Part shown: positions 1 through 64,000 of the stretch, piece by piece
Layout: every line of letters begins with the position of its first letter
How positions within the stretch are numbered: the first letter of the stretch is position 1
Source of the DNA: Candidatus Gillettellia adelgis
GTDB taxonomy: Bacteria; Pseudomonadota; Gammaproteobacteria; Enterobacterales; Enterobacteriaceae
Reading direction: 5' to 3'
DNA length: 64,000 nucleotides
Assembly: GCA_020541285.1 (NCBI GenBank)
Contig: CP047043.1
Location: forward strand, 248,001-312,000
Position numbers and translations under genes: made by a program
The notes under the pieces: generated by a model
Seen by the model: the letters and a program-made list of their open reading frames with translations, nothing else
The model's database searches: none
What the model was told of the DNA's origin: nothing

Positions 1-111
1 TGGAAATGCAGTGCCGTTTTGACGTAGGTGATTCAGTTTATCACGGCGAGATTGCAACTCATGATTAAGATTTGTCATCTGATCGATGCATTTTGATGGT
101 TGCTGAGACAT
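1..111 (-). CDS. lysS: Lysyl-tRNA synthetase, N-terminal fragment (runs off the left edge)
   Basis: This is the first 37 codons of class II lysyl-tRNA synthetase, which charges tRNA-Lys in the cytoplasm. The reading frame begins MSQQPSKCIDQMTNLNHEL and continues through an S-R-R-D-K-L-x-x-L-R segment that lines up with the start of E. coli LysS (LNNELKTRREKLANLREQG). It then leaves the window still open. An AAAGGA ribosome binding site precedes the ATG. The gene follows prfB on the same strand with an 11-base gap, as in the E. coli prfB-lysS operon, so the two are probably cotranscribed. Only the N-terminus is visible, so intactness of the catalytic domain cannot be judged. Confidence 0.85.
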   Translation of the reverse strand, partial: MSQQPSKCIDQMTNLNHELQSRRDKLNHLRQNGTAFP

Positions 112-121
112 TTTTGTTCCT

Positions 122-1220
122 TTATAATCCCGCTTTCAAGCTTGCTGCGATAAATTTATTCAGATTACCATCTAGTACAGCTTGTGTATTGCGTGTTGTA
201 ATGTTTGTTCGCAAATCTTTAATATGTGGATCATCTAGCACGTAAGAACGAATTTGACTACCCCAACTAATATTAGATTTTTTATCTTCTATTCTTTGTT
301 TGTTGATATTTTTCTTGCGTATCTCAAGATCGTATAGTTTAGCGCGCAATTGTTTAAATGCTTGATCTTTGTTTTTATGTTGAGAACGGTCAGTTTGACA
401 CTGTGCTACAATATTAGTAGGAAGATGAGTAATACGGACGGCTGATTCAGTTTTATTGACATGCTGACCACCTGCGCCAGAGGAGCGGTAAACATCAATG
501 CGAAGATCCGCCGCGTTAATTGCAATATCGATATCATCGTCTACTTCCTGGTAGATAAATACCGAGCTGAATGAGGTGTGACGACGTCGATCTGCGTCAA
601 AAGGGCTTTTACGAACTAGACGATGCACGCCAGTTTCAGTACGCAACCAACCAAATGCGTAGTTACCAATGATTTTGGTTGTAACAGATTTGATCCCCGC
701 AATATCGCCATTGGATTTTTCTATCACTTCGGTCTTAAAATCTTGAGATTCTGCCCATCGTAGATACATACGTAACAACATATTAGTCCAATCCTGTGCT
801 TCAGTGCCACCCGAACCAGCTTGAATGTCTAGGTAGCAGTTAGCACTATCGTTTTCACCTGAAAACATACGTTGAAATTCTAATTGCTCCAGCTTATATA
901 CTAGTTTATTCAGATCGGTAGAAACTTCCTTTAAGGTTTCTATATTGCTTTCCTCTAGCGCTAATGCTAATAGAACACTAACGTCTTCTCGGTCCTGTAC
1001 TAATGTGTCCACAGTTTTTATGATAGTTGCTAATTCTGCACGTTCTTTACTCAGTGCTTTTGCGTGATTTGGTTTATTCCAAACCTTAGGTCGCTCTAAC
1101 TCAGCATGAACTTCTTCCAGACGTTCCTTCTTAGATTCATAGTTAAAGATACCTCTTAAGCATGTTAGTGCGCTTAGATAAATCTTGAATGCAGTTTTTT
1201 AACGGATTAGTTTCAAACAT
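122..1220 (-). CDS. prfB: Peptide chain release factor 2, needs +1 programmed frameshift
   Basis: RF2 releases the finished peptide at UGA and UAA. The gene is split as in E. coli. A 25-codon leader frame starts at ATG 1220-1218 ([20 protein letters not shown]) and ends at an in-frame stop at 1145-1143. A +1 shift after the CUU codon then gives [11 protein letters not shown] and the rest of the protein. The total is 365 residues, the E. coli length. The stop-recognition tripeptide SPF and the catalytic GGQ (SGAGGQHVN) are present. The position equivalent to E. coli K-12 Thr246 is Ala (NIVAQCQ), the form usual outside K-12. The unusual point is that the frameshift-site stop is UAA, not UGA. 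No other stop interrupts either frame, so this is a working frameshift gene and not a pseudogene. Confidence 0.93.
1142..1157 (-). promoter_or_regulatory. prfB programmed +1 frameshift site with UAA stop
   Basis: On the minus strand the codons read CUU AAG AGG UAU CUU UAA C. E. coli has CUU AGG GGG UAU CUU UGA C. The slippery CUU U and the spacing are kept. The internal Shine-Dalgarno-like element is weaker (AAGAGG for AGGGGG). In E. coli, slow reading of UGA by RF2 promotes the shift, giving autoregulation. With UAA, RF1 can also terminate here. The same G-to-A change turns the first codon after the shift from GAC (Asp) to AAC (Asn). Confidence 0.85.
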
Positions 1221-4200
1221 GATTGTGTGTTCTTTTGTATTGTTATTGTGGATAACAAATGCTAAATTAATTGATGATTTTAACTGATTTTATTATCAGT
1301 TTGTAGTTAATTAGTTAATTTTTGATAGTGAAGATAATATAAGGTGCATCTTACTCAAATCTTTGTTATGATCAGAAAATTCATATAATTACAGATGTTA
1401 TACCAATCACTATGTATTATGGCTATAAAAACTCATTGATATAGATTGTATCGATTATCTACATTTTGTAAAGTCATCTCTCTAACAATCAAGTCGTTTT
1501 GTTTAATAATAGAGTAGTATGTATTTAAGTCGATATGTTTAGTTGTCATTTACTATCGAGTCACTGCGTAAGCAGCTTGGAATACTGCTAACTCGGCAGC
1601 CATTGCTGCAGCGGATAACTTGAATACACACTTGACTATAGAAATACTTCGCCCTAAGATCATCATATCCACTTTACTATTATTAGCGATAGCTACAATC
1701 TAGCAATGTAGTATTAGAATACATAAGTTTATCGGTACTTCTATCGTGATAGTGTATCTGTGTTATTCTATTAAAGTTAGCGAAATTTTTTAAATTCATT
1801 TGTATTATGTAGTACCGCCACTGTACTGTATACCACTCAACATCGCGATTACATTAAGGAAATATATATCTAGTTATTTTAGAATTTCATATGTTTTATC
1901 TTAAAACTAAAATAATCGAGTCTTGCACGAGTTATATCCTGTACGCCACTTGGAAAGACTAGGTAGTGTGGAAAGAGCTATCAGGTAAGAGAAACGCGAA
2001 GTATTTTTTTAGTTAATTGCATAGATTCAAGGTCTTACCTTATACCGTCTACAATTTTATCTCACCTTTAGCACAGCATATTAAGAATGCTCGTGAGTAT
2101 GTGCGTGTAGGTTTTGTAGTTACTTAAGTAATAGTGTTGTCCAACTAATATATCATCTAAGCGACTTACAAATTAACTAGTGTGCAAATGTTCCTGTTCA
2201 GTCACTGGTTACTAGTTACAACGCATTAAAGGTTAGCTACTTAAAACAACTAGTACACACTCGTCGGTATTGATTATGATGCGCTGCATTCCATTATAAA
2301 TCATAATGTGATTGAGTATTTAGCAATACTATATCAATGACCGCAACAAACATTGCTAGATTTAATAGTTTTAATAGATTAGGTGTTACTATTATGCACC
2401 GTATAAACTGCTTACCATGACATAGTTGGGAATATAGCACTAGTATTAAAGAAACTATTATTTAATCTAATCCGAGAGTAAAAGTAGTATTTACAAGTGT
2501 GCAGAATAGGCTAATAATTTCTTTTATTACTGGCAAACGTAATACTCGACATGATACTGAATTACAATATTCACATATTATTGGCACATCAATATTAAAC
2601 ATTAGCAAAAGAAACACCGTTATAGGTAGTGAGGCGTAATTCAGTACTCTATGTGATTGTTTGTGTTGTTATTTTAAATTTTAAATCGTCACTGTCGTTT
2701 AAATGCTATCGTCTCAGTTTATGAATGTGATTACTAATATTTAAGTAATACTTAAATTATGAGTACAATTTTTTTGGAATTGATACTAAGCATTGTCAAT
2801 GCATATTAAAAAGCTTGTCTTACTGAACTCTTGCTATTAGTAAAGTAAGATGTCCGGACTCCTAGGTGTAGTACTTCTTAATCTTAAGCGCCACATAACA
2901 TATTAAAAACAGCGAAGATATGAAGGTTAGTTAATAGCAGTAATCATGTACTACCAGTTGGTGATAAAGTTGTATGGTTAGATTCTCTAATCATATAGTC
3001 TATCTTCAGTAACTATCAGATTGACTACTGGCATTGTAGTGATCGCTTTGAGTGATTAATAGTTTGGGGATGAAGATGCTAATTTCTAGAATGATTTTTG
3101 GAGACACTGTATTCCCTGTGATTATGTTATCCAAAACTTTTACCTTGTGGGCAGTATACGAATTCAATAGTATGTGTTTCGCTTTATGGCTACTAAAGCC
3201 TCACTTAACGTGATTTACTAGATAGTACACTGTAATAGCTATATAATTAGTTTGATAAATCTATGGATGTGGCTTGCACTAATAACTATAAGCAATACCA
3301 GTAAATGCGATAATAAATTATTTTTGTAATCTTTATAAAGAATCATTTTATTTTTTAATCAATTGTAGTTTTAATAATTACTAATTTCTACTATCGGTAA
3401 GGAGTATGATGTGTATCACTGATCTCATATACTAGTCTAGTAAGATACTAGCTACTGTTAGATGCGTATAGCTTAATAATGTTAGTGATTACAGTTTTAA
3501 ACGTTTGATAAGTAAAGACTGTATATGAGTCTTGTGATGATTAATACTATCGAGCAATTTTATAATTTCTGTAATATCGGTATATTGGTATATACTACGA
3601 TTTTTACCAAAGCTACCAGTAACGATAGTAACATAAAGCTTTTATTTTTTAATATGTTTGTTATGGCATTTTAAGTATGTAAATGATCTGATTAATTTAT
3701 ATGCGCTTGCTGTTTTGAATTAAAGATTTATTATCTATCCGTGTTGACCTACCATACTTACAGGCGTATCTATTGGGGATCATGAGTGTTACAGGGCTTT
3801 TATAACTTGCGTTATGTTAAAATGTATGCTTTTTGTTATCTTTAGAATTTAAGATGCTTAGTAGCATGCTTTCTTTATATTAGATACTTTATGATATTTT
3901 ATAGCTTTTAGTATAGTGTTCAGTGGTTTTGTCGTGCTTTAACGATAAATTTTCTTGATAACAATATTATGTTCTTTACGCCATTATATCACAGAGATCA
4001 ATTTCATAACGTAGTGTATAAACGTAAAAAATACACCTTAACGCACGTGAAATAATGACTCGTCACTATACGATCAAAGATAGTAAAGTCTAACATCTAG
4101 TGTTAGAAAAGCCTAGAAAGTTATATGATAATGTAGCTCTAGCGTAAAGTTAATAAACGTACTGCCTGATGTTTCATCAAGTCACAGTAATTATAGAGCT

Positions 4201-6922
4201 GTCAGTAATCTAAGGTAGTAAATATGTTTATGTAGAGGGATACTAAAATTAGTTATCTATCTTTTAATAGATTTTAGCATACTTGTATGCATTATTAATT
4301 AGTAACACAGCATATCTTTTAGTGCTCACTAAAATTACTAAAATTATAAAATTTAAAAGAAATACATGTATCGTATGTTTAAGATTTGACTAGCAACTTG
4401 AATTAGAGGATTTCAGTTCTTTAAAACCGATGGATTATTTGATTGCGACTTTTGTAAAAGTTACTAAAAAACAAATATTAGCACTCTAATAAGAAGATAT
4501 TTACTGTTATTCTTAATTCAAAAAAGTAGATTTTTCGTTTAATGAACACGCAATGTCTGTATAAGGAGCTCAAGTTATAAACATCAACTTTTAGTTATAA
4601 GTTATTTATGTAGTATGACGACTATATAAATAGTAAAAGGAAATATTAATAAGTATATTTATTAAATATATTATGCCTTTTAAGGCTATAAAAGTGCATA
4701 AAATATATTAACAATAAATAATAAAATTATAAGAAAAAATTATCTCTATAAGATTGATATACTGCTATGGTTTCCATAGTTAATAAAATTAGTATTTAAT
4801 ATACAGTCGTCGCATTATGTAATATATGTTACATGTGTCCTAAGATTGCACTATTGTTAATGTTATGCTTAGTTTGATAAATTGTATACTTAGTGTGGTG
4901 TTTAATATGCTGAAATGAAGAAAATACATTTGCAGAAATAGCTATTGTATTGCAAATAAGCTATCTTTTATTGTAATATATGCTTATATGTTATAATAAG
5001 TCGTTGCTTACGTAGTGGTTATTAAAAGATAATACTTGCTGCTTCTAAAATACCTAATTAATTAATAATAAATGCAAAGAACATCAGAACTTTACAGTTT
5101 TTAAGCGTCATAATTATGTAATAAATCAGGTCTATTGTGGAGGTGTTATTATTCTTCGAATAGATAAGTGTATCACTGAACTGATGGTGGTGTTTGATTT
5201 TTTTACCAAAATGTTAAATTATACTACTGTGATAGTAGTAGACTTGGCGCACATGTTATTCTTACGGCAAATAGTTTAATAACTTTAACATCAGTTTAAC
5301 GGTAAAATGCAATTGTCGTGATTAAGATGGTGTTTCATCTGATGAACTTACATACTATATTCTCTGATACTTAGAGAGTTACATGTATTTTAGCAATTGT
5401 TTTACTGAGTTTTATCATTGCACATAGTAATAGTAATATGTTTTGATGAAATATTTATAGAAATAAAGGCTACACTTATTCTTAGTTTGTTTTGTACCAT
5501 ATTATATAATTTATCTAGCAAAAATATATTTGTTCTTATAGGAAGACAAAGAATTGTTCGTAGTATGTATTACTATTGTCTACTTGCTACCACTAACATT
5601 GAGTAATTATCTACTTTTATCAAAAGTAATCTGTATTGTCTGTAGATTGTAAGGTTAAATGTGCTTAATGTAAAGAAAATAAACGGTATTATCTTTATTA
5701 AGTGTTGTATATTTATAAATTACTATAGCTACAAAAGTAGTATGTAAATGTAACACATCAATATGATATTTAGAGAGGTATCACTATTAGTGCGACCTGT
5801 TATGTAAGGTTTTCTGGCAGGTGTTAAGTTGTATGTTAGTTGTACTCTTATTTAGTATGAAAATGGCCAATCAACAGAGATATTACTTAACCTCGCTGGA
5901 TTCGTATGATAGCGTCTGTAAATGTTTAAAACACCCAATGTGTTTATATGCGATAAAGCAGTCGGTTTTATATAACTAAAAGATTGAGCTGTAGGAATGA
6001 GTTCGACAGAGTTAGCATAGTATAGGGGTATTTAGTTCTCATTAATTATCTATAATGCTCTATTTATCATCTACTTAAGCACAGAAGCATTATCTGTAAG
6101 ATAATGCCATAGTTCTGCAATTTTTATTAAATTTATTTAGTTGTTAGAGCTTTCTTTAGAAGGATTTTAAATTACTAAAATGCAGATATTCGTTAATTTA
6201 TTAATGTACCATATTTGTATAACTATAAAGCGTTAGCCATTATATGTACATCGTTTTCTTAGATATGTTATAAAATAGATATTATACGATTATATTTGTT
6301 GATATACCATCCTCTTTAATAAAAGATTGGGTGTTTTGATTTATTCTACAGTGCATATAACTTGCATACTCATGGGATAGATACTAAGAGTAAAATAATC
6401 AATATTTCTCTTATGAAGGTGTATACTACTTAAATATATTGGAAGTGCTATGGTGTTATTGCGGCATGTAAGTCATGAAGTAATAAGTAAATTATAAGAT
6501 TAAATTTAATAGAGCAACTCTCTAGGATTCTGAAAACAAAAAATGATAGAATAACAGAATTTACTAAGGTGATATCTTTAATATTTAACGATATTACTCA
6601 ATGATATGATATGAATATCATAAAAGTTTAACGTTTACTCAATAAGAAGAACTGAGCTAGTAAAAGTTAAGTGAAGTGGTTAACATGAATCAACTATGAT
6701 ATTCAAGTATGAAAGATATTTACAATAAACATACCACGTATCACTCCATATTTTATAGTGTTTTCGAAAATGTAAGCACAAATAGCAGCCTGAAATCTCT
6801 CTGTCCTTTATTAATATATTTAAATATACCGTAGATTATCTCAACAGCACAGAGTAGTCATTCTAGATAATTCACAGCTTACTAGAATAAGCGCCGTCCT
6901 AATCAATGTGCAGGCACTAACT
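1221..6922. other. 5.7 kb eroded stretch, former recJ-dsbC-xerD-fldB-ygfX-sdhE interval
   Basis: No intact gene is visible on either strand. In E. coli the interval between prfB and ygfZ holds recJ, dsbC, xerD, fldB, ygfX and sdhE and spans about 5 kb, so the length here is close to that of the ancestral interval although the genes have decayed. Only one remnant, of recJ, could be picked out by eye near 1553-1666. The longest open frame elsewhere (5418-5606, 62 codons) has no recognisable similarity and is of a length expected by chance. Confidence 0.65.
1553..1666 (-). pseudogene. recJ: Probable recJ remnant (single-strand exonuclease)
   Basis: A short minus-strand frame ending at a TAG (1555-1553) contains G-R-S-I at about 1643-1654 and then A-A-A-M-A-A-E-L-A-V-F at about 1590-1610. 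E. coli RecJ has the segments GSGRSIQ and, further on, KFGGHAMAAGLSL in the same order. The spacing here is about 17 residues shorter, consistent with a deletion. The strand is right, and recJ lies directly upstream of prfB in E. coli. The DHH motifs and the remainder of the gene are not recognisable. The call rests on two short matches plus synteny, so it is tentative. Confidence 0.4.
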
Positions 6923-7909
6923 ATGACCAATAATATTTCATTTTCACCACGTCAGCCTTATGCCTCTGCGCATTTAACGTTGACATTAATCTCATTAGAA
7001 GATTGGGCGTTAGTAACGCTACATGGTCCGGATACACAAAAATACCTGCAGGGTCAAATAACAATAGACATTACTAGGTTAGCTGTTGATCAACACGTAC
7101 TGTGTGGTCATTGCAATGCTGCAGGGAAAATGTGGAGTAACTTACGTGTGTTTCATTATCGAGAAGGTTATGCTTATATATTGCGCCGTAGCGTGCTCAC
7201 GAGTCAACTAACTAACATTAAGAAATACGCAGTATTCTCTAGTGTTGTTATTGCTGTTGACAATGATCGAGTATTGCTCGGTATCGCTGGTTTTAATGCT
7301 CGCGAATTTTTAGCCAGTATCTTTGTGACTCTTCCAGATAATGCACACCAAATAATACAAGAAGATGATGTTACTTTATTGCATTTTTCTGAACCAGCTG
7401 AGCGTTTCTTGCTGATTACGACTACTATCACTGCTGAGAAGTTAGTAACAAAAATGCATAATCAGACTGATCTGAATAACAGTCGTCAGTGGCTAGTATT
7501 GGATATCGAGGCTGGTTACCCAATTATTGATATTGCTAATAGTTTGCAGTTAATTCCTCAGGCTACTAATCTACAAGCCTTACACGGTATTAGTTTTAAA
7601 AAAGGTTGCTATATAGGCCAGGAAATGATAGCACGTGCTAAGTTTCGTGGTACTAATCAACGTGCACTGTATTTGCTAGAAGGTAAGGCAAGTCGTGTAC
7701 CTCAGATAGCAGAAGATGTAGAACTACAATTAGGTGAACATTGGCGGCGTACCGGAACAGTGTTGGCTGCTAGTATGTTGGCCAATGATATGTTATGGGT
7801 ACAGGTAGTTATGCATAAAAAACTCAATACTAATAGCAAATTACGAATACGTGCTGACGCCACTAGTCATTTGACAATTAAGCCATTACCCTATATGCTA
7901 GATTCATAG
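6923..7909 (+). CDS. ygfZ: Folate-binding Fe-S maintenance protein YgfZ
   Basis: YgfZ is a GcvT-like tetrahydrofolate-binding protein that supports assembly or repair of certain Fe-S enzymes such as MiaB. The frame gives 328 residues, against 326 in E. coli, aligned end to end. The family signature KGCYxGQE is present ([19 protein letters not shown]) with the key Cys at residue 229. An in-frame GTG lies 15 bases upstream at 6908. The ATG at 6923 is preferred because its product ([15 protein letters not shown]) matches the family N-terminus. No strong Shine-Dalgarno is visible. E. coli neighbours upstream (sdhE, ygfX, fldB) are absent here. The gene stands alone between two long gaps, so it must have its own promoter or rely on read-through. 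Confidence 0.93.
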
Positions 7910-8009
7910 CTGTTAGCATTAGCATGCTGTACCCTATTATATAATGCTTAAGCAATAATATATTATACGATGAAAGCCATTATCAGCCTGTGATAAGATG
8001 CTATCTTAA

Positions 8010-8043
8010 GCAATGATTACAGTATTCTTCTTGTAATCATTGC
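8010..8043. repeat. Perfect 12-base inverted repeat downstream of ygfZ
   Basis: Arms 8010-8021 (GCAATGATTACA) and 8032-8043 are exact reverse complements separated by 10 bases, about 100 bases after the ygfZ stop. No T-run follows on either strand, so it is not a standard intrinsic terminator. It could be a degraded terminator or an RNA-stabilising 3' hairpin. In DNA this A+T-rich, one such match in a window of this size is not far from chance. Confidence 0.5.
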
Positions 8044-9278
8044 AATACTCATATCGTATAAACAGTTTAAATAACATGATTGTAACATTCTCGTGCACTT
8101 CAGACAGATAGTAACTTGTGCATGCTTCTCTTGCAGATATCTTGGTAAGAAAAAATATGATTGCATACAGATCTCTCAACGTACTATAAAGACGTAGCTT
8201 AAATATCATAGCTAACAGCGTACGTCGTTATAAGATTTGGCGCATCAACATAGCAGAAAGCATATAAATCATAGCAATCTAAAAGTTCTTACGCACGAGA
8301 GCTAGCAGCGACTTAGGTGCACTAGAGATTGCAAAATTGTTGATTTATCTTATGGATAAGGCTGCTGTCACTTAGGTAAATCATGAGTCAGATAATCAAT
8401 GAGAAATAAATATCCCTATACTATTTAAATTCTGCCTCACTTATGTCTGCAGCACAATTATTTCAGTTATATAAAACCGACTATTTCTTATGGTGATGCA
8501 TGATATTTCACTTCATAATACAGTACGTGTGTGTTACGATTCTATAGTAACACATATCAATCCTCCTGATTGACTCAAAGATTCTTTTGGTATCTCGTGC
8601 TAAGTGACACTTAAGTGGGGTTTAATGCATTTATATTGTACATTTAGGTGTTTTCTATAAAAAGAATAAGTATAATTTTGAAATTGTTTAAGATTACTAT
8701 GCAGTAACAGTGTAGTAATTCATAACTATTATTTCTTTGATATTAGCGTGAGCGCTATTTTAGTACATTATATGTTATTACAATTCTGTATGATCGATCT
8801 CTATACTATAGGCGTCGTGTGTTGAGTAGTATGATCAGTGCAATAATACTCGGAACTTTCGTTTTGAAAATTCTATTGTGATACTTGAAAAATTATAGTA
8901 AACTTACAACTGCAATGCTTAGTAGAAAAATGTACCGAGCGTATCAGTGCAGCATCGTGTTAATACATTTACTATCGTGTGTTAACTATTGTTGCTTCGA
9001 TATCTTCTGCTTCTTGTTGTTCTTGAATAGATAGTTTGGTATTAGTTGTTGTGTTTTTTGAGACTATACTGAATATCAAATGTCATTTTGATATTAGTCA
9101 TGGCATTATCTCTGCTCAGTATCTTTATGGTTACTTTGATGTTTTGCAGTAATAGTTTGTATGGCGTAATTTTTCATGTAACTATCATTGATTGCCTCAC
9201 TAAAATAAATAGTAAATAGCTCTTATAGAATAAATTCTATTCCACATTTATTGTTCCACTTAAACTCGTAATAAATAC

Positions 9279-9316
9279 AAGGTATTATCTTGCGGTAAAG
9301 GTATTGTCTTGCAGTA
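9279..9316. repeat. Two abutting 19-base direct repeats, two mismatches
   Basis: Copy 1 (9279-9297) reads AAGGTATTATCTTGCGGTA. Copy 2 (9298-9316) is identical except for two transitions. They abut exactly. This looks like a replication-slippage duplication in non-coding DNA that has begun to diverge. Confidence 0.7.
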
Positions 9317-10184
9317 GTAAATATCATGTCTTATACGTAAAGTGTACAATGTAAAAAATTACTGTGCTATTAAGATAGATCTTACGGAGCGGTTTTAAGA
9401 ATGGACAAAAAATTATCGTGTGATATTAGTAATTGTATTATTATATTAGAGATATATCTACTACTATAATAGTAGACAAGAGATATTATAATGGTCTAGT
9501 TAATACGTGAAATCCTGCTTTGGTCACGCAATAAAACTAGCACATAAAACCTAGACAGTAAGAAACAGTTCATGACAAGCTAGAAGCGCGATGTTCATCA
9601 TGACTGATACTTTCATAGTATTAATTATGACGATCAGTTCTAAAGAAAAGAGTAAATTCGGTCTAGTATTGTTATAATATTGATATGTTAATGTTTGGAA
9701 GCAAGTTTATTTAGAGAGAGTATTCTATTTATTCATCTATAAGTTAAAAAATTTTTAAAAACTTTATAGTAAATAATAATGTATACTAACATCATTGTCT
9801 CCATCTATAATAAAATCTTCTATAAACTCACAACATACTAGAGTAGAAAATATATTTGCATTATTTAGAGGCACTAAACGACAAGATATATTGGTATTAT
9901 CTCATTTTAATTATTAGTTTTTCTGGATTACCTGAATTATTAACTTTTATGCGTTACTAGAAATTAATTAATTAGATTGTTAAATTTCATTTGTAACCTT
10001 GTATAGGTTTGTTCGAATGCTTTTACACAGCATGACAATACTATTACGCTCTGATTAGAATGTTAAGTAAACAAATAGCACCGAGCAAAATAGAATAGTT
10101 GGTTATTGTGAACACGAAATCACAATCGAATCAAGCTACAATAGAACATTTGTAGCATATTTTTTTTAGTCTAAGAGAGTTGCT

Positions 10185-11831
10185 ATGAAAAATATTAATC
10201 CAACTCATACTGCTGCTTGGCAAGCTTTGCAACAGCATTTTTTACAAATGAAAAACATTCATATTTCCGATTTATTTTCACAAGATACTGACCGTTGCTC
10301 AAAATTTTCTGTCATTTTTAAAGATCAAATGTTAGTAGATTACTCCAAAAATCGTATTACTACAGAAACATTAAGAAAACTACAGGCGCTAGCGCAGGAA
10401 ACTGATCTGCAGGGCGCAATCAGATCAATGTTTACTGGTGAAAAAATTAACCGCACTGAAGATCGAGCGGTATTACATATTGCTCTTCGAAACCGTAGTA
10501 ATAGTCCAATTTTTGTTGACGGAAAAAATGTTATGCCAGCAGTAAATGCGGTATTACTTAAGCTACAGCAATGTTGTACGCGGGTGATCACTGGCGATTG
10601 GAAAGGCTACAGTGGAAAACCTATTACTGATGTAGTAAACATCGGTATTGGTGGTTCTGATCTTGGCCCTTACATGGTTACTGAAGCATTACGGCCTTAT
10701 AAAAATCACTTAAATATGCACTTTGTATCTAATATTGATGGCACGCATATCACTGAAACATTAAGATTTTTAAACCCACAAACAACACTGTTCTTAGTAG
10801 CGTCTAAAACTTTTACTACTCAAGAAACCATGACAAATGCCAATAGTGCTCGAGATTGGCTATTAAATCATACTTCTAACGATAAAGATATAGAAAAACA
10901 TTTTATTGCACTTTCTACTAATAGCAGCGCAGTCATGAAGTTTGGCATTAATACTGACAATATGTTTGAATTTTGGGACTGGGTAGGCGGTCGTTACTCC
11001 TTGTGGTCGTCAATAGGTTTATCAATTGCTCTTTCAGTAGGTTATAAGAACTTTGAACAACTTCTCAGTGGCGCACATGAGATGGACAAGCATTTCATGG
11101 AAACTCCGTTAGAGAAAAATCTGCCAGTACTATTAGCACTTATTAGTATTTGGTATAGTAATTTTTTTGGTTCTGAAACAGAAGCTATTTTACCTTACGA
11201 TCAATACTTACACCGTTTTTCCGCTTATTTTCAACAAGGAAATATGGAGTCTAATGGTAAATACGTAGACAGAAACGGTCATCCAGTAAATTACCAGACT
11301 GGTCCAATCATCTGGGGAGAGCCAGGTACTAATGGTCAACATGCGTTTTACCAGCTCATTCATCAAGGAACGAAGTTGATTCCTTGTGATTTTATAGCTC
11401 CGGCGGTCAGTCTTAATCCATTAAATGACCATCATGATAAACTATTGTCACATTTCTTTGCCCAAACTGAAGCATTAGCTTTTGGAAAATCGTTAGAGAC
11501 AGTAGAAGCAGAATTGGTAGCTTCTGGAAAAAAGACAAAAGACATTAAATATATAGCGCCATTTAAAGTATTTGAGGGTAACCGACCAACTAACTCTATT
11601 CTCCTACGTGCAATTACTCCATTCAGCTTAGGCATACTGATCGCATTATACGAGCATAAGATTTTTGCTCAAGGTGCTATTCTAAATATTTTTAGTTTCG
11701 ATCAATGGGGTGTAGAGTTAGGAAAGAATTTAGCTAACAAAATATTGTTAGAACTAGCAGGCATTCAGCGGGTTAATAGCCATCATAGTTCAACAAATGC
11801 TTTGATTAATTGCTTTAAAGCATGGCGATAG
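10185..11831 (+). CDS. pgi: Glucose-6-phosphate isomerase
   Basis: Pgi interconverts glucose-6-phosphate and fructose-6-phosphate, the entry to glycolysis, in the cytoplasm. The 548-residue product starts [15 protein letters not shown], like E. coli (549 residues), and aligns over its whole length. It keeps the signature around [17 protein letters not shown], the catalytic Glu region [10 protein letters not shown], the His region [11 protein letters not shown] and the Lys region [10 protein letters not shown]. The start is fixed by N-terminal identity with E. coli; upstream are GAGAG-like bases. lysC follows on the same strand after a gap of under 100 bases. In E. coli the two are adjacent but divergent. 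Nothing suggests decay. Confidence 0.97.
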
Positions 11832-11926
11832 TTATCCTTTAACTTATTCTACAACGGTGAGATGGGGTAGAAAGGTTTAAAAAACCACTACAGTCTGCAG
11901 ACAGTATCCCTGATATGAGACTTCAT

Positions 11927-13294
11927 ATGATTCCAGAAAAACTGCACGATTTTATCGTAGTAGCTAAGTTTGGTGGCACAAGTGTTGCGGACTTTACAGC
12001 CATGAATTGCAGTGCTGATTTAGTACTTGCTAATCCTAGCATACGTCTAGTAGTATTATCTGCTTCGTCTAAAATTACGAATTTACTGATAGCTCTAGCT
12101 GAAGGTTGTAGCGCTAATAAACGTAACCATTGGATTGATGAAATTCGCCACATTCAATATGTTATTCTTGAGTGCCTAAAGGCATCAGATAGTTGTCGTC
12201 AAGAAATAGACCGCATGCTAGAAAGTATTTCTGTTCTCTCAGAAGTTGCATCGTTGACACCTTCCTTAGCTATAACTGACGAGTTGGTTAGTTATGGAGA
12301 ACTCATATCTACTTTATTATTCGTTGAGGTTTTGCGTGTTCGTAATGTGCAGGTGAAATGGTTTGATGTACGAACTATTATGCGTACTGACGATAATTTT
12401 GGCCGAGCGACACCGGATAGCGTTGCATTGCGTAAACTTACTCAAACGCGACTAAAACCATGTTTACAAGAGTCCCTTGTCGTTACTCAGGGTTTTATTG
12501 GTAGCGATCGGCAAGGTCGAACTACTACGTTGGGGCGAGGCGGCAGTGATTACAGTGCCGCATTATTAGGCGAAGCGCTGCATGTGAACCAGATTGATAT
12601 TTGGACAGACGTGCCTGGAATATATACTACTGATCCGCATGTGGTATCGGTAGCGAAGCGTATTGATAGTATTACTTTTGAAGAAGCGGCGGAAATGGCT
12701 AACTTTGGTGCTAAAGTATTGCACCCAGCAACCCTGTTACCAGCGATGCGTAGCGATATTTCGGTATTTGTGGGTTCCAGTAAAGAACCCGCTTCCGGCG
12801 GAACGTTAGTATGTAATACCATTCAGAATCCGCCATTATTTCGTGCACTAACATTACGTCATCAACAAACCCTGTTAATGCTACACAGCTTAAATATGTT
12901 GCATGCACATGGGTTTTTAGCGGAAGTGTTTAATATTCTGGCGCGACATAATATTTCAGTTGACTTAATCACTACTTCAGAAGTGAGCATAGCTCTCACA
13001 ATAGATACCACAACTTCTACATCTGTTAGCAGAACACCCTTAACGAGATCATTGTTAACCGAACTGTCTACATTGTGTCGAACAGAAGTAGAAGAAAACC
13101 TTGCATTGGTGGCGTTAATAGGTAATAAATTATTGCAAGCGTGTGGTGTAGGTAATCAAGTATTTAGCGTACTTAATGCATTTAACATTCGAATGATCTG
13201 CTATGGTGCAAGCAATTATAACTTATGTTTCTTGGTGCCTAGTAATAATGCCGAGGAGGTCATACGTATCTTACATTATCATCTCTTTGAGTAA
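11927..13294 (+). CDS. lysC: Lysine-sensitive aspartokinase III
   Basis: LysC phosphorylates aspartate, the first step towards lysine, threonine, methionine and diaminopimelate. The product has the N-terminal kinase motif VAKFGGTSVADF and the internal TTLGRGGSDYSAALL. Two C-terminal ACT domains follow (HNISVDLITTSEVS and FNIRMICYGASNYNLCFLV), so lysine feedback is probably kept. It aligns end to end with the 449-residue E. coli enzyme. An ATG at 11915 is also in frame. 11927 is preferred because it has a GAG element at suitable distance and leaves less extra N-terminus; it gives 455 residues. The space after pgi is too short for the lysine riboswitch that precedes lysC in E. coli. Transcription therefore probably comes from pgi. 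Confidence 0.94.
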   Translation: MIPEKLHDFIVVAKFGGTSVADFTAMNCSADLVLANPSIRLVVLSASSKITNLLIALAEGCSANKRNHWIDEIRHIQYVILECLKASDSCRQEIDRMLESISVLSEVASLTPSLAITDELVSYGELISTLLFVEVLRVRNVQVKWFDVRTIMRTDDNFGRATPDSVALRKLTQTRLKPCLQESLVVTQGFIGSDRQGRTTTLGRGGSDYSAALLGEALHVNQIDIWTDVPGIYTTDPHVVSVAKRIDSITFEEAAEMANFGAKVLHPATLLPAMRSDISVFVGSSKEPASGGTLVCNTIQNPPLFRALTLRHQQTLLMLHSLNMLHAHGFLAEVFNILARHNISVDLITTSEVSIALTIDTTTSTSVSRTPLTRSLLTELSTLCRTEVEENLALVALIGNKLLQACGVGNQVFSVLNAFNIRMICYGASNYNLCFLVPSNNAEEVIRILHYHLFE

Positions 13295-14929
13295 GTCATT
13301 ACTTCCTCTCTAGGTGTAAATGTTTATGCAAGATATTTTTTAGTATGGGTATAGTGTTTACTAAGCTAAATATTAATGTCTTCTCAATCTATTATAGGAT
13401 AACAGAAATTATCATGTAAAGGTATAAGGAATATCGCCAGACTTATTGGTCATTTCAAATGATGTAACTTTAAGGTGATCAAGCGATTGTTACTAAACCT
13501 CAAAGAGATTATACAATTTTAAATAGTCACTAATTCATTTATAATAAATTTATTAAACAATTCTAGATACTGGACACTTTAAAAATATAACCTTCATTTA
13601 TATGGTTTTTTTAGATGTTGATTCCAGCGGATATTCTCAATGATATAACTGGATAAAATGTGTCTGATTCTGATTGCGTTATTCAATATAATTTAGTGCA
13701 GGAAGATTATAACGTTGTCGACAGTGTATCTAGAGCTATCAGAATGATATCTATTAAATTTATACTCATGGTGTTAATCATCGCACTTGTCAGTCATCAA
13801 ATGCTGCCTTACAAATATAAATTTAGCAAAAACTTAATATTTAATTTCTGTATGACTATTATAGCGAACTCGCACAGTGTGTTGAATTCTATACAGAGGG
13901 GCCGGGTCATGTATGTTTAATTCAGTGAACCATGGATGGTTCTGTAATTGAGTGTTAGACATATGTGGCCCTATAATCTAGTGGCGAGGATGATGTTGCT
14001 TTAAGAAGGTTCAATGCTTGATTACAACACATTGATGATTAGGAAGGCTGTATAATCGTTCTGTTTAGAATAAAGTTATAGCCATCATGGCACCCTCTCT
14101 AATAATCTTTAGAACATTCCTCCAAATATTGTAATATTATTGCATCATACCAGGTACAACCAAAGGGATTACTAATAAAAGTACAATTAATAAAGTGGTA
14201 CTTGAAAAACGCATGAAGATAGTAGGTGCTATTACAATAGACTTATTAGGAGTTTGTGCTCATAAATTTTATTCTAATTCGCTAGAGCGTCAATATAAAA
14301 TTATTACTTAATACGATTAGTACATTAGTTATACCGAAGGTTGCATTTTACCTTAGCGTGCTTACGTGACTTAATCACTTACTGAGGTAAGTGCTATGGT
14401 GGAATAGTTACACGACTTACGCGACTAGATAGCACGGTATATCTTAAAGTATATAATTGTATTATAGATATTGCATTTTAAATAAATCAGAGTGATTTCT
14501 TCATGATAAGTTACATAAAATTGACTATCATGAGCTAGTTATCAACCCCTTTTTTTAAGGGCTCACTTTTGTAGAAAAAAGCATATTAAATGAATTCCTG
14601 GTTAATTGATTGTTTTATGCAATTTTAATTTACTTTCAGTGTTACAGTGACATCTTAATAACATTAATACTCGATAACTATATTATAAGAGAAGCACCGT
14701 AAGTTATTGGAATTTATAAAATATTACTACTGTAGATACAAGCGAATCGAAACAATAATAATGCCAGATTATTCTAGTATATTTTGGAAAAGATCATCAC
14801 TTATTCTAAAAATATAATTAAATGAGCATTTAAGCTTTGTGCAAGAATAATTTTAAATTCTAATATAAAGTATATTTTTTCTCAAAAAATATCTACATTA
14901 TTAGAGTATATACAGTATTTATCTAAATT
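13295..14929. other. 1.6 kb non-coding stretch between lysC and aroP
   Basis: No intact gene is seen. In E. coli ampE converges on aroP from this side. An 86-codon plus-strand frame starting with GTG at 13660 encodes one hydrophobic segment (FILMVLIIALV), faintly like the C-terminal membrane segment of AmpE. It sits over 1 kb from aroP and the match is too weak to name it. A short hairpin around 14545-14565 (CCCTT/AAGGG) has no clear terminator context. Confidence 0.55.
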
Positions 14930-16297
14930 TTAACATTTAGCAATGCGGGTGCTATACTTCTTTATAGTATAACCAATAATTAGGATTACCATCCATACTG
15001 GGAGTAGTAATACTGAAATTTGTATACTCGGTGTTAGATACATAATGACTAAAATAAAAACCATAAACATCAGACATAAATAATTGCTGAACGGATGCCA
15101 GAATGCTTTGAACTGAGGTTTAATACCTTCACGGTTTTTAGCTGCACGAAATTTTAGATGCGCTAAGCTAATCATCGCCCAATTTATTACGAGTGCTGAT
15201 ACTACTAGTGCCATGAATAATTTAAAAGCACGTTCAGGGATTAAGTAGTTAATTAAAATGCACAATGCAGTAGCGATACCAGAAATTCCGATAGCGAGGA
15301 TCGGCACGCCACGGTCATCAACTTTTAGTAAACTTTTTAGCCCATTTCCTTGCTGCGCTAGGCCGTATAACATACGACTGTTACAGTATACACAACTGTT
15401 ATATACTGACAGCGCTGCAGTTAGTACGACGACATTTAGCATAGTCGCAACTAGTTTGCTGTCTAACGCATGAAAGATGAGTACAAAAGGACTGTTACCT
15501 TCGACTATTTTTTTCCAAGGGTAGAGTGATAATAACACTGTCAGTGAGCCGATATAAAAAATAAGGATACGGTAGATAACCTGATGGGTAGTAATTGGAA
15601 TGCTTTTTTTTGGGTTCTCAGCTTCCGCTGCGGTAATGCCGACCAATTCAAGACCACCGAATGAAAACATTATTACCGCCATCGCCATTGTTAACCCTCT
15701 GCCGCCATTTGGTAAAAAACCACCTTGCTTCCATAGATTAGTGAAGGTAGCTTCTGGGCCACCCATGCCACTCAGTAGTAAATAGATACCAAATATGATC
15801 ATGCCCATTATAGCAACGACTTTAATGATAGATAACCAGAACTCTATCTCACCATAGATCTTAACATTTGCTAGGTTAATAGCATTAATCAGTAAGAAGA
15901 ACACAGCGGCAGAAATCCAAGTGGGGATATCTGGCCACCAATATTGTACATAGATACCAACTGCTGTAAGTTCTGCCATCGCTACTAATACGTAAAGCAC
16001 CCAGTAGTTCCAGCCGGACGCAAAGCCAGCAAAATGACCCCAGTATTTATATGAAAAATGGCTAAAGGAACCGGCTACTGGCTCTTCTACTACCATTTCA
16101 CCTAGTTGTCGCATAATTAGAAACGCAATAAAACCGCCAATAGCATACCCTAAAATCACTGAAGGACCAGCCATTTTTATGGTTTGAGAAATACCGAGAA
16201 ACAATCCCGTACCAACTGCGCCACCTAAAGAAATAAGTTGTATATGACGATTTTTCAAGCCACGTTTTAGCTGATTGCCATATTCTTTACCGTCCAT
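14930..16297 (-). CDS. aroP: Aromatic amino-acid permease (Phe/Tyr/Trp:H+ symporter)
   Basis: AroP is an inner-membrane transporter of the APC superfamily that imports phenylalanine, tyrosine and tryptophan. The 455-residue product matches E. coli AroP (457) from the N-terminus (QLKRGLKNRHIQLI) through GFIAFLIMRQLGEMVVEEP, GFASGWNYWVLYVLVAM and SVYNSCVYCNSRMLYGLAQ. This pattern is AroP rather than the related LysP or PheP. About twelve hydrophobic membrane segments are evident. An AAGAGG ribosome binding site lies 7 bases before the ATG. The position, divergent from aceEF-lpd, is that of E. coli, where pdhR lies in between; pdhR is missing here. No obvious TyrR box is seen. Retention suggests uptake of aromatic amino acids from the host or a co-symbiont. 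Confidence 0.93.
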   Translation of the reverse strand: MDGKEYGNQLKRGLKNRHIQLISLGGAVGTGLFLGISQTIKMAGPSVILGYAIGGFIAFLIMRQLGEMVVEEPVAGSFSHFSYKYWGHFAGFASGWNYWVLYVLVAMAELTAVGIYVQYWWPDIPTWISAAVFFLLINAINLANVKIYGEIEFWLSIIKVVAIMGMIIFGIYLLLSGMGGPEATFTNLWKQGGFLPNGGRGLTMAMAVIMFSFGGLELVGITAAEAENPKKSIPITTHQVIYRILIFYIGSLTVLLSLYPWKKIVEGNSPFVLIFHALDSKLVATMLNVVVLTAALSVYNSCVYCNSRMLYGLAQQGNGLKSLLKVDDRGVPILAIGISGIATALCILINYLIPERAFKLFMALVVSALVINWAMISLAHLKFRAAKNREGIKPQFKAFWHPFSNYLCLMFMVFILVIMYLTPSIQISVLLLPVWMVILIIGYTIKKYSTRIAKC

Positions 16298-19091
16298 AAA
16301 TCAAACCTCTTGTTATTGCAGAATGACTTATATTGTATGAATAGTGGTTAGGATACCTGTTTTATTTATGGCATGATAGTGCTTAATTTTTCTGGATCAC
16401 TATAAATTATAAAAAATAATATTCTGTATAATAGTTGACATTTTATTTGTGATGTTAGTGTTTAATAGTATAAGGAACAAAACAACAAACAATATACTTT
16501 AATATTAATTCTTATGTACTAAATAATGTAGCTGACGTGAGATATATTGTCAGGTTCATATATATTAATATATCTTATGCATCCTACATTTTCACTGAGT
16601 AGGCTGAAAAAATAATGATAGATCGTATCTTTACGCGAAGGGTGCGGATTTTGACTCAATTCCAGCACTATTTTAATGGTTTTTAGTTAATGATACTTCT
16701 CTCGTAACCTCTTTGAACTTTGAAATATAATAATTATATACACTATAATTTAGCACGTTACGGAGAAATAACAATGTTGTCGATCCCTGAAAAAAGGAGA
16801 TACGAGTAAGTACTTGAATGAGCAAAAATTACTAAAATACAACTTATAGTATCCGCTGGTATACATTAAGTAAACTGCCAGCTAGGAGCGGATATGGTGT
16901 AATATCCTGGGTGTTATTTTTAATAGACATTATGCGGTATATTAAAATATTAGAATTATTCATCTGATCCAGTGATCATCATATTTTAATGTCTGGCAGT
17001 AAGAATAGATTTTGCTTAATAATTTTAATTAAGAGTAGGTAATGTGATATATAGAAAATATAGTGTATTTTACCGGAAAAACTGCAATGCAATGACATAA
17101 CGGTTGTTGCGTCTTTATTTTTGCTTGCATGATTGTATCAGGTTTAGACATGGTCGGAAGACACAGGGTAACAAAACTAACTATCTATTAATAGCGCTCG
17201 GTTTCTGTCAGTACTGTGCCATAGAAAACTGCTTTATTAAGGATAAGATATTCGTGGTGTTATCGAGTAAGTTTATAACAGAATAAGTGATGTTTTTATT
17301 AGAACACTATATTTTCAGATTGCCGTCTTAGTGATATTTTTAACTTTAGTGTGTTCATAATGTGCACAGAGATATAACAATTTCTAGCGTTTTGCTCTTT
17401 TAGTTTTTTCAAAAAGTATTTAGTGATCTTGTAATGTTTATTACTTGTATGAGCTATATGCTTTTAATGAACAAAACCAGCTCATTATCTTAGTAATTTA
17501 TTAGTCTGCTTAATAATAGTCTGTATGCTTAATGCACAAACATTAATTAGATGATTAGTAAATTTTTCATTCTTTATTTTCTTTAGTCGCTCTGACTATA
17601 ATGTTATTTCTAGCTTATTATTAAGTAAGTGTTTTCGAGTCTGCCAATACATGAAAATCTCACATGAAAAATAACATTAACTATATATTTGTAGGCTAAC
17701 ACTACAAGTTAGCAAACCATTCTAATGCGTATATATGTTTTTATGTCAAGACATTTGTGACAGAGCAGTTTAAATGTTTTTTCTCGTGCTAAATTTTACT
17801 GTCATAGTTATAAAACAAAGTTTGTTTGTAAACAAGAAAGTAGTTTTAATAACTAAAGTATGACCATGTATGAAGACTAGGATAATTCGGATAATTTAGA
17901 TAGCGTTTTATCTCGTTGCATCATATGAATATATAGGATAACTTGTAAGTGCCATTACTAATGAAATTCGTATGCTTTTCAGAAAAGAAATCACTTGTAT
18001 TATACAGGACGTTTCGTCAAACCTATTCGATACTATGAACCTTTCACTACAATACTTCACTTAGAGAGCACATAGTGTTCCTTAGAAGAGTGTATTTTAT
18101 TAGGTAAGCTAGAGAAATTGTTTTATGTTGACATTTTTCTCTAAAAACTGGTAAGTAGTTAGAATTTTAAAGGCTTTCATTAGACATCAGAAAGTCAACA
18201 TATATGTGGCATGAGCTGAAAGAAATACGGGGTCTTCTAGCCTTCAGTGACCTCTTTTTTATCTATCTAGCGTTGAAATTTGATCTAATAAATGCGCTAT
18301 ATATCTGTAAGATATAGTTGTTCGTGATATAACGTGACATGGTATTAACAAATGTTAGATGTGTATTCTTAAATGCTATAGTTTGTAGGTATTTTGGAAT
18401 ATGTATGATTTTAATGCTAGGCTTAACTTATTACATAGTAAAAATTGCGACAATAAGCACTGATTGTAATATAATATTATGTTACTGACTATAAAAGTTA
18501 ACAGCTAATTCTGTAATGAAGTATAAAAAAACTAAAAAATCTGTTCGATCTGTAGAATAGTAGAATATTAGACGGAGTATATCATTGTCATCCCAGAATT
18601 TTAAGGGATTATGTTGTATATTCCTGCACAAGATATATGCAGCTGATGTCATTATTTTATGATTATAAAAGAAGTCTTAGTGGCTCTTATTTTGGAGTGT
18701 AATCGACACCAGAACGTCATGGCATTTTTAACAGTGCAACACCCAGAACGACTCTCTTTAGAGTACAGTTATATAAAAAGTAAACCTAAGATGCTATGGT
18801 TGTGATTTTTCGGTTGTATATGTATCAGTGTTTTCTTTCTTACTCTAGTGATATATTTAGGTAAACTGTTAGGGATGCATGAATTGCATCCCTAAAATTC
18901 ACTTGCATCTAATAACAAATGCTATGAATATCAGTGTCTGACAATTCTATTACCGCATTGCTATCTTTCTGGAATATGCAAAAAGATGCGTATAGTTAAG
19001 TTTTTACATTAACTGCACAGCCAGTCTTCCTATATTGTATAAAAATAGGCTCCGGCGCTTAACAAACACTTAGACAGAGAAGGAATACACC
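16298..19091. other. 2.8 kb non-coding stretch where pdhR is expected
   Basis: In E. coli the divergent region between aroP and aceE contains pdhR, the pyruvate-responsive GntR-family repressor of the pdh operon. No frame resembling a GntR helix-turn-helix is visible on the plus strand. The longest open frame (17104-17286, 60 codons) is unrecognisable. A perfect hairpin at 18869-18895 lies about 200 bases before aceE. A GAGAAGGA ribosome binding site precedes aceE. No PdhR operator (ATTGGT...ACCAAT) was found near aceE. Confidence 0.6.
18869..18895. repeat. Perfect 11-base inverted repeat upstream of aceE
   Basis: Arms 18869-18879 (TTAGGGATGCA) and 18885-18895 are exact reverse complements around a 5-base loop. 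They are more G+C-rich than their surroundings. It lies about 200 bases upstream of aceE, where the pdhR-aceE junction would be. There is no T-run, so a terminator role is unproven; it may be a leader hairpin or an operator. Confidence 0.55.
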
Positions 19092-21755
19092 ATGCTACAA
19101 CATCTAACTAATGATGTGGATCCATTAGAAACTTTCGATTGGCTGCAGGCCATCGAATCGGTCATTAGTGAAGAAGGTGTTGAGCGCGCTGTGTTTTTAA
19201 TTGAGCAGTTATTAGGGGTGGTTCGTGGGTGCGGTGTTAACGTAGTGGGTAATTCTGTATGTCAGAATTACATTAATACTATTTCCGTAGAGGATGAACC
19301 ACCTTATCCAGGAGATCTAGCTCTGGAACGCCGTATTCGTTCAGCTGTCCGTTGGAACGCTATTATAATGATTCTTCGTGCTTCTAAGAAACATTTAGAG
19401 CTAGGTGGTCACATGGCATCTTTCCAGTCTTTTGCGACATTTTACGAAGTATGTTTTAACCACTTCTTTCGTGCTCGAAATAAAAAAGATGGCGGAGATT
19501 TGGTTTACTTTCAAGGACATATCTCACCGGGTATTTATGCACGCGCCTTCCTTGAAGGCCGTCTTACCTTAGAACAAATGAATAACTTCCGCCAAGAAGT
19601 TTATGGGGCAGGATTGTCTGCTTATCCACATCCAAAATTAATGCCAGCTTTCTGGCAATTTCCGACTGTCTCGATGGGTTTGGGAGCAATCTGTGCGATT
19701 TATCAAGCTAAGTTCTTAAAGTATTTGAATAATCGGGGTTTAAAGGATACCTCAGAACAAACTGTATATGCTTTCTTAGGTGATGGCGAGATGGATGAAC
19801 CAGAGTCGAAAGGTGCACTCACAATTGCCGCCCGTGAAAACCTAGATAATCTGGTGTTTGTTATTAACTGTAATCTCCAGCGTTTAGATGGACCGGTTAC
19901 TGGTAACGGTAAGATAATTAACGAATTAGAAGACGTCTTCGTTGGAGCAGGCTGGCAAGTGCTAAAAGTAATTTGGGGTGGTCGTTGGGATACATTACTA
20001 AGTAAAGATACTAGCGGTAAGTTAATCCAACTAATGAATGAGACGCTAGATGGTGACTACCAAACTTTTAAATCTAAAGACGGTGCGTACGTACGTCAGC
20101 ATTTCTTTGGTCGTTACTTAGAAACTCAATCGTTAGTTCAGGACATGACCGACGACGAAATTTGGGCATTAAATCGCGGAGGTCATGATCCAAAAAAAGT
20201 CTTTTCTGCATTAAAAAAAGCACAGGATACCCAAGGTAAACCTACGGTCATTTTGGCTCATACTATTAAAGGTTATGGTATGGGGGAAATGGTAGAAGGT
20301 AAAAATGTTTCTCACCAAGTTAAGAATATGAATATGTTAGGGATTCAGAAATTCCGAGATCGTTTTAACATACCGGTTTCTGATATTGATATTGAAAAAT
20401 TACCATATATTTTTTTCGAAAAAAATACTCCAGAATATCAGTATTTGCATGAACGCCGTCAAGCCTTAAAAGGATATCTACCAAGTCGTTTGCTAGAGTT
20501 TACCCAAAAGCTAAAATTACCAGATTTAAAGGATTTCAACTCATTACTAGAAGCGCAAGGAAAAGCAATCTCTACAACTATAGCCTTTGTGCGTGCTTTG
20601 AACGTAATGCTAAAGAATCAGTCAATAAAAGATCGCATAGTACCTATCGTAGCCGACGAAGCGCGTACTTTTGGTATGGAGGGTCTGTTTCGTCAGATTG
20701 GCATTTATAGCCCTCATGGCCAGAAATATACTCCACAAGATCGTGAACAAGTTGCATATTATAAAGAAGATAAGCAAGGTCAAATCTTGCAGGAAGGTAT
20801 TAATGAACTAGGTGCAGCGGCTTCTTGGTTGGCGTCTGCAACCTCCTATAGCACTAACGATCTACCTATGATTCCGTTTTATATCTACTATTCAATGTTT
20901 GGTTTTCAGCGTATCGGTGATCTATGTTGGGCGGCAGGGGATCAACAAGCGCGTGGTTTTCTAATTGGTGGTACTTCAGGTAGAACAACTTTAAACGGTG
21001 AAGGCTTACAACATGGCGACGGTCATAGCCATATTCAATCTTTAACGATTCCGAATTGTATTTCTTACGATCCAGCTTATGCTTATGAGGTAGCTGTAAT
21101 TATGCATGATGGTTTATTACGCATGTATGGTGATGCACCTGAAAATATTTATTACTATTTGAGTACGCTCAACGAAAATTACTTTATGCCAGCAATGCCG
21201 CATAATGCGGAAGAAGGTATTCGTAAAGGAATTTATAAGTTAGAGACCATAGACGGAAGAATAGGTAAAGTACAGTTATTGGGTTCTGGTGCTATCTTGC
21301 GACATGTGCGTAATGCGGCAAAGATTTTAGCGACAAATTACGGTATAGGCTCTGATACGTATAGCGTGACCTCTTTTACTGAATTAGCACGTAATGGACA
21401 GGACTGTGAGCGTTGGAATATGCTGCATCCTACTGAAACGCCACATGTACCTTATATTGCTCAAGTAATCAATGATACGCCAGTAATAGCAGCCACCGAT
21501 TATATGAAATTATTCGCAGAGCAGGTGCGCGCTTATATTCCAGTGAGCGATTATTTTGTACTAGGTACTGATGGTTTTGGTCGTTCAGACAGTCGTAAAA
21601 ATCTGCGTGATCACTTTGAAGTAGATGAATTTTATATAGTGCTTGCTGTTTTAAGTGTATTAGCAAAACGTGGTGAAATTGCAGTACTGATAGTTGCTGA
21701 TGCAATTAAAAAATTTAATATCAACCCAGAAAAAATTAACCCGCGTTTAGCATAA
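19092..21755 (+). CDS. aceE: Pyruvate dehydrogenase E1 component
   Basis: AceE is the thiamine-diphosphate-dependent E1 of the pyruvate dehydrogenase complex; it decarboxylates pyruvate and acetylates the lipoyl groups of AceF. The product is 887 residues, exactly the E. coli length. The ThDP site [10 protein letters not shown]...[11 protein letters not shown] is intact (from about residue 231). So are the active-site His of RQHFFGRY, the ThDP-activating Glu of [12 protein letters not shown] and the GEGLQH segment that carries the catalytic Glu and His. A GAGAAGGA ribosome binding site lies just upstream of the ATG. aceF follows after 13 bases. Transcription is likely from a promoter close to the gene, since pdhR is gone. 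Confidence 0.98.
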
Positions 21756-21768
21756 GAGGTACGGGATA

Positions 21769-23040
21769 ATGTTTATCGAAATCAAGGTACCTGACATCGG
21801 TGAAGATGAAGTGGAAATCACCGATATCATGGTGAAGGTTGGCGATCAAGTTGCCGCTGAACAATCGTTGATCACTGTAGAAGGCGATAAAGCATCTATG
21901 GAAGTTCCTGCACCAATTGCTGGTACGGTACAAGAGATTCGCATTAAATCTGGTGACAAAGTGAAAACCGGTTTTTTAATTATGATCTTTACCGTACACG
22001 CTATAACGTTAACCAATGCCACATCTGTTCTAAATACAGAAGTTGAAACACTATTAACTAAGAAATCCGTTGATACGACTACATCCAATACGCATATTGA
22101 TAATCAAAACAGATGTACTAAAAATGCTTCATATGTCCATGCGACTCCGGTTGTTCGTCGTTTAGCGCGTGAATTTGGTATCAATCTAGAACAAATCAAA
22201 GGTTCTGGTCGTAAATGTCGCATATTGCGCGAAGATGTACAAGCATATGTGAAAAAATTAGCACAACATGCAAATACTATACCAATAGCTACTCTAGAAA
22301 GTACGAAGGCATGGCCAAAAGTAGATTTTGGTAAGTTCGGTGAGATTGAAGAAATCGATGTGGGGCATATTCAGAGAGTGTCTGGTGCTAATTTAAGCCG
22401 AAACTGGAGAATGATTCCGCATGTGACTCACTTTGATAAAATTGATATCACCGATCTGGAGGTATTTCGTAAGAAACAAAACAAAGACGCAGCTAAACAT
22501 AATCTAGGTATAAAGTTAACGCCGGTGGTGTTTATTATGAAAGCTACAGCAGTCGCTTTGGAGAAGATGCCACGCTTTAATAGTTCGCTCTCTGAAAACG
22601 GACAAAAGCTGATCCTAAAAAAATACACAAACATTGGTGTGGCAGTTGATACACTCAATGGTTTAGTAGTGCCAGTATTTAAAGATGTAAATAAAAAAAG
22701 CATTACTGAGCTATCGCGTGAGCTAACAGCTGCGATTAAAAAATCGCATGATGGCCAACTAACTATAAAAGATATGCAGGGTTGCTGTTTTACTATATCT
22801 AGTCTAGGTGCGCTTGGGACAACTCATTTTACACCGATTATTAACGCTCCAGAAGTGGCGATTCTAGGTGTTTCTAAATGTAATATAGAGCCGGTTTGGA
22901 ATGGTACAGAGTTTATGCTACGTCTTATAATGCCAATATCACTTTCTTTTGATCACCGTGTAATCAACGGTGCTGATGGTGCACGTTTTATTACTATTGT
23001 TAATAATATGTTGTCTGATATTCGCTGTTTAGTAATGTAA
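21769..23040 (+). CDS. aceF: Dihydrolipoamide acetyltransferase (E2), single lipoyl domain
   Basis: AceF forms the PDH core and moves acetyl groups to CoA. The 423-residue product has one lipoyl domain (residues 1-76, lipoyl Lys41 in [11 protein letters not shown]), a short Asn/Thr/Ser-rich linker, a peripheral-subunit-binding domain (about 123-165, [18 protein letters not shown]) and the catalytic domain (about 185-423). E. coli AceF has three lipoyl domains and 630 residues, so two domains and the Ala/Pro-rich linkers have been lost. In the catalytic motif HxxxDG, His396 is present but the Asp is Asn400 ([11 protein letters not shown], codon AAC at 22966-22968). This may lower activity. AAGAGG precedes the ATG. 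The rest of the catalytic domain matches E. coli closely, so the gene is presumably functional. Confidence 0.96.
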
Positions 23041-23396
23041 TGACAGTAAAATACATTACTGTTATATCCTTATTGCATTAATATCAATTGCATCGGACGT
23101 TAAATTATTACATTTATTATACAATAATTTTAACAAGATATTAGTCAGTTAGTAAATAATACAGACATCAATATAAATAGCGTTTACACTGGTTCTCTAT
23201 CTGAATGTAAAATGAGAGCTATATATCTATTGAAGCTGCCATTAGCAAATCGTTGAAATATACCAGAACAGATGATGTGAAGGTAACTTGCAACAAGATT
23301 GGTATAAAATGAATATAGTCAATAAGACTTTCAGCGTAAAAAGATAAAAGGTCGGGGCAATAAAAACTATCCCTGATAATTAATGCAGAGGTGGTC
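23041..23396. other. aceF-lpd intergenic region, 356 bases
   Basis: No gene is present. In E. coli the aceF-lpd spacer is of similar size and contains the separate lpd promoter, so this spacer may keep a promoter. No clear -35/-10 pair could be assigned by eye. An AGAGG ribosome binding site at about 23387-23391 serves lpd. Confidence 0.6.
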
Positions 23397-24821
23397 ATGC
23401 GTACTGAAATTAAAGCTCAGGTCGTTGTGCTTGGAGCGGGTCCAGCAGGTTATTCTGCAGCTTTTCGTTGTGCTGATTTAGGTCTTCAAACCGTGCTAGT
23501 TGAACGTCATTCAACATTAGGAGGAGTGTGTCTGAATGTAGGATGCATCCCCTCTAAAGCACTATTGCACCTTGCTAAAGTGATTGAAGAAGCTAAAGCA
23601 TTAATCGCACAGGGTATCATTTTTAATAAACCAAGAACAGATATTGATGCAGTTCGTTCTTGGAAAGAAAAAGTAATTACGCGATTAGCTCAAGGGCTAT
23701 TTAGTATGGCTACAGAAAGAAAAATCACAATAGTCAATGGATTAGGAAGGTTTACAAGTGTGAATACTTTGGTAGTTGAAGGGGCGCGTAGTTTTACTAC
23801 GATTAATTTTAGTTATGCTATTATCGCTGCGGGTTCTCGTCCTATCGAATTATCGCATGTTCCTCACAACGATCCACGTGTCTGGGATTCTACTGACGCA
23901 TTATTACTAAGCACTATCCCACGACGTTTGCTAGTCATTGGCGGGGGTATTATTGGTATGGAAATGGGTACTGTATACCATTCGTTGGGATCACAGATCG
24001 ACGTAGTGGAAAGGTTAGATCAAGTAATACCACTTGCAGATAAAGATATTATTTCAGTTTTCTCAAAACACATTAAAAAGCAGTTTAACCTTATGCTGGA
24101 AACTAAGGTGATCGCAGTAGATGCTAAAGGGACTGGCATCTATGTTACGATGAAAGGGAAAAACTCTCCAGCCGAGTCAAAGTGCTATGATGCAGTATTA
24201 GTAGCTATTGGACGCATACCGAATGGTAATCTATTAGATGTTGAAAAAGCAGGAGTGGACGTCGATGAGTTTGGTTTTATCAATGTAGACAAACAATTGC
24301 GCACTAATATACCGCATATTTTTGCTATCGGCGATATTATTGGCCAGCCAATGCTAGCACACAAAGGTGTATATGAAGGTCATATAGCCGCAGAAGTTAT
24401 TTCTGGCATGAAGCACTATTTCAATCCAAAAGTCATTCCATCAATTGCTTATACTATACCAGAGGTAGCATGGGTAGGTTTAACCGAGAAAGACATACAA
24501 GACAAAAATATTAACTATGAAACTGCTACCTTTCCATGGAGTGCTTCTGGCCGTGCTATTACTTCCAACTGTGTAGATGGTATAACTAAACTAATCTTCG
24601 ATAAAACCTCGCATCGCATCATTGGTGGTGCTGTTGTTGGGAATAATAGTAGCGAGTTATTAGGTGAAATTGGACTAGCTATTGAAATGGGCTGTGACGC
24701 TGAAGACCTTGCATTAACTATTCACGCACACCCAACTTTGTATGAATCTGTAGGCCGATCAGCAGAGATGTACGTAGGTCGTATTACTGACCTATTGAAT
24801 CTGAAAGCTAAGCAATACTAA
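23397..24821 (+). CDS. lpd: Dihydrolipoamide dehydrogenase (E3)
   Basis: Lpd reoxidises dihydrolipoyl groups with NAD+ and is shared by the pyruvate and 2-oxoglutarate dehydrogenase complexes and the glycine cleavage system. The product is 474 residues, as in E. coli. It shows the FAD-binding VVLGAGPAGYSAAF, the redox pair Cys45/Cys50 (GGVCLNVGCIPSKALL), the NAD-binding VIGGGIIGMEMG, the second FAD motif FAIGDIIGQPMLAHKG and the C-terminal catalytic HAHPTLYESVG. A GTG two codons upstream (23391) overlaps the ribosome binding site AGAGG. The ATG at 23397 is preferred because MRTEIKAQVVVLG matches E. coli MSTEIKTQVVVLG. Confidence 0.97.
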   Translation: MRTEIKAQVVVLGAGPAGYSAAFRCADLGLQTVLVERHSTLGGVCLNVGCIPSKALLHLAKVIEEAKALIAQGIIFNKPRTDIDAVRSWKEKVITRLAQGLFSMATERKITIVNGLGRFTSVNTLVVEGARSFTTINFSYAIIAAGSRPIELSHVPHNDPRVWDSTDALLLSTIPRRLLVIGGGIIGMEMGTVYHSLGSQIDVVERLDQVIPLADKDIISVFSKHIKKQFNLMLETKVIAVDAKGTGIYVTMKGKNSPAESKCYDAVLVAIGRIPNGNLLDVEKAGVDVDEFGFINVDKQLRTNIPHIFAIGDIIGQPMLAHKGVYEGHIAAEVISGMKHYFNPKVIPSIAYTIPEVAWVGLTEKDIQDKNINYETATFPWSASGRAITSNCVDGITKLIFDKTSHRIIGGAVVGNNSSELLGEIGLAIEMGCDAEDLALTIHAHPTLYESVGRSAEMYVGRITDLLNLKAKQY

Positions 24822-27800
24822 TATGAGTGGGTTTAGTTGCCTTAAAAAGCAACCTATTAAAGAGAGATTTCGTGTCCGCTCTTTTGAATGATTCGCCTCT
24901 ATTCTAGATACTAGACATATATAATTTAAGTTGATAAGAGGTTGAACATAACATCTATTCATGAAACGTAAAAGTCTGAAAAACTTACTGATTTTTTTAA
25001 TGTTAGATTTATTAAGCGGTTCTTCAATGCTTGCGTAGTGAAAAAAGCAGTACTTGATTTTATTGTTGTGCTAGTTTTAATGTCTATTAATAACTCGTTA
25101 TCCTAAATAATGTTACGTGTCTTGTGATGTTAAAACTACCAGTATTTTAATTTATTTTTTTGAAAATCCCAGAATATTAATGGCATCTCATCAGGTATCA
25201 CTAGTAGCACAATATTTTATTTTAATTAATATTAGTAGCGTTACGACAAATTATTAGTGAATCCGTTAGTTTAGGATTGTTATTGAGCATTAGTTAATAA
25301 ACCTTGATTTATAATGATGAAGATAAAAGTAATTCATGCGTTACTACGATAATCATCTTGATAATCAATTCACAATCATATAATCACACTAAAGCTTACG
25401 CTCCTCTATCACTTTTATATAGAGCAGTAACCTCATAATTTCAGTTATGGCGCTGGATTTTTAATGACTCTTTGGTTTTAACGATGTGTATTATAGTAGA
25501 CAAAGCATAGCCGTGAGATCACTGACATGGCGAAGAAGCTTCGAAAGAAGCCAGACTGTATAGTGTGAGTAACAACTAGGAGCGCCGTTTTAATTAACAA
25601 AAATATCGTTCAACGCTCTAATTATTATCTTATGATACACAAATGAGAGAGCGAGCTATCTTTCTAGAGAATACTCCGAGCAATAGTAAGTTAAGAATAT
25701 AACGATTGTTTTATAAATCACTAAGTATTTTACATAATTGCATTATTAGGTAATTGCTACATCAGTAAGACTCATGGATCTAGAATAAGTAATGATCGTT
25801 TTGGGCTATAGTTATTAGATCGTTTTTTATTTCAAAAATCTTATGTAATTTAATAAGCTAAGATAGCTTTATGGACAAACGGTATTATCATTCTAGTCTT
25901 TACATTACATATAATGACTAGACACTCTTGCTGATGGCATAATGTTAGTATAAATTTATTTGCTTGTGAAACGAGTAAAAATCTATTACCAATGCGTATT
26001 GGGCATGACTTTGATTTTGGCATTCCAATAGCATATGCTTCAATTACTAAGTGACTGAACTGAGGTACTTAGCATAACTACTGGCTCATAGTTGATCAAC
26101 TATAGTCTACGATACTATATATGTATGGTAGATCGTCGTAATAACGATTTTTAAATTAGCATAAATTTACTGCTATATTATTTGGTCGTCATGATAAGCG
26201 AATGATTAAAATAATGCAGTTTTTCTGCTAGTTTTATGTCTGGCTATTTAGCGCAACTAAACATCTATAATAAGACAGTTATGCGGTGTAGTTGTCAGGA
26301 GCTATGTTATTTGTTTATCAGCGTCAGAAAATTTCTATATGTGATCGGAAAGTTTATTTGAGGTATTTTATAAAACTAATTGTATTGGACGAGTGATATT
26401 TATCGGTATTAGATTAATTTATTTTCCTTTCAACGTCTCATCTTGGTAAGAGTATAGATCGTGCGATCAGGATAATGAGTGTAAAGTATCAAACTTTAAT
26501 AGTAAAAATCCTCTGATCATAGTATTTTATAGTTAAATTAGATATAATCCAAGGATTATTATAGACGTTAAAATACCCGGTAAAATTGACTATTTCATTT
26601 AATTATTGTTCAGAATCAGCACTAAATTTATTTTTTTTGATGACTTATGTACAAATTTTTAAATATTCTGAGCGTTAAATTTCTATTTTAAAAAAATAGG
26701 CATGGACAGTGCTATATCTCGATGATCCGTAAGGCATTAGATAATAAATACTTAAGCATTTAAGGAACTGATGTACAGTGTAAATAGCGTTTATCTACAG
26801 TAGACAGGTAAAACATAGGGATGCAGTGTGTTACTCCAAAAAACGCTTACTCTAGTCAGTAATTAAGAGAGCAGTATAGATCATAATAGCTAACGTATAT
26901 TTAATGCGCAGTATTATGAATATAATTTACCTTGCACGCAATTAGATGAAGCAAATAGAATTTTGTAGTCTAGATATCAACATTACTAATCGGCGTGATC
27001 TATAATTCATAGAAATATTTTCCAATAACTTACTTGCAATATGTGATTATATAACAAGTGATATTGATACTTAACGGTATTAAATGATAATGTTAAATGA
27101 GTTTTACTGCGTTTTTTAAAAAATCTTATTTATACCTGTAGATATTTTGGCTGATTGTTTTCATATGCTTTTTATATGTTATTTTTAACACCCAGCATAA
27201 ATCGATTAAATAAAATTTTTTAGCGAAGAAATGTTTTATATTTACTATTTTTACTATTCTTCAGGACATTGCGCAAAGTTTAGCACGTAAGGCTGTTGTA
27301 GTAAATTTATCATAACATTGTACAAAGAAGTTTACCATTATTAGTTAATAGTGCGAGCTATTATAGTATGCATGTGTATTTCATCTTCTGAACTACCATG
27401 GATTGGAACGTTGGTTCTAATGATTTGTTAAGATAAAATATGTACCTGTAGTTTTTTGTTATAGGTATTACAGCTACTGTTGATACGGGAAGGTCCTTTG
27501 CAATAATAATCTAAACTTACATGCTTGCTTGTAACTAGGAAATGCAGTAGTGGCTATTAAAATATCAAAAAGATATTCATACAACATGACCCCACGTATA
27601 TAGCAGGTTATACCCGTAATATTCAGGCTCATCTCTCTAAATGATCGTATTTTATACCTTATTGCATGGATACTTGCAATATACCCCTTACTTACGGCTG
27701 AGCATTAATTAATAATCAGTAACGGAGAAGTTCAATGATCTGGCGAAGGATTACAGACTAAAGGAGTGTTCTCTCTAGTTAATAACGGTCGATGCATAGG

Positions 27801-30800
27801 CTGCGCTGCAGAAAGTATGATACGTAAATCGATGTGGTTAGCATCTATCATATTCCTGTCGTATTGAGCGACGCTATCATCTCAGGCAACTCAAAAAAAC
27901 AAGTAAAAGAGATTAGTGTAAAATATAATAGTGCACTGTATGTTTACTGATTATTCACTAAAACAGACTACCTCCCCATCAATCTTAATTGAGTAATGTT
28001 ACACCGTAACAACTCTCGCCAAAAACTGAGCTAATGATTTAAAACGTGTGGTTATCCAAAGTTAAACATGGACGATATAGTAGTAATTTATAACAACGAT
28101 AATACTATAATTCACAATGCTAGGTTTACTATTGTAAGGCGATTGTATTTGTATATTAATCGGTATAAAAAAGTGGAAATCCATGTTATTTAAAGATTAT
28201 ACTAACCTAGTAAAACTTGCTGTGCGACTGGCACTACTTAGTGAAAAACTGGTCTGAATTCCTTTTAAACAATCTGATTTTCTAGGTACTGTAGAGCAAG
28301 GAGATAGTTTACAATTTTCACGTAATTATAGAAGACGTAGTTATAATAAATGGTTCTAGTAAAAACTACCCGTATATCCTTTTATAAGTACATTCATTAT
28401 TCATGAATCACGCGGTAGTTACTAAATGTTTTACAGTCATTACTTTTGCGAAAAATAATTTAAAGGTGGCGTTTAGCGAGATACAACCAGCTATCCATTT
28501 ATTAAACAGGGTTTTTACATACTGATAACGGTTCGTAGATTATCACTGTGTTTGATGAGGAGCGTCTAATACTATTCTGTAGTCATGATGGAGCTGATGC
28601 AGTAGTACGAAACTAATACAAAGGAAAGTTGTTGTAAATGATAGAACGCATCATACAACTTGTAATTATAATTATATAGCAAAACTGTTTAGATCAGTGC
28701 TATCGTTGATGATATCTGCGAGTTTTGCTTAACTTACTTGATGCTGCGAGATGATAGGCATAGGCATTGATAGACAATGCATGATCACATATCATGGTTC
28801 TCGAGATAAATAAGGCTGATGTACTTAAGCTACCTTAGCTTCTTGCTAGTATATTTTGTACTAATATATTAATAGTGTTAGTAATAACGTTGATGTGTTA
28901 TATTACTCAACTGTGTTAAAATGCGATATTAGTTTTTTACCTTTAACTATTTGGTTAGTGGACTAATCCTTTCACTCCATTTAATATTAATTAATATGCA
29001 GCGGGTGAACTTTATAAATATTCTCAGCATCGCCGAAAAAATGTACAATAAATTAAATGTATCTTTAGAATATCTTTCTCGATATTATCATTATTGCAAA
29101 AAAATATTATGCTGATGACATTTTAATATAAATCATGTGATTCGACTCAGTATGTCGTTACTATACTTAAAATGTTTTCTTCATTCTACTCAATACTTGT
29201 ACAATAGCAGAAAAACCCGTCATGTACGCTTAGTGATCGCGACAGTCAGCACGTTAGGCACTACTATATATATTCACTGATTGGTTTAACTGAGCGCTGA
29301 TTACTTCTATTATTATAGTACTAGAAGTAGTGCTATTTATTTTACTCGAGTTTTTAATCGTGTTATTGGCGACGTTATTATAGTTTTACAAACGTCGGTA
29401 TTGCTAATAACTTTCTTGTACTTCTGAAAACACTGTATTAGCCTCGAAATGACATAGTATTTGCATACCCTATAAAATTACGATAACATTTAGACCAATT
29501 ATTAATGCACTGTTTGTTGATTCATTTTTACAGTGCGTGATTATTTTTTATCGTTGCAGATTTAATCTGAAAAGTGCTGTTGTGTGATTTTATGCTATAG
29601 AGTTAGTTATTTTGATGATACTTTGCTCATTCGATACTATTAAACTTAGTTATGACATATACAGTAGGATCTACTTGTACTCGGAAATTGTTGTTTGAAA
29701 TGTTCTATATAGTCACCATTGGCTATCTGTAAAAGAGAAATCAGGTGAAATAAGATAATATAGTGATTTTATCTGTTCGATCACGATTGTATTGAGGGGA
29801 TATTTGTATATCCACACGCACTTAGTGCGTAAGTAATATATTTTGATAATAGTTTTTCAGTATTACAGATAGTCGATGAAAATTAACGTTATTAATGCCT
29901 AGTACTATCTTGGCAAGCATGGTATTAGAGCGAATAGATTTTATATTTACTGCTTTAATTTATACTGTATAGAAGTGCTTAGCTACTAGAAAAGTAGTTA
30001 GGCTTCGAGTTTTTTGTACTTGTATTGACTATTATCACTGTATTGCAGACAGTAGGGATAATGTGAGTAGTCGTAATGTTGGTTTCACTAAAAATTATTT
30101 CTTTTATGTTATTCCGTAATTTGACTCACATGTTCAGTATTACAATGATGCTGTTAGTATTTCATAGATTGGTATAAAGATTTATTGCATTAGCTACTAT
30201 ATTCATAGTAGAAAAATGGAATGTTGTGTGTACTTAAACGTATAATAGCATCATCAGTTTATCCAACCCTCTCTAGGATTTAGATACCTCCTAATTTTTT
30301 AATTGACTCAATAATGACTACCTAGTTTAGAATGCACTACCTATTAGGCATCGTTTGTACAGTAAAAGTTGTATATGTATAACTAATGTTGCGTATTCTA
30401 GATATTTCTGAGATAAAATTATAAGGATCACGCGATTATATTAATAAGTAACAGCTTATTGTATAACGATAACGTTATTAAAAGTATATTTGATCAACTT
30501 GCGGTTTCTTTATTATATCGTTAAAGCTTAGAAAATAATGGGTATAGAGTATTAATCTATCATCTGTACTACATTGATGTAGCTGTTAGAGTCTTTTCTT
30601 CTATTACAATATTCATTGTAAAATAGTTTAAACTCTACTGACTGGGTAGTATATGAAATTTACATGGTGCTATACTAAGACTTATTGTATTAAGTATATC
30701 GCATTATCAGTGATTATAAAATATATAGAAATTCACTATCTTTCTGGAGAATAACTGATTGATGATTGTTAAAATTATCAGTAAAAATACATAAATTTCT

Positions 30801-31182
30801 ATATGAGAAATACTTATTGCATTATTATGTTAAACGATAATATATGCTAAATAGCATATACCCTAAATAATTCCAGTGTCGGGAAAACGGCAATGCAATA
30901 AATTTCCAGGGAATTAATTAAACAGCCCAAGCAGAACAGTAACATATGAAAATAGAAAGATACCGAAGATACAGACCCATCTATATACGGCATACTCGAA
31001 CTTATAGTATTTGTCACTGATTATGCTTAAAGAGTATTATTTATATAAATATAGTCTGTGGTATAAGTGTCGATGATATGCTCAATAAAATTTAAAGTTA
31101 AGGGGATGGCCTGACTTCTTTCGGAAGCATTGACCATGTATGTTACTATGTCTTGCAGTATTTAGTATCAATAAGGATTTTA
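24822..31182. other. 6.4 kb gene-free stretch between lpd and thrS
   Basis: No open frame of 60 codons or more occurs on either strand. No RNA gene or insertion element is visible. In E. coli lpd is followed by yacH, acnB, yacL and speDE; none could be recognised. A locally richer patch at 27770-27900 has a 20-codon frame without a match. A weak hairpin (GTTGC...GCAAC, 24836-24853) follows lpd. The last 80 bases form the thrS leader. They include a small hairpin CTTC/GAAG near 31114-31126, possibly a relic of the tRNA-like thrS operator, though this cannot be shown by eye. Confidence 0.65.
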
Positions 31183-33111
31183 ATGCCTATTATTTCGCTA
31201 CCTGACGGCAGTCGGTATGATTTTAATCATCCTATCTCTGTTTTGGATGTTGCTTGCAATATCGGGCCTGACTTAGCGAAAAATTGTATTGCTGGTCGAG
31301 TTAATGGGAAGTTAATCGATGCTTCGGAGCGGATTCAATCTAATGCTACACTACAGATCATCACCACCAAGGATCTTGAAGGATTAGAAATTATTCGTTA
31401 CTCGTGTACGCATTTATTAGGACATGCGATAAAACAGTTATGGCCAAATACTAAGATGGCCATTGGTTCTGTAATTGATAATGGTTTCTACTATGATGTA
31501 GAGATTAACGACACTTTAACACAGAAAAATTTGCATCTATTAGAAAAACGTATGCATGCGCTTGCGGATAAAAATTATACTGTTTTTAAAAAAAAGGTTA
31601 GTTGGCAAGAAGCACGTAATATCTTTGTTGCACGCGATGAAACCTACAAAGTCGCTATTCTAGATGAAAATATTAGCTATAAAGATTTTCCTAGTCTGTA
31701 TTTGCACAAAGAATACATCGATATGTGTCGTGGTCCGCATGTACCGAATATGCGTTTTTGTCAGCATTTTAAGCTACAAAAAACTGCTGGCGCTTACTGG
31801 CGCAGTGATCAAAAAAATAAAATGTTATTGCGTATCTACGGTACTGCCTGGGCAGATAAAAAGCAGCTAAATGATTACCTACAACACTTGGAAGCAGTAG
31901 TGCAGAGAGATCATCGTAAAATTGGTAAACAGCTAAATCTGTATCATATTCAAGATGAAGCACCTGGAATGGTGTTTTGGCATAACGACGGATGGATAAT
32001 TTTCCGTGAATTAGAGGCTTTTGTTCGCATAAAACTTAAAGAATATGAATATCAAGAAGTAAAGAGTCCGTTTATGATGGATTATGTGCTATGGGAAAAA
32101 ACCGGTCATTGGGAAAACTATAAAGATGCAATGTTTGTTACGTCATCAGAAAACCGGAACTATTGCATTAAACCAATGAACTGCCCAGGTCATGTACAGA
32201 TTTTTAATCAAGGATTAAAGTCATATCGCGATTTGCCTGTACGCATGGGAGAGTTTGGTAGCTGCCACCGAAATGAGCCTTCTGGTTCGTTGCATGGTTT
32301 AATGCGCGCACGTAGCTTTACGCAGGATGACGCGCATATTTTTTGTACTAAAGAGCAGATTCGTTCTGAAGTAAACGCATGTATTTGTATGATTTATGAT
32401 TTGTATGCTACCTTTGGTTTTGATAAGATTGCAGTTAGGTTATCTACGCGCCCCGATAAGTACATTGGGGCAGATGATGTATGGACGCGTGCGGAAGAAG
32501 ACTTAGCTGCTGCATTAACTGAAAAAGGTATTGCATTTGAATACCAACCGGGTGAAGGGGCATTTTATGGGCCAAAAATTGAATTTACTTTACATGATTG
32601 TTTAGATCGTGCATGGCAATGTGGTACTGTGCAGCTTGATTTTTTCTTGCCGAATCGCTTAAACGCATTTTATATTGATGAAGACAATAATCACGCTCTG
32701 CCGGTTATAATTCATCGGGCTATATTAGGTTCTATAGAACGTTTTATTGCGATTCTTACTGAAGAATATGCAGGGTTTTACCCAACATGGATTGCTCCAG
32801 TGCAAGTAGTCGTAATAAATATTACTGATAGTCAGGCAGACTATGTGCATAAAGTGACTAGGAGATTTCAAGATGCTGGTATTCGTGCGAAAGCAGATTT
32901 AAGAAATGGAAGGATAGGGTTTAAAATTCGCGAACATACATTACGTCGGGTTCCATATATATTAGTTTGCGGCGATAAAGAGGTCGAAGCAGGAAATGTT
33001 GCTGTTCGTACGCGCCATGGAAGAAACTTAGGAATTCACAATATTAATGAAGTTTTAGATAAGCTGCTACAAGAAATTCGTAGCCGTAGTCTTTATCAAC
33101 TGGAGGAATAA
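31183..33111 (+). CDS. thrS: Threonyl-tRNA synthetase
   Basis: ThrRS is a class II synthetase charging tRNA-Thr, with an editing domain for Ser-tRNA-Thr. The product is 642 residues, as in E. coli. It has the N-terminal TGS domain ([16 protein letters not shown]), the editing domain with [12 protein letters not shown], and the catalytic core. The zinc ligands lie in [10 protein letters not shown] (Cys), [10 protein letters not shown] (His) and [10 protein letters not shown] (His). The C-terminal anticodon-binding domain includes [10 protein letters not shown]. Upstream in-frame TTG codons exist, but the ATG at 31183 has an AAGGA ribosome binding site and matches the family start. infC begins three bases after the stop, as in the E. 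coli thrS-infC-rpmI-rplT operon. E. coli ThrRS represses its own mRNA through a leader operator. Confidence 0.97.
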
Positions 33112-33114
33112 AGT

Positions 33115-33666
33115 ATTAAAGTCGGAAAACGAGTGCAACAAGCGCATCCTCATCGTATTAATAGAGAAATTCGTGCGCAAGACGTTCGTCTTACTGGTGT
33201 TAATGGTGAGCAGTTTGGCGTTGTTAGCTTCAATACAGCTCTTGAAAAAGCCGAAGCGGCGAGTATTGATCTAGTAGAAATTAGCCCATATGCCGAGCCA
33301 CCTGTATGCCGGATGATGGATTACGGTAAGTTTCTTTATGAGAAGAGTAAATTGACAAAAGAGCAGAAAAAAAAGAATAAAGTTATTCATGTTAAGGAGA
33401 TTAAGTTCCGCCCTGGGACGGATGATGGTGATTATCAGGTCAAAGTACGTAATCTAATTCGTTTTTTAAAAGATGGTGATAAAGTTAAAATTACTTTGCG
33501 TTTTCGTGGACGTGAAATGGCGCACCAACAAATTGGTATAGAAATGCTAAGCCGTGTTCGTAAAGATCTATGTGAAGCGACTGATTTAGCTGTTGTTGAA
33601 TCTTTTCCAGCCAAGATTGAAGGTCGTCAAATAATGATGGTACTTGCACCAAAAAAGAAACAATAA
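33115..33666 (+). CDS. infC: Translation initiation factor IF-3, AUU start codon
   Basis: IF3 binds the 30S subunit, prevents subunit association and checks the start codon. With start codon ATT at 33115-33117 the product is 183 residues and begins like E. coli IF3 (MKGGKRVQTARP; here [12 protein letters not shown]). A GGAGG ribosome binding site inside the last codons of thrS is correctly placed for this ATT. The first standard codon, GTG at 33133, is not preceded by one. The N- and C-domains are complete, including [29 protein letters not shown] and [11 protein letters not shown], ending APKKKQ as in E. coli. The rare AUU is the classical autoregulatory device: IF3 rejects its own start codon when abundant. 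Confidence 0.96.
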
Positions 33667-33760
33667 GACTTGCTAATAAAGTTAACTTTCACCGAATTTT
33701 TGTTGTATGGGCTTTCGTTAACTAACTGCTTGTAAATAATGCGAAGTGGGTTTCATAAAC

Positions 33761-33958
33761 ATGCCAAAAATTAAAACTATGCGTAGTGCATCGAAGCGTT
33801 TTAAAAAGACTGGAAGTGGTTTTTTTAAGCATAAGCATGCTAACCTGCGTCATATTCTTACTAAAAAATCAACTAAGCGTAAACGTCATCTATGCTCAAA
33901 AGGCTTAGTTTCGAAGAGTGATAAGTTGTTGATTAGTGTATACTTACCATACGCATAA
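33761..33958 (+). CDS. rpmI: 50S ribosomal protein L35
   Basis: L35 is a small basic protein of the large subunit. The 65-residue product ([19 protein letters not shown]...) has the same length as E. coli L35 and the same ending LPYA. The ATG at 33761 is chosen over an in-frame ATG at 33746 because it gives the family N-terminus. The segment [20 protein letters not shown] is nearly identical to E. coli. Several C-terminal positions are more variable ([16 protein letters not shown]). It lies between infC and rplT. In E. coli L20 represses rpmI translation through a pseudoknot spanning infC and the rpmI start; this cannot be judged by eye here. Confidence 0.95.
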
Positions 33959-34000
33959 AAAAACTACATGATATTAGAATAAGATTAAAAGGGGAAGTAT

Positions 34001-34357
34001 ATGGCTCGCGTAAAACGTAGTGTCATTGCACGGGCACGTCACAAGAAGATTATCAAACAAGCAAAAGGCTACTACGGTGCTCGTTCACGAGTATATCGTG
34101 TTGCATTTCAGGCAGTAATTAAGGCAGATCAGTATGCTTACCGCGATCGTCGTCAACGCAAGCGTCAATTTCGTCAATTGTGGGTGACACGTATTAACGC
34201 TGCTGCTCGTCAAGGTAGCTTGACTTACAGCAAATTCATTAGCGGATTGAAAAAAGCTTCTATTGAAATAGACCGTAAGATTTTAGCTGATCTTGCAGTC
34301 TTTGACAACGTCGCGTTTGGTATACTGATTGCGCGAGCGAAAGCAGCTCTAGCGTAA
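34001..34357 (+). CDS. rplT: 50S ribosomal protein L20
   Basis: L20 is an early-assembly protein of the 50S subunit and, in E. coli, the translational repressor of rpmI-rplT. The 118-residue product begins [20 protein letters not shown] and keeps [19 protein letters not shown] and [20 protein letters not shown]. Length and sequence match the E. coli protein throughout. An AGGGGAA ribosome binding site precedes the ATG. It is 42 bases after rpmI. A perfect hairpin at 34383-34407 follows. Confidence 0.97.
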
Positions 34358-34382
34358 GAAAAGAACAAAACAGTTAATTGAA

Positions 34383-34407
34383 TGTTATTTATTTTTTATA
34401 AATAACA
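34383..34407 (+). terminator. Hairpin after rplT, possible terminator or 3' stabiliser
   Basis: Perfect 10-base arms (34383-34392 and 34398-34407) surround a loop of five T, starting 26 bases after the rplT stop. The stem is almost all A-T and no T-run follows. It is a weak intrinsic terminator at best, but its position after the ribosomal-protein genes fits a transcript end. Confidence 0.35.
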
Positions 34408-34576
34408 GCATTACGTATAAAACATATTGCGCTTTACGTGGCATATGCAAAGAATCGTGCTAGCATCTCGTCTACTTATTCAGTGTAATATTAATGAAGT
34501 GTATAGTTGAAATGCTGAAGTTTATAACTAATACTGATGAATTTAGTACATAAAGCTAACCAAATCACCTAATTAT

Positions 34577-34624
34577 ATGTATAAATTCGATTTTTATCGT
34601 TTTATTTTAGGAGATATTGTTTGA
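34577..34624 (+). CDS. pheM: Putative pheST leader peptide (pheM-like)
   Basis: A 15-codon frame reads MYKFDFYRFILGDIV, with three Phe and two Tyr, and ends 26 bases before the attenuator stem. E. coli pheM encodes [14 protein letters not shown] at the same place. The bases around and after its end (TTTAGGAG...TTTGAGTAAAAG) resemble the E. coli leader (CCAGGAGG...CGTGAGAAGAG), so the leader is homologous. However, the peptide end is shifted and only scattered Phe codons remain. Stalling at Phe codons when tRNA-Phe is uncharged would favour the antiterminator. Whether it still responds is uncertain. Confidence 0.45.
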   Translation: MYKFDFYRFILGDIV

Positions 34625-34650
34625 GTAAAAGATTTAACAAGTAAACTACA

Positions 34651-34676
34651 AACCTCCTTCTGTGGAGGTTTTTTTT
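34651..34676 (+). terminator. pheST attenuator terminator
   Basis: AACCTCC (34651-34657), a 6-base loop and GGAGGTT (34664-34670) form a G+C-rich stem followed directly by a run of T to 34676. E. coli has an equivalent CCTCC/GGAGG stem and T-run between pheM and pheS. It is the clearest intrinsic terminator in the window. It lies 260 bases upstream of pheS. The remaining 34358-34936 spacer holds no other gene. Confidence 0.8.
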
Positions 34677-34936
34677 AGGGCGCGAGTTTTGTTAGTGATC
34701 AAGACGTAGCATGATTACTACATATAGTCACTCAATTCACCTTCTAGACAGTTATTAGTAATTAGGTAAGTATTGTCTTGAGGTATATTGGTTTATTAAC
34801 ATTAGATCTTAACTAATAATATGTCGTAAGTAGGTCTAATAACTATAATTGACAGTTCATACGGTTAAGCCGTTGACGTGTTGTATGTTATATAATAATT
34901 ACTTAGCGTTGTATTAGATGAAGGAAGAAGAGAGTA

Positions 34937-35920
34937 ATGCTATATATTGCAGAGTGGGTTGCCAATGCTAAAGCAGCGATAGAAGCCGCCCAAGATGTGA
35001 TGACCTTGGATGTAGTACGTGTGCATTACCTAGGTAAAAATGGTAATTTTACCTTAAAAATTAAGTCTCTGCGTGATATGCCGGCAGAAAAGCGTCCAGA
35101 AGCTAGTGCGATTGTCTATCAGGCAAAACGAGATGTACAAAATGCATTGAAAGCACGTCAAAATATACTGGAAACTGCAACACTAAACGAGTGTTTAGTT
35201 TCTGGAACTATTGATGTATCTCTACCAGGTCGTCGTATGGAAAATGGTGGGTTGCATCCAGTAACTCGTACCATTAATCGCATTGAAACTTTTTTTGCTG
35301 AATTAGGATTTTCTACAGCTACTGGACCAGAAATTGAAGATAACTATCATAACTTTGATGCATTAAATATTCCTTGGTATCACCCAGCACGTGCTGATTA
35401 CGATACATTTTGGTTTGATGATACGCGCCTGTTGCGTACTCAAACCTCTGGTGTACAAGTTCGAACGATGAAAAACCAACCACCTCCAATTCGTATGATT
35501 GCCTCGGGGCGTGTATATCGTAAAGATTATGATCAGATTCATACCCCCATGTTTCATCAAATAGAGGGGTTAATTGTTGATAAAGATATTAATCTTGCGA
35601 ACTTAAAAGGTATGTTACATGATTTTTTGAACAAGTTTTTTGAAAAAGAGTTACAGGTGCGTTTCCGTCCGTCTTACTTCCCATTTACAAAACCATCTGC
35701 AGAAATTGAGATTACAGATAAAAATGGAAAGTGGTTAGAAGTGCTAGGTTGTGGCATGGTTCATCCAAACGTTCTAAAAAATGTCGGCATTAATCCAGAG
35801 ATTCACTCTGGATTTGCCTTTGGAATGGGTGTAGAGCGTCTTACTATGTTACGTTACAGTGTTACTGATTTGCGGGCATTTTTCGAAAACGATGTACGTT
35901 TTCTTAAACAGTTTAAGTAA
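34937..35920 (+). CDS. pheS: Phenylalanyl-tRNA synthetase alpha subunit
   Basis: PheS is the catalytic subunit of the alpha2-beta2 PheRS. The product is 327 residues, as in E. coli, starting [18 protein letters not shown]. The N-terminal coiled coil (about 1-85) is followed by class II motifs: [18 protein letters not shown], motif 2 [33 protein letters not shown] and motif 3 [27 protein letters not shown] ribosome binding site fixes the start. pheT follows after 14 bases. Expression is probably controlled by the upstream attenuator. Confidence 0.97.
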
Positions 35921-35934
35921 GACAGGAGTATCAC

Positions 35935-38322
35935 ATGAAGTTTAGTGAACGCTGGTTGCGAGAGTGGATAAACCCTAAAATCAGCGTCGAAGCATTATGT
36001 AATCAGCTCACTATGGCTGGCTTAGAAGTAGCTAAGGTAAAGTCAGTTTCTGGTGTCTTTTGCGGTGTAAAAATAGGTGAAATAGTCAAATGTATGCAGC
36101 ATCGCAACGCTGATAAATTACGTATGACAAAAGTTAATATTGGCGGAGATCACTTGTTAGACATAGTGTGTGGCGCAAAAAACTGTCGTTCTGGCCTTAG
36201 AGTAGCAGTAGCTACTGTAGGTGCGATATTACCAGGTAATTTTAAAATCAAGGCGATCAAGTTGCGAGGCGAACTTTCTCAAGGTATGTTGTGTTCATTT
36301 ACTGAACTGGGTATTTTAAACGCCCATAACGGTATTATTGAATTATCACAAGATGCCCCAATTGGTACTGATATCCGTGACTATCTGCAACTATATGATA
36401 ATATAATTGAAATGAATGTGACGCCTAATCGTGCCGATTGCTTAGCTATTATTGGTATCGCACGTGATATAAGCGCGCTTAATAAAATGACATTTGCTGT
36501 TCCAAAAATAAGTCCGGTTATTGCTACTATTAATACTACGCTTCCTATTCGTGTTGACGCGTCACACGGATGTCCACGTTATCTTGGTCGTGTTATACAG
36601 GGAATTAGTATTAAAACTATTACGCCATTATGGATGCGTGAAAAACTCCGTCGTAGTTCTATTGCTTCTATTAATACAGTAGTCGATGTGATGAATTATG
36701 TATTACTAGAACTTGGTCAACCAATGCATGCCTTCGATCTAAAACGAATAAAAGGTGGTATTGTTGTCCGCATGGCTACAGAAGGAGAAACTTTGACGTT
36801 GCTAAATGGTAAGAAAACTCAATTAAATACTGATACCTTAGTAATCGCTGATCATGATAAAGTATTGGCGATAGCCGGTATTTTTGGTGGTGAGTTTTCT
36901 AGAATAAACAATAAAACTCAGGATGTGCTATTAGAGTGTGCGTTCTTCAGACCGACTGCGATCATCGGTCGTGCACGTCGATACGGTTTGCAGACCGATG
37001 CCTCTTTTCGTTACGAGCGTGGCGTAGATCCTGAGCTGCAATATCAAGCTATGGAGCGCGCCACCTGTCTTTTGATAGAGATTTGTGGTGGTCAGGCGGG
37101 TCCTGTGATCGATGTTACTAACATAATAACATTACCGAAACGCACGACTATTCAATTACGTCGTAAGAAACTAAATCGCTTGCTTGGATATATTGTGCCA
37201 AGCAAACAGGTGAGTGATATTCTTTCTCGTCTAGGTTGTCAGGTTATTGAGCAAGGCGATAGCTGGTTAGTAAATGCGCCTAGCTGGCGTTTTGATATAA
37301 AAATTGAAGAGGATCTAATAGAAGAAGTAGCACGTATTTATGGTTATAATAATGTTCCTAAAGTACCGGTGCACGCTGATCTTGTGATGCTTCAACACTG
37401 TGAGGCTGATTTAAAATTAGAGCGCGTAAAGACGCTGCTAGTAGATCACGGTTTTTACGAAGCGATTACTTATAGCTTTGTTGATCCTAAAGTACAAACA
37501 TTATTGCACCCGGATCAAGAAACATTGATTCTACCACATCCTATTTCAGTTGATATGTCAGTAATGCGATTGTCATTATACACAGGCCTTGTATCTTCAG
37601 TAGTATATAATCAGAATCGGCAGCAAACACGTCTGCGCCTGTTTGAAAGCGGCCTATGTTTTAAACCTGATGTTACAGCACATCTAGGTATTCGTCAGGA
37701 TATTATGCTTGCTGGTATAACGACTGGCCATACCTATGATAAACACTGGGACTTGGTAAGTCAGCCAGTTGATTTCTATGATTTAAAAGGGGAAGTGGAA
37801 TCTATTCTTGAATTGACTGGTAATGTGTCAGGCGTACAGTTTCGCGAGGAAGCTAATGCAGCGCTACATCCAGGGCAAAGGGCTGCAATTTATTTACACG
37901 GCACACGAATAGGTTGTATAGGCGTGATTCATCCAGAACTAGGTCGAAAATTAGATCTTAATGGTCGCACTGTGGTCTTCGAGCTGCAATGGGCGAAGAT
38001 AGCAAGCGCTATTTTACCTCAGGTAAAAGAGATTTCTCGTTTTCCGGAAAACCATCGGGATATTTCTATAGTTGTACCTGAAAATGTTGCTGTAGACGAT
38101 ATTTTAGCAGAATGTAAAAAGGTTAGCATCAATCAGATAATTGGCGTAAACTTATTTGATGTATATTGTGGGAGAGGTATAGCAAAGGGTTATAAGGGGT
38201 TAGCTATACATCTAATATTGCAGGACACAGCCGGTACATTAAAAGAAGCTGAGATAGCGGCTACCATTGCAAAGTGTGTAGAGTCTTTAAGACAGCGATT
38301 TCAAGCATCCTTGAGGGATTGA
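35935..38322 (+). CDS. pheT: Phenylalanyl-tRNA synthetase beta subunit
   Basis: PheT carries the tRNA-binding and editing functions of PheRS. The product is 795 residues, identical in length to E. coli PheT. In order it shows the N-terminal EMAP-like tRNA-binding domain ([16 protein letters not shown]...[10 protein letters not shown]), the B3/B4 editing region ([39 protein letters not shown]), B5 ([20 protein letters not shown]), the class II-like core and the C-terminal anticodon-binding domain ([18 protein letters not shown]). No internal decay is seen. Its last codons contain the ribosome binding site of ihfA. Confidence 0.97.
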
Positions 38323-38326
38323 ACTT

Positions 38327-38629
38327 ATGGCGCTTACTAAAGCTAAAATGTCAGAATACTTGTTTAAAAAGCTTAGCCTGAGCAAACGGGATGCTAAAAA
38401 GTTAGTTGAACTCTTTTTTGAAGAGATGCGTCAGGCTCTTGAAAATGGCGAACAAGTAAAACTATCAGGTTTTGGTAACTTTGATTTGCGTAATAAAAAT
38501 CAACGTCCTGGGCGCAATCCTAAGACTGGTGTAGATATTCCGATTAAGGCCCGCCGCGTGGTCACCTTTCGTCCGGGTCAGAAGTTGAAAAATCAAGTAA
38601 AAAAGGGGGCCTTACAGAGTGAGCCATGA
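38327..38629 (+). CDS. ihfA: Integration host factor alpha subunit
   Basis: IhfA pairs with IhfB to form a sequence-specific DNA-bending protein of the nucleoid. The 100-residue product ([20 protein letters not shown]...) matches E. coli IhfA (99). It keeps the dimerisation core [14 protein letters not shown] and the DNA-bending beta arm [10 protein letters not shown] with its intercalating Pro. The ATG lies four bases after the pheT stop, with GAGGG inside pheT, so translation is coupled. It ends the thrS-ihfA block. The short C-terminal tail (KKGALQSEP) differs from E. coli, as is usual for this end. Confidence 0.96.
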
Positions 38630-38831
38630 GAATATTCAATGTTAATTTCAGGTTTTTACCTTTAATTTTAATAAAATGAGGAGCCTGCTTACGTGAAAAT
38701 ATTGTAAAAGATTGATTGTTTTTTTAATTTATTTTATAAAAATATTTTGTATACTAATGTAGCTTGATTACTATAAATAATAACTATTAATATGTAACAT
38801 TAATAATTGTATTATAAATTATAGTAATAAT

Positions 38832-38855
38832 TACTCTTTCTTATTAGAAAGAGTA
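38832..38855. repeat. Perfect 10-base hairpin downstream of ihfA
   Basis: Arms 38832-38841 (TACTCTTTCT) and 38846-38855 are exact reverse complements with loop TATT, about 200 bases after the ihfA stop. It is followed 12 bases later by a second palindrome. It could mark the end of the thrS-ihfA transcript, but there is no T-run. Confidence 0.45.
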
Positions 38856-38867
38856 TAATGTTTATTG

Positions 38868-38893
38868 TATAAAATACATAAATGTATTTTATA
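38868..38893. repeat. Second palindrome downstream of ihfA
   Basis: Twelve-base arms TATAAAATACAT (38868-38879) and 38882-38893 flank two A residues, so the real stem would be about ten pairs. It is nearly all A-T. Together with the preceding hairpin it forms a tandem stem-loop unit in otherwise featureless DNA. Confidence 0.45.
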
Positions 38894-41800
38894 ATACTTG
38901 TAGCTGCTTAAGATAGTATATGCACTTTTTATCTTTACTTGATTAAATATACAATATTATTAAAAATAAGATTAATGTATTAAGAGTTAATCATAAAATA
39001 ATAAATGTCGTAGTTGGTTATCTAGAGAGCAGCGATCAATCACAGAGATAAATAGTAACACGTTCTAGAAGGATCACACTAGGCTATAAGAGCAGATTCT
39101 AGAATATACTTTTAATATTAGTAAGCTTATTATTTTTAGTAGTGCGACTTGAATATATAGCTAATGTAGCGAGACACGGATATGAAGTTTTAAGTTATAA
39201 CGTCACGGTTTTCTATTATTAGGAGATAGCATATGCGTCGGTACTCATTATAATATCATGCCGGATAGAGTACGTAATATAGCAATTTCTTATCATGTAT
39301 TAAAATCTGATCTATGTTTATAGCTAAACAGACTCAATTCCATTGCTATTAGTGGATCGGTTACTTTTACAACAGTATCATAAATTATTTATAGACGATA
39401 GTAATAAACAGAAATCCCAGCGCTTAGATATAACAGTAGCACTGTGTTATTAATGCAGTTTTTAGTCTTCAGATAGCCATAATTATATTATAATTAGCAT
39501 ATTACCGAAATTGAATATTTCTTGCCATGTCTGAGTAAAATGATATAATTGTAGAATTACAGGTGAATAATACTTTTTATTAACTGACTAATTTATTTTT
39601 ACCATGATACCTGAAAATTGTTTGTGACAAGTATTTCTCTGCGATATATAGTGTTGACTATGATATCTATTTGTAATAGAATCTATCAGGTATAAAGATT
39701 TTACTAATTTATATTGCTAGATTATGCATATCTAGGAGAGAAGTTATCATTATTATTTACCTCTATCTATAGTAACTGCTTCATAGCATAACCTTTTTAT
39801 AGACTAGGCTGCTTCACAATTTACTAGTATGGTTTGATACGAAATATATAAGCAACGCCTCTTTATTTTTATAAAGATGCTCTGTGTGTTTATTTCAGCA
39901 ATAAGGCATCGGTAGTCATGTTGATATATAATAAGCAGACTAGTTTTTTGAATGCACTATTGTTAAATATTAGTAACTAACTCATATCTATAAATTATCT
40001 AACTAAGACTATACCTGATTATCATACTTAGTGATCACAGGCGATTTAAACAAATAATCGACAATATTTTATCAGTTTAGACGCGGATAGACAAAATTCC
40101 TAGAATACGTTATGCGTAGTATGTGTATATGGTGTTTTAACGTTAAAATCTATAATACTGTCATAGTGCTTCAATCTTATTGATAAGATTATTTTGTTTT
40201 TCTAAAAATCAATAAGCAACCATGGCTATATGTGATATGCTAGTTAATATTAATAGGTTACACTGTATCGCTATAAACACAAATACTTTATAGTAATTTA
40301 TTTTTTAATACCTCGGCAATCAGTACAATTGAGATTAATGTACGCTACATTAAAAGATAATTTATAAACCCCTAATATGACTGAATCTAGTGGGTTAACT
40401 TAGTGTATTATTTTAGTCATCTTCTTAATGCTTGTGCTGTCTTACTTATTTATCTTTATAGCCATTATAAGTGGCACTTTATATCCGCTATGTCTACCAA
40501 TCGCTTAGTACCTACTAAGCTTTTTTTAAACAGACGATGATACGATGTACATCTTTTTCTTTATGTAATTTTTTACCTTATCATGTATAGTTTTATAGAG
40601 ATCATCCTATTAAGATATTCATCTACTGTATTTTTAACAAAACTGACGTTTGTGTATTTTATTTAATTTATTTAACAGTTCTTCAACAATAATTTCACTA
40701 TACGTAAATAGAAGAAATGATGTAAGCAATCATCTGGATTGATCAATTTAGTCAGCTATTCAGAGTTATATGAATTCACGGAGGTTAGTTATAATTTCTA
40801 AGTCGTTTTACTGATATCGATGATTAAAATTGTAATACCTTTTTCTTAAGTATTGTATATTTAGTATTGAGTTTGATCTTTTAGTTTTATACATTGGAAT
40901 ATATGTATATCTTATGTAGTTAAATGGTCTGTATAAGTTGTAGGTAGCGATATTTATTAACCTTATGTTTCGTAGTAAGTTTTTATTTTTAGCACCTGCA
41001 GATGGCGTATGCCATACGCTATACGATGTTTGTATTATTGTAGTTACGCGCTAATTAATTTAGTCTGAGTGACAAGTAAAAATGAAGTCAGTGTTTTTCA
41101 TAAAACATTCAGAAACGTTCTAATGTTAATAATAACATTAAATAATGCAAACAAATGCTTCTTAAGAATGATACTACTATGATAGTATACTAAGTACTAC
41201 ATTGCACAGGTCTGTTAAGATAGAATCTACAGATATGAAATAGTATCAATTAACTTACAATCTAAAATAAAAATAAAAGTCAGTAAGTTTGAGTTTCATA
41301 CGACCCCTGTCAGTGAGCACCATAAAACTAATTACCTAAAAGAATAAAGAGTTTAATTGATGCAGTCAGATCATTCTTAAGCAGTTATGTTGGTTGGTAA
41401 AAGCTAATTATCTTGCATGTACGTGTGTTATGTATTCAGTGTAATAAACAAACTAATATAGTTTGGAGAGATGCGTTGTTTTAGTGATCGCCTATAGGCA
41501 TGATATATTCAATCATTATCAATGATACTGCATAGTCCTTACATATAAGATGATTTCTCTATCATATACATCATACATTTAATGATCGGTGGTTGGTTTT
41601 TTAGGTATCATATGATAATAAAATATTATATCTGTTCACGGATTTTCATAGTTACCAATTCTATCGGTAACCATCTCATAAAATCACTATAAGGAAGTAA
41701 TCACTACGATATTACGGTTGAGACGTAGCACTACTATTATGGTTATTGTTAGACAATCTACACTCACATTTTGTGATAAGTAATAGCAGTATTTGTTTTA

Positions 41801-44800
41801 TCGAATAAAGTGACACATAAAAACAGACACGATTATATTATCGTGAGTGGTGTCTGATATACTGTCGAAAATTATAAGATATTTTACATAGTAAAAGATG
41901 TATGCACGTTTTTCTCTATAATAAAAAGTAAGGTAATAACGAATTATATGTTCAGTCTTCTTTTTGGGGGTTATTATGAGAAATTCCTAAACTAACTGTT
42001 TGGTATTACATGAATAAGATATTATTGTGGTTATCGGTATCTGTTCAGAGTGTTATGCCTTGTATATATGCACACCATTAATCAATAAGTGCTTACAAGT
42101 TTAATGATAAGGCAGGCTTGCATATTTGGAATTATCACTTTAGAAGGTTAATATTAATGGTTAATTTTTAACACAGTGAAGATTATAAATTCAGTTAGAT
42201 GCTGATGTTTTAAACGTCCTCACCAACTAGTTAGTGAAATTTTTCAGCTATAGACGCAGGATGGTAAGCTAATAAGAAGTGCCCAGTAGCAGTGTATATA
42301 GATTTAGTAGCTATATTGTCAAGACAATAAAATAGTTGTAATATAGTAGTGTACACGATGCATATAGAAGTGATTGATATAATTTTATTACTGAGATTTT
42401 ATTAGCAATAGCAAAGATATAATGATGGGCGGTACTGAATTGTGTTAGATGATCAAGTGATCTTGGTAAGATCATCATGATTATTGGTAAACTATATTAC
42501 GCATACGATTTTCTTGGGCGTACGGATCGACTAAAGACTAAATTAATGTAAAGGATGACAAGTAAAGTTGATACAAGCAACATAAGATATATGTTTATCT
42601 GTTTTGTATTGTTTTGATTTCATAAAAGTATTAATATTGACGGACGATAAATAAAATTCGCTATACTCAGCTAATCTATACAATACTCTAAGGTAATAAT
42701 GAAGCGGAACCGCACTGATTATGCATTAGATTTTTTTAAAAATTTATTAGCTGTACATTAATCATATAACATTTATGATATTGACGTGGTCAACGATGAT
42801 CTTTCATGCATTTTAGTTTGATATTTAACGTTGGCATAATAGTCTTGTTAATGTTTATGCAGAACGATTTATATTGTGTTAATAGTATGAACATTTCATT
42901 TCAGTGTTTGAAACGTACTAAATCTAATAAACGCTTTATAGCCAATAAAGCTGGAAGATAGCTGTTTTTTACATTAAAACTACTGAATTCACAGATTAGT
43001 TCAATAGTCAATTATTCTTTAATGAGCCTTAAATCAGCTCGATCGTCAAATCTCTCTAGTATGCTAGTAGTCTGAATCATTACAGTAATCTTATTGATAA
43101 TACAGTAAATTCGACGTCAGGGTCTCTTTTATCTGTTAGCAGTTCTGGAATCGTGATTGATTCAATCAGTTAAGCTTAACTTGGTTCTGATGATTATCTG
43201 TAGAGCTAAACTTTTAGAATGATTTCTTTTAAGTAAAAATATACAGTGTTTTTATGAAAATAATTTTTAAAAAATTACACGTTTGAGTATTATTGTATTA
43301 ACTTTAATGAAAACCAGAACTGGTGTAGCTGACAGTGATAGTTAGCGCAAGGCTGGAAGATTAGTGTATATGAGTAGAGTCTAGAATGATTTTTCTAAGT
43401 ATAAATATAATATCTAAGCTTTTTGTAGTATTGTCCAAGATAAGTTATTATTTTCGATTTTCCTTATGTTTTATAATTACAGTATTGATAACGCTTTGTA
43501 TAAAGCATCATATTTAATGCGGTCATTTTAATAAAACGTTCTTATTAATATTTTTTCTGCGAGCACCTAGTTTGCTCTTGCTGTATCTGATACTGAGTTA
43601 AGCGATGTCAAAACAGTGCCTTATTTTTAGTAATCGCATAGTTATAAAGGTGAAAACATAAACATAAGAAAATGGTTAATATATATTTTTAATAGCAAAG
43701 ATCTTGCTGTAATCTTAACCTAAAATAAAGCCTAGCAACTAATACTAATCTATAGTCATAAAAAATCTTACTGATAGCTTAAAACATTCGAATATAAAGA
43801 ATAATGCAGTGTAATGTAGCTTACAATATTATAGGTCTTCTAATTAATTCAGATGCTTACTCTTTCTGCATTGCAACTTAGTGTGCTCTTGATATTGGAA
43901 AGTCGGTAATTATTGCAACTAAATAATGTTATCTTATATAATCTGTTTACTAATTCAGTAAATTCTATTATGCATTGGATATCAATATGTCTATTATAAT
44001 AAGAATGAAGTAGAGATATAGTATTCATGTTGTAATAGATGATCAATAAATATATTGCACCTAATCTCTCGGCAGTCAATCATAAATATTTTCTGACTTT
44101 ATCTGAAGGCTAATAAAGTGCTAAGTTATCTAGTTATTATACACGTAACACTATAAGTTATATATATTAGCGTTTTTTAATTACATTAGTGATGCATTAA
44201 CGTATATTTTTAAAATTTACTATATTATTTTATTTTATAATATAAATAATTAAGAATATTTTATTCACTATAAAATGATTAATTTTTAGTGGTAAGTTTT
44301 CTTTTTAAGAATAAACTATTTAACATTTCTTTAGAAGAAAAAATCCTAAATCGTTTTTATTAAAAAGGTTATAATATAAAACAATTATAACATAATAGCG
44401 ATATTATTATATTTTAAGTACTATACTTTAACATGATTGTTGCAGCGCTTCCTTTCATGGGTTTTCTTTGCTTCGGTATCTCATTAAGTATATCCATGAT
44501 AGTCAACTAAAATCTCAACATAGAAGTTCAAAAGAACCATGTGAGTGTGGTGTAGTAGGCTGTGGCCGTATGAATAGTTTTGCGAGTGATTGCTTACAAA
44601 ATACTAACTTCTATTGCGTTAGTTAATGGATAATTGATATCCGATGTATCTTACTAGGTATGAATGAAAACTTTATTGTAAAAGTTTTAATAAAACACTA
44701 TTTAGTATATTTAGAATTATACTGTATAATAAAATAGTAGGTATTATTGTGCCACATATAACAATAAAACAGAAAGTTGGGGTAATGTGCCAGCTAAATT

Positions 44801-46534
44801 AATTTGATTATATGGCTGCTCCAACGATAGATAAAGTTTTGTGTATGACTAGCTCTGTTATAGAAAAGAGTTAAATAGTAAAATTTTTATTTTATAACTT
44901 ATAGACATATGAACTAAATAATATATCTATTACAATGATGTGTAAATATAATGTAATTAATACTAACACCTAAATTATTTATTATAAATAAGCGGATTAT
45001 GCAATGAAGAAACAGATCATTACTGCTTCCTAGTTTAAGTTATGATTTTATAGTCATTACGAGAGACTAGATGATTTTATTTTATTATTAACCTAAAGTC
45101 TGCACATATATTGAATATAGTGATGATAAAAATCATATATTAAAAAAATTTACAATAATTCTACTGCACTTTACTATCATTGGTATTGTAAAACATAACA
45201 TGTATCAGAGATCTTTCTCTGAAATTGAGTAAAATTATTATATATGCTTCATACTTGTTACTAGAAGTTCAGGTATACAACTGTAAGTAAATAGCATAGA
45301 TCGCAACGATTATTTATCAGTCTATATTTTATATGAGGTAATATTCATACTGTACTTACAGATTTTTCGATGGATGTAGAAGATTATTGATTTGTCGTAA
45401 AAGACTACATACAAATTTTGCATTTCAAATATTCTGATGTGTTGAAGTATTTTTGGAATTTTGCTGAATCTAATGATATTAATATTGCTTAGCTTACTAG
45501 TTAATGACACTGTAAATTACAGTTATTATTACTTACTTTATTAATCACCTATCTCAATGTTAACATCGTTACTTCATCAGACTTGGCTATATTATATAAC
45601 TTTGATTAACGGTGGAGAAAATCAGAAGTTTTAGTACGTGTGGATTCCTGCTGTTGTTTATAAAATGACATCTAAGAGTTAGTACTTGTTACATTCATGA
45701 GTTAGTTAGTTATCTAACCAACTATTTTAACTTTGCGCTTTACAAGATGCAGTAAGCGCACCTTTCCTGTTACTAAAATAACTTGCTAGCATTCTCAGAT
45801 CTCTGACCAGAGCATGTTATATTTTTTATATAGTATGTAATTTATTAGAGGTTAGTTATGCTATTCTATAAGAAGCAGACACTTTAAGAGATATAAAAAT
45901 CTAGGATATCAGTATGAATTGATATTACATTGTAATCTATGTATCAACTGCTAAAGTTTCTAAGTGACTCTCAGATGAAGGATCACATAATTTTCTAAGC
46001 TTGTGCTCGTTATAATAAAACATTATTAAAACTTATTTATCAGTATTATCTGTATTGATAGTTAGTTGAGTTATTTTATTTTAAATATAGAAGTTAATAT
46101 TCTTATTGAAGTAACTATAGGAGTGTAAGAAGAGAATCTTACTCAATTTAGATGAAAACATTTAGTACTTATTGTAAAGCAGTGCACGTGGTGGATTGTT
46201 ATACACAGTAGACTAAATATATCTGCCTCGTAGAAATATGTTGTATCTAGCGTCCTCCAACTTACATGCTGTAGCTGTGATAATTTAAAGATATTTTATT
46301 ATCTTTTTAATCGACATATCTTGTCCGTGAAAATCGCCTACCGTTTCCTCTAATCATACCTCACATTTTTCTAAATAGTCTTAATGAAAAGGTTGCTCTA
46401 GTTATATAAAATCTACAATTTTGCTTGCCTTAATGTCATTATATTTGCACAGCATCAATGCTGAGAAAAGTTTTTCATTTTGTACTTTATGCGTACACAT
46501 GTTGTGTATGACGGGTAAACGGGGTTTCAGTCTT

Positions 46535-47995
46535 ATGCAAACATTTTATATTGTTATTAATTGGCTGATCGTATTCGGTTACTGGCTGCTTATTGCAGGG
46601 GTAACGTTGCGTATTGTAATGAAACGCCGTGCAGTACCTTCGTCAATGGCTTGGTTATTAGTAATTTATATTCTGCCGCTTGTTGGTATTATTGCATATT
46701 TATCATTTGGTGAATTACATTTGGGTAGTCGTCGCGCTGAACGAGCTAAAGCAATGTGGCCTTCTACCGCTAATAGGTTGCATAAACTTAAGAAAAGTCG
46801 GAGAATCTTTGCGACAAAGTATAGTTTAGTCGCTAAACCTTTATTTCAACTCTGCGATCGCCGACAAGGCATTAATGGTGTTAAAGGTAATCAGATGAAA
46901 TTATTTACAACTACAACTGAAACACTAAAAACACTAATTTGTGATATTAGCTTAGCTCGAAATAATATTAATATAGTTTTTTATATTTGGTTGCCTGGTG
47001 GTCTAGTGGATCAGGTAGCTGAATCGCTAATCTCTGCAGCAAACCGTGGTGTACAGTGCCGTTTAATGCTCGACTCTGCTGGCAGCTTACAGTTTTTCCG
47101 TAGTCCTTATCCTAACATGATGCAGCGCGCCGGAATCAAAGTAGTTGAAGCGCTGAAGGTTAATTTATTACGCGTTTTTCTGCGCCGTATGGATTTACGC
47201 CAGCATCGTAAAGTGATACTTATTGATAACTATATTGCTTATACGGGCAGCATGAATATGGTTGATCCACATTACTTTAAACAGGATGCTGGAGTAGGTC
47301 AATGGATTGACTTAATGGCACGTATGGAAGGTCCGGTCGCTACTACTCTGGGTATCGTGTATGCTTGTGATTGGGAAATTGAAACAGGAAAACGTATTTT
47401 TCTGCCACCGCCAGATGTTAACATCATGCCTTGCGAACAAGAAAATGGCCACACTATTCAAGTTATTGCCTCTGGACCTGGCTTTCCGGAAGAGTTAATC
47501 CATCAAGCACTACTAACGGCTGTATATTCAGCTCGTGAGCAGCTTGTTATGACTACGCCATATTTTGTACCAAGTGATGATTTATTGCACGCTATCTGCA
47601 CCGCAGCTTTACGGGGGGTAGCGGTAAGTATTATCGTGCCACGTGATAATGATTCTATGATGGTACGCTGGGCTAGTCGGGCATTTTTTTCTGAGTTATT
47701 TGAAGCTGGGGTGAACGTTTACCAGTTTACCGGTGGACTCTTACATACTAAGAGTGTTTTGGTAGATGGTCAACTGAGCTTGATCGGTACTGTGAACCTT
47801 GATATGCGAAGTCTTTGGTTAAATTTTGAAATTACATTGGTGATTGATGATAATGAGTTTGGTAGCGATCTAGCCTGCGTGCAAAAAGACTATATTGCGC
47901 ATGCAACGTTGCTGAGTGCTAAGGAGTGGAAAAATCGACCATTTTGGCACCGATTATGTGAGCGGCTCTTCTACTTTTTCAGTCCATTTTTATAA
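46535..47995 (+). CDS. clsA: Cardiolipin synthase A
   Basis: ClsA joins two phosphatidylglycerols to make cardiolipin and glycerol in the inner membrane. The product from ATG 46535 is 486 residues, exactly the E. coli length, starting [17 protein letters not shown]. Two N-terminal membrane segments (about 5-25 and 37-57) are followed by two phospholipase-D HKD motifs: His224 in [19 protein letters not shown] and His404 in [19 protein letters not shown]. The open frame extends upstream to 46421, but that extension has no counterpart in the family. No convincing ribosome binding site is seen at 46535 (only a GGGG 15 bases before). The gene is isolated; its E. coli neighbours (kch, yciU, opp) are absent. 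Confidence 0.95.
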
Positions 47996-50825
47996 AGTTT
48001 ATATTTAATGATTCTTAATAGAACAGCATTACTTTATTAGACTGTCGATGATCTTCACTAATCTTTTTTTATGAGGAGTGATTACCTTAGAATAAGCTAA
48101 TTATATCATTTGTAATAAGCGGACCATAATGATAGTCCTGATAGTCCTAGCGCATGACACAGAATATATCATCTGCATTACATTGTAGAACATATGTATT
48201 CTTTATGAATAAATACGTACAGTTTATAACTATAAAGTTAGGCCTAGCATTAGGTAGCAGAAAGGATAAAAACTTTTCCATCATAGGTTATAATAGAGAA
48301 AGAATATGATTATATCAAATTGTTACTAACTGATTAGAGCGGCGGGAATATACTACGCTTGTCTTTATAAGATTGTTTCGTATATTAGGGATATCTAAAT
48401 TATAAAAACTAAACGCTAAAGATAGTGGGTTTAAACGTCATATAAGTAAAACAAACATATCGCACTAATACATTATCTCAGGGTGATTTACTATTAACTA
48501 CGTCGGCTATCATAGAGCTAGTTAAAAAACTAATAATTTACTATACTACTCTAAGTGCGGTAATACAAATACGTTGCAATGCTTGAATGAACAATCTAGT
48601 ATGCTGTATATGTAAATGAAGCAGTATAGCAGACGTTTATAAAAGTCTATGAAAAACTAAAATAAATTGTTAGATACATTAACGTTGTTCTTTTATTTAT
48701 GGTATGCACTTGAACGTTTTAACCATTATAACGTTTCTGCAATATCATCATGTAATAAATAGTATAATTCGCGAATATAACGTATGTAAGAGTGAATATG
48801 TTGTATATTGTGATTAACGTATGCAAAATTTATTTGATAAGGTAGAAAAGTATTTATCGTTAATAAAACATTTTTAACTATTCAGTGTTTATATAAAAAT
48901 CTATAATAATAAATATTAAATTTTGTGATGTATTGTTGTATAGATCAGGTTCGCATATGACATAAAAACTATGACACGATTGATTTCAAAGATCAGACAA
49001 TATTGCTTTTATAAATATGTTATAATATATTACACACTAGTTCTCTGGTAATGCTGTGCTAAAAGTTAGTAATGAACTAGCATATCAGAGAAATAATAAC
49101 TTTTATATTCTAAAAAATATCACTTAACTTAAGTGAGTGTAAATTATACACTGATTATATAGTATTATAGAAAATTCATGATTATCACATGATTTATAAT
49201 CACGTAAATTATTTTACGTGATTTGCATCAACATTAACAATGAATATATATATTTACTAGATTACGCTAGTAATTATCTAATATTAAAAGTCAAGAAAAG
49301 ATTTTTAGTCGCATTATCTTGTTATGTTTTCTTGTGTGCTGTAAATATTCTGTTGGTTATATGATATTAATTCGCGCTAAAATAGGCGTCATAGGTAAGG
49401 ACGCTGATTCTAAATAGCACATTGTTAATATCAGGGTGTAGTGAATGCGATCGTGCGATAGATCTTTTATTTTTTGTAATTTTTAATATTAAATAACCTG
49501 AGTCCTGTAATAGTCTACATGCTAGCTGTACTTATGCTATTCGTAGTACTGTAGCCTAGCAAGTAGAACGCTATTTTACGTTTTATTAAAAAAATCATTT
49601 TAGCATTCTTAACCTTAACGATTTTGGCTATAAGATTATATATAGTGATCATTTTAATATTATCACAGACTATAAATGAGATTAGAGTATATGAATGATC
49701 CATGCTCACTCGTTAATGTGGTAATTAAATGGATTAGTGTATGGCATACATGAATACAGCAAGTATACTTTCAGTCTTGATTAATTAGTCAAACATACTA
49801 TTCTGGCTTTAGTAAGATGTATTCATATATTTGTAATGTTATTATGCATTCATACATTATGAGTACATTAATTTGTCGTAACCTGAGGAATATAATATAG
49901 AAGATTAAAGATGTAATACTAATGTTGAAGAGTTTTGCGTCATATAAAAATCTGCATGTTTTATATAGAAAATTATAGTATTAGTTACAGTATCAAAATA
50001 CTGATCGACTATCTGTATTACCAAATGCTTGTTTGTGCTTGTTAAAACCGTCTTAAAAGTTATTTTCTGCATAATAACTGTTCTATGCAATACTTTATAT
50101 TATGTAAAGTACTATAGAGTTTCCTATATTTAATATAGGACTGATTTCGTGGCTGCTAATTGATTTCTTCGAAGTTGCTTATAAATTTTTTAGACTATGT
50201 AAAAACATTAACAGTAGGATCAAGTGTTAGGAAGTTTAGTAACTCTTGGATCATTAATTTATTAGTAAAAAACAAATCGATATTCATTTATATACAACTA
50301 GCATTAATGTTTTGGTATTACTAATATTTAGATTATATTAAAAACTATTAAATAATACGCTGAAAATTTTGTCTATCAGTCTAACTATGTTATTTAAGAA
50401 GCTGTGATAATACATACAAAAGTCTGATATAGCAGAATAACTCGAGATCATACTTTTTGCCTATCATAATTAATTGTTAAGTGAGTGCAACATCAAAATA
50501 TAATTGCCGGTTTAGGTTTTTATTTTGCATGGTTAAATATTTCTCTGTTTTTTATAGGTGTTGCACTACTTGATAATTTATATTTATAACTATTACAGAT
50601 AAGACTGGATACACTGGTTCATGCTAAGAACATTTGTAGAGAAGCAATTTTCTTATATCAGCATGGTGTAAATTTGTTATTTCTGAGGATTTTTGCTTCT
50701 TCTGGCTATATAAAATTCAGTAATAACTCTTAAAATCATAAAGTGCGTCAAGGAGTGTATAGTACTTATTATAAAAGTGTTGCCCAAGAAGAAATAAAGT
50801 TTAGTTAGAGAATGCTCCGATGGTA
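47996..50825. other. 2.8 kb non-coding stretch between clsA and trxB
   Basis: No gene is recognisable. Two minus-strand frames (49515-49709, 49905-50090) are rich in Ile, Lys, Thr and Asn without any motif and are treated as chance. A 9-base perfect tandem repeat (GATAGTCCT, 48131-48148) and a strong hairpin (49198-49223) are present. clsA and trxB converge on this region, so terminators for both are expected, but none with a T-run was found. Confidence 0.6.
49198..49223. repeat. Perfect 11-base hairpin in the clsA-trxB gap
   Basis: Arms AATCACGTAAA (49198-49208) and 49213-49223 pair perfectly around loop TTAT. It is about 1.2 kb from clsA and 1.6 kb from trxB, so it ends neither transcript directly. 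It may be the surviving terminator of a lost gene. Confidence 0.5.
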
Positions 50826-51815
<990 letters not shown>

Positions 51816-52240
51816 TTAAAATAGTTTTGGTGCTATTTTGGTGTTTGTGGTTTGTGTTTTTTTAATTTTAACATGTTTCTCTGAATTATATCCTATTTTT
51901 TAAAGCGACATTTAAGCGTAGTTAATAATCTAGATGTAGCAAATCATAGTATTGTCTGTGATTATTATCACGACAACTTGTTTTGCTAACCTTCTTGTAC
52001 CCACTCTGATTATATGTACACTGATCTCAATTGGTAAAATTATCAAAAAGTTTGATATTGATGTATTTTGTGAGCCTAGAGTTTGATTCGTGCAAAGAAT
52101 ATACGCGCATGCTTACACTATTGGTATATAGGCGGCTTATTATAAAATTAATAGTCTATTTCTTAGTTTTTTAATTTAAAAATAATGCTTTTTTTTGCGA
52201 GTAAAGTCTGCTCTGCTGATTCTAGCATTATATATATAAT

Positions 52241-52306
52241 GTGAATAAAAAAACATTAGTGAGCTTATTAATGTTCAGTTTATTAAGTTGCTCTAATATC
52301 GTCTGA
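52241..52306 (+). other. Mini-frame resembling a lipoprotein signal peptide
   Basis: Starting at GTG, the 21 residues read MNKKTLVSLLMFSLLSCSNI plus V, then a stop. Two Lys, a hydrophobic stretch and L-L-S-C (Cys17) mimic a lipoprotein signal with a lipobox. A TATAAT lies directly upstream, but there is no ribosome binding site. It may be the 5' relic of a lipoprotein gene truncated just after the lipobox. A+T-rich DNA favours Lys, Leu, Phe and Ser codons, so chance is a serious alternative. Confidence 0.2.
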
Positions 52307-53337
52307 TTTGTTGTAGCAGTTAAGTTATATAGTTTTGTGATTCTTACGCCCATCAGAAGATATTAAGATTTTTATAATGACTGACGCTGAGAAAATTCAC
52401 AATTTGTTGATACACTTTATATTATTTTGAGTGGAAAACTACGTTCCGTTTAAGTTGCCTATATAGTAAGGTTGCTAAGTTTTTGATACTTATCTTTTAT
52501 ATTGTTATAGCAATAGCATTATTATCTTAATGTTCTTAACGTATATGTATTATGCAAAATAACACTTGTTATTGATTAATGATTTAGTTAAATCTCAGTA
52601 GTTATGCATTGATATTAATCATATCATATAACAACAGTGCATGCACGACTAGTTTGCTTGCGGCATTGTTCTGATAGATATCTCACTGTATCTTGATCCC
52701 TTTCAGTGTGCACTGCAAGGGATTATATTTTCATGCTTCGATGCCTAATATTGAATGTTTTTCCTATGTAATATTTGACAAAGTTTTTACTTTTGTCGGA
52801 CGGTGATCTCTGTTTTATTCAAGAACCATATGGATTATCTATATGATTAGGTAAGTTGTTTAAGTATAATAAAGTGGATAATCTTATTATTAACCATAGT
52901 ATAACAATCGATTATGTAGCTTAAGTGCAGCACGCGCATGCTATTTAGAAAATAGCACTGATTTTGATTGTTATTATACTAATGTGTTTTATGGATCATT
53001 TAAAGATATATTGGTTTATTTTCTATATTAGATTAGCAGTCTTAATAATAAAAGCATAGCAGTGTTCCAAGGAATTTTTGAGTGTTGTAAGCATTTTATA
53101 AACTTTTGTTGCATCACGGTATTTGATTTTATGCATTTGTACTATATAAGTTCTATGGTTATACTGTTTTTATGGTCTTTGAATTATATGAAGAATAGTA
53201 GAGCGAATAATCTGACGATTTATTAATGAACGTGCTGTTCATTTTCTTAATTTGTAAATGATGATTTGTCGGCTATCTTATAGCTTTTAAAGGCTCTACT
53301 ACACTTAGATAACTTGGAAGTTTCTGTTGCTAGTTTT

Positions 53338-53571
53338 TTACATAAAATTATTAGGTATCTTTTTTGTATTAATGCAAAGCGATTTTAAAGATTGAATAGC
53401 TTGATTGATTTTGCTATCATGTAAAATATTCTCAGTTGTTAAAATAAATGTTACTTGATTACATATGTTTCTTATTAGCGACTGTAATGAAGGAGCTAGA
53501 GTGTTATCTTCTAGCTCAATAATAAATATAACTCTTGTTGTTATGAAAAATTGTTTATAAAAATTAAGCAT
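53338..53571 (-). pseudogene. Possible nlpI remnant downstream of pnp
   Basis: A 77-codon frame begins 32 bases after the pnp stop, on the same strand. E. coli has nlpI, an outer-membrane TPR lipoprotein, in this position. The N-terminus MLNFYKQFFITTRVI loosely tracks NlpI MKPFLRWCFVATALT. LAPSLQ corresponds to LAVPLQ at a similar distance from the start, and a later Q-V...I-L loosely matches QEVILARMEQIL. The lipobox Cys and all TPR repeats are missing, and the frame stops far short of the 294 residues of NlpI. No ribosome binding site is visible. Synteny gives most of the support; the frame might also be chance. Confidence 0.3.
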
Positions 53572-53603
53572 TTCAATCTATATCAGTATATATCATTATA
53601 CTC

Positions 53604-55715
53604 CTATATTGCAGGAGAAGACTTGATGTCTAATGTAGTGATATCTTTGATACTGAAGCGTGCACGACCCTGCCGGTCAACCTCTAAGACTTTAACGAGA
53701 AGCTCTTGATCTACTTGTAGGTAATCAGTAACTTTATCAACGTGTTTATTAGAAATTTGAGAAATATGTACTAACCCTTCTTTTCCTCTGCCTATAGCGA
53801 CAAACGCACCAAAATCAACAATACGAGTAACTTTACCTTGGTAAATACAGCCAACTTTAATAGCTACCGTAATTTCTTGAATACGACGAATAGCAAATTT
53901 TGCTCTTTCACTATCGATTGCAGCGACTGTTACAGTACCATCATCACTAATTTCAATAGTCGTATTAGTTTCTTCGGTTATCGCACGAATTACTGAGCCG
54001 CCTTTACCGATCACATCTTTAATTTTATCAGGACTAATACAAATAATATGAATGCGTGGTGCAAATTGGGAGATATCGTCACGCGGCTTGCTAATTGCCT
54101 GTTCCATGGCACTTAGGATATGAAGTCGAGCCTCCTTAGCCTGGTTAAGTGCTACCTGCATGATATCATGTGTAATACCTTCAATTTTAATATCCATTTG
54201 AAGCGCGGTAATACCGGATCGGTTACCAGCTACTTTAAAATCCATGTCACCGAGATAATCTTCGTCACCAAGAATATCGGACAGCACTACAAAGTGATTG
54301 TTTTCTTTTACTAAACCCATTGCGATACCTGCAACGGCAGCCTTTATTGGTACGCCAGCATCCATTAGTGCTAGAGAGGCACCACAAATCGAAGCCATAG
54401 AAGAAGAACCATTAGATTCAGTAATTTCAGAAACGACACGCACTGTATATGGAAACTCTTTTAATGTAGGCATGATCGCCATCATACCACGTTTTGCTAG
54501 ACGACCATGACCGACTTCACGGCGCTTAGGTGACCCGATCATACCAGTTTCACCAACGGCATATGGCGGAAAGTTGTAATGAAAAAGAAAGCTGTCAGTT
54601 TTGTCGCCTATTAATTCATCTAGGTTTTGTGCGTCACGCGAAATTCCTAGTGTTACGGTGACCAACGCTTGAGTCTCACCACGAGTGAAAAGTGCTGAGC
54701 CATGAGTGCGAGGTAGTATGCCGACACGAATATCTAAACTGCGGATCATACTTTTCTCACGGCCGTCAATGCGCGATTGTCCACGTAAAACACGATTACG
54801 TACTATATGTTTTTCAATGCTGATAAGAATCGTGTGGATTTCTTCAGATTTTAGTTTTTCATCTTGTGCTATAAGCGTTTCAACGACGCGATCTTTAATT
54901 GCATTGATTTGCGCGTAACGCTCTTGTTTTTTAGTAATGTAATAAGCATCACTCAACTGGGATTCAGCTAGTTCAGTTATACGCGCATGCAGCGCGGTGT
55001 TGATCATAGGTGCCTGCCAGACCCACTTAGATTTTCCAGCTTCAGCAACTAGAGCATTGATGTTTTTTACTACCACTTGCTGTTGCTGGTGACCAAATTC
55101 TACAGCGCCCAGCATTTTCTCTTCATTTAACACATCGGCTTCTGCTTCAACCATCAGAACTGCGGTAGCAGTGCCAGCAACTACTAAGTCCAGACTACTA
55201 GTTTTCAATTCATCAATGGTCGGGTTTAATACATATTGATTATTTATGTAACCTACTCGTGCTGCACCAATCGGTCCATTAAATGGGATATCAGATAGAC
55301 TCAGGGCAGCAGAGGAGCCAATAATTGCAACGATATCTGGATTAATTTGTGGATTCAGAGAGACTACAGTAGCAATCACTTGTACTTCATTAAGAAAGTA
55401 CTTTGGGAATAAAGGACGAATTGGACGGTCAATGAGACGCGATGTGAGGGTTTCACCCTCACTTGGACGGCCTTCACGACGAAAAAAACTCCCAGGTATA
55501 CGGCCAGCGGCATACGTACGCTCTTGATAATGTACCGTTAACGGAAAGAAACTACGACCTATCTGAGCGTTTTTCTGACCTACCACAGTAACTAAAACAG
55601 CAGTATCATCCATGTTCACCATAACTGCTGCGCTAGCTTGGCGTGCTATTATACCGGTTTCTATAGTAATTGTGTGCTGGCCATATTGGAATGTGCGAAT
55701 GATCGGTATCAGCAA
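53604..55715 (-). CDS. pnp: Polynucleotide phosphorylase, UUG start
   Basis: PNPase degrades RNA 3' to 5' by phosphorolysis and is part of the degradosome. The 703-residue product has two RNase PH domains ([18 protein letters not shown] in the first; [20 protein letters not shown] and [14 protein letters not shown] in the second). A KH domain with [14 protein letters not shown] and a C-terminal S1 domain ([26 protein letters not shown]) follow. The start is TTG at 55715-55713, preceded by AAGGA; the residues after it ([14 protein letters not shown]) match E. coli pnp, which also uses UUG. The acidic C-terminal tail of the 711-residue E. coli protein is shortened. rpsO lies 251 bases upstream, as in the E. 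coli rpsO-pnp operon. The RNase III leader hairpin of E. coli could not be confirmed. Confidence 0.97.
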
Positions 55716-55966
55716 AATTATGTCCTTGATTAATGGTGCATCTTCATAGTAACGAATTGATACACCTATGACTCGATTGATCTTTTATTATAACTTTACG
55801 ATTAAGAATAATATTTATTTAAAATTTCGGTAAAAAGTCTTCCATTAGTCGCGAGAACTGCTATAACGAAAAATCTGTTTTAAAATATTAAGCAATAGAT
55901 TAGTTTGATCTGCTTGTTCTTTATAATCTAAGCATGTGCGGTCCTAATGGCATTGAAATTGGAGAA

Positions 55967-56236
55967 CTAGCGACGCAAACCCAAACGCTCAATTAGGATG
56001 GTGTAACATGCTACATCTTTACGCTTTAAGTAATCTAATAGCTTACGACGTTGAGAAACCATACGCAATAGACCACGGCGACTATGGTGATCTTTTTTAT
56101 GCTCAGAAAAGTGATTTTGTAGATGGTTAATTTGCGAGGTTAGCAAAGCAACCTGAACTTCAGTGGATCCGCTATCATTAGCACAACGACTAAAATCAGC
56201 TGTAATGCGCGCTTTAGTTTTAACACTTAGAGACAT
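55967..56236 (-). CDS. rpsO: 30S ribosomal protein S15
   Basis: S15 binds the central domain of 16S rRNA and helps form an intersubunit bridge. The 89-residue product has the E. coli length and keeps [18 protein letters not shown] and the highly conserved [19 protein letters not shown]. One striking change is Cys ([15 protein letters not shown]) for the usual Arg near the C-terminus. A GGAG ribosome binding site precedes the ATG. truB, rbfA, infB and nusA, which lie upstream in E. coli, are not in this window. Confidence 0.96.
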
Positions 56237-57158
56237 AGTAACACTCCAGATTATGATAATAGCTGATAACTACAGATGCCGATCTCTAATTCAACAACTG
56301 AATCCATAAGTTTTACTAGTTTACTCTTATCCTTAATATCCTTCAAGTTTCTTAAGATATATGAGACATTTAATTTTTTGTTAATTAACATATTTGTAGT
56401 GTTCAATACATACAGACAACCTTACTTGATCGCTTATAGATTGTTTACTTTTAGACATTAAATACGAAGTCTTTCATATACTTATTATACATGTGATGAG
56501 TATTTAGTGATATTGCATTACTAAAAAAGTTATTTTAAATTTCCTCGGCTATCTCCTGTTAATTCCTAGTATAATTTTGTGAAAAATATTGTATTTCTTA
56601 TAAGTGTACTTTTAGTGTAGTGGTAGTTTTAGCTTCTTACTTATTATATTCTACAGTCTTTCCATTAAATGTTGAGAGAGGCATAGGATAGAGGTATCAC
56701 ATAAGACTTAATATGTATTATTATTTTTTATCTTTAAAGGGCGTTTGTCACAATGATAACCCGTTTTAAAATTTTATGAACTTTCTAGTTATCCGGTAAT
56801 TTATGTGATGTGATGATGACATGGATGATATTTGTTTTTTGAATTTTATGCGCTGTGCAACTTACTATGTTAGAATTATATCATTTTAATTTAGTACATC
56901 TATGATGTTCAGAACAATGCGATTCTGAGTGAGCTTAACATATACAAATTTATTTAATAAATATGTTGTTATATTCTATTTATAGTCTCGTTATTGAATG
57001 ATAACAGTAAATGAAAAAACGATCTAATGACATAAAACTACTTCGTCTAATTTTCATAGTTCTTTGGGGATATCTGTGTGCTTTATAGTATTGTATATAG
57101 TATATATAGACAGTCCTATATTTAGGACGGTATCTTGTATAACTGTTTCCTTATATCT

Positions 57159-57181
57159 ACGGGGTGTCATCGACACCCTGT
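57159..57181. repeat. G+C-rich hairpin GGGTGTC/GACACCC
   Basis: Bases 57159-57168 pair with 57172-57181 through ten pairs, one of them G-T, around a 3-base loop ATC. The core GGGTGTC/GACACCC is markedly G+C-rich for this DNA. No T-run follows. It could be a relic terminator stem or an operator. Confidence 0.5.
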
Positions 57182-57361
57182 GTATTACTCACTCATTTAA
57201 TAATAACTAGGATCTTAGGTAAGGACTACCCTTAGGTAATTAACACGTTTTTGCCTGTACTTTTTATTTAGATACACAACTCTCTTCCAGGTTGTATCTT
57301 TCTATTACTCAGATACTTCTTTTAATAGGTCAAGGCCAGCTTCTCTCATGGAAAGATAATA

Positions 57362-57379
57362 AGCCTAAATAATTAGGCT
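57362..57379 (+). terminator. Weak intrinsic-terminator-like hairpin
   Basis: AGCCTAA (57362-57368), loop ATAA and TTAGGCT (57373-57379) form a 7-pair stem, followed by GCAG and a T-rich stretch (TTTATTTTTTAT). The T-run is offset by four bases and no gene on the plus strand leads into it. It may be a relic. Confidence 0.3.
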
Positions 57380-58933
57380 GCAGTTTATTTTTTATCAATT
57401 AGAATCATAGATTTTATAGAATTATATTGCTTTAATGATAGTATTGATTAATAAGTAAACAAGACTTCTTTATTTTTAGGAGCATTGAGCTCAAGAATTA
57501 CAGTTCTGCAATTGGATTTCCTTATAAAGGTTTTAGGATTTTACATAACTGCCGATATAAGTATCGGTATTCTACTTAAGCACGAGGTTATTTTAGAGGA
57601 AATTTATTAAATAGTCTAGAAAGACTGTGGTGTCATAATTAGTTAGACTGAAGTCAATTTTGAGATATTATATTTTATGAGAATATTATGACATATTCAC
57701 TCATATTTATCATGATAAACTTCTTATTCACTAAAGCCGCTGATACCGATTATGCTAAATTTTGATAGAAAAACCTGTTCAGCAGTGTCGTAATGAAGAG
57801 TAGCTAAAAGAAAAAGCACTCTCTTTATACATTAAATACTGGCTATATAAGTTTATACAAGCTATACTTCATGTATATATTACTCTATACAGCATAAAAT
57901 CATAGTAGTTAACGCTATGTTAATGCTGTTTGCTATCTGATAGAATGGCGTCATACAATCATTATTGTAATTTGGTATCTAAATTTGATCAGATAATTCG
58001 GTGGAATGCTAAAAAAGCAAGGATGCTGATTAAATAATGCTATAAATAAGTGCACTGTATCAACTTCTATAGCTATTGCTGATTTATTACGACGTCGTCA
58101 TACGAATAAGTTATACCTGATTTATAGTAATATGTTTAAGGTTAATCGATTAATGTATATAAGCTGCATTAAATATTATTCAGCTATATATGATATTAAT
58201 GTTACAACTGTAGTTGTAATTTCCATGGCATATACTTTTATCGCCAGAAACCATAAGTCTATAATGATTTTAAAAGAATCATTAGTTTTAGCACAGATGG
58301 ACTCAATTATATGACGGTAAACACATTGATAGACATGGCTAATTAGGAAAATAATAAAACGAATAATGAATATCCACATACCTCATTAGATTAGGTTACC
58401 CAACTTCACGGGTAACGTAGAAGTTACATAGCATGATTATAGTCGTTAGTATATTGGTCAATAAATTAGTAACATTAATAACTTGCGTGTATTACTGTCA
58501 AACCTTTTAACTATTGTTAAGTATTACAAATAACAGCAAGACCGTCAGAGTTGAGATTGTTTTAATATAGTTAAAACTTACGCTATAATAGGTGTCGCTA
58601 GTAATGTTGATCTAGAGTGTTGATATATTATAAACATCTATAAATCCTGCATACGCTAATTTAGTGAATAGTTGCAAATTTTATTTTCTTGAATAATACT
58701 GTGTATTAAAATAAGTTTATATAACTATTTGTAATATAGTAATTATGATGATCAGTAATACCAATACAAACAAGTATTATGAAGAATGTCATGAAGAGTT
58801 GATTCCTACAGCTAGATCTGTCGAAGTTTTAATCGAATATCTTTTAAGAGATCAATCTTGCTGCTAGTTTATATAAACGAAATATCTTTTATTGAAATTA
58901 GCGTATAATAACAGGAATAAAAAAAGCGAAACG

Positions 58934-59009
58934 TGGTGCTGATAGGCAGAATCAAACTGCCGACCTCACCCTTACCAAGGGTGTGCTCTATCGACTGAGC
59001 TATATCAGC
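58934..59009 (-). tRNA. thrT: tRNA-Thr (anticodon GGU), A19-U56 elbow pair
   Basis: The 76-base gene includes the encoded CCA and folds as a complete cloverleaf with acceptor GCTGATA/TATCAGC and anticodon GGT. Compared with E. coli thrT, D-loop G19 is A (GTCGATA) and T-loop C56 is T (TTTGATT). These two bases form the tertiary elbow pair, so G-C has become A-U in step. It lies 6 bases from glyT, as in E. coli, and ends the cluster. tufB, which follows in E. coli, is missing. Confidence 0.96.
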
Positions 59010-59015
59010 GCAGGT

Positions 59016-59090
<75 letters not shown>

Positions 59091-59450
59091 ATACTAAAAT
59101 TTAGCTATTCAATGTTTTATGGAGTGTAAAGATAGAGTATAGGTTATGTAGCATTATACTTTATTTTAAGTCAGTTTATTTTATAAAACATGATTTAGAT
59201 CATTCTTAATATTTTGATTTCTCCTTATTTTATTGCACTGATTTTCAGTGCAGTTGAGTAAGTTATACTTAATCAATCAAGGTAAGCGTAAATGATAAAA
59301 GATTATCTGTGACTTTATGTTTATTTTTGTTAATAAGGTTGTTATTTATAGTCTAAGGTAACATCTTACGGAAGATTTTGTGTTTAAAAAAAGAATATGC
59401 TAGAGTTAATTCTAGCAGAATTATTCATTTACTTATTAGAAGCATTTTTT
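59091..59450. other. 360-base spacer between glyT and tyrU
   Basis: No gene is visible. The spacer is about three times longer than its E. coli counterpart, though the tRNAs were presumably cotranscribed. A second promoter for glyT-thrT may lie here, but none could be assigned with confidence. Confidence 0.5.
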
Positions 59451-59532
<82 letters not shown>

Positions 59533-59554
59533 CTTTAAATTATCATACTTTCAA

Positions 59555-59630
<76 letters not shown>

Positions 59631-59644
59631 ATTCAATAGCTCAT

Positions 59645-59673
59645 ATTCTATGGAGAGTTGGCAGTATATGCAA
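59645..59673 (-). promoter_or_regulatory. Sigma-70 promoter of the thrU-tyrU-glyT-thrT tRNA cluster
   Basis: On the minus strand TTGCAT (59673-59668) and TAGAAT (59650-59645) are separated by exactly 17 bases. The -10 ends 14 bases before the first base of thrU, leaving a very short 5' leader. Spacing, match to consensus and position make this the most convincing promoter in the window. Confidence 0.7.
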
Positions 59674-60477
59674 GAGAAAAATTTCATTATGTGTATTTTT
59701 GCTTAAAAAATTATTGTTTTATGCAAATGTTTATACTTTATCAGTATTCTTTTATGTAGGATCCGCATTAATTACCTAAAGAAATTAAAAAATTTTTCTA
59801 AATTATCAGCGAGATTGAGATAAGATGATCAGCAGCATGTTTTATAAAGCAAATATTTAAGAGCAGCTAAATTACACTTCCTGTTCCTATTTTTTGAGAT
59901 TTTACGTTTAGATTAGTGATTATGTGAATGACTTCCTGTAAGCAGGGAAAGTCATTTATGACAAATCTGTGAATAAATGGTTTAACATAGAGAATCTCGA
60001 TGAAAAACGATCCATTTACTCACGAAGCATAACAAATATCGCTTTGATACACCATGACGATGGTGATTCACCAATTTTGATCGATCCACCTAAATATTTA
60101 TGAAACAATCTCTTAATTTTGTTTAATATTAAACTTATATTATACAATAAGGCTTAATTGCGCTATAGTGCTCGTGAGAAGAGTAGGTTGTATGCACTAT
60201 CATATCAGCACAATGTGTATGCTTTTTTTAAAATCTATTGTATCTATAGGCGTCTAAAGTAGAGAGCTAATAGCTTATTAGCTGCTGTGTTGGTTTGTGT
60301 TATATATTATGTGAAGATATCTTAATATTTGAGGATATTCAATTGAAATAGGTTTGCCTAGTTTTTGTGAAAAATATTCCAATTTTTTGATCTAAATATT
60401 TTGGTACTTTACGTTTTCTTGATAGTAATATATGAATTAAGGGAAGTACACTATATTCTAATTCAATAGCATATAGA

Positions 60478-60506
60478 GGGAGCTTTTAGGAATATCAAAA
60501 GCTCCC
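60478..60506. repeat. Perfect 10-base inverted repeat GGGAGCTTTT
   Basis: Arms 60478-60487 and 60497-60506 are exact reverse complements with a 9-base loop (AGGAATATC). The stem is half G+C. No T-run follows on either strand and no gene is within 800 bases, so it is not an obvious terminator. Confidence 0.6.
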
Positions 60507-61550
60507 GACTGATCCTGAAGATATTAAGAGTGTATTTTAGAAGATATTAGTTTAAAAGTATGCGCATAAATAATATTAGAAGGTGCATAATTTAATGCTT
60601 TGTTTCTTAAATATTTGCATTGATTGATCAATATCAATACTTTATGACTGTCAGTTGCTTGATATTTTTTCAACTAACTAACGGTTTATAGTGACTATGA
60701 ATATAGGTGGTGGTAAACGCCATGTCTAATTTTATGGAGTTTTCATTCAGTGTTCAAGATCTTGCTATTAAAGTAAGTTGAAAATGTATGTATATGTGGT
60801 TGATTAATCCTACTGTACTGCAGGCAGTCACAGCTATCGTGCAGTTTTAATAAGCGGCCTAATTATATAGACAGATATCGTGCTTTGAATGCGTTGGCTT
60901 CTACAATATGATATAAGATCTACGTCAAAATTATTATTGCTTTTGGTCTTTTATTAAACAACGGTTACTTAATTATATGTAATTAAAAATTTAATTTGTT
61001 TAGAAGTTAGAAAATCATATAATATTGTTTATACGCTTTAAGTAAACGTGTTATTCAATAATAAAGATCTAAATAATTAAGGTTTATAGTTTGAACTATA
61101 ACTTCATAAGTGTACTACTTGTATAACTATTCCAAATAAAAGTCAGTAGTGCGTGCTTGAATGATGAGATCATCTGTAAGAATTTAAAGCAAATATAACA
61201 CATTACTTGAGGTTCCCAGTCTTAGTATGTCGATATTATAAACTGATAATTAAATACTTTAATATAGTTAAGTTTTTATGAAGAAAGCGCAGTTATTATA
61301 TCGATAATTATTAGAAATAATTAATTTGTATCAAAATAAAATAATGCTATATCTTAAATAGTGTAAATTATAAACAACAAAAACTCAGATGCTCATCAGG
61401 AGCAATTGCAGGTAAGTAACTGAGGGAGCAAGAAATAATAACGCCTATGTATCTTGTGGTATGATAGATATATAATATGTAGGGTGTTTATTACCTAGAG
61501 TGATTGCTCTGCGCTTTTCTGATATGAGTTGACCAATTAAAATTTAGCTT

Positions 61551-62501
61551 ATGATAAATCGAGATCAATCTTTATCAACGCTTTATCTTCAGTTATGTCG
61601 TACTCAATGGGCCGCATTACAAGATGCGGTGCCTCTGACGATCTCGGAAGAAGAGATAGGTAACCTAAAAGGAATTAATGCAGATCTGTCGTTAGACGAA
61701 GTAGTGCAGATTTACCTGCCGTTATCAAGATTACTGAGCTTCTACATTCGCTCTACCTTACATCGCCAGGCAGTATTTAAGAAATTCCCCAATAAAGATA
61801 GACAAAATGTACCTTATGTTATTGGTATAAGCGGTGGGGTTTCAGTAGGTAAAAGTACTACTGCGCGTCTATTACAAGTGTTGCTTGGTCGTTGGCCAGA
61901 GCACTGGAACGTAGAGATTATCACTACTGACAGTTTTTTGTTTCCTAATAAAAAATTGAATGCGCATGGGTTAATGAAGAAAAAAGGTTTCCCGCAATCA
62001 TATGATATATACAGTATGGTGCAATGTATTTCAAAAGTAAAATCAGGCATCAAACATGTAACGGCTCCAGTTTATTCGCACCTTATATATGACATAGTTC
62101 CTGATACTAGTAAGGTTATCAAAAAACCAGATATTCTTATTTTAGAAGGTCTGAACGTATTGCAGCGTAAGATGCCTGGAGCTTATGATGCACATCATGT
62201 ATGTATTTCAGACTTTGTAGATTTTTCAATCTATGTCGATGCACCGGAAATATTATTGAAAGATTGGTATATTAATCGTTTCTTAAAATTCCGCCATGGA
62301 GCATGCTCAGATCCTACTTCTTATTTTTATAGCTATGCTAAATTAGCAGAGTGTGAAGCAAGAAATATCGCTACACAATTATGGAATGACATTAATGGTT
62401 TGAATTTGCAGGAGAATATACTTCCGACACGTAAACAAGCAAGTCTGATCATGATGAAGCGTGACAACCACGTGATAGAGAGCATCTTCTTAAGAAGATA
62501 A
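61551..62501 (+). CDS. coaA: Pantothenate kinase type I
   Basis: CoaA phosphorylates pantothenate, the committed step of coenzyme A synthesis. The 316-residue product has the E. coli length and numbering. It shows P-loop [11 protein letters not shown] with Lys101 and Ser102, catalytic Asp127 in TTDSFLFPN, Tyr175/His177 in PVYSHLIYD, and the [10 protein letters not shown] segment. Gly128 and His131 of E. coli (TTDGFLHPN) are Ser and Phe here, close to the active site. The start matches MSIKEQTLMTPYLQ of E. coli; no Shine-Dalgarno is obvious. The gene converges on birA with a 40-base gap, as in E. coli. Confidence 0.95.
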
Positions 62502-62541
62502 TCAGAAAGATATGAAGCGATTGTTGTACTAGTTAATAGGT

Positions 62542-63504
62542 TTATTTTCTATTACGCATAGATATTTCCCCGTTAATAAACGAGCTAATAACACCGTGTT
62601 GATCAAGTAATAAAGCCCCTTGTCGATCGATACCTCTAGCAATACCAAAGATATACTGTGCGCCAATAAGTAATTGAACCGGCCGATTAATAAAATTATC
62701 CAACAAGTGCCAACGTGCTATAAATGAAGATAACCCATTAGTTTCAAGTTGTTTTAGAGATTTTCTAAGCTCATTAAGTAAAGTTGCGGTTAGTTCATTG
62801 CGATCAATGCTAATGCCTGCGTCCTTTAAGTTTGCCCACTTCTGATTAATGGCACTAGCATGATTATTATGCATGGTTAGATTGATGCCTACTCCTATTA
62901 CAATGTGGGTTAAAGCATCAGTTTTTTTAATCATTTCGACTAGTATACCAGCTAATTTTCGATCATTAAGATATAAATCATTGGGCCATTTTACTCGCAC
63001 ATCCTTAGCGCCTAAACGTTGTAAGACTTCAGCTACTACAACACCAATGACTAAACCTAATCCTACAGCCGCAGTAAGTTCTTGTGCGAAATTCCAGTAA
63101 ATTGATAGATACAAATTAGCACCAAACGGTGAGATCCACTTCCGCCCGCGCCGACCCCGTCCAGTCTGTTGATACTCAGCAACACAAGCATCACCAGACT
63201 GAAGTTTATACATATAATCTAGCAAATATTGATTAGTTGAATTCACTACCGATAATATAGTCACACGTTTGTCTTCTAACAGATTAAGGATACGATCAGC
63301 TTTTAATAATTGAAGTGAAGATGTAAGCTTATATCCTTTACCTAATATGGCAGATATATTTACGCCCCACTTACGGAGGGTCTGAATATGCTTATAAATT
63401 ATTTCTGGACGTATAGATAACGATGCACTAAGTTTTTTTTCTGAATAAGTACCACCATCAGCTAATAACGTAATCAGTTTTAACGGAATCTTATTATCTT
63501 TTAT
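62542..63504 (-). CDS. birA: Biotin-protein ligase BirA, apparent AUA start
   Basis: BirA biotinylates the acetyl-CoA carboxylase carrier protein and, through its N-terminal winged helix, represses the biotin operon. The frame from 63504 encodes 320 residues, against 321 in E. coli. The N-terminal domain is recognisable ([32 protein letters not shown]). The catalytic domain has [14 protein letters not shown] and [20 protein letters not shown]. The codon at the E. coli start position is ATA (63504-63502), not ATG, and overlaps the murB stop. The first standard start in frame is GTG at 63264, which would delete the whole DNA-binding domain. The 81 intervening codons have no stop and stay family-like, so use of AUA, or very recent loss, is likely. 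Confidence 0.88.
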
Positions 63505-64000
63505 GATAGCACCTCTACCGAATTTAATTCACCCCTTGCAGCAATAAAACGCACCTCAGGTTCAAGCCATATGTTGAATTTATCTGCAACGGTATTGCGC
63601 ACGTAACGTGCTAGGATGACGATATCCTGGCTAGTAGCATTATGTACGTTGACTAATACTAACGGCTGATAAGGATATACAGCAGCTCCGCCTACCCGAT
63701 ATCCTTTTAACTGGCATTGATCGATGAGCCAACTTGCAGATAACTTAATACATCCATTTGTTTGTAGATAATTCGGGATATTTGGATATTGAGAGATCAG
63801 TTCTTTAGATTGTTCGAGACTTACTAATGGATTTTTAAAAAAGCTACCAGCATTCCCTATTTTGTGGTGATTTGGTAACTTACTGCGACGCATAGCACAG
63901 ACAGCATTGAATATCTGAGTTGGTGTAACGGTTGCTGGATTTAACTGCGTTAAAGATCCGTATTTAAGCGTAGGTCGCCATTTTTTTCTTAAATGTAAGC
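63501..64000 (-). CDS. murB: UDP-N-acetylenolpyruvoylglucosamine reductase, C-terminal part (runs off the right edge)
   Basis: MurB reduces UDP-GlcNAc-enolpyruvate to UDP-MurNAc in peptidoglycan synthesis, using FAD and NADPH. The visible 165 codons are open to the window edge. They match the E. coli C-terminal half: [30 protein letters not shown] with the catalytic Ser segment, [20 protein letters not shown] and the end [19 protein letters not shown]. The stop TAA (63503-63501) overlaps the birA start by four bases, as TGA does in E. coli, so birA translation is probably coupled. Retention implies that the cell still makes peptidoglycan, at least at this step. Confidence 0.95.

Follow-up and report, generated by a model that had tools for sequence, protein, structure and literature searches.

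The tRNA-Thr(GGU) gene thrT at positions 58934-59009 (minus strand) of the window, by which we mean the whole 64,000-nucleotide stretch analyzed (bases 248001-312000 of one contig of 1,413,209 bases that is marked 100% complete), very probably encodes a working tRNA in which a near-equivalent A-U pair has taken the place of the tertiary elbow pair G19-C56, by way of a transient intermediate and under A+T-biased mutation and drift. The gene is intact and 76 nt long with an encoded CCA (ARAGORN), scores 68.4 bits against RF00005 in a whole-genome search, and its RNA folds as a cloverleaf (-31.1 kcal/mol, z -3.6). It reads, in order, GCTGATA, TA, GCTC, AGTCGATA, GAGC, A, CACCC, TTGGTAA, GGGTG, AGGTC, GGCAG, TTTGATT, CTGCC, TATCAGC, and ACCA. 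On the D-loop side of the elbow pair, A19 (58991, minus strand) stands where the usual enterobacterial thrT has G19, and on the T-loop side, U56 (58954, minus strand) stands where the latter has C56 (comparison with L032-L060); the letters, the coordinates, and the contrast with the E. coli-type gene given in the original prediction are therefore right. All four stems are fully paired, the anticodon loop is intact, and the anticodon GGU (positions 34-36; 58974-58976, minus strand) reads ACU and ACC. The usual bases G15, C48, G18, U55, G57, and A58 are kept, and the canonical elbow features G18-U55, U54-A58, and purine 57 are present in the sequence; the canonical G19-C56 tertiary pair is absent, with A19 and U56 in its place. 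The gene forms a complete class I cloverleaf with a Thr anticodon; it is a normal tRNA in which one tertiary pair covaries, a case of ordinary compensatory change and no new kind of tRNA.

Scanned against Rfam at the gathering threshold, positions 55000-64000 gave no entry for thrT, and the A19-U56 tRNA of locus L072 was likewise missed in such a scan. We read the omission of thrT as the work of fast filters rather than as the sign of a defective tRNA; A19-U56 tRNAs may be under-reported by fast search filters.

Contacts with RNase P and the ribosome keep pair 19-56 almost free of variation. The pair closes the junction between D-loop and T-loop, and the ribosome, among other partners, touches its outer face (PMC4810234; PMC5309774). 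For the source lineage, we infer that drift fixed G19A and C56T, both of them transitions, in succession: the first to arise would have left a weak but tolerated elbow (a G19-U56 wobble or an A19-C56 mismatch), the second would have brought Watson-Crick pairing back, and a small asexual population together with A+T-biased mutation would have eased both steps. The A-U pair would still join the D- and T-loops and would still offer a flat pair face to RNase P, the ribosomal A-site finger, L5, and the L1 stalk; it should serve these partners because their contact is largely by stacking. Charging and decoding would be near normal, since the anticodon and pairs of the acceptor stem are what set threonine identity (PMC9976931). 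An intermediate with one change is not bound to be lethal: a mouse tRNA-Arg with C56A as its sole change keeps most of its fold, and RNase P acts on it only about twofold more slowly (PMC8915964).

Coupling of positions 19 and 56 was surveyed in a single class of tRNA patterns (D-stem GCTC/GAGC, variable region of normal length) across 392 genomes of the family, which holds many reduced symbionts as well as free-living enterobacteria. Three genes of this class carry A19-U56, one carries A19-C56, and four carry G19-U56, while G19-C56 is present in every one of the 392 genomes, with a total of about 6,000 genes by extrapolation from the first 36 rows (which sum to 582, or about 16 per genome). 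The two positions change together more than independence predicts (Fisher test, p ~3e-9 with 6,300 G19-C56 genes assumed and phylogeny ignored). The intermediates that the original prediction proposed to look for in related symbionts exist in both kinds: A19-C56 in thrT of G282, and G19-U56 in the tRNA-Thr genes of G062, G346, and G079 and in a tRNA-Arg of G131, none of them from the lineage of the source genome. That natural double changes occur in one family together with each of the two kinds of intermediate shows that it is mainly the Watson-Crick pair that is conserved, and not the letters G and C. The importance of this single gene is small; such genes are ready-made sets for measuring the cost of each intermediate.

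The three A19-U56 genes of the pattern class lie in three genera and are all thrT(GGU), namely those of the source genome (G000), G115, and G349. Reading thrT in sister species added two more, in G405 (A19-U56) and G201 (U56). The D-loop of G201, AGTTAGAGA, was read as having an additional base ahead of G18-A19, and that of G282, with AGTTAGATA, as A19 accompanied by C56; both readings depend on where the extra D-loop base is placed. In a PNPase tree, G115 groups with G227 and G301, both G19-C56; G405, G201, G349, and G282 are united in a supported clade, to which G068 (G19-C56) is the outgroup; and the source genome lies far from both of the other A19-U56 groups, beside G029 with weak support (82/39), its nearest PNPase identities being 77-78%. 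Because the sister lineages on this tree are G19-C56, A19-U56 in thrT had at least three separate origins in reduced symbionts. The thrT(GGU) genes of G115, G349, G405, and G201 (the last with its one-base D-loop shift) thus share with the source genome the isoacceptor, the double change, and the four-gene cluster, but differ in their independent origin, and within the clade of G405, G201, and G349 the A19-C56 gene of G282 departs from the double state. G282 may have retained an old A19-C56 or may have lost U56 later; both cost a similar number of steps.

Outside the family, the pattern class with A19-U56 was sought in bacteria at one genome per species, which gave at least 123 matches in at least 120 stretches, a sample rather than a census. 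ARAGORN called all 123 listed matches as tRNAs when given whole loci, and 121 of them show near-perfect cloverleaf pairing, the other two being clipped by locus ends. A supposed blind spot of ARAGORN for A19, with 59 genes left uncalled on cropped stretches, was an artefact of the cropping. By their record titles, the listed matches come from Bacteroidota, Alphaproteobacteria, Saccharibacteria, Helicobacter, Fructobacillus, and others. Among them tRNA-Gly(UCC) accounts for half, followed by Ala and Arg tRNAs, and 7 of the 123 are tRNA-Thr or tRNA-Met with other anticodons. When all four combinations were searched in five unrelated genomes (each picked because it has an A19-U56 gene), every A19 was found with U56 and every G19 with C56. 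Across 109 Bacteroidales genomes, the tRNA-Gly(UCC) pattern comprises 41 genes in 32 genomes, which by our own count of the listing divide into 21 A19-U56 (carriers include G416, G417, G461, and G526), 20 G19-C56, and no mixed genes. This count tests the 19-56 coupling independently, and it shows that the A19-U56 state can last across a large clade. Like thrT of the source genome, the Bacteroidales genes encode intact tRNAs with the coupled A19-U56 elbow; they differ in isoacceptor and phylum, and the state is there long stable and spread over many species, whereas that of the source genome is known in one genome. A search for an A19-U56 elbow by that name found no report in the literature covered. 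The original prediction was right that a nearly invariant pair has been replaced, but the rarity it implied was overstated: A19-U56 is a recurrent natural alternative in several phyla.

That every family A19-U56 gene of the pattern class is thrT(GGU), from three origins, and that other tRNA-Thr genes account for three of the four G19-U56 cases, would fit selection for A19-U56 in symbiont thrT, either through an altered partner (RNase P RNA, the L1 stalk, or a modifying enzyme) or as a means of tuning tRNA amount or speed. We consider such adaptive remodelling improbable: the enrichment was spotted post hoc and amounts to three to five events, other phyla favour Gly, Ala, and Arg tRNAs for the swap, and drift suffices without a new partner. 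The source genome itself also speaks against a general shift in a partner, since only one tRNA of its set has changed. It has 37 tRNA-model matches; 35 distinct tRNAs were read from loci and two more from further stretches, with positions 19 and 56 scored by eye, and all tRNAs read except thrT keep G19 and C56. In the symbionts with listed G19-C56 matches, thrT makes up about one gene in seven to eight, so that three of three being thrT by chance has a probability of about 0.002, a figure that is post hoc and concerns few events in one pattern class. The recurrence of thrT is thus modestly intriguing and serves as a lead only. It is unlikely, if somewhat less so than adaptive remodelling, that the thrT(GGU) elbow is a hot spot in reduced symbionts, at which replacement of G19-C56 is tolerated or selected far more than in the other tRNAs of the same genomes; if it were, something about tRNA-Thr or its partners would be expected to loosen the constraint on 19-56.

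The other reading to be weighed against compensation is decay, in which thrT would be turning into a pseudogene and two unrelated degenerative changes would pair by chance. The reduced, A+T-rich genome lends itself to this, as does the distribution of the changes: relative to the usual enterobacterial thrT (e.g., L034 and L038), the gene differs at positions 17, 19, 26, 56, and 59, and four of these five differences fall in the D- and T-loops. The nearest thrT found (G012, L032) differs at 17, 19, 56, and 59. By our own arithmetic, four random substitutions on 76 positions would strike both partners of the 19-56 pair in about 0.2% of cases, before Watson-Crick pairing is required to be kept. 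The changes to C17 and U59 may be older than the elbow change in the lineage of the source genome, because the G19-C56-bearing thrT of G029 has both of them too. Relative to the enterobacterial gene of the thrU-tyrU-glyT-thrT cluster, the window gene retains identity, anticodon, and cluster order (93% identity to the usual family sequence), but has A19-U56, C17, A26, and U59, and is no longer followed by tufB.

The loss of this former downstream partner could also be taken as a sign of decay. In L039, from a relative of free-living genome size, the EF-Tu gene tufB comes next after thrT; it is absent from that place in the window, and the one EF-Tu gene of the genome lies elsewhere (1143811-1144989). 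The remainder of the cluster has the usual order, tRNA-Thr(UGU), Tyr, Gly, Thr(GGU), which is present in other symbionts too: tRNA-Gly(UCC) (59016-59090), tRNA-Tyr(GUA) (59451-59532), and tRNA-Thr(UGU) (59555-59630), all on the minus strand, called by ARAGORN (the last also identified by sequence comparison), and with normal G19-C56. The cluster adjoins coaA, birA, and murB; coaA and murB were matched from related loci, and birA and murB are what we take the ORFs beside the cluster to be from our own reading of them. Between the S15 leader/rpsO and thrT (56410-58930, about 2.5 kb), the window contains no ORF longer than 67 aa, and a tufB of the L039 type is missing. A consensus scan found no clear terminator directly after thrT.

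Against decay, the stems, anticodon loop, CCA, and other conserved tertiary bases of thrT are all intact, and the same paired changes recur in intact tRNAs elsewhere. The gene is also the only tRNA-Thr with a GGU anticodon: used as a query, this tRNA matched the 1.41-Mb genome at full length only once, so the second, G19-C56-bearing tRNA-Thr(GGU) that the original prediction had allowed for does not occur, and the only two tRNA-Thr genes read in the genome are GGU and UGU. Demand for the GGU anticodon is heavy, because ACU and ACC make up 268 of the 441 Thr codons (61%) in window ORFs of at least 250 aa, and the genome would accordingly need thrT(GGU); tRNA-Thr(UGU) could in principle read part of the ACU and ACC codons. 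We therefore regard decay as very improbable. Compensatory change in a functional tRNA, which the original prediction had preferred to decay, is supported by the intact cloverleaf, the single GGU-anticodon tRNA-Thr, and the strong covariation of 19 and 56 in relatives and in unrelated bacteria. That A19, U56, or both are mistakes of sequencing or assembly is extremely improbable, since there would have to be two errors falling precisely on paired positions, and independent genomes show the double state as well.

Three further departures from the usual bases were seen in tRNA genes of related genomes. G341 has two copies of elongator tRNA-Met in one cluster, of which one (L200:762-838) is A19-C56 and the other normal; the mismatch is apparently tolerated beside the good copy. 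U33 is nearly universal in tRNAs; the thrT of G068 (L191:10643-10718) has C at this position, beside the anticodon. In G079, the tRNA-Gly(UCC) gene (L187:1743-1817 and L203:1025-1099, the same gene) has the T-loop GTCCGAT, in which U55, the usual pseudouridine site, is apparently C.
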